DNA of 32,765 bases from Patescibacteria group bacterium. Lineage in GTDB: Bacteria > Patescibacteriota > Patescibacteriia > JAGPKW01. The stretch spans positions 1 through 32,765 of the forward strand of contig JAIPJN010000007.1 in assembly GCA_021734125.1 (NCBI GenBank), in the 5' to 3' direction. The notes beneath the pieces are model-generated. The model worked only from the letters and a program-made list of their open reading frames with translations. It was not told the origin of the DNA and ran no database searches. A program made the position numbers and the translations under genes. Below, one piece after another: positions 1-32,765 of this stretch (position 1 is its first letter; every line of letters begins with the position of its first letter).

Positions 1-562
1 TTCCAATCACCCTATGATCTCTTCTTTTTGCTTCTTCCATCATTTTTTTATATGAAACAAGTTCTTTTCTATCAGAAAAACATAAAACATAAATTCTAGT
101 CATCATTATATTCTTTTCATCACCTTTAAAATATGCACCAGCAAGTTTATCGATTTCCCAAGCTACACTTTTTAAATATTTTGTATTTTCTACATGAGGA
201 CCTTTGCAAAGATCTATAAAATCCCCAGTTTTATAAAAACTAATTTCTCCATCTTCAAGTTCAGAAATAAGTTCTATTTTATAATCTTGCCCCATCTCTT
301 TCATTTTTGAAATAGCATCTTCTTTAGATATTTCTATTTTTTCAAAATCAAGTTCACTATTTATAATTTTTTTCATTTCTTCAGTAATTTTAGAAAAATC
401 ATTTTCAGAAATTTTTTCAGGAAAAACAAAATCATAATAAAATCCATTATCTATAGCAGGACCAATTCCCAATTTAACATCAGGAAATAATTTTAAAACA
501 GCAGAAGCTAAAATGTGCGACATTGAATGTCTAATAATTTCTATATTTTTATTATTGTTCAT
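1..562 (-). CDS. thrS: Threonyl-tRNA synthetase, N-terminal part (runs off the window edge); starts at the editing domain, no TGS domain visible
   Basis: My translation of the minus strand from ATG at 562: MNNNKNIEIIRHSMSHILASAVLKLFPDVKLGIGPAIDNGFYYDF...; HSMSHILA and the GPAIDNGFYYDF block are typical of ThrRS. A T-box lies upstream. Not in the ORF track because it is truncated. Confidence 0.9.
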   Translation of the reverse strand, partial: MNNNKNIEIIRHSMSHILASAVLKLFPDVKLGIGPAIDNGFYYDFVFPEKISENDFSKITEEMKKIINSELDFEKIEISKEDAISKMKEMGQDYKIELISELEDGEISFYKTGDFIDLCKGPHVENTKYLKSVAWEIDKLAGAYFKGDEKNIMMTRIYVLCFSDRKELVSYKKMMEEAKRRDHRVIG

Positions 563-584
563 ATTTTTTTAATTAATTTATATA

Positions 585-775
585 AAATAAAAAATCTCAT
601 CTTAAAATTTAAAAGAATAACTTTTAAATTCTAGGACGAGATTTCCCGCGGTTCCACCTAAATTCCTTGAAAAAATCAAGGCACTCTAGATATTTTTTAT
701 CTAAATTTAGCCAAAAGGTATATCTTATCAGATATAATAGAGTTGGTAGCTCCATCAATCATTTAGAATAAAAAA
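585..775 (-). promoter_or_regulatory. T-box riboswitch leader of thrS (compact Stem I, Stem III, antiterminator/terminator)
   Basis: Minus strand contains AGGTGGAACCGCGGG (rc of 645-659), the T-box consensus. Stem III CCTTGA-tttttt-TCAAGG precedes it. Antiterminator AATTTAGG/CCTAGAATT competes with terminator AAATCTCGTC...GATGAGATTT followed by a T-run. Candidate specifier ACC (Thr) at 745-747. Confidence 0.93.
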
Positions 776-860
776 TCTTATTTAATTGTTAAATAAATAA
801 TAACAAATAAAAATATAAAAATCAAATATTAATATAAAATAATATGGGAATGCGCCATAA

Positions 861-890
861 TGTGGGAACGCGCCGTGGCGCGTTCCTACA
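861..890. repeat. GC-rich palindromic (REP-like) element, copy 1
   Basis: TGTGGGAACGCGCC-GT-GGCGCGTTCCTACA: 14-bp stem with one G-U pair, in otherwise very AT-rich DNA. The 22-bp core recurs at 1441-1462. Confidence 0.85.
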
Positions 891-940
891 TAAAATCTCA
901 AAATAAAATATTTTATAAAACAAAAAATCATAAAATAAAA

Positions 941-969
941 TTGACAAAAATCAATTTTAATGGTATAAA
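941..969 (+). promoter_or_regulatory. Sigma70-type promoter with extended -10
   Basis: TTGACA (941-946), 17-nt spacer, TATAAA (964-969) preceded by TGG (extended -10 TGn). Lies just upstream of the 1032 ORF. Confidence 0.75.
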
Positions 970-1031
970 TAAAACATAAAATTCAAAATTATTTTGTAGT
1001 GGCCAATGATCGTTGGTCTCGGGAGGAAATT

Positions 1032-1295
1032 ATGTTAACTACAAAGGCAAGAGATCTCCTTGATAGAATGGAATCAGGAGATAAAAATGTGCATTTAAAA
1101 GACGTTTTGAATGCACAACGAAAAATTAAAAGATTACCAACTGGTAATTGGCAATGTCAGTATTGTGTATACCGAGATTGTATACACAATATAACAAAAG
1201 AAGAAGATCTTCCTAAAGAAAATACTCCGGAAGGTTGGAAGCTTTTTCATAAATTTGACGGCTGCTGGGGCTGTAAAGATTATGAAAAAATATAA
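1032..1295 (+). CDS. Small Cys-rich (putative zinc-binding) protein of unknown function, 87 aa; start re-assigned from GTG 999 to ATG 1032
   Basis: ATG at 1032 is preceded by a strong SD (GGGAGGAAATTATG); the listed GTG at 999 has no SD. CxxCxxxxC (WQCQYCVYRDC) plus CxxC (GCWGC). Promoter upstream and terminator downstream. Confidence 0.75.
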   Translation: MLTTKARDLLDRMESGDKNVHLKDVLNAQRKIKRLPTGNWQCQYCVYRDCIHNITKEEDLPKENTPEGWKLFHKFDGCWGCKDYEKI

Positions 1296-1327
1296 AAGAC
1301 GCAATTACAATATTGCGTCTTTTTTTA
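1294..1327 (+). terminator. Rho-independent terminator
   Basis: AAAAGACGCAAT-tacaat-ATTGCGTCTTTTTTT immediately after the TAA of the 87-aa ORF. Confidence 0.85.
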
Positions 1328-1379
1328 TTAAATATATACACCCAAAAATATAAAACAAAACATTATTATTTAAAAAACA

Positions 1380-1410
1380 TAAAAAATCACGCAAAATTTC
1401 ACGTGATTTT
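1380..1410 (-). terminator. Rho-independent terminator of the RuBisCO/AMP phosphorylase unit
   Basis: Minus strand AAAATCACG-tgaaattttg-CGTGATTTTTT, downstream of the AMP phosphorylase stop. Confidence 0.65.
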
Positions 1411-1437
1411 AATTTAATATTTTTATTTTTATATATT

Positions 1438-1464
1438 GTAGGAACGCGCCGTGGCGCGTTCCCA
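1438..1464. repeat. GC-rich palindromic (REP-like) element, copy 2, probably inverted relative to copy 1
   Basis: GGAACGCGCCGTGGCGCGTTCC at 1441-1462, identical to the core at 865-886. Flanks TGTA...CCCA match the reverse complement of copy 1's flanks. Confidence 0.85.
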
Positions 1465-1514
1465 AAAATCGTACACCCACAAACAAAACACAAATTATAA
1501 ATCAAAACATTATT

Positions 1515-3017
1515 TTATTTTATATAATAAAGTTTTTTATTTTTCAATAAATCTAAAGCAACTTTAATTCTATTTTTATCTTTAGCATATAAAGTATATA
1601 ATCTATCACCTTTTGCAACTTCTTCACCTACTTTTCTATTTAAATAAACACCTGTAGATTCTGAAACTGGGCAACCAACAGCTCTTGCAACTTGATTTAA
1701 AAGTTTCATATCTATTTCAGAAATAATACCACTTTTTGGAGCATCAATATATTGTTTAACTGCACCTAAAACTAAATCTTCCGAATTAATTTTACTATAA
1801 CCACCTTGAGCTTTTATTATATCTTGCATTTTTTTCCAAGCTTCACCATTTTTTAATTGTTCTTTAGCTAATTTCTTTGCTTCATTCCCTTTTGCAAGTC
1901 CACATAAATCTATAAGTTTAGAAGATAATAAAACAACTTTTTCTTCTAAATCTTTAGGTCTTCTAGGATGTTGTTGCAAAACTCTTAACACATCTCTAGA
2001 TTCAAGAGCTGGACCAACCCCACTTCCAATAGGTTGAATAGCTTTAGTAATTTCAACATGTATTTTAATTCCAAATTTTGTAGCTACATATTCAAATTTT
2101 CTTTTAAGTTCAAGAGCAGTTTTTTGATCTGGCACTTTAGCCGTTTTACCAACAGGTATATCTATTAAAAGATGATTAATTCCCATAGCAACTTTTTTAG
2201 CCATTATACTTATAACTATTTTGGAATAAGGCTCCATAGAAATTGGGTAAGAAACTCTTATAATTCTATCATCTGCAGGAGCAAGAGATAATCCCCCACC
2301 CCAAACTAGACAAGAATTATTTTTCTTTACTAATTTTTTAATTTGATCAGCTGTAAACTCAATATCCATAATAACATTAACATCTTCACCTGTTGCAGCA
2401 GGAGAAGTTATAGCCTTAGAAAAAGTTTTAGGAATTTTTATACCTAAAGATGCTATAAGAGGAACCATTACCATAGTAGTTTCATTTCCAGGAACACCTC
2501 CAATACAATGTTTATCAGCTACTAATCCTTTAAATTTTAACATTTCACCAGTCTCAGCCATTGCTTTCGTCGTATGATAAAGTTCTAAATCAGTAGCTTT
2601 ATATATAAAAGAAGAGGCTACATAATATGTAGATAAAGTATCAGAAAATCTACCATCTGCTATATCTTTAATGATAGAATGAATTTCTTTATAATTTAAA
2701 GGCTTCCCTAATATTTTCTTTTTTAAAGCAATCATAGATTCTGGATTAACATCAGTAAAAGAAATTCTAGCAACCTCACCTTCTTTAAATTTATATTTAT
2801 CCCACATATTGGGTAAAACACCTATATGACCAACTTTTATTTTCTTTTTTGTTAAATTTACATTAGCAACAATTTCTTTTTTACCATCAATCTTAATACT
2901 AACTTTATCAGTATCTCTAATACCATTTTCCCAAGCATCAGATTCATTTAACAAAACTACAATCGCATTACCAGTAGAAACTGGATATAAAGTAGTTTTA
3001 GCATAATAAACACTCAT
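1515..3017 (-). CDS. deoA: AMP phosphorylase (thymidine-phosphorylase family, archaeal/CPR type)
   Basis: 500 aa; phosphorylase body with KHCIGGVPGNETTMVMVPLIASLG and SPAATGEDVNV, plus the extra N-terminal domain of AMP phosphorylases; adjacent to RuBisCO. Confidence 0.93.
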   Translation of the reverse strand: MSVYYAKTTLYPVSTGNAIVVLLNESDAWENGIRDTDKVSIKIDGKKEIVANVNLTKKKIKVGHIGVLPNMWDKYKFKEGEVARISFTDVNPESMIALKKKILGKPLNYKEIHSIIKDIADGRFSDTLSTYYVASSFIYKATDLELYHTTKAMAETGEMLKFKGLVADKHCIGGVPGNETTMVMVPLIASLGIKIPKTFSKAITSPAATGEDVNVIMDIEFTADQIKKLVKKNNSCLVWGGGLSLAPADDRIIRVSYPISMEPYSKIVISIMAKKVAMGINHLLIDIPVGKTAKVPDQKTALELKRKFEYVATKFGIKIHVEITKAIQPIGSGVGPALESRDVLRVLQQHPRRPKDLEEKVVLLSSKLIDLCGLAKGNEAKKLAKEQLKNGEAWKKMQDIIKAQGGYSKINSEDLVLGAVKQYIDAPKSGIISEIDMKLLNQVARAVGCPVSESTGVYLNRKVGEEVAKGDRLYTLYAKDKNRIKVALDLLKNKKLYYIK

Positions 3018-3040
3018 AGATTTTATTTAAATTAAACTTA

Positions 3041-4369
3041 TTATTTTCCCCATTTTTTTAAAGCTTTTTGAAGCTCTTTATGAGTTTTTGCATATTCAGA
3101 AAGAGAAATATTTTTTAAACTAGCATCAATAGCTTGACGACAAGCTTTAGCTCCAGAAGCACTACCATCTGGATGACCATGAAGACCGCCTCCATAGTTG
3201 ATAATAACATTATTTCCTAATATTTCTATAAGCTTAGAAGTAAGCCCAGGATGAAGTCCACCTGAAGCAATAGGCATAGTAGGTTTTATAGAAGACCAAT
3301 TTTCTTCTAAAATATCAAAACCAGCCCAATCTTCCTTTAAAAACTCATCTATTCTTATAACATCATCTTCATCTCCATCCATTTTACCAACAACTGTCCC
3401 TGTATGAAATTGATCTATTCCTGCAAGTCTAGCAAGTTTAGCTAAAACATACATAGTCATTCCATGTTCATCATTTCTAGTAAAAGCTGAATGTCCAGCT
3501 CTATGACCATGAATAACAAGTTTTAAATCTTGTTTTCTTAAAAGTTGAACATTATCCATACCAACAGAAACAACATCAATCATAACACATTTACCTCCAT
3601 GTTTTTTAACAAATTTAGCTCTTTTTAACATTAAATCAAATGGAGCAGTTACATTAAAAACATACATTTTCTTTTCACCTGTTTCTTTTTCTACCCTTTT
3701 TTTAACCTTCATAACTTCCCTAACTCTATCTTCAAATTTATTAAAGCTTAAACTGGTTAAATTTTCATCATCTTTTATAATATCTATACCATTTGACCAA
3801 ACATCATAAGCAATCTTTCCATATTGTTTAGGAGTCATACCAACTTTAGGTTTAACAATAGATCCAATAAGAGGTCTATTTTTTATATTTAATTTTTTCC
3901 TTATACCAGAAATTCCATGATAAGGACCTTGAAAAGAATTTATATATTTTTTTGGAAATTCCAAATCTAAAAGCCTTAAATTCTTTATACATTTCATGCT
4001 AAAAACATTTCCACCAACAGAAGAAAGAAGTTGAGGAATATTTCCAAATTCAAAAAGATCTAAAGGATAAGCTATTTTAATAACAGCTTTATTTTTATCT
4101 TTTTTCATTTTATTTTCTATAGTTTTACTAACCCTAAAATAACTAGGATAGTGATCAGAAATTTCAAAAACTATAGCATGTAATCTTTCGAAAGTAGCCT
4201 TTGATAAAGTTTTTACATCAGTCCAAGTTCCAATAGAACTTTCAGCAGCAACTTTAGACGCAGAAGTTTTTATATCATCCTCTCCATTAGTTTCTAAATA
4301 ATATGTAGCAATGATATGTTTTTTTAAATCTGGTTTAAATTTTAAATCAACATAAGAAAATTTAGACAT
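3041..4369 (-). CDS. rbcL: RuBisCO large subunit, form III-like
   Basis: 442 aa; AAESSIGTWTDV, SIVKPKVG, carbamylation motif IIKDDENLTS, HGHRAGHSAFTRN, HTGTVVGKMDGD, ASGGLHPG and YGGGLHGHPDG all present; C-terminus EYAKTHKELQKALKKWG resembles archaeal form III. Confidence 0.95.
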   Translation of the reverse strand: MSKFSYVDLKFKPDLKKHIIATYYLETNGEDDIKTSASKVAAESSIGTWTDVKTLSKATFERLHAIVFEISDHYPSYFRVSKTIENKMKKDKNKAVIKIAYPLDLFEFGNIPQLLSSVGGNVFSMKCIKNLRLLDLEFPKKYINSFQGPYHGISGIRKKLNIKNRPLIGSIVKPKVGMTPKQYGKIAYDVWSNGIDIIKDDENLTSLSFNKFEDRVREVMKVKKRVEKETGEKKMYVFNVTAPFDLMLKRAKFVKKHGGKCVMIDVVSVGMDNVQLLRKQDLKLVIHGHRAGHSAFTRNDEHGMTMYVLAKLARLAGIDQFHTGTVVGKMDGDEDDVIRIDEFLKEDWAGFDILEENWSSIKPTMPIASGGLHPGLTSKLIEILGNNVIINYGGGLHGHPDGSASGAKACRQAIDASLKNISLSEYAKTHKELQKALKKWGK

Positions 4370-4415
4370 ATTTTTCTTTTTAACCTTTTTAAATTACTTA
4401 AATTATAACATAAAA

Positions 4416-4449
4416 TAAAGAAAAATGCAGGAATATTTTCCTGCATTAA
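4416..4449 (-). terminator. Rho-independent terminator between the 50-aa ORF and rbcL
   Basis: Minus strand AATGCAGGAA-aata-TTCCTGCATTTTTC. Confidence 0.75.
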
Positions 4450-4457
4450 CTATTTTT

Positions 4458-4610
4458 TTAATATGAACTTCCGCCTATAGTATCAAAATTAATGTCTTCT
4501 TCTATTCCATCAAATTCATCTAAAGATATGTTTGGATAAAATTCATTTTCATCTTCATATTTATCAAAACTATTGATAAAATCTTCTGAAGAATTAAAAA
4601 ACTCCTTCAT
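4458..4610 (-). CDS. Small acidic protein of unknown function, 50 aa (not in the ORF track)
   Basis: My translation: MKEFFNSSEDFINSFDKYEDENEFYPNISLDEFDGIEEDINFDTIGGSSY*. Followed directly by a terminator. Confidence 0.55.
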   Translation of the reverse strand: MKEFFNSSEDFINSFDKYEDENEFYPNISLDEFDGIEEDINFDTIGGSSY

Positions 4611-4705
4611 ATTTTATAATATTAAAATTAAAAATACTTTACTTAACAAAAAAATTGTAGCACAAAAAAATAAATCGTCAACACTTTATAAAAAGCCTAT
4701 TAAAT

Positions 4706-5647
4706 CTAATCTAATAGTAAAAAGTTATAATATTTTTTTAAGTATTTTTTTACTTCTTTAGGTTTTATAATTCCAAATTCACAAATAATCCCTTTTATAA
4801 ATTTAGAAGGAACAACATCAAAAGCAAAATTTAATATTTTTAAATTAACTGGAGCATTCATCCATATTTCCTTGCTATCTCTTTGCTCAATTTTAATATT
4901 ATCTAATACATCTATTTTTAATAAAGAAGCAGCAATATAAACAGGAACATCAGAATAATATGAAGAAAGAGCCATTCCAAAACTTCCAACTTTATTAATA
5001 ATATCTCCATTTAATTTTATAGCATCAACTCCTATTATCATTTTATTCATTGTAAGATCTTTACCTGATATATCATTTATTAAAAAAGCAGAAGAAGAAT
5101 CTGGAAATAAAGTAGTTTCTATACCTATTTCAAGTAAATCTTTAGCTGTTTTTCTACCTTGATATAAAGGCCTTGTTTCTGAATTATAAACAGAAAAATC
5201 AATACCAAAATCATGAGCATTTTTTAAAACCCCAATAACAGAAGATGAATGGCAATGAACTATAATATTATCTCCATTTTTTATAAAAGCCTGTCCATAA
5301 GATTTTAAATTTTCTAAAGATCTATCAAGTAAATCTAAATAATAATCTAAAGACTTTAGTATTTCAGAAACAAGCTCATCAGTATTTTTTTTATCAAAAA
5401 TATTTATTTTAGATTCAACATATCTAATTCCATTAAAAAGTAATGGTTCAGTAGGTCTAGCATTTTTTAATAAAGTAGAAGCTTTCTTAAAATGTTTTCT
5501 AACTTCTGATATTTTAGTAAAATTTTGAGTAGAAAATTCTTTTTTTAATACAGAAAAAGAAGCTCTAGCTATATTAGTAGCGCCTTGTATTTTTATTTCT
5601 TTTATTTCTTTTGCAACCTTTTTTACCTTTTTTAAATCGCTTTTCAT
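4706..5647 (-). CDS. e2b2: Ribose-1,5-bisphosphate isomerase (eIF2B-like family)
   Basis: 313 aa; IQGATNIARASFSVL at the N-terminus, HCHSSSVIGVLKNA, NSETRPLYQGRKTAKDL, GVDAIKLNGDIINKVGSFGMAL; in the RuBisCO neighbourhood. Confidence 0.9.
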   Translation of the reverse strand: MKSDLKKVKKVAKEIKEIKIQGATNIARASFSVLKKEFSTQNFTKISEVRKHFKKASTLLKNARPTEPLLFNGIRYVESKINIFDKKNTDELVSEILKSLDYYLDLLDRSLENLKSYGQAFIKNGDNIIVHCHSSSVIGVLKNAHDFGIDFSVYNSETRPLYQGRKTAKDLLEIGIETTLFPDSSSAFLINDISGKDLTMNKMIIGVDAIKLNGDIINKVGSFGMALSSYYSDVPVYIAASLLKIDVLDNIKIEQRDSKEIWMNAPVNLKILNFAFDVVPSKFIKGIICEFGIIKPKEVKKYLKKYYNFLLLD

Positions 5648-5686
5648 AATAACATTATACCATATTTAAATAATATAAATAAAAAA

Positions 5687-7180
5687 CTAACGATTTTTAG
5701 GAGTACTCCAAAATCCTAAATATTTTGCAAACATCAATCTTGTATAAGCTTCCATTGCAGGAAAACATCCAAAAATAATCATAGTTATTGGTAAAAATAT
5801 CCATTGAATAAAAACAAAAATATAGTCAAAAAATTTCATTCCTCCTTCTTTTTTAGGAACTAATAAAAAAGAAAGGATAGAACATATAATAAGTCCAATA
5901 AGACTTATATTCATAATAAATTTCAATATATCAGGAGCATTTCTTGTTATTATATTTCCAGTAACATTAGTATAATTTATAACTTGGAGAGGTAAAAATC
6001 CAAAAAGAAACATAACTATAGCAGCAGTAGCCCAGGAAACACCACCTTCAAATTGATGAAAAAGATATTTAAATTTAATACCAAAAGGCATTTTTTTATT
6101 TTTTGTCCATTTTTTTATAATATAAGGAAAATTTTCCATTCCATAAGCCCATCTTCTCATTTGTTTATACTGACTTTTCATTGCAGAAAATATATTTTTA
6201 TCAGAAACACAATCCATAGAAAGCGGTATATAAACTGCTTTTATTTTATAATCTCCATTATAATGATTTATACATTGAAGACCAATTCTAGAATCTTCCG
6301 TCACTATATCTTTTTGCCAAAAACCAACATCCACTAAAGCTTTAAAATTCATACTATGAGATGCAAAAGTAAATAATTTTTGACGCCCAGCATCTCTGGA
6401 AAACTCATACAAAAGCCAAAAAGTAGTACTTCTTCCCACGATTCTCATAAGAAAAGGGGTTTTCCAAAAATTATTATTAAAAATTGCCATTGGTTGATAA
6501 CTAACTCTTTCAGGATTTTCTTCAGTTAAATGCAAATAAGTTAAATAAGAAAAATATTCTTTATGAGAATAGGTGTCAATATCAAAATTAGAAATAATTA
6601 CATTACCATAATAAATATCTAAATCATCTATTATATTTTGTAAAATTTTACCAGCATGATAAGCATTAGAACCCTTACCCTGCATTTCATCTTCTTTTAG
6701 ATAATGAATTGTAGTTTTGAATTTTAAAAACTTTTCCGAAAATTCTGAAATTAAATCATTTTCCATTTCTTTAAAATCTTTTTCTCTTATACCTTCACCT
6801 GATAAAACAACTATCATTTTTTCTTTATCATAAGAAGTTTTATAAAGATATTCTAAAGATTCTCTAACAATTTTATATGGAGTGTCTAAAGTTGTAAAAA
6901 TAACGGCATGATATATATCTTTTTTCTTTTCACTAAATTCTTTTTCTAATTTTTTAGTCCAATTTACTTTTATAACTTTTTTATATCTAGACCAAGAATA
7001 AATTATAGTTACTTGCATATAAACTATAATTCTAAAAAACCAAAAAATATCATAAATAATTATAATATAAATAACTAAAAGTGGCTTTATAAAAGATAAA
7101 ACAAACAAAGCTATAAAAATAAACCAAACTATAAAACCTGGTAATATTTCATAAAATCGAGTCCAAAAATCTTTTTTCAT
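5687..7180 (-). CDS. Membrane-embedded family 2 glycosyltransferase-like protein
   Basis: N-terminal and C-terminal TM segments flank a GT2-like region (VIVVLSGEG-type block, DIDTYSHKEYF, VTEDSRIGLQ, QMRRWAYG). Confidence 0.8.
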   Translation of the reverse strand: MKKDFWTRFYEILPGFIVWFIFIALFVLSFIKPLLVIYIIIIYDIFWFFRIIVYMQVTIIYSWSRYKKVIKVNWTKKLEKEFSEKKKDIYHAVIFTTLDTPYKIVRESLEYLYKTSYDKEKMIVVLSGEGIREKDFKEMENDLISEFSEKFLKFKTTIHYLKEDEMQGKGSNAYHAGKILQNIIDDLDIYYGNVIISNFDIDTYSHKEYFSYLTYLHLTEENPERVSYQPMAIFNNNFWKTPFLMRIVGRSTTFWLLYEFSRDAGRQKLFTFASHSMNFKALVDVGFWQKDIVTEDSRIGLQCINHYNGDYKIKAVYIPLSMDCVSDKNIFSAMKSQYKQMRRWAYGMENFPYIIKKWTKNKKMPFGIKFKYLFHQFEGGVSWATAAIVMFLFGFLPLQVINYTNVTGNIITRNAPDILKFIMNISLIGLIICSILSFLLVPKKEGGMKFFDYIFVFIQWIFLPITMIIFGCFPAMEAYTRLMFAKYLGFWSTPKNR

Positions 7181-7183
7181 AAA

Positions 7184-7594
7184 TTAATCAGAAGAAGTTA
7201 CAAGAAAAAGTATTCCTATTATAATAAGCATGGAAATACCTATCATTTCTGGAGAAATAGAAAAAATTTTGCCCATAAGTAATAAAAGTCCAAGAACTAT
7301 TAATAATAAACCTACAAATTCTTTAAAATTATTAACTTCTTTCTCTCTATATTCATTTGTTTTTTTATCTTTTTCTAATTTTACAGTTTTTTTATGTTTT
7401 TTATCATCTTTTTCAGTAGGAATAACAATCCACATAAATATATAAATTAAAAAACCAGCGCCTGAAAAAAGAAGAATAATAGCTATTAATCTTATAAGAA
7501 TAGAATCAACATCAAAATATTCAGCAATACCTCCACAAACACCACCTAAAACATAATCTTTTTGGGATCTATATAATTTTTTATTTTTTGACAT
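7184..7594 (-). CDS. PspC-domain membrane protein
   Basis: LYRSQKDYVLGGVCGGIAEYFDVDSILIRLIAIILLFSGAGFLIYIFMWIVIPTE is a PspC signature. Confidence 0.9.
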   Translation of the reverse strand: MSKNKKLYRSQKDYVLGGVCGGIAEYFDVDSILIRLIAIILLFSGAGFLIYIFMWIVIPTEKDDKKHKKTVKLEKDKKTNEYREKEVNNFKEFVGLLLIVLGLLLLMGKIFSISPEMIGISMLIIIGILFLVTSSD

Positions 7595-7663
7595 ATTTTT
7601 TATTATTTTATTTTTATTTATTTTCCATTTTAATTTTATAAAAAATAACGATAAATATCAAAC

Positions 7664-7696
7664 AAAAAAGTCATATATTATTATATGACTTTTTAA
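7664..7696. terminator. Near-symmetric terminator hairpin, active on the minus strand at least
   Basis: AAAAAAGTCATATA-ttat-TATATGACTTTTT just after the stop of the acidic ORF. Confidence 0.75.
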
Positions 7697-7699
7697 ATT

Positions 7700-8020
7700 T
7701 TAATACACAGCTAATTCATCATCATCTAAATCATCATAAATCGAATCACCATCATTTAATTTTTCATTTTCTTCATCTGATAATTCTTCTTCTGGATCAG
7801 TTAAATTATCATCAAAAAGATAATTAATTTCTTCACCTGATAATTCTTTTTCTAAATCCATAAAGATATGAGGATTACTATAAAAAAGATAATCAATTTC
7901 TTCATCTGATGAGATTCCTTCAACTTTTTCAATTTCTTCTATAGTTTTTTCTTCAACCAATTCTTTTTCTTTATCATTTTCCTCTTCTAAAGAATCAAAA
8001 ATTTCATCATACATTTCCAC
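7700..8020 (-). CDS. Highly acidic repeat-containing protein of unknown function, 106 aa
   Basis: Strong SD (AGGAGGGTGGAAATG). Recurring (L/I)S(S/G/D)(D/E)E(I)xYLF units, rich in Glu and Asp. Followed by a terminator. Confidence 0.75.
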   Translation of the reverse strand: MEMYDEIFDSLEEENDKEKELVEEKTIEEIEKVEGISSDEEIDYLFYSNPHIFMDLEKELSGEEINYLFDDNLTDPEEELSDEENEKLNDGDSIYDDLDDDELAVY

Positions 8021-8051
8021 CCTCCTAAATTTAATTTATTGTAAAAAATTA

Positions 8052-8195
8052 TTATTTATCTTTTAATGGGAAAAAATAAATAATCCAAACCAACCAAACA
8101 ATCCAAATTAAATCAAGCCAATTATTGGTATTAAAATAATTTAATGATTGTAAAGAAAGTAAAGATAAAAAACCAAATTGCCAATTTTGCCTCAT
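8052..8195 (-). CDS. Small membrane protein, 47 aa (not in the ORF track)
   Basis: My translation: MRQNWQFGFLSLLSLQSLNYFNTNNWLDLIWIVWLVWIIYFFPLKDK*; two hydrophobic segments, Trp-rich. Confidence 0.6.
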   Translation of the reverse strand: MRQNWQFGFLSLLSLQSLNYFNTNNWLDLIWIVWLVWIIYFFPLKDK

Positions 8196-8221
8196 ATTAT
8201 TAAATAAATAATAAAATTCAG

Positions 8222-8298
8222 TGGTGGGCGTACCAAGACTTGAACTTGGGACCTCATCATTATCAGTGATGCGCTCTAACCAGCTGAGCTATACGCCC
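8222..8298 (-). tRNA. tRNA-Ile (GAU), CCA encoded
   Basis: GGGCGTATAGCTCAGCTGGTTAGAGCGCATCACTGATAATGATGAGGTCCCAAGTTCAAGTCTTGGTACGCCCACCA: complete cloverleaf, anticodon loop CTGATAA. Confidence 0.97.
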
Positions 8299-8349
8299 AA
8301 ATATAAAAACATTATAAAACAATAAAGAGAAAAAATCAATATTATGTAT

Positions 8350-8376
8350 GGACAGGACAGAAAATCTGTCCTGTCC
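8350..8376. repeat. Perfect inverted repeat abutting the tgt stop codon
   Basis: GGACAGGACAG-aaaat-CTGTCCTGTCC; each arm is a GGACA-GGACAG tandem. Confidence 0.8.
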
Positions 8377-9477
8377 TTACGCTAAATACCTCCTTATTTC
8401 CTCCATTAACCTCATATAAAAATTTAAATTATGTAAAGTTAAAAGCTTCATTCCTAAAATATCTGAAACAGATTTTAAATGTCTTAAATAAGATTTAGTA
8501 TGATTTCTACAAGTATAACAATCACAATTTTCATCAAGTGGAGAAAAATCAAACCTATATTTAGAATTTCTTATATTAATAACATCATAAGAATAATCAT
8601 CTAAAGAATTAAATTTTAAATTACAAAAAATCTGCCCATGCCTAGCATTTCTAGTAGGGATAACACAATCAAAAATATCAATTCCACTTTTTACACCTTC
8701 AATTATTTCATCAGGATAACCAAGTCCCATTAAATATCTAGGCTTATCTTCGGGAAGTTTATCCCCTATTAGATTCATTACTTTAAATTTATCTTCCCTA
8801 CTTTCACCAACAGAAACTCCACCTATCGCAAAACCATCAAAATCTAGGCTAGTAATTTTAGATAAAGAATATTCTCTTAAATCATCATATTTTCCACCTT
8901 GAACTATTCCAAAAACTTTTTGATCAGGATTATTAACTATTTTTCCGTTTCTAGCTTCAGTTAAAGATCTCTTAGCCCACCTATATGTTAAATCTATTGA
9001 TTCTTTAAAATAAGAATAAGAAGAATCAGAAGCAACACATTCATCTAAAACCATCATAATATCTGATCCTATTACTTTCTGCATTTGTATAGATTTTTCA
9101 GGAGTAAGAAGAATTTTATTTCCAGAAAGATGATCTCTAAAAATAGCTCCTTCTTCTGTTATTTTTCTAATTTTTCCAAGAGAAAAAACCTGAAAACCTC
9201 CAGAATCAGTTAAAATAGGACCATCCCAATTCATAAATTTATGAAGACCCAAAGATTTTTCTAAAACTTCCATTCCTGGCCTTATCATTAAATGATAAGT
9301 ATTTCCTAAAACTATTTGCATGTTTATACTATGCAAATCTTCTATAGAAAGTGTCTTAACAGCACCAAGAGTAGCATCAGGAATAAAACATGGAGTTTTA
9401 AAAACTCCATGAGAAGTATAGCATTTTCCTAATCTAGCTTTTTCTTTTTTATTTTCTATCTCAAAAAAAGAAGACAT
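8377..9477 (-). CDS. tgt: tRNA-guanine transglycosylase (queuine tRNA-ribosyltransferase)
   Basis: LGNTYHLMIRPG, LTDSGGFQVFSLG, VLDECVASDS, GIVQGGKYDDLR, MGLGYPDEII, CVIPTRNARHGQIF, CxCxxCxxH zinc site. Confidence 0.97.
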   Translation of the reverse strand: MSSFFEIENKKEKARLGKCYTSHGVFKTPCFIPDATLGAVKTLSIEDLHSINMQIVLGNTYHLMIRPGMEVLEKSLGLHKFMNWDGPILTDSGGFQVFSLGKIRKITEEGAIFRDHLSGNKILLTPEKSIQMQKVIGSDIMMVLDECVASDSSYSYFKESIDLTYRWAKRSLTEARNGKIVNNPDQKVFGIVQGGKYDDLREYSLSKITSLDFDGFAIGGVSVGESREDKFKVMNLIGDKLPEDKPRYLMGLGYPDEIIEGVKSGIDIFDCVIPTRNARHGQIFCNLKFNSLDDYSYDVINIRNSKYRFDFSPLDENCDCYTCRNHTKSYLRHLKSVSDILGMKLLTLHNLNFYMRLMEEIRRYLA

Positions 9478-9483
9478 ATTTTA

Positions 9484-11484
9484 CTAATTAACAACTTTAC
9501 CTATATTATCATCAAACTCATTTTCCATATATGTAGTAAGCGGATTTAAATTAACAACATATTCTTTATTAATAAAATCATCAGTATAATAAAAAGTTAT
9601 GTCAGAAGTCAAATCTATATTATTTCCAATTTCATCCTCTTCTGGAGTAACACTCACAAAAAAGTATAAGAAATTATCAGAAGAATCAGAAGAAATATTT
9701 CCAATAGTCCAAACGAGTTCTCTTGTATTTTCATTATACACAATCTTATTATCTAAATTTGTACTATAAATATCATTCCAAAAAACATTACTTGGAATTT
9801 TTGTTTTCATATAAACTCCAGATATATTATTTACATAATTAGAAACATCAAACTTTAATCTATATTTAGTTTCTTCACCAACTTTAGGAGGAACAGGCCC
9901 ATACCCAACTTGATTTCCAGATTCATCATAATAAGCCGTTTTATAATCAACATTAGTATCAGATTTTATTAAAATATTAAAACTATAATTATTAGAAGAA
10001 AGCTTAATTCTATCTGTTGTTCCTTCAATTATTCCTGTTATATAAGTATTACAAAGAAGTGATAAATCACTTAAATTTTCAACATTTTTAAAGCCAAAAA
10101 CGACATTTAGATTTGAAGAAGAAGAAAAATCAGTAAAAGATTCTATTTCATTCTTTGTCCATTTAAAAAGATTTACGGTATCTCCAGTTTCTTCATCAAT
10201 AAAATTTTCAAAATCAGGTTCAACACTAAAATTCATATCAGGAACATTTAAAATATCATCACCTCTAAATTCTAAAACTATTTCAACATCTTTTATATCA
10301 ATATCAGAAGATTGTTTTTCATAACTTAAATTAAAATTATGAACATTATTCAAATCTGATATTATAGATTCTCCAAATTTTGGTAAATTTTGAATATTAG
10401 AACTTGCATCTAACAAAAATTTTACACCAACTTGAGAAACATTTATAGAATCAGTTTCTTCATTCAAAACACTAAAAGTAGATAGTTTATTAGAAGAATC
10501 ATCTATAATTCCAGACTGAACATTAAATCCTTTTTCTATATTAGCACTTTCAAAATATCCAGTTATAATAATTTCTTCTTCAAAACTTTCTAAATCATCT
10601 TTCTTTTCTTCTATAAAATCAAAAAACCAAGTTGATTGTTCACCAGAATATTCTTGTATAGGTTTAATATTATAATCTTTTATAATAAATTCACTAGGAT
10701 AATCAAAAACTAATTTTAAATTATAAATTGGATTAATTTGATTGTTTTTTATTTTTATTTTATATTCAAAATCTTTATTTGGATAAATGACATCAGGCTT
10801 TTCGAGAGTAATATCATATAAAGAATTATTTACAACAGAAGTATAAGAACTAGCAGTATAAAAATTTGATGAAATTTTATCTAATTGATAATTCATAGTA
10901 ACAGAAGTTATAGTTTCATCTCCAATTCTTCCAAAAATTGAACCATCAACTTCTATTTTCATAGAATCTTCAGGTTTTATATTTTTTACAATCCATTTTG
11001 CATACCTAGAATTAATATCAGAAGGAGGTACTGTAGAATTATGATACTCAAATTCCTCAGGAAATCTCATCATTATTTCTGCATCAGTTACTTCAAATTT
11101 TTCAGTATTTTCAAAAGTAATAAAATATTTTATACTTCCATCTTCTTCTATATCAAGTTCACTCCCAACATCAATAGTTAAACTACTATAATAATCTTGA
11201 TTAATATTTAAAAATAAAGAATTATAAACGGACTTACCAACAAAAAACACAAAAACAGCAATAAAAATTAATAACAAAGCTGGAACAATTTTTTGAAAAA
11301 AATTAGAATTATTTTTATAAACAAATTTAGGTTTGTTTAATTCATTATCTATGATATTATCTTTTAAAATATCATTTAGTTTTTTTTCTTTATCATTATC
11401 TTTATTATCTGTCTTATTCTCTTCATTATTAGAATCACTCAAACTTTCATCTTCTAAATTTTGTTGATTGTTTTCTAAACTCAT
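9484..11484 (-). CDS. Single-pass membrane protein with DUF11/Ig-like extracytoplasmic repeats
   Basis: 666 aa; Asp/Glu/Asn-rich N-terminus, one TM (IVPALLLIFIAVFVFFVGKSVY), then beta-rich repeats such as ITFENTEKFEVTDAEIMMRFPEEFEYH and IKIKNNQINPIYNLKLVFDYPSEF. Confidence 0.65.
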   Translation of the reverse strand: MSLENNQQNLEDESLSDSNNEENKTDNKDNDKEKKLNDILKDNIIDNELNKPKFVYKNNSNFFQKIVPALLLIFIAVFVFFVGKSVYNSLFLNINQDYYSSLTIDVGSELDIEEDGSIKYFITFENTEKFEVTDAEIMMRFPEEFEYHNSTVPPSDINSRYAKWIVKNIKPEDSMKIEVDGSIFGRIGDETITSVTMNYQLDKISSNFYTASSYTSVVNNSLYDITLEKPDVIYPNKDFEYKIKIKNNQINPIYNLKLVFDYPSEFIIKDYNIKPIQEYSGEQSTWFFDFIEEKKDDLESFEEEIIITGYFESANIEKGFNVQSGIIDDSSNKLSTFSVLNEETDSINVSQVGVKFLLDASSNIQNLPKFGESIISDLNNVHNFNLSYEKQSSDIDIKDVEIVLEFRGDDILNVPDMNFSVEPDFENFIDEETGDTVNLFKWTKNEIESFTDFSSSSNLNVVFGFKNVENLSDLSLLCNTYITGIIEGTTDRIKLSSNNYSFNILIKSDTNVDYKTAYYDESGNQVGYGPVPPKVGEETKYRLKFDVSNYVNNISGVYMKTKIPSNVFWNDIYSTNLDNKIVYNENTRELVWTIGNISSDSSDNFLYFFVSVTPEEDEIGNNIDLTSDITFYYTDDFINKEYVVNLNPLTTYMENEFDDNIGKVVN

Positions 11485-11517
11485 TTTTAAAACTTAAAAT
11501 TCTAATATAATTATACC

Positions 11518-12090
11518 CTATTTAAAAAATTTATTCACTATAATATCATTTTCTGTATAAAAAGAAATATTTTTAAAAAAACCTTCTTTACTAAAATAAA
11601 TTTTTTTATTTTTAGAAATACCTAAAATCTGTGTTAATTTTATAAAAAATAAATTAATAAATTCAATTAATTTTTTATCTTTTTTAAAATCAATAAAAGG
11701 TTCATTTTTTAAATTTAACTTATCTATAAATTCAAAATAAGAAACGACTAAATCATACAAAGATTTTTCTTTTAAATCATAAAAAGTAAGTGAATTCAAA
11801 ACCTCTAAAGCAAAAGAAAAACAAATATTTTTCTTTAAATTATTTTCTAAATTAAATCTCTTAAAAAGATACACATTACAAATGTAATCATAATTTTTCC
11901 CAGATGCAATATCCGCCTCAATTAAAGAAAAAAATTGCATATGTGAATTTAATTTAGATTGAGATTTATAAGCACCTTTTAATCTTATTACTTTCTTACC
12001 AAAATTATCAGTATATATATTTATAATTTTATCAAAATCAGAAAAATCATATGAAGAAAGTAAGAAAAAATTGCAATGATAATCAATCAT
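11518..12090 (-). CDS. recO: RecO-like DNA repair protein
   Basis: 190 aa; N-terminal SSYDFSDFDKIINIYTDNFGKKVIRLKGAYKSQSKLNSHMQFFSLIEADI resembles the RecO OB-fold. Confidence 0.65.
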   Translation of the reverse strand: MIDYHCNFFLLSSYDFSDFDKIINIYTDNFGKKVIRLKGAYKSQSKLNSHMQFFSLIEADIASGKNYDYICNVYLFKRFNLENNLKKNICFSFALEVLNSLTFYDLKEKSLYDLVVSYFEFIDKLNLKNEPFIDFKKDKKLIEFINLFFIKLTQILGISKNKKIYFSKEGFFKNISFYTENDIIVNKFFK

Positions 12091-15000
12091 TTATATTTTA
12101 TTTATTTCTAAATAAATATCATAATCTCTTATTTTAAAAGAATTCTCTTTCAAATTCTCATTATATTTAATTTCAGTAGCTATAACATTTTCTAAAATAT
12201 AATTTTCATTTTCTAAAATAGCATCTTTTAATTTTGGATCATTAACATTAAATTTTACAAAAATCTTGTCAGATAAAGATAATTTATTTTCAGCTCTTTT
12301 TTTATTTACTAAACTCACAAATTCCCTAGCCATAGATTCTTTTTCTAAATTTTCATCTATATTTATATCAAGACTCATAACAATACCATGATCTGATGCA
12401 ACAGAAGAAGAAGAATTAGAAATAAATCTTATTTCACAATCAGAAGAATCTATTTCCCATTTTTTCGCAACAACTATAATATTATCTTTTAATTCAAAAT
12501 TTCCATTTTTAGCTTCTTTAATAATTTCTTGAACTTCTTTTCCAAATTTAGGACCTAAAACTCTAGCATTTGGACTAACTATCATTTTTGAAATAGAAGA
12601 TGCAGAAGAAACTTTATTAATTTCTTTTATATTAAGTTCAGATTTAATAACATCTTCATTATTATTTATAATTTCTGATTGCAAAGGGGATGCAACTATA
12701 GATATTGAATTAAGAGGATTTTTTACTGGAATATTAGAACTTTTTCTTAAAGACAAACCTAAAGAAACTATATTTCTAATAAAAGAAATTTCAGAAATTA
12801 ATTTATTATCTATATTTTTCTCAGAATAATTAGGCCAAGACTCTAAATGAACAGATTCAAAATAACCTGATTCTAACTCTTTATATAATTTTTCTGCAGA
12901 AAAAGGCATAATAGGAGCTATTATTTTTGAAAATTCTAATAAAACATACCCTAAAACGCTAAGCGATTTTTTCCTTTCCTCTAAATCAGAAGATTTAAAT
13001 CTTAATCTATTTTGTCTTAAATACCAATTTGATAAATCTGATACAAATTTCATTATAGGCCTAGTTGCGTCATCTAATAAATAATTTTCATAACCATAAG
13101 TTGAATCTTTTATAAATTGATTTAGAGAAGAAATAATCCATAAATCAGAATTATTACTAGTTTCTGGTAAATTTTTTATATCAATATCTAAACCTTCTTT
13201 TGCTATTTTATAAAAATCTAAAACATTAAAAATTTTAAATACAATTTTTTTAGTAACTTCTAAAACCCCACTTTCAGAAAAAGCAAAATCAGAAGATTTA
13301 ACAACAGGAGAAGACATTAAATAATAACGAACAGCATCTGCTCCAAATTTATCTAAAACCAAATTAGGATCAGGATAATTCTGTTTAGATTTACTCATTT
13401 TTGACCCATCTTCTGCTAAAACTATTCCATTTACTATAACATTTGAAAAAGCTTCTTTATTAAAAATTGAAGTTGCTAAAACCATTAAAGTATAAAACCA
13501 TCCTCTAGTTTGATCTTGACCTTCTGCTACAAAATCTACTGGCAAAAGAGTTTTTTCATTTGTTGATTCTTGAGAATAAGGCATAGAACCACTTTCAAAC
13601 CAACAATCAAAAACCTCTGGGATTCTAGACATTTTAGAATTGCATTTTGGACAAGTAAAATGAATATCATCAACAAAATGTTTATGTAAATCAAATTCTT
13701 TTCCAGTTCTATTATCAACATATAAAGTTACAATATCAGTGTTTTTCTGGTGAAAATTATATTTTTGTCTATTGTAATCAAAATCGGATAAATATTTTCT
13801 CATAAGAACTAAAGGATCCGCATGACTACAAATAACAATAGTTTTACCTTTATTTTCTGATAATATTTTTTCAAATTCTTTTGAAACTCTATCATAAACA
13901 TCCAAAACACTCTCCCCTCCTCCAAATTTTTCGTCATTCCATTTTACTCTTTTACAATCAAAAAATTTATCTTGAAAAGTTCCATGATTAAATTCTCTAA
14001 AATTATCTCGAGTATTTATTTCTAAATTTTTAGATTCTGCTAATTTAGAAACAGTTTCTGTACATCTAGAAAGTGGTGAAGAAAATATAGCGTCTACTTT
14101 TATATCTTTTAAAATATTCGGTAAAGAATGTCTGTGTTCTAATCCCTCTTTATTTAAAACAGATTTATCTTCATGATCTGCAAAATGCTTTTCATTATAA
14201 TTAGTTCTGCCATGTCTTAATAAAATAACTTTAGTTAAAAGATTCTGATCTTTTGTTTTTTCATAAATATCAGAAACAGAAGAAATAACTTCTACATGTT
14301 TACAATCTGGATTATCACATCTCCAAACAGGTAAAGGGCAACCCCAAAATCTAGATCTAGAAACAGCCCAATCCCTAACATCTTCTAGCCATTTTCCAAA
14401 TCTACCATTTTTTATATGAGAAGGCACCCAATTAACATTTTGATTATTATTTATTAAATTTTCTTTAATTTTAGGAACATTAACAAACCAAGATGAAGTA
14501 GCATAATTTAAAAGAGGTGTATCACATCTCCAACAACAAGGATAACTATGAATATGGTTCTTTTTTGAAAAAAGAGATCCTGCTTTATCTAAAAATTTAA
14601 CAATTTCTAAATCACAAGAAATATTATCTTCTTTAGTTTTTATAGTCATTCCAGAAAAATCAGAAACAGCAGAAGTAAATTTTCCATCAGTTGTTACATG
14701 CTGTATAAAAGGTAATTTTTCCTTTTTTCCTAAAACCATATCATCTTCTCCAAAAGCACAAGCTATATGAACAATTCCCGTTCCTTCTTCTGTTGTAACA
14801 AAATCGGCATCATATATTTTCCAACCATTTTCAATATTTTTTATATCTTTATCATTATAAAAATAATCAAATAAAGGTTCATATTCTTGCCCTATAAAAT
14901 CATTAATATTAATATTTTCAATGATTTTATATTCTTTATTTTCAAAAACATTTTCAATTAAATCTGAAGCTATAATATAATTTTTATTTTCAAAATTAAC

Positions 15001-15717
15001 TAATGAATAAGAAATATCAGAAGAAACAGCAAGTGCAACATTACCAGGAAGAGTCCAAGGAGTAGTTGTCCAACTTAAAACATAAGTATTTTCTTTATTT
15101 TTCAATTTAAAAGAAACAATGCAAGTTAAATCTTTTAAATCTTTATATCCCTGAGTAACTTCAAAATTAGAAAGAGCAGTTTCACATCTAGGACAAATAT
15201 GCATAGGTTTATGCCCTTCATATACAAGATCCTTCTTCCAAAGCTCAGAAAAAACCCACCAAACAGATTCCATATAACTAGCATCCATTGTTTTATAATC
15301 ATTATCCATATCAACCCATCTACCAACTCTAGGTATAAATTCTCTCCAAGAATCTGCATATCTCATAACAGAGCTTCTACAAAATTCATTAAATTTACCT
15401 ACACCATAATCCTCTATATCTTTTTTAGTTTTAAAACCTAGTTCTTTTTCAATTAAATTTTCAACAGGAAGTCCATGACAATCCCAGCCCCATTTCCTTT
15501 CAACATAATAACCTTTCATTGTTTTATATCTAGGAACAACATCTTTTATACAAGAAGCAACTATATGACCATAATGAGGCAGCCCCGTAGCAAAAGGAGG
15601 ACCATCATAAAACCTAAAATCATTATTTTTAGAATTTTTCTCTAAACTTTTTTTAAAAATATCATTTTCATTCCAAAAATTTAATATTTCTTTTTCTTGT
15701 TTTTTTATATCAAGCAT
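12091..15717 (-). CDS. ileS: Isoleucyl-tRNA synthetase (eukaryote-like/IleS2 type) with an inserted histidine-phosphatase domain
   Basis: 1208 aa; FYDGPPFATGLPHYGHI, WGWDCHGLPVE, TTPWTLPGN, GSKMSKSKQNYPDP, DCWFESGSMPY; internal RHG domain at about 13690-14235. Confidence 0.97.
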   Translation of the reverse strand: MLDIKKQEKEILNFWNENDIFKKSLEKNSKNNDFRFYDGPPFATGLPHYGHIVASCIKDVVPRYKTMKGYYVERKWGWDCHGLPVENLIEKELGFKTKKDIEDYGVGKFNEFCRSSVMRYADSWREFIPRVGRWVDMDNDYKTMDASYMESVWWVFSELWKKDLVYEGHKPMHICPRCETALSNFEVTQGYKDLKDLTCIVSFKLKNKENTYVLSWTTTPWTLPGNVALAVSSDISYSLVNFENKNYIIASDLIENVFENKEYKIIENININDFIGQEYEPLFDYFYNDKDIKNIENGWKIYDADFVTTEEGTGIVHIACAFGEDDMVLGKKEKLPFIQHVTTDGKFTSAVSDFSGMTIKTKEDNISCDLEIVKFLDKAGSLFSKKNHIHSYPCCWRCDTPLLNYATSSWFVNVPKIKENLINNNQNVNWVPSHIKNGRFGKWLEDVRDWAVSRSRFWGCPLPVWRCDNPDCKHVEVISSVSDIYEKTKDQNLLTKVILLRHGRTNYNEKHFADHEDKSVLNKEGLEHRHSLPNILKDIKVDAIFSSPLSRCTETVSKLAESKNLEINTRDNFREFNHGTFQDKFFDCKRVKWNDEKFGGGESVLDVYDRVSKEFEKILSENKGKTIVICSHADPLVLMRKYLSDFDYNRQKYNFHQKNTDIVTLYVDNRTGKEFDLHKHFVDDIHFTCPKCNSKMSRIPEVFDCWFESGSMPYSQESTNEKTLLPVDFVAEGQDQTRGWFYTLMVLATSIFNKEAFSNVIVNGIVLAEDGSKMSKSKQNYPDPNLVLDKFGADAVRYYLMSSPVVKSSDFAFSESGVLEVTKKIVFKIFNVLDFYKIAKEGLDIDIKNLPETSNNSDLWIISSLNQFIKDSTYGYENYLLDDATRPIMKFVSDLSNWYLRQNRLRFKSSDLEERKKSLSVLGYVLLEFSKIIAPIMPFSAEKLYKELESGYFESVHLESWPNYSEKNIDNKLISEISFIRNIVSLGLSLRKSSNIPVKNPLNSISIVASPLQSEIINNNEDVIKSELNIKEINKVSSASSISKMIVSPNARVLGPKFGKEVQEIIKEAKNGNFELKDNIIVVAKKWEIDSSDCEIRFISNSSSSVASDHGIVMSLDINIDENLEKESMAREFVSLVNKKRAENKLSLSDKIFVKFNVNDPKLKDAILENENYILENVIATEIKYNENLKENSFKIRDYDIYLEINKI

Positions 15718-15721
15718 AGAC

Positions 15722-16738
15722 TTAATTTTTAACTTCTAAAATTAATTCTTCTCCCCCTCTTAAAACTTTAAACTCATAAGAATCATTATTTAATGATTTT
15801 AACATAAATTCAAGAGAATTATAAACTTTATAATTATTAATTTCCGTAATTATATCAAATTTTTCAAAAGGCAGATCTTCATCTAAAACTTCTTCAACTA
15901 AAAAACCTAAATTATAATTTTCTTTATTATATCCATATAAATCAGAATTTAAATTTATATATTTAATTTTAATATTATTAAAAGTTATATTATCAATATC
16001 ATCTTTTATTTTATTTAAAAAATATCTTAAATTTTCAGCACTAACAAAATTATCTAAATTATAAAAACCAACTAATTTATTTGATAAATCAAAAAACCAT
16101 AAAAGTTTTTCATCTGAATTTAATATAGAACTAAATTTCAAAATATCACCTTTTTTGTTTTTTATATAAGAAGTATCAAATTCACCATATTTATCAAAAC
16201 TAAATACTTTTGACCCAATATATAAATCAGAATCACTGGCAATATCTATTATATTTTTTACATTTTTTTCTATTTTAATAAAAGTAATTCCATAATTTGT
16301 GATTATAGAGTCTGTTATAGAATATATATTACTATCATTGTCTATAACAACATAATTATCAAATATATAATCATTAAAACTAAAACCTTCTTTAACCTTT
16401 AAAGTACTAATAAATTCAGAAGAAACAACAGCCCAACCACTGTTTGTTACAAAAAAACCAGAAGTTTCTATACTATCTTTTTTATATAAATCATCAGCAT
16501 TTTTATTAGCAATATAAACCATATATTCTTTTGTGTTTAAAATATTGTCTTTTAAAGCAACATTTTCATTAATGTTATATTCTTCAGTTTTTTCTATAAC
16601 AACTGAGCTATAAAAAGAATCATCAGAAAATACTAAAGATTTAGAAAAATCTGAACTTAAAATAATAATAGAACCAAAAATACCAGAAATAATACTTAAA
16701 GTTATTATAATAAAAATATTTAAAAACTTACTATTCAT
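15722..16738 (-). CDS. Membrane-anchored HtrA/trypsin-like plus PDZ protein, probably catalytically inactive
   Basis: N-terminal TM; SGFFVTNSGWAVVSSEFI aligns by eye to HtrA SGFIV..GYILTNNHV; LWFFDLSNKLVGFYN aligns to GNSGGPLxxxxGxVVGIN; C-terminal PDZ-like FDIITEINNYKVYNSLEFMLKSLNNDSYEFKVLRGGEELILEV. Confidence 0.55.
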   Translation of the reverse strand: MNSKFLNIFIIITLSIISGIFGSIIILSSDFSKSLVFSDDSFYSSVVIEKTEEYNINENVALKDNILNTKEYMVYIANKNADDLYKKDSIETSGFFVTNSGWAVVSSEFISTLKVKEGFSFNDYIFDNYVVIDNDSNIYSITDSIITNYGITFIKIEKNVKNIIDIASDSDLYIGSKVFSFDKYGEFDTSYIKNKKGDILKFSSILNSDEKLLWFFDLSNKLVGFYNLDNFVSAENLRYFLNKIKDDIDNITFNNIKIKYINLNSDLYGYNKENYNLGFLVEEVLDEDLPFEKFDIITEINNYKVYNSLEFMLKSLNNDSYEFKVLRGGEELILEVKN

Positions 16739-16748
16739 AATGTTATTT

Positions 16749-17501
16749 TTAAAGTCTTTTAACTAAAAAAAGTGAAATAATAATAATTATAAAGGAAATA
16801 TAAAATAATTTTTTTAAATCTTTTGATGAAAATCTATCAGAAATCTCAGAAATAAACAAATTAAAAACAAAAAATATAAATAATGTATATATTAAAGATA
16901 AAACAGGAACTACATAAGGTAAAAAAGATAATACTAAAAAAGTTTCAAAGGATATTATTGTTATAAATAAAGAAAATTTTAATATTCCTTTTTTTACTTT
17001 TAATACATAATAAAAATATAAAAAAGTATAAGAAAAAACAAAAAATGATATTAAAAACAAAACTAGAAATAAATTCCAAGATAAAAAAATTAATAAATAA
17101 AATAATACAGAAGATGAAAAGAACAAAGAAATTATAAATAAGTAATAGTTTATTTGATCTAAAAAATAATTTTCTCTTGTATTAAAATAAATATTTTTTA
17201 TATGTAAAAGAGAAAAAAGCCCTATTAAATAAGTTAATGGATAATAAAAATTTCTAATTTCAGGATTTTTTATAAAAATAAAAAATAAAGAAGAAAAGAT
17301 AACAAAAAAATAATACATTATTACACTTCCTATAATTTCTTTCTTTTTATACTTTAAAAAGAAAGCGAAAAATAAAAGAAAATAAAAACCTATAAAAAAA
17401 TAGGAATAAAAAAATAAAGAAGCAGGATTATTTGCTATCAGATATAAATATATAATATTTATAAATGGCAAAATAAGTAAGAAAAAATTTACTAAAAACA
17501 T
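16749..17501 (-). CDS. Multi-pass membrane protein of unknown function
   Basis: 250 aa, almost entirely hydrophobic/aromatic TM segments. Confidence 0.6.
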   Translation of the reverse strand: MFLVNFFLLILPFINIIYLYLIANNPASLFFYSYFFIGFYFLLFFAFFLKYKKKEIIGSVIMYYFFVIFSSLFFIFIKNPEIRNFYYPLTYLIGLFSLLHIKNIYFNTRENYFLDQINYYLFIISLFFSSSVLFYLLIFLSWNLFLVLFLISFFVFSYTFLYFYYVLKVKKGILKFSLFITIISFETFLVLSFLPYVVPVLSLIYTLFIFFVFNLFISEISDRFSSKDLKKLFYISFIIIIISLFLVKRL

Positions 17502-17504
17502 AAT

Positions 17505-18134
17505 TTAATTATAATATATTTTTATAGGATCTCCTAAAACAACATCTCTTTTAATAAAGTTAATATTAAACCAAGAATCAATAAAAGCAAAAATCTCTCT
17601 AAAACTAAATTTAAACTGTAAAATATATTTTCTTAGATCAGCATTAACACCAACAGAATTAACACCTACTTTGTTACATAAATAAAGAGCCCTATTTAGA
17701 TGATAATCTTGGGTAACTAAAATAGCATTATTTACACTAAAAATTTTATCAGCTCTGACACAAGTACTATAAGTATTAAATCCTGCAAAATCAAGAACTA
17801 TATCTTTTTCTGGAACCCCAAGCTCTTTAGCATATTTCTTCATAGCTGTAGATTCATCATGATATTTTGTAGAATTATCTCCAGACATAAGTATTTTTTT
17901 AGCCTTTCCATTAAGATACAATTCAGAAGCAACTTTTACTCTATCAGCAAGAACATCAGAAGGAGAACCATCAGATTTTATACCAGCTCCAAAAACTATA
18001 ACAATATCTTTTTTAGGAACTTCTGAAAAATCATATTTTTTTAAATCTTGAATTTTCCAATCAAAAAAAATTAAAAATAATATATATATTATAATTACTA
18101 TTAAATAAATTAAAATGTTTTTATAAATTTTCAT
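17505..18134 (-). CDS. SanA/YdcF-like DUF218 protein
   Basis: VIVFGAGIKSDGSPSDVLADRVKVASELYLNGKAKKILMSGDN..., LVTQDYHLNRALYLC. Confidence 0.9.
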   Translation of the reverse strand: MKIYKNILIYLIVIIIYILFLIFFDWKIQDLKKYDFSEVPKKDIVIVFGAGIKSDGSPSDVLADRVKVASELYLNGKAKKILMSGDNSTKYHDESTAMKKYAKELGVPEKDIVLDFAGFNTYSTCVRADKIFSVNNAILVTQDYHLNRALYLCNKVGVNSVGVNADLRKYILQFKFSFREIFAFIDSWFNINFIKRDVVLGDPIKIYYN

Positions 18135-18137
18135 AAA

Positions 18138-18857
18138 TTAAGCTTTAGCAATTGCTATAACATATACTTTTTTAAAACCATATTTTCTAAGGCATATTGA
18201 ACATTCAGATAATGTACTTCCAGTAGTTATAACATCATCTAATAATAAAACAACAGAATTTTCTATATCTAAATTAGATATTTTTTCTAAATTACAGCCA
18301 AAAACACCCTTTAAATTTTTCCTTCTTTCTTTTTCAGAAAGAGTTGCTTGTTTTATTGTGTTTCTTGTTCTAAAAAGTATTTTATCATAAATATTAATTT
18401 TTGTTTTATAAGAAAAAGCTTCTGAAATTTTAAGAGTTTGATTATAACCTCTTTTTTTTAATCTTTTCTTGTGCATAGGAACAGGGACTAATAATATTTT
18501 ATAATTTTTAAAATAGGAATTTATATTATTTTCTACATAAAAATCACCTAAAATTTCTCCAAAAAATCTACATATATCATAAAATCCATTATATTTCATA
18601 TCTTTTAAAAGATTTTTTACATCTCTATAATTAAAAAGACAAAAAATACCATCAAAATGTTTATTTAAAGAACATTTTTTACATATTCCAAAATTACATT
18701 TATTTTTACAAAATAAACATTCATTCAAACTTACTTTATGAATAAGATTTAAACAATTTTTACATAAAAAATCACAAGTTTTTCCACAATTTATACACTT
18801 ATTTGGAAAGAAGGTATCTAATAAAAAATATTTTATTTTATAAAAAAATTTAGTCAT
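18138..18857 (-). CDS. comFC: ComF-family phosphoribosyltransferase-like protein
   Basis: N-terminal zinc-finger cysteines (FPNKCINCGKTCDFLCKNCL); VPVPMHKKRLKKRGYNQTLKIS; PRPP motif VVLLLDDVITTGSTLSEC. Confidence 0.93.
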   Translation of the reverse strand: MTKFFYKIKYFLLDTFFPNKCINCGKTCDFLCKNCLNLIHKVSLNECLFCKNKCNFGICKKCSLNKHFDGIFCLFNYRDVKNLLKDMKYNGFYDICRFFGEILGDFYVENNINSYFKNYKILLVPVPMHKKRLKKRGYNQTLKISEAFSYKTKINIYDKILFRTRNTIKQATLSEKERRKNLKGVFGCNLEKISNLDIENSVVLLLDDVITTGSTLSECSICLRKYGFKKVYVIAIAKA

Positions 18858-18910
18858 TAAATATATAATGACTAAAGTAAGTTAATATAATATTAAAAAA
18901 GAATAAATTT

Positions 18911-21355
18911 CTAATAAATTTTCAATTTTTTATTATTAACACGAATATTTAGCTCTTTTTTCGAAGAATCAGAAATAATAGAATTTACTATAACATCCTC
19001 AACATAATCAGATATAACAACTAATACAGATCTACCGCCTTTATTTAATTTCAAAGATTCTTTTGTTAAAAAATCAACAACCTTTACACTATAATTAACA
19101 GTAATATTTTTTTCTTTATATATTTTATTTTTTAATTTTTCTAAATTTAATTTAACAATATTTTTAATCTCAGAAGAAGAAAGTTCGTTAAAAATAGATA
19201 TTTTATCAATTCTATTTAAAAATTCTGGAGAAAAATAATCTTTTGATAAATCATTAATCAATTCAATTTTTTTATCTTTTTTATTTTTTTCTTCATCTAA
19301 AACAGGAAAACCAATATCAGTAGTTTCTGAAACTTCATCTATTCCTAAACTTGAAGTCATTATTATAATATTATTTTTAAAACTAATTTTTTTACCTAAA
19401 GCATCAATTATATAACCATCATCTAAAACTTGTAATAATAAATTAAGAATTTTTGGATGTGCTTTTTCAATTTCATCAAATAAAACAACACTATATGGAT
19501 TCCTTTTTACAGAATCAGTAAGCTTTCCACCTTCTCTAAATCCAACATAACCAGCAGGAGCTCCAATCAAAGAAGTTATTCCTATTGCCTCCGAATATTC
19601 ACTCATATCAAACCTCACAAGGCTATCATCTTTACCAAAAAAACTTTTAGCAAGTATTTTAGCTGTTTCAGTTTTTCCAGAACCAGAAGGACCAACAAAT
19701 AAAAAAGAAGATAATGGTTTATTTTTATTATTAATACCAACTATACCCCTTTTTATACCCAATACAACATCATTTATAACTTTTTCTTGACCTATTATAT
19801 TAGATTTTAAATCTTTTTCTAATAATTTTATTCTGGTTCCAAAATCCATAAGAAGTATATTTTCAATAGGAACACCAGAAATACTAGAAACTATTTCTGC
19901 TACATCTTCAAGTTTAACTTCACCTAATATTTTTTTAGACTTAGAAGATTTAGTTAAAGAATTTATTTTAGTTTTTACAGAATCTTCTTCATACTTTATT
20001 TCTAAAACTTTATTAAAATCTTCATTATCTATATAAAAAGCCCTCTTATCTCTTAAATCATCAAGGTTTTTATATAATGTAGCAATTTCCCTATTTATAG
20101 ATTTTTTAGAATTTTTTATTCTCACCCTAGAAGAAGCTTCATCCAATAAATCTAGCGCTTTATCTGGAAAATTTTTATTATTAATATATCTAGCAGATAA
20201 ATTAACAGAAGCTTTTAAAGCGTCATCTGAAATTTTAACATTATGAAAAGATTCATAATAATTTTTTAAATTTTTAACTAATTCTAAAGTTTCTTTTTCA
20301 GTGGGTTCATTAATAAAAACAGGTTGAAATCTTCTTTCTAAGGCAGAATCTTTTTCTATAAATTGTCTATATTCATCATATGTAGTAGCACCTATAAACC
20401 TTACATTTCCTTTAGATAAGGCTGGTTTTAATATATTAGCAGTATCTTGATTCCCAGAATTAGCTCCAGATCCTACTATAGAATGAATTTCATCTATAAA
20501 AAGTATAACAGAAGAATCACTGGCTTCATCAATTATATCTTTTAATCTATTTTCAAATTCACCCCTAAAAGAAGCTCCAGCTATCATAGAATTTATATCT
20601 AGAGAAAGTATTCTGGTACCAAAAAGTACATCAGGAATGTCTCCTTGCATAATTTTTTTAGCAAGACCTTCAACAATAGCAGTTTTACCAACTCCAGCCT
20701 CGCCTAGTAAAATTGGATTATTTTTATATCTCCTAGATAAAATATATATTAACCTTTCTATTTCTTTATCTCTATTAATAACAGGATCTATATCCTTTTG
20801 AACTTCTGGGTCAGTTAAATCTAATGAAAAATAATCTATAGTATTAGTTTCCCTTTTATAATAATCTTGCATTTCAACATCAGAAGTTTCTAAAAAATTT
20901 GAAACACTTTTAAAAACTCCAATTAAATTTTTTGATATTTCATTATGCTTTATATTATTTTTTCCAAAAAAACTTTTTAATTCTTTATCTTTACTTTTTA
21001 ATATAGAATAAAGTAAATGTTCAGTTCCTACATAATAATGTTCATAGCAAGTAGCAATTAAAATAGAATTATCAAGTATATTTCTTGCTTCCATGCTAAA
21101 ATATTTTTTATCTAAAAGAAATTTAGAAACAGTAGGAATTTTAATATTTTCAATATTTAAAGTCTTTTCGTTTATATTAAAATTTTTTAATATACTATTT
21201 GCTAAAGTATCTTTCGTTAAAATTAAAGAAATAAAAAGATCTAAAGGAACTATATATTCCCTTCCATTATTTTTTGCATAAAAATAAGCAAAAAAACATA
21301 TTCTATTAAAATTAGAACTAAATTTAGATGAATTTTCTTTAACTTCTTTTGTCAT
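18911..21355 (-). CDS. clpC: Clp ATPase, ClpC/ClpA type
   Basis: Clp_N repeats; two Walker A (GEAGVGKTA, GPSGSGKTE); Walker B LFIDEIH and LFDEIEKAHP; ClpP-docking-like IGF in TTDIGFPV. Confidence 0.95.
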   Translation of the reverse strand: MTKEVKENSSKFSSNFNRICFFAYFYAKNNGREYIVPLDLFISLILTKDTLANSILKNFNINEKTLNIENIKIPTVSKFLLDKKYFSMEARNILDNSILIATCYEHYYVGTEHLLYSILKSKDKELKSFFGKNNIKHNEISKNLIGVFKSVSNFLETSDVEMQDYYKRETNTIDYFSLDLTDPEVQKDIDPVINRDKEIERLIYILSRRYKNNPILLGEAGVGKTAIVEGLAKKIMQGDIPDVLFGTRILSLDINSMIAGASFRGEFENRLKDIIDEASDSSVILFIDEIHSIVGSGANSGNQDTANILKPALSKGNVRFIGATTYDEYRQFIEKDSALERRFQPVFINEPTEKETLELVKNLKNYYESFHNVKISDDALKASVNLSARYINNKNFPDKALDLLDEASSRVRIKNSKKSINREIATLYKNLDDLRDKRAFYIDNEDFNKVLEIKYEEDSVKTKINSLTKSSKSKKILGEVKLEDVAEIVSSISGVPIENILLMDFGTRIKLLEKDLKSNIIGQEKVINDVVLGIKRGIVGINNKNKPLSSFLFVGPSGSGKTETAKILAKSFFGKDDSLVRFDMSEYSEAIGITSLIGAPAGYVGFREGGKLTDSVKRNPYSVVLFDEIEKAHPKILNLLLQVLDDGYIIDALGKKISFKNNIIIMTSSLGIDEVSETTDIGFPVLDEEKNKKDKKIELINDLSKDYFSPEFLNRIDKISIFNELSSSEIKNIVKLNLEKLKNKIYKEKNITVNYSVKVVDFLTKESLKLNKGGRSVLVVISDYVEDVIVNSIISDSSKKELNIRVNNKKLKIY

Positions 21356-21358
21356 AAA

Positions 21359-21781
21359 TTATAAATCTAAAACTTTATCCATAGCGATGTTAGCAAGTTC
21401 ATCAGCTCTAGTATTAAATTCTCTTCTAACATCTTGAAAGGATATACTATCAAAATTAGGCAAAATTTCAAGTATTTCTTTATAAATTAATTTTAAATCA
21501 CTATTTTTAACTTTATATTCACCATTTAATTGCCTAACAATCAACTGGGAATCTAAATAACAATCAACCACTTTCAACCCAAGTTCAGCAGCTCTTTTTA
21601 AAGCCCATAAAATAGCTTGATATTCTGCTTGATTATTAGTAGTAATTCCAATATATTCATCATGTTCTTCTATTAATTCAAGTTCGCTATTAGGAAGTTT
21701 TTTTTCAATAACAATCCCTATTCCTGAATGCCCAGGATTTCCTCTTGAACCTCCGTCTGTATGAATTATATATTTAGCCAT
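21359..21781 (-). CDS. rnhA: Ribonuclease HI family protein
   Basis: IIHTDGGSRGNPGHSGIGIVI, NNQAEYQAILWAL, DSQLIVRQLNGEYKVKN, RADELANIAMD. Confidence 0.93.
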   Translation of the reverse strand: MAKYIIHTDGGSRGNPGHSGIGIVIEKKLPNSELELIEEHDEYIGITTNNQAEYQAILWALKRAAELGLKVVDCYLDSQLIVRQLNGEYKVKNSDLKLIYKEILEILPNFDSISFQDVRREFNTRADELANIAMDKVLDL

Positions 21782-21787
21782 ATTTTT

Positions 21788-23500
21788 CTAATTTAATTTT
21801 TTATAATCAATAAATTTTAATCTAATTTCAGAAACCCCTCTCCAAATATTTTCTTCTATTTCATAAACTAAATCTATTTCATCTCCTATTGAAATATCTG
21901 AAGAAAGTGAAGCTTTAGAAAAAGCTATAACATTAAAATAATTATTATCCTGAGAAACCGTAAATTTAAAATGATCAAAAGTTTTACCAAAAATTTTAGT
22001 GTCAGTTACTTTAAGTTTTTTTGAAGAAAAAATTGGTTTTTCATTATCTTTTCCAAAAGGCTCTAATTTAGAAATGTCTTCTAATAAATTCCTATTAATA
22101 TTAGACAATTTTATATCAAGATCAATACTAATTTTTTTAAAAATAGAATCAGGAGTATTAAATTTATTAAAATCAGAAATAACAGAATTTCTAAAATCTT
22201 CATAATTTTTTTCTTCTAAAGAACACCCACAAGCCATTTTGTGACCACCATATTTAAGTAAATACTTTTCATTCTTTTTTAAAGCTTCTGTAATATCATA
22301 ACCATCAAGACTTCTACCAGAACCAACTAATAATCCGTCTGTAAAAGTAAATACAAAACAAGGTAAATTATAATATTCTTTAATTTTAGAAGCAGCAAGA
22401 CCAACAAGACCAACAGATAAGTCATCGGCCCTTATAATAACAATAGATTTCATTTCTTTATTTTCAGAAATAAATTTTGAAAAGAAAGAAGAAACAACTT
22501 TTTGTCTATTAGTATTTAGTCTAGATAAACTTCTAACATAAGAAGATATAGATTCTTTATCTTTTTCTTTTAATAAATAAAAAGCAGTATTAGCATGGTC
22601 CATTCTACCAGCTGCATTAAGCCTAGGACCAATAACAAAACCAATATCCGAAGAAGTTATATTATCTTTCTTTATAGTAGTTTTTATAAGCTCTTTTAAA
22701 CCTGCATTTCTTGTTTTATTTAAAACTAAAAGTCCATACTTTAAAAAAGCTCTATTTTCAGATACTACAGGCATAATATCAGTCACTATAGAAATAGCAA
22801 CTAAATCTAAATTCCATTTTAACCAAGCAGAAAGATCATCTTTTTTCTTCTTATCTTTGTAAGACAAGGCTATAGCTTGACATAATTTAAAAGCAACTCC
22901 ACAACCTGATAATTCAGAAAAAGGATAATTAGAATTTTTCATTTTAGGATCAATTATAGCAATTGCACATTTTGGTGTTCTTTTTGGATCTTCTACATGA
23001 TGATCTGTAATAATAACATCAATTCCTAAATCTTTTGAATAACTAACACAATCACAATTTACAATTCCAGTATCTACTGTAATTATAAGTGAAACATTAT
23101 TATTTTTTATATAATTGTTTAATGCATCTTTATTAAGTCCATAACCTTCAGTCTCTCTATTTGGAATATAATGAATAACATTACCTTTTATTTTTCTAAT
23201 AAAATTATAAAGCAAAAAACAAGAAGTAACTCCATCAGCATCATAATCACCATAAATACAAATTTTTTCTTTTTTAGAAACTGCTTTTTTTATTCTATCA
23301 ATAGCTAATTTAATGGAATTAAATTTATAAGGATCTATAATGTCTCTTTCATAAGAAGGATTTAAAAAAGATTCCATTTCTCCTTTTGTATATAATTTTT
23401 TTCTAATTAAAATATCAAAAAGAGTTTTGGAAATCCCTAGATCTTCAGGAGAAAAATCAACTTTTTTATTTTTTTTATATTCCCATTTTATGTTCATCAA
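21788..23500 (-). CDS. recJ: Single-stranded-DNA-specific exonuclease RecJ
   Basis: IYGDYDADGVTSCFLLY, ITVDTGI, ITDHHVE, GPRLNAAGRMDHA, KYGGHKMACGCSLE. Confidence 0.96.
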   Translation of the reverse strand: MMNIKWEYKKNKKVDFSPEDLGISKTLFDILIRKKLYTKGEMESFLNPSYERDIIDPYKFNSIKLAIDRIKKAVSKKEKICIYGDYDADGVTSCFLLYNFIRKIKGNVIHYIPNRETEGYGLNKDALNNYIKNNNVSLIITVDTGIVNCDCVSYSKDLGIDVIITDHHVEDPKRTPKCAIAIIDPKMKNSNYPFSELSGCGVAFKLCQAIALSYKDKKKKDDLSAWLKWNLDLVAISIVTDIMPVVSENRAFLKYGLLVLNKTRNAGLKELIKTTIKKDNITSSDIGFVIGPRLNAAGRMDHANTAFYLLKEKDKESISSYVRSLSRLNTNRQKVVSSFFSKFISENKEMKSIVIIRADDLSVGLVGLAASKIKEYYNLPCFVFTFTDGLLVGSGRSLDGYDITEALKKNEKYLLKYGGHKMACGCSLEEKNYEDFRNSVISDFNKFNTPDSIFKKISIDLDIKLSNINRNLLEDISKLEPFGKDNEKPIFSSKKLKVTDTKIFGKTFDHFKFTVSQDNNYFNVIAFSKASLSSDISIGDEIDLVYEIEENIWRGVSEIRLKFIDYKKLN

Positions 23501-23558
23501 AAAAATTACTAAAAAATATTCAGAATTCCATTATAACATATAATATATAAATTATTAG

Positions 23559-24737
23559 TTATAGAAGTTTAGATATTTTACTTTTAGGAGTTGAAAAATA
23601 ATTAAAGACTACCTTTCTATCATAAAAAAGATAATCTATATCATCTGAGAAACCATTTTTTAAAATAAAATCACATGTTCTATTACCTATAGAAGCTCCA
23701 AAAACTGAGGTTTTAGATCTATTTACAAAAACATCCATAATCATCTTACTTCCATTAGTAAATCTAGCATTTTCAGTAAAACCTAAAAGCCCAGACCATA
23801 AAATAATCTCTCCACATCTGAAAAAAGAGGTATATATTTTTATAGTTTCAGGACCAACATCACAAACATAACCCGTTTTACCTATATCTTCTATTTTTTT
23901 TCTAACTACATTTTTTTCTTTTGTTTTATTATCAGAAACAACTAAATCTACAGGAAAAATTATTTTTTTATCATATTTTTTAATTAAATTATTTATTTTT
24001 TCTCTATCAATTTTAGAAAATTCTGTAATCCCAACTCTAAAACCAGAAACTTTTATAAAAGCAAGAGCTATTTCTCCTCCTAAAAGAACCCTATAATCTT
24101 TTTTTAATAAATTTTCAATAAATAAAATACGATTTTCTTCATATAAACCAGAAACTAAAGCAATTTTATTTTTATTCCCAGTTTTATATATTTTATCTAA
24201 ATTATCAAAATCTTCTTCAAAACTATAACCTATATAATTTTTTGTGTTTTTAAGTAAAGATAAATAAAGCTTATCATCTGAATATAAACTAGAAAAGTCA
24301 TCAAAAACTGAAATAGAAATAAAAGATCTTAAAAATTTAGATAAATCATTTTTACTTAAAGTTCTACTTATATAAGAATTAAGATTTTTTAGAATCAAAA
24401 CATCACCATCTTTCATAATATCAATAACTTCAAGAATTTTTCTTATATCAGGATTGTCATAAAAAATAACTTGGGAATTAAATTTTGGATTTAATTTTAA
24501 TAATTTTTCAAAATTTCTAGTTATCAACCCAATTTCAGAATCTGAACTTGGTGCAATTATAATTTTAGAACCTAAAAAAGATAATTTTTCTATAGTTTCA
24601 AGATGTTTTCTATATTTAGTATCGTTATCAATTTTTGTAGATTTTTTATCAGACCTAAAATTAACACCAAAATCACAAAAAACCAAAGAATTTTTACCTT
24701 TTAAGTTTTTAAGTCTATTTATGCTAGAATAAGACAT
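23559..24737 (-). CDS. Divergent phosphoglycerate-kinase-fold protein, probably a pseudoenzyme
   Basis: Whole-length PGK-like layout (VFCDFGVNFRSD, IGYSFEEDFDNL, LGGEIALAFIKVSGFRVG, FPVDLVVSDN, DVGPETIKIY, ILWSGLLGFTENARFTNGSKMI), but several catalytic/binding motifs are missing. Confidence 0.75.
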   Translation of the reverse strand: MSYSSINRLKNLKGKNSLVFCDFGVNFRSDKKSTKIDNDTKYRKHLETIEKLSFLGSKIIIAPSSDSEIGLITRNFEKLLKLNPKFNSQVIFYDNPDIRKILEVIDIMKDGDVLILKNLNSYISRTLSKNDLSKFLRSFISISVFDDFSSLYSDDKLYLSLLKNTKNYIGYSFEEDFDNLDKIYKTGNKNKIALVSGLYEENRILFIENLLKKDYRVLLGGEIALAFIKVSGFRVGITEFSKIDREKINNLIKKYDKKIIFPVDLVVSDNKTKEKNVVRKKIEDIGKTGYVCDVGPETIKIYTSFFRCGEIILWSGLLGFTENARFTNGSKMIMDVFVNRSKTSVFGASIGNRTCDFILKNGFSDDIDYLFYDRKVVFNYFSTPKSKISKLL

Positions 24738-24805
24738 AATATATTATATAAACCTTTTTATTATAAATATATTATAACATTTTAATAAACAAAAAAACAC
24801 CCTCT

Positions 24806-24843
24806 TTTAAAAAAATAAAGAACGAACATTGTTCGCCCTTTAA
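24806..24843 (-). terminator. Rho-independent terminator of the rpsB-tsf unit
   Basis: Minus strand AAAGGGCGAAC-aat-GTTCGTTCTTTATTTTTTT. Confidence 0.65.
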
Positions 24844-24874
24844 TTTTTATATTAAGATATTTTTACAAAAACAT

Positions 24875-25711
24875 TTAAGCACCAATTTCATAAAATTTAA
24901 AATATGAAACAAAAGCGTCTTTTTCAAAAGAAGAAACAAGATTTTCTATAATTTTACTATCATCTTTTACAAAAGCTTGTTTTATTAAACAATTTTCAGA
25001 ATAAAATTTATTTATTCTTCCTTCCATTATTTTTTCAACAATTTCTTTTGGCTTAGAAGCCATATCAGGTTGAGAAGATAAAACTTCTTTTTCCTCTTCT
25101 ATAACAGAAGCAGGAATATCTTCTACTTTTAAATATGAAGGTTTCATAGCAACTGTATGCATAGCAACATCATTTGCAACATTTTTCATTTTAGTAATAT
25201 CAGAAACATTACTTATTTCACAAATAGAACCAGCAGAACCATCAAAATGAACATATGAACCAATAATTCCATTTTCTGATTCTTTTCTATCAAATCTTTT
25301 GATTTCAATTTTTTCTTTAAATTTTAAAACTAAATCATCATATAATGATTTTATTTTATTTCCAGAAAATTCAGCTTCCATAAGTTCTTCTACAGAAGAA
25401 ACAGCATTTTTACAAATAGTTTCTGCAAGAATATTAGAAAACTTTACAAATTCTTCGTTTTTTCCTACAAAATCAGTTTCACAATTTATTTCTACTATAG
25501 ATCCTATTTTTCCATCTTCTGAAATAAAAGAAGCAATCTGTCCTTCTTTAGTTTCTTTATCAGCTCTTTTACCAGCAATTTGTTGCCCTTTTTTTCTTAA
25601 AAAAGTAACAGCATCTTCAAAATTATTATTTGATTCAGATAATGCTTTTTTGCAATCCATCATTCCAGCTCCAGTAATATCTCTTAATTTTTTAATAAGT
25701 TCAATAGACAT
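24875..25711 (-). CDS. tsf: Elongation factor Ts
   Basis: IKKLRDITGAGMMDCKKALSESNNNFEDAVTFLRKKG; IVEINCETDFVGKNEEF; follows rpsB. Confidence 0.98.
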   Translation of the reverse strand: MSIELIKKLRDITGAGMMDCKKALSESNNNFEDAVTFLRKKGQQIAGKRADKETKEGQIASFISEDGKIGSIVEINCETDFVGKNEEFVKFSNILAETICKNAVSSVEELMEAEFSGNKIKSLYDDLVLKFKEKIEIKRFDRKESENGIIGSYVHFDGSAGSICEISNVSDITKMKNVANDVAMHTVAMKPSYLKVEDIPASVIEEEKEVLSSQPDMASKPKEIVEKIMEGRINKFYSENCLIKQAFVKDDSKIIENLVSSFEKDAFVSYFKFYEIGA

Positions 25712-25742
25712 AAAAATTTTATTTATTGTTTATAAAATATTT

Positions 25743-26486
25743 TTATTCTTTTTCAGAATCTTTTTTTTCTTTATCTTTTTTTTCTTTATTTTCTTTTAAT
25801 TCTTTTTTTGATTCATTTATTTGTTTTGAGACAACATCAAGTATTAATTCTATTGAAGAAACAGCTTCATCATTTGCAGGAATAGGATAATCTACAGGAG
25901 TAGGATTAGTATTAGTATCACAAATACCTATAATAGGTATATTTTTTAATTTAGATTCTAAAACAGCAGTTTTTTGATTTTTTACAGAAACCAAAAATAC
26001 AGCACCAGGAAGTTCTTTCATACCCTTAATACCACCAATTAATTTATTCATTTTTGTAATTTCTCTAGTTAAAACTATAGATTCTTTTTTTGTATATTTA
26101 GAAAAATTAGTAGTTTCTTTTTCTTCTTCTAATTTATTTAATTTTTTTATAGAATTTAAAACAGTTTTAAAATTAGTAAACATTCCACCAATCCATCTAA
26201 GATTTACATATGGCATATCACAAACTTCTGAATATTTTTTTACAAGTTCTCTAGATTGCTTTCTTGTTCCAACAAAAAGAACTTTTTTACCTGATTTTAC
26301 AACCTCATCTATCTTTTTAAAACTAGACTCTAAAGATTCTTGAGTCTTTTCTAAATTTATTATATGTACGTTATTCTTGATTGTGTATATATAGCTTTCC
26401 GCTTTAGGATGCCATTTAGACACAACATGCCCAAAATGTACACCTGACTTGAGCATTTCATCCAATGAAGGAATTTTAAAAGACAT
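25743..26486 (-). CDS. rpsB: 30S ribosomal protein S2
   Basis: MLKSGVHFGHVVSKWHPKAESYIY, NVHIINLEKT, VLFVGTRKQ, VNLRWIGGMFTNF, IPIIGICDTNTNP; Lys/Glu-rich C-terminal tail. Confidence 0.98.
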   Translation of the reverse strand: MSFKIPSLDEMLKSGVHFGHVVSKWHPKAESYIYTIKNNVHIINLEKTQESLESSFKKIDEVVKSGKKVLFVGTRKQSRELVKKYSEVCDMPYVNLRWIGGMFTNFKTVLNSIKKLNKLEEEKETTNFSKYTKKESIVLTREITKMNKLIGGIKGMKELPGAVFLVSVKNQKTAVLESKLKNIPIIGICDTNTNPTPVDYPIPANDEAVSSIELILDVVSKQINESKKELKENKEKKDKEKKDSEKE

Positions 26487-26575
26487 AAAAATATCTAATT
26501 AATTAATTAAAATAAAAAATACAATTGCAAGTATATTAGCATCAAAATAACTATTCTGCAAGATTAAAATAAAAA

Positions 26576-27436
26576 TTATTCTTCTTTTTCTTTTCTTATC
26601 ATTATAATTCTACCATCAAAAAAAGATTTAATTTCATATTTTTTTCCAAATAACTCTTGAATTTTATCATAATGCCCTTTACCAACTTCTAAAAATAGTG
26701 TTCCTGATTTTTTTAATTTAGGTAAATATTTTTTTATAGCTTTTTTTATTATCGAAAAACCATCATAAGAAGCATATAAAGCAAAATTAGGTTCATATTT
26801 TAAATCTAAAACAGAATCATCATTAAAATCTAAACTACCTTTTTTTATATAAGGAAGATTAGCAACTATAATATCAAATTTAGTAATTCCAAAAGTTGGT
26901 AAATTTCCCCTTTTAATTTTTACATTTCCTAACCCAAACTTTTCAAAATTATATTTAGCTATATTTAAAGCAGAAGAAGATATATCAACAGCATAAGGAT
27001 TAATAGAAACAGTAGAACAACATTTTTTTAATTCTTTACATAAAGTAACCAAAATACAACCTGAACCAGTACCTATATCTAATATATTTATCCTTTTATT
27101 ATATAAATTACCTGCACTTCCTAATATTAATTCTATAAGCTCTTCAGTAAGAGGTCTAGGAATCATAACTCCTTTTTCAACTTTAAATTTTCTATTATAA
27201 AATTCTTTTTCTTTTATTATATAAGCTATAGGTTCATGCTTTAATCTTCTTTTAAAGAGTTTGTTAAATTCCTTCATCTCTTTTTTATCAAGATTTCTAT
27301 CATGTTGAATAAAAAGCTGAGCTTTATCTATTTTTAAAAAATAACAAAGCATTAATTCGATATCTAAATTAGGAGAAGTAAAACCTTTTTGAGAAAGTGT
27401 ATTAGAATATTTATATAATATATCTTCAATTTTCAT
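26576..27436 (-). CDS. prmC: Release factor glutamine N5-methyltransferase
   Basis: ILDIGTGSGCILVTL, VANLPYIKKG (NLPY in place of the classical NPPY), EVGKGHYDKI. Confidence 0.93.
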   Translation of the reverse strand: MKIEDILYKYSNTLSQKGFTSPNLDIELMLCYFLKIDKAQLFIQHDRNLDKKEMKEFNKLFKRRLKHEPIAYIIKEKEFYNRKFKVEKGVMIPRPLTEELIELILGSAGNLYNKRINILDIGTGSGCILVTLCKELKKCCSTVSINPYAVDISSSALNIAKYNFEKFGLGNVKIKRGNLPTFGITKFDIIVANLPYIKKGSLDFNDDSVLDLKYEPNFALYASYDGFSIIKKAIKKYLPKLKKSGTLFLEVGKGHYDKIQELFGKKYEIKSFFDGRIIMIRKEKEE

Positions 27437-27477
27437 AAACCTTTTTATTATTACAACACCATTTTAACATATTTTAA

Positions 27478-27507
27478 TAAAAATAGCCCACATTTAAAAG
27501 TGGGCTT
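27478..27507 (-). terminator. Rho-independent terminator upstream of prmC
   Basis: Minus strand AGCCCAC-ttttaaat-GTGGGCTATTTTTATT. Confidence 0.8.
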
Positions 27508-27655
27508 ACTAAATAAATTTTATTCGACAACTCCTAATTCTACAAGATAAATGTAGAATTACATGCCACAAATTTAGTTTATTATGTTTATAGAAAGTGG
27601 CTTTTGGAAGTTTGAAGAATAAAATTAGAAAGTTAATGCTAATACATTCCAATTT

Positions 27656-27754
27656 TTATTCTCCTCCAATTCTAAAACTAGAAACGTCGTTAGAATAAAT
27701 AGTTTTCTTCTTTTTATTAGACCTTGCCTCCTTTGAAAAAAAGTTTTCTACCAA
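27656..27754 (-). CDS. Candidate 32-aa leader/small ORF (TTG start)
   Basis: AAGGAGGTAAAGTTTG gives SD plus TTG; translation MVENFFSKEARSNKKKKTIYSNDVSSFRIGGE*. No homology recognised. Confidence 0.3.
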   Translation of the reverse strand: MVENFFSKEARSNKKKKTIYSNDVSSFRIGGE

Positions 27755-27792
27755 ACTTTACCTCCTTAATGCTAATATTAAAATAATTTTTA

Positions 27793-28395
27793 TTAAAGGT
27801 CAATAGCACCTTTTCTTAAAATTTTTAATTTTCTATCAGAAACATCAATTATTGTAGATGGTTGTAAATTATTTTTTATGATCCCAGCATCTATTGCTAT
27901 ATCTACTTGATTTAATAAATCTTTATTAATTTTAGTAAAATCAGAAACTGGATTTTCTCCTTCAAAATTAGCAGAAGGAGCAATAATAGGACTACCTAAT
28001 TCATCTATAATATCAGAAATTATTTTACAAGAAGTTTGTCTTATAGCAATAGTATCTAAATTTGATATTAAAGGACTAATTAAAAAACTTTTCTTAAAAA
28101 CAAGAGAAAGAGGTCCAGGCCAATATTTATTCATTAATTTTTCAGCAACTTCATTTGTTTTGGAAATTAAAGGATAAACATCTTCTTTTTTTGATATCAA
28201 AACTATAAAAGCTTTTTTTTCATTTCTATTTTTTAAATTATATATTTTAGAAATAGAACTAGAATTTAAAATAGAACAGCCAATTCCATATAAAGTTTCT
28301 GTAGGAAATATAAAAGTCCCATTATTTCTCAAAACAGAAATTATAGAGCTTAAATCAGAAGTATTTAAACCATTCTTTACATTAATAATTTTCAT
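27793..28395 (-). CDS. tsaC: L-threonylcarbamoyladenylate synthase (Sua5/YrdC family)
   Basis: GTFIFPTETLYGIGCSI, KNRNEKKAFIVLIS, WPGPLSLVFKK, IAIRQTS, SPIIAPSANFEGENP. Confidence 0.95.
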   Translation of the reverse strand: MKIINVKNGLNTSDLSSIISVLRNNGTFIFPTETLYGIGCSILNSSSISKIYNLKNRNEKKAFIVLISKKEDVYPLISKTNEVAEKLMNKYWPGPLSLVFKKSFLISPLISNLDTIAIRQTSCKIISDIIDELGSPIIAPSANFEGENPVSDFTKINKDLLNQVDIAIDAGIIKNNLQPSTIIDVSDRKLKILRKGAIDL

Positions 28396-28397
28396 AT

Positions 28398-28841
28398 TTA
28401 ATAATCAACTATTAATTTACCCAATAAATGGTCAACTTCGTGTTGTATAATTCTAGCAAGATAACCTTCAATATTTAAATCTAGATCATTACCTTTTTCA
28501 TCTTTTGATTGTAAAGATATACTTTTTGATCTATCTATTTTAAGAAAAACATGAGGAACGCTAAGGCAACCTTCTTCCTCTACATCTTTTTCAGAAGAAA
28601 AATAAGTAATTACAGGATTAATAAAAACATATATTTTATTTTCAGGTTTTACTAAAATTAAATTTTTATTTATACCAACTTGAGGAGCAGCAAGACCAAC
28701 ACCACCGGATTTATTTAAAGTACTTTTCATTTTTTTTATCAAATTTTTTATACTTTTATCAATATCTAAAATATCTTCAGATTTTTTTCTCAAGATTGTA
28801 TTACCTAAATCAGTATCATTTTTTATAATTTCCATTTTCAT
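28398..28841 (-). CDS. def: Peptide deformylase
   Basis: GVGLAAPQVG, EEGCLSVP, QHEVDHLLGKL. Confidence 0.96.
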   Translation of the reverse strand: MKMEIIKNDTDLGNTILRKKSEDILDIDKSIKNLIKKMKSTLNKSGGVGLAAPQVGINKNLILVKPENKIYVFINPVITYFSSEKDVEEEGCLSVPHVFLKIDRSKSISLQSKDEKGNDLDLNIEGYLARIIQHEVDHLLGKLIVDY

Positions 28842-28935
28842 AAAAAATTATTAAGCTTATTAATTTAAGGTAAGTTATCCACAGGTTATAACATTTCCAT
28901 TATTAATAATATTAAAACTATAAAAAAATTATAGA

Positions 28936-30123
28936 TTAAATATTAAGTAAAGTTTCAAAAATAATATACTCTTCATCAGCTTCAATAATATCAATATTAA
29001 CCTCCTTTAATATATTTAAATCTTTTACAATTAAATTCCTTATAACAGAACTTCTCTCTCCTATTCCTGCAGTAAATATTAAAGCATCAACTTCACCTAA
29101 AATAGCAAAATATGACCCAATGTATTTCTTTATTCTATAAACCATAATTTCAATAGCAAGTTTACATCTGTTTTTTAATTTAGACAAATCTTCATTAGAA
29201 TAAGAATTAAATTTTTCAGAAATTTTAGAAACATCATAATCAGAAACTTCAAAATCAGAAAGATATAAAATATCTCTCATATCTATATCAGAAAGTCCTG
29301 TAATTCCAGCAAGCCCAGATTTTTTATTTAAAATATCATCAACCTCAGATGGAGAATAATTTAAAGTATTCATTAAATGTATTAAAACTCCAGGGTCAAT
29401 ATCTCCAGATCTTGTCCCCATAACAAGACCATCAAGAGGAGTAAGCCCCATAGAAGTATCAATTGATTTTCCATTTTTTATAGCACAAATACTAGATCCA
29501 CTACCCAAATGACAAATAATTAAATTTAATTTATCTTTTGAGATTCCGGTTTTTTGTGAATATTTTTCCAAAGAATATTGATAAGATAATCCATGAAAAC
29601 CATATTTTCTTATCTTATTTTCATCAAAAAAATTATAAGGAATAGCATATCTATAAGCTTTTTCAGGTATATTTGAATGAAAAGAAGTATCAAAACATAA
29701 AACTTGTTTAATGTTTTTAAAATTATTAAAACAATATTCAACAACATCTATTTGAATTTTATTATGAAGAGGTGCTAATAATTTTGTTTTTTCAAGTTTT
29801 AAAATAACAGAAGAATCACAAATAAGACTATTTTCAAATTCTCCACCACCATGAACTACTCTATGTCCAATAGAATCTATATTAGAAATATTTATAGAAA
29901 AATCAGAAATTAATTCAAAAAAAGTTTTAAGCGCTTCTATATGATTTTCTATTTTAGAAAAATCTATTTTTTTAACTTTATTTAAATATTTATATTTAAC
30001 AAAAGTACCAGAAATTCCTATCTTTTCAAAATTTCCATAAATTATTTTATCGCCATTATTTTTATATAGAGCAAATTTTAGAGAAGAGGAACCACAATTC
30101 AAAACTAATTTATATTTTTCCAT
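28936..30123 (-). CDS. ackA: Acetate kinase
   Basis: LVLNCGSSSLKFALY, GHRVVHGG, FDTSFHSNIP, YGFHGLSYQY, HLGSGSSICAIKNGKSIDTSMGLTPLDGLVMGTRSGDIDPG, FTAGIGERSSVIR. Confidence 0.97.
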   Translation of the reverse strand: MEKYKLVLNCGSSSLKFALYKNNGDKIIYGNFEKIGISGTFVKYKYLNKVKKIDFSKIENHIEALKTFFELISDFSINISNIDSIGHRVVHGGGEFENSLICDSSVILKLEKTKLLAPLHNKIQIDVVEYCFNNFKNIKQVLCFDTSFHSNIPEKAYRYAIPYNFFDENKIRKYGFHGLSYQYSLEKYSQKTGISKDKLNLIICHLGSGSSICAIKNGKSIDTSMGLTPLDGLVMGTRSGDIDPGVLIHLMNTLNYSPSEVDDILNKKSGLAGITGLSDIDMRDILYLSDFEVSDYDVSKISEKFNSYSNEDLSKLKNRCKLAIEIMVYRIKKYIGSYFAILGEVDALIFTAGIGERSSVIRNLIVKDLNILKEVNIDIIEADEEYIIFETLLNI

Positions 30124-30133
30124 TTTTTTATAT

Positions 30134-31168
30134 TTAAGAAGTTTTATTTATTTCAATTTTTTCTATCTTTCCTCCTTTTTCAGAAACTTTATAGATATCT
30201 TTATCAATTTTTTTAAACTCATGTGAAGCTTTATTATAAGAATTAACAGTTGTATCCAAATTAGTACCTAATTTTCTCATGTATTCATCATAAGAACTTA
30301 AATGAGTTGACAGTTTTTCAATATTTTTCAGTATTTTTTTAACTGATTCTTCCATTTTTAAGGCTTTTAGACCTTGAAGAACTGTTTGTAAATAAGCAAA
30401 GAAAGAAGTAGGAGAAACTATAATTATTTTTTTAGCAAAAGCATATTCTAATAAATTTCTAGTATTAAAATTTCCTATTTTATTAACTATTAAGTCATTA
30501 TAAATACCTTCAGAGGGTATAAACATAAAAGCAAAATCTAAAGTATTTTCATCTGGTTTTATATATTTTGTAGTTTCATCTATTCTTTTTTTAAGATCCT
30601 CTTTTACATTTTTTTCTAAAATATTTTTCTGATTTTGATCTTTTTCTGAAGCAAATCTATTATAATTTTCAAGTGAAAATTTAGAATCAACAGGAATAAT
30701 ATTTTCACCCACAAAAATAACAGCATCAACTAAAGTTCCATCTTTAAATTTATATTGCATTTTATATTGATCTTCAGGAAAAACATTTTTTAATAAATTT
30801 TCTAAAAAATATTCACCTAAAATTCCTCTTTGTTTTGGATTTTTTAAAATATTTTCAAGTCCTTCAATCTGAGAAGAAAGATTTAATATCTGTTTATTAG
30901 TTCCTTCAATAGTATTCATTTGCTTAGTAATATCTTTTATTGCATTTATAGACTGAGTTAAATGGGTATTTATATTTTTATTATTATCCTCTAATTTTTT
31001 ATCAAAAATATTTCTTAAAGAATTTATTTGTTCTTGTATCATTAAAAATGAAGAATCTTTTTCATTATTTTTTTTAAGTAAAGCAATTTTTTTTAAAATA
31101 ACAAAAAGTCCTATAACTAAAGTTATAAAAAGTAATGCAAAAATCCCTAAAATAAAATAAATTTCCAT
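30134..31168 (-). CDS. rmuC: RmuC-family DNA recombination protein
   Basis: N-terminal TM plus coiled coil; RGILGEYFLENLLKNVFPEDQY, IPVDSKFSLENYNRF, FAFMFIPSEGIYNDL, KKIIIVSPTSFFAYLQTV. Confidence 0.95.
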   Translation of the reverse strand: MEIYFILGIFALLFITLVIGLFVILKKIALLKKNNEKDSSFLMIQEQINSLRNIFDKKLEDNNKNINTHLTQSINAIKDITKQMNTIEGTNKQILNLSSQIEGLENILKNPKQRGILGEYFLENLLKNVFPEDQYKMQYKFKDGTLVDAVIFVGENIIPVDSKFSLENYNRFASEKDQNQKNILEKNVKEDLKKRIDETTKYIKPDENTLDFAFMFIPSEGIYNDLIVNKIGNFNTRNLLEYAFAKKIIIVSPTSFFAYLQTVLQGLKALKMEESVKKILKNIEKLSTHLSSYDEYMRKLGTNLDTTVNSYNKASHEFKKIDKDIYKVSEKGGKIEKIEINKTS

Positions 31169-31174
31169 TTTATT

Positions 31175-31753
31175 TTAATTAATAATAATTTCTCCAAAAA
31201 CATCTCCCTTTATAGCACAAGCATTCCCCTCATCAGTGTCTAAATGTATTCTATCTACAGCATTATTAGTAATTCTTACTAAAACATTATCAAAAATTAA
31301 CCCCCTTTCACCTTCTATTTTAACCATAACATAAGAATTATCTTCTATATTTAATTCTTTAGCAGTTTCTTTAGTACAATGAAAATGTCTTTTAGCAACA
31401 ATCATTCCAGAATTAAGATATACTTCCCCTTCTGGACCAGATAACTTTACAGGAGCTGAATCCAATAAATCTCCAGATTGCTTTAAAGGAACGTTTTCTT
31501 TTAAAAAATAAGAATCAGTTAAAGATATTTCAACTTGAGTTTTTTCTCTTTCTGGACCTAAAATTCTAACATTATCAATAACTTTTCCATTTTTAGAAAT
31601 TATACTAACAGTTTCTTTTGCAGCAAATTCACCTAACTGAGATAAATCTTTTATTTTAGTCAAAGAAAAACCTTCACCAAACAAAATATCTAAATCTTTT
31701 CTAGAAATATGAATATGTCTAGCAGAAACTTCAACTAATATTTTTTTAGACAT
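31175..31753 (-). CDS. pduL: PduL-type phosphotransacylase
   Basis: EVSARHIHISRKDLDILFG, LSQLGEFAAKETVSI, ILGPEREKTQVEIS, VAKRHFHCT, HLDTDEGNA. Confidence 0.93.
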   Translation of the reverse strand: MSKKILVEVSARHIHISRKDLDILFGEGFSLTKIKDLSQLGEFAAKETVSIISKNGKVIDNVRILGPEREKTQVEISLTDSYFLKENVPLKQSGDLLDSAPVKLSGPEGEVYLNSGMIVAKRHFHCTKETAKELNIEDNSYVMVKIEGERGLIFDNVLVRITNNAVDRIHLDTDEGNACAIKGDVFGEIIIN

Positions 31754-31826
31754 TAAACATTATGTTAAAATTAATATATACTTTATTTATAAAGTTTAGC
31801 AAAAATATATAAAATTTAAAAATAAA

Positions 31827-32312
31827 ATGATAAAAAAAGAAATAATAATAGGAATAGACCCAGGATTTGCAAGAACTGGATATGGAATTATCCAAAAAAC
31901 AGGAAATAAAATTCAATATATAAATCATGGTTTAATAGAAACTTTTAAAAAAGATAATTTTTGTGTAAGATTAGAAAAAAACAACAAAGAATTAGATAAA
32001 ATTATAAAAAAATATAAACCAGATTATATGGCTATTGAAAAATTATTTTTTGCAAAAAATACAAAAACAGCATTAAAAGTAGCAGAAGCAAGAGGAGTTA
32101 TATTATTAACAGCAATTCAAAACAAATTAAAAATATATGAATTTTCTCCAATAGAAATAAAATTAGCTCTTACGGGTTATGGAAGAGCTAGTAAAGATCA
32201 AATACAAGAAATGGTAAAAATTATATTAAACATGCAAACTAAGCCGAAACAAGACGATTCAGCAGATGCTCTTGCAATAGCAATAACAAAAGCTAACACA
32301 AATATATACTAA
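31827..32312 (+). CDS. ruvC: Holliday junction resolvase RuvC
   Basis: IIGIDPGFARTGYGII, MAIEKLFFAKNTKTALKVAEARGV, GYGRASKDQIQEMV, QDDSADALAIAI. Confidence 0.96.
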   Translation: MIKKEIIIGIDPGFARTGYGIIQKTGNKIQYINHGLIETFKKDNFCVRLEKNNKELDKIIKKYKPDYMAIEKLFFAKNTKTALKVAEARGVILLTAIQNKLKIYEFSPIEIKLALTGYGRASKDQIQEMVKIILNMQTKPKQDDSADALAIAITKANTNIY

Positions 32313-32698
32313 GAAGAAATTGCCATTAAATTATTTATAATAAATTCAACTATAGTATAAGAAAAAGCTACTATAGCTAAACCTATAGCTGAATTTTTCA
32401 TTAAATTTATCGATTTTTGTATTTTCCCTTTATCTCCAGCAGCAAACATCCAATTAATACCTGAATAAACTATTATAATAAGAAAAATTGTTCCAGTGAT
32501 CCCTATTAATATTTGTATAACAGATAAAATAACTTCAGTAATAGAAGCTTCAGAAAGCCCAGAATCTTCACCAACAGAATTTATACCACTCATAAAACTA
32601 TCATAAGCATTAGGTTCAGTAGAAGAAGCTAAAACAATATTAAAACTAAATAAAAAAACAAATAAACTTGATAAAAACAGTGTACCTAATTTTTTCAT
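32309..32698 (-). CDS. Pilin-like small membrane protein (TrbC/VirB2-like topology)
   Basis: 129 aa; signal peptide, two TMs, IVYSGINWMFAAGDKGKIQKSINLMKNSAIGLAIVAFSYTIVEFI. Confidence 0.65.
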   Translation of the reverse strand: MKKLGTLFLSSLFVFLFSFNIVLASSTEPNAYDSFMSGINSVGEDSGLSEASITEVILSVIQILIGITGTIFLIIIVYSGINWMFAAGDKGKIQKSINLMKNSAIGLAIVAFSYTIVEFIINNLMAISS

Positions 32699-32736
32699 AT
32701 ATTTTTATAAAAATTAATATAGTTCTATTATAACAA

Positions 32737-32765
32737 AAAAAGTGCAATATATAAATTGCACTTTT
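32737..32765. terminator. Terminator-like hairpin at the window edge
   Basis: AAAAAGTGCAA-tatataaa-TTGCACTTTT; the T-run may continue outside the window. Confidence 0.55.

Follow-up and report, generated by a model that had tools for sequence, protein, structure and literature searches.

Extra domains in aminoacyl-tRNA synthetases (aaRSs) usually indicate regulation, editing or moonlighting. The editing (CP1/LeuRS) domains of class I aaRSs are insertion-only modules (PMC13114784). They are catalytic domains placed within the synthetase core, and they are ancestral and universal. Type-2 isoleucyl-tRNA synthetases (IleRSs) have been solved for Priestia megaterium (IleRS2, 8c9d) and yeast (8wnd). 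IleRS variants with extra enzyme domains also exist, since NCBIfam holds exception models for them: besides the mupirocin-resistant MupA and MupB, these include an IleRS with an N-acetyltransferase domain (NF040702).

The histidine phosphatase (HP) superfamily has a catalytic set made up of the RHG motif, a second Arg, an acidic Glu and a second His. PspA (4ij5), PhoE (1h2e), GpgP (4pz9) and CobC (6nru) are HPs that occur as separate small proteins. An HP is also joined to a nucleic-acid enzyme in the mycobacterial bifunctional RNase H/acid phosphatase (NF005567), which is an end-to-end fusion.

The DNA analyzed here (hereafter the window, 32,765 nt of a Patescibacteria group bacterium, contig JAIPJN010000007.1) encodes an IleRS with an HP inserted inside it. 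The host part shares the fold, domain order, HIGH and KMSKS motifs, editing motifs and C-terminal DUF5915 domain with 8c9d and 8wnd, but none of the solved type-2 IleRSs has a phosphatase of ~180 aa between its zinc knuckles. The insert shares the fold (TMq 0.80-0.87) and all catalytic residues with PspA, PhoE, GpgP and CobC, whereas it lies inside an essential synthetase and is ~27% identical to them or less. NF005567, which the HP matches weakly, has another partner and is not an insertion, and the NF040702, MupA and MupB proteins, although IleRS variants too, involve another domain and figure only as named exception models. Like the editing domain, the HP is catalytic and interrupts a class I aaRS core; unlike it, the HP is a phosphatase that occurs sporadically and at multiple sites. 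The main text of the insertion-module survey does not mention HP (PMC13114784), and we found no description of HP-bearing IleRS or valyl-tRNA synthetase (ValRS) in the open-access literature, although automatic domain databases may contain such an architecture. Each half belongs to a known family, and their combination is a recurrent insertion of HP into aaRSs.

Results

An HP domain is embedded in a type-2 IleRS

The ileS gene occupies positions 12091..15717 on the minus strand of the window, and its reading frame is unbroken over all 1208 aa. The NCBIfam model TIGR00392 matches the product with 844.3 bits (cut-off, 621.4) as two segments flanking the insert, and the Pfam domains run in the order tRNA-synt_1, His_Phos_1, tRNA-synt_1g, Anticodon_1 and DUF5915. 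The HIGH-type motif PHYGH (aa 47-51; 15565..15579, minus strand) and the KMSKS motif (aa 773-777; 13387..13401, minus strand) are intact, as are both editing-domain motifs (TTTPWTLP and GTGxVH..GEDD), which read WTTTPWTLP and GTGIVHIACAFGEDD. These features together with the TIGR00392 score place the protein in the type-2 IleRSs. The whole-protein model (pLDDT 89.6, pTM 0.82) had 8c9d as its best Foldseek match (TMt 0.87), giving a type-2 IleRS around the insert. Scores against the exception models stayed far below their cut-offs (IleRS with N-acetyltransferase domain, 314 of 1999 bits; MupA, 744 of 1900; MupB, 754 of 1900).

A sequence-only reading of this DNA had placed an HP domain inside the uninterrupted IleRS frame, in the zinc region ahead of KMSKS, and had found its catalytic set intact; all of this was borne out. 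The full insert of ~180 aa (13690-14235, minus strand), the interval given by that reading, corresponds to aa ~495-676, and the PspA/PhoE/CobC-like HP domain itself to aa 497-670 (13708..14229, minus strand). It lies between zinc knuckle 1, CDNPDC (aa 467-472; 14302..14319, minus strand), at the upstream edge of the insertion loop and zinc knuckle 2, CPKC (aa 689-692; 13642..13653, minus strand), at the downstream edge, well before KMSKS. The Pfam His_Phos_1 match covers profile positions 1-184 of 194 (E=1e-31; score 110.5 bits, cut-off 21.7). The catalytic set comprises, all on the minus strand, the RHG motif R501-H502-G503 (14209..14217), in which H502 is the predicted phosphate-accepting nucleophile, the second catalytic Arg R551 in PLSRCTET (14065..14067), the predicted general acid E575 in FREFNHG (13993..13995), and the second catalytic His H632 in CSHAD (13822..13824).

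Modelled alone with AlphaFold2, the insert gave a pLDDT of 96.0 and a pTM of 0.91. Its Foldseek matches were led by 4ij5 and 4ij6 (TMq 0.86-0.87; best match 4ij6, E=9e-16, TMq 0.86), and the closest folds were PspA, PhoE, GpgP, a riboflavin-pathway phosphatase and CobC, with most mutases ranking lower. The phosphoglycerate-mutase-like fold and the four catalytic elements assign the insert to branch 1 of the HP superfamily; a chance motif match is ruled out by the E-value and the fold model. The insert stayed below the NCBIfam equivalog cut-offs: it scored 57.2 bits against a cut-off of 225 for 2,3-bisphosphoglycerate-dependent phosphoglycerate mutase (dPGM), 65.6 against 350 for PspA despite the similar fold, and 76.5 against 162.9 for CobC. 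The source assembly (69.6% complete) contains no other His_Phos_1 match, and a scan of genome contigs with the insert as query retrieved only two relatives, both free-standing and from Firmicutes.

An HP occupies the same IleRS site in two further genomes of the family, G380 and G381 (L107 and L103), so that the insert cannot be put down to a faulty junction or a chimeric assembly, the two artefacts against which the sequence-only reading had cautioned. The single frame and the base composition also speak against a chimera or frameshift: GC is 25.8% in the insert and 27.9/24.3% in the two halves of the host gene, and GC3 is 9.9% against 11.1/8.4%. Between the window protein and these relatives the synthetase core is 59-61% identical and the insert 27-31% (61% and 27% for L107), and the insert outpaces the core in several pairs. 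In a maximum-likelihood test, the likelihood was higher when the window, L103 and L107 inserts were held together, and a separate replacement of the window insert relative to its family is therefore not supported.

HP-bearing IleRSs and ValRSs recur in Patescibacteria

Beyond the earlier reading, the HP-bearing architecture proved to recur across the Patescibacteria, with ValRS as a second host and with several insertion sites. With PF00300 as the query, we searched 380 genomes from the phylum and 144 from the class and retrieved every listed match in open reading frames (ORFs) of >700 aa. Among the matches listed, at least 75 such ORFs, the window gene included, contain an HP (54 IleRSs and 21 ValRSs), a number that is a lower bound for the phylum. 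All 75 match the IleRS core, the division into IleRS and ValRS being made by motif, and eight borderline ORFs were confirmed as ValRS by NCBIfam. No other type of large HP-bearing protein was present among the listed matches in ORFs of >700 aa. In the class sample, 46 of the 144 genomes have an HP-bearing aaRS: IleRS in 30, ValRS in 17 and both in one. This exclusivity was not significant (P=0.089). In 140 genomes of one Bacillota phylum, the single outside phylum sampled, no IleRS had an HP insert; the IleRS matches there always break at about residue 485 and resume at about residue 674.

The 75 ORFs contain at least 90 embedded HP domains, 13 IleRSs having two and one (L061) three. About six insertion sites are used across the two hosts. 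Those of IleRS are the zinc loop before knuckle 2, a position at or after knuckle 2, the stretch between DCWFESG and DQTRGW, and that between KMSKS and the anticodon domain; in ValRS the HP lies in the equivalent zinc region or between DTWFSSG and HPT. None of the 75 proteins has its HP at the N- or C-terminus. Of the three HPs in the 1572-aa L061 protein (genome G243), one lies at the knuckle-2 site, one ahead of DQTRGW and one beyond KMSKS. In family f79 (L034-L050), two HPs are ~45 aa apart, apparently in place of both zinc knuckles. Knuckle 1 is recognized in 28 of 39 single-HP IleRSs, and the knuckles are absent from nearly all tandem-HP IleRSs, for which reason the HP may substitute for them structurally. 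Genome G399 has two IleRS genes (L098 and L122), one with the HP insert and the other without.

The catalytic residues of embedded HPs are conserved

The nucleophilic His, the second Arg and the second His are present in 90/90 embedded domains each, the acidic residue is Glu in 86 domains and Asp in four, and the first Arg (of RHG) is kept in 87/90, being Val in one ValRS group; mean column identity is only 29% over 69 of the 90 domains. The counts refer to HMM-detected domains, so decayed inserts could have escaped them. The sequence-only reading had named catalytically dead inserts in relatives as the case that would speak against it; essentially none was found among the 90. Two long IleRSs with no HP match (L114 and L115) were read and contain unrelated, repeat-like insertions in the same loop, that of L115 resembling translated repeat elements, and the loop accordingly appears permissive. 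This pattern of conservation strongly implies that the embedded HPs are catalytically competent and would point to a phosphatase in use by these bacteria.

The Arg of RHG is replaced by Val or another residue in the ValRSs L104, L110 and L113 and in the free-standing HPs L151-L165 (FVHGTTTDNE and similar); the free-standing variants form a common family in the class and do not adjoin aaRS genes. In three genomes of one family, the HP is C-terminal to a hydrophobic, membrane-like N-terminal part (L066-L068; 437-462 aa), and two 550-aa proteins (L063 and L064) have a C-terminal HP after an N-terminal part of ~350 aa of no assigned type.

Evolution and genomic context of the inserts

On the IleRS core tree, the presence of HP needs at least seven gains or losses. 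In the HP tree, the embedded domains mostly cluster and the IleRS and ValRS inserts are intermixed; by its starred branches, the IleRS zinc-loop label must have changed at least five times and the ValRS label at least three times. An AU test rejected a single clade of all aaRS-embedded HPs against the free-standing ones (p=0.009). Since many branches of this quick HP tree are weak, we claim no exact number of insertions; the best reading of these trees is that HP-bearing synthetases were gained and lost many times in Patescibacteria. The two HP copies of the f79 tandem IleRSs fall into separate starred clades and therefore are not recent duplicates, which disfavors a simple tandem duplication.

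In genome G384, an IleRS gene without an insert is preceded, 151 bp upstream and on the same strand, by a free-standing HP (L149) that the tree places with the embedded ones. This adjacency would be a Rosetta-type link between HP and IleRS, but it is the one case among the neighbors of 20 free-standing HPs in which an aaRS gene is directly adjoined.

In the window, ileS is followed on the same strand (8222-12090) by genes for tRNA-Ile (GAT; 8222..8298, minus strand), TGT, an orphan protein of 666 aa and RecO; a RecO-like gene also follows ileS at L149. Neither the 666-aa protein (9484-11484) nor the 338-aa protein on the other side of ileS (15722-16738) has a Pfam match. Genes for AMP-phosphorylase-like, RuBisCO large subunit and IF-2B/ribose-1,5-bisphosphate-isomerase-like proteins stand in tandem at 1515-5647, a run that is likely an AMP salvage pathway.

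Discussion

We conclude, with a probability of about 0.7, that the window gene encodes a normal type-2 IleRS carrying an independently folding, catalytically competent small-molecule HP of branch 1, that is, a bifunctional synthetase-phosphatase; no substrate is named in this reading. Judging from the conserved residues, the embedded HP is very probably an active phosphatase in cis. The domain would sit in a surface loop between the zinc knuckles, in the second half of the IleRS catalytic domain, where H502 would attack a phosphomonoester, E575 would protonate the leaving group, and the phosphohistidine would then be hydrolyzed. As about six sites in two hosts are used, tethering of the HP to the synthetase (or co-production with it) would explain the arrangement better than strict channelling into the synthetase active site. 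IleRS and ValRS look interchangeable as hosts because only 1/46 genomes has the HP in both; the trend suggests, at P=0.089, that a single HP on a branched-chain synthetase may suffice for each cell.

Repeated insertion at multiple sites, with the active site kept, in very small genomes argues that a phosphatase attached to Ile/Val charging has been selected for. As substrate, either a phosphorylated inhibitor or a small phosphomonoester with a link to aminoacylation would be most likely. Our best guess, weakly held, is that the HP removes, in the vicinity of the enzyme, a metabolite or inhibitor that is small, phosphorylated and of the nucleotide or amino-acid type. A direct relation of the substrate to aminoacylation seems doubtful. 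Tentatively, and as a proposal that is less likely than not, branched-chain aaRSs of Patescibacteria may repeatedly and independently have acquired one to three active HPs, with IleRS and ValRS as interchangeable hosts, for one undescribed function tied to aminoacylation. The HPs might act on the end of the tRNA, or dispose of an aaRS inhibitor or a phosphorylated by-product. In several pairs the insert has diverged more quickly than the core, so that lineages may differ in function.

The fate of the substrates proposed by the sequence-only reading differs from that of its domain call, catalytic set and position, which all stood: the suggested substrates, from aminoacyl-AMP to Ap4A and sugar phosphates, find no backing in the sequence. 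Aminoacyl-AMP is a mixed anhydride; the nearest solved relatives, PspA, PhoE and CobC, act on phosphomonoesters. Hydrolysis of (p)ppGpp or Ap4A is attractive for its tie to amino-acid supply, and RelA/SpoT is encoded in 118 of the 144 class genomes, but G402 (98% complete), G399 (95%) and G473 carry an HP-bearing aaRS with no RelA/SpoT detected. A general alarmone role is accordingly disfavored, all the more as the nearest relatives usually act on a free phosphomonoester, and we give it only a very slim chance. It is quite unlikely that the HP locally removes the pyrophosphate (or AMP) of aminoacylation and so pulls the reaction forward. HP-bearing aaRSs occur in 0/15 genomes with a strong soluble family-I pyrophosphatase and in 46/129 others (Fisher p=0.003 over the 144 class genomes, in a test that ignores phylogeny), and three members of the window family (70-90% complete) show neither PF00719 nor PF03030. 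However, 40 of the 46 genomes with HP-bearing aaRSs have a membrane pyrophosphatase, which indicates that pyrophosphate is handled elsewhere and weakens the case for a replacement; the solved HP relatives are phosphomonoesterases, and the restriction to Ile and Val would be left unaccounted for. In the class sample, soluble family-I pyrophosphatases and membrane pyrophosphatases largely complement each other, the window family showing neither.

Self-protection is a further reading, in which the HP destroys phosphorylated or nucleotide-like inhibitors of IleRS and ValRS. The patchy gains and losses, the several sites and an insert evolving faster than its host suit an optional adaptive trait, and the NCBIfam exception models include mupirocin-resistant forms beside the N-acetyltransferase-domain IleRS. 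We nevertheless consider such detoxification unlikely: no PADLOC defence model matches, the two synthetases would have to share one inhibitor class, and to our knowledge no inhibitor is known for these bacteria. Could the insert instead supply a metabolic enzyme that the cell otherwise lacks, either phosphoglycerate mutase or phosphoserine phosphatase, and be encoded within ileS by chance? It is the sole HP found in an incomplete genome and its best fold match is the phosphoserine phosphatase PspA, yet the equivalog cut-offs for dPGM, PspA and CobC are far away and IleRS and ValRS as constant hosts stay unexplained. Because 141 of the 144 genomes, the source genome included, have a separate gene for a Metalloenzyme-family protein that matches cofactor-independent phosphoglycerate mutase in size, the HP is not the cell's phosphoglycerate mutase, and the missing-enzyme proposal as a whole has little probability. 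Equally hard to sustain, if not slightly more so, is the view of the HP as a structural passenger, in which a permissive loop tolerates a compact domain whose termini lie next to each other and whose catalysis is not under selection. The repeat-like insertions of L114 and L115 and the zinc knuckles lost in tandem-HP IleRSs would fit it, but the catalytic residues are essentially invariant across 90 domains despite fast divergence, and the domain type is identical every time.

The bifunctional synthetase-phosphatase reading bears on annotation as well as on physiology. Annotators should be warned that HP-bearing ileS genes and their valine counterparts are bifunctional. Moreover, a recurrent HP in two related synthetases would offer a direct handle on how translation in Patescibacteria is connected with metabolism or with chemical warfare.
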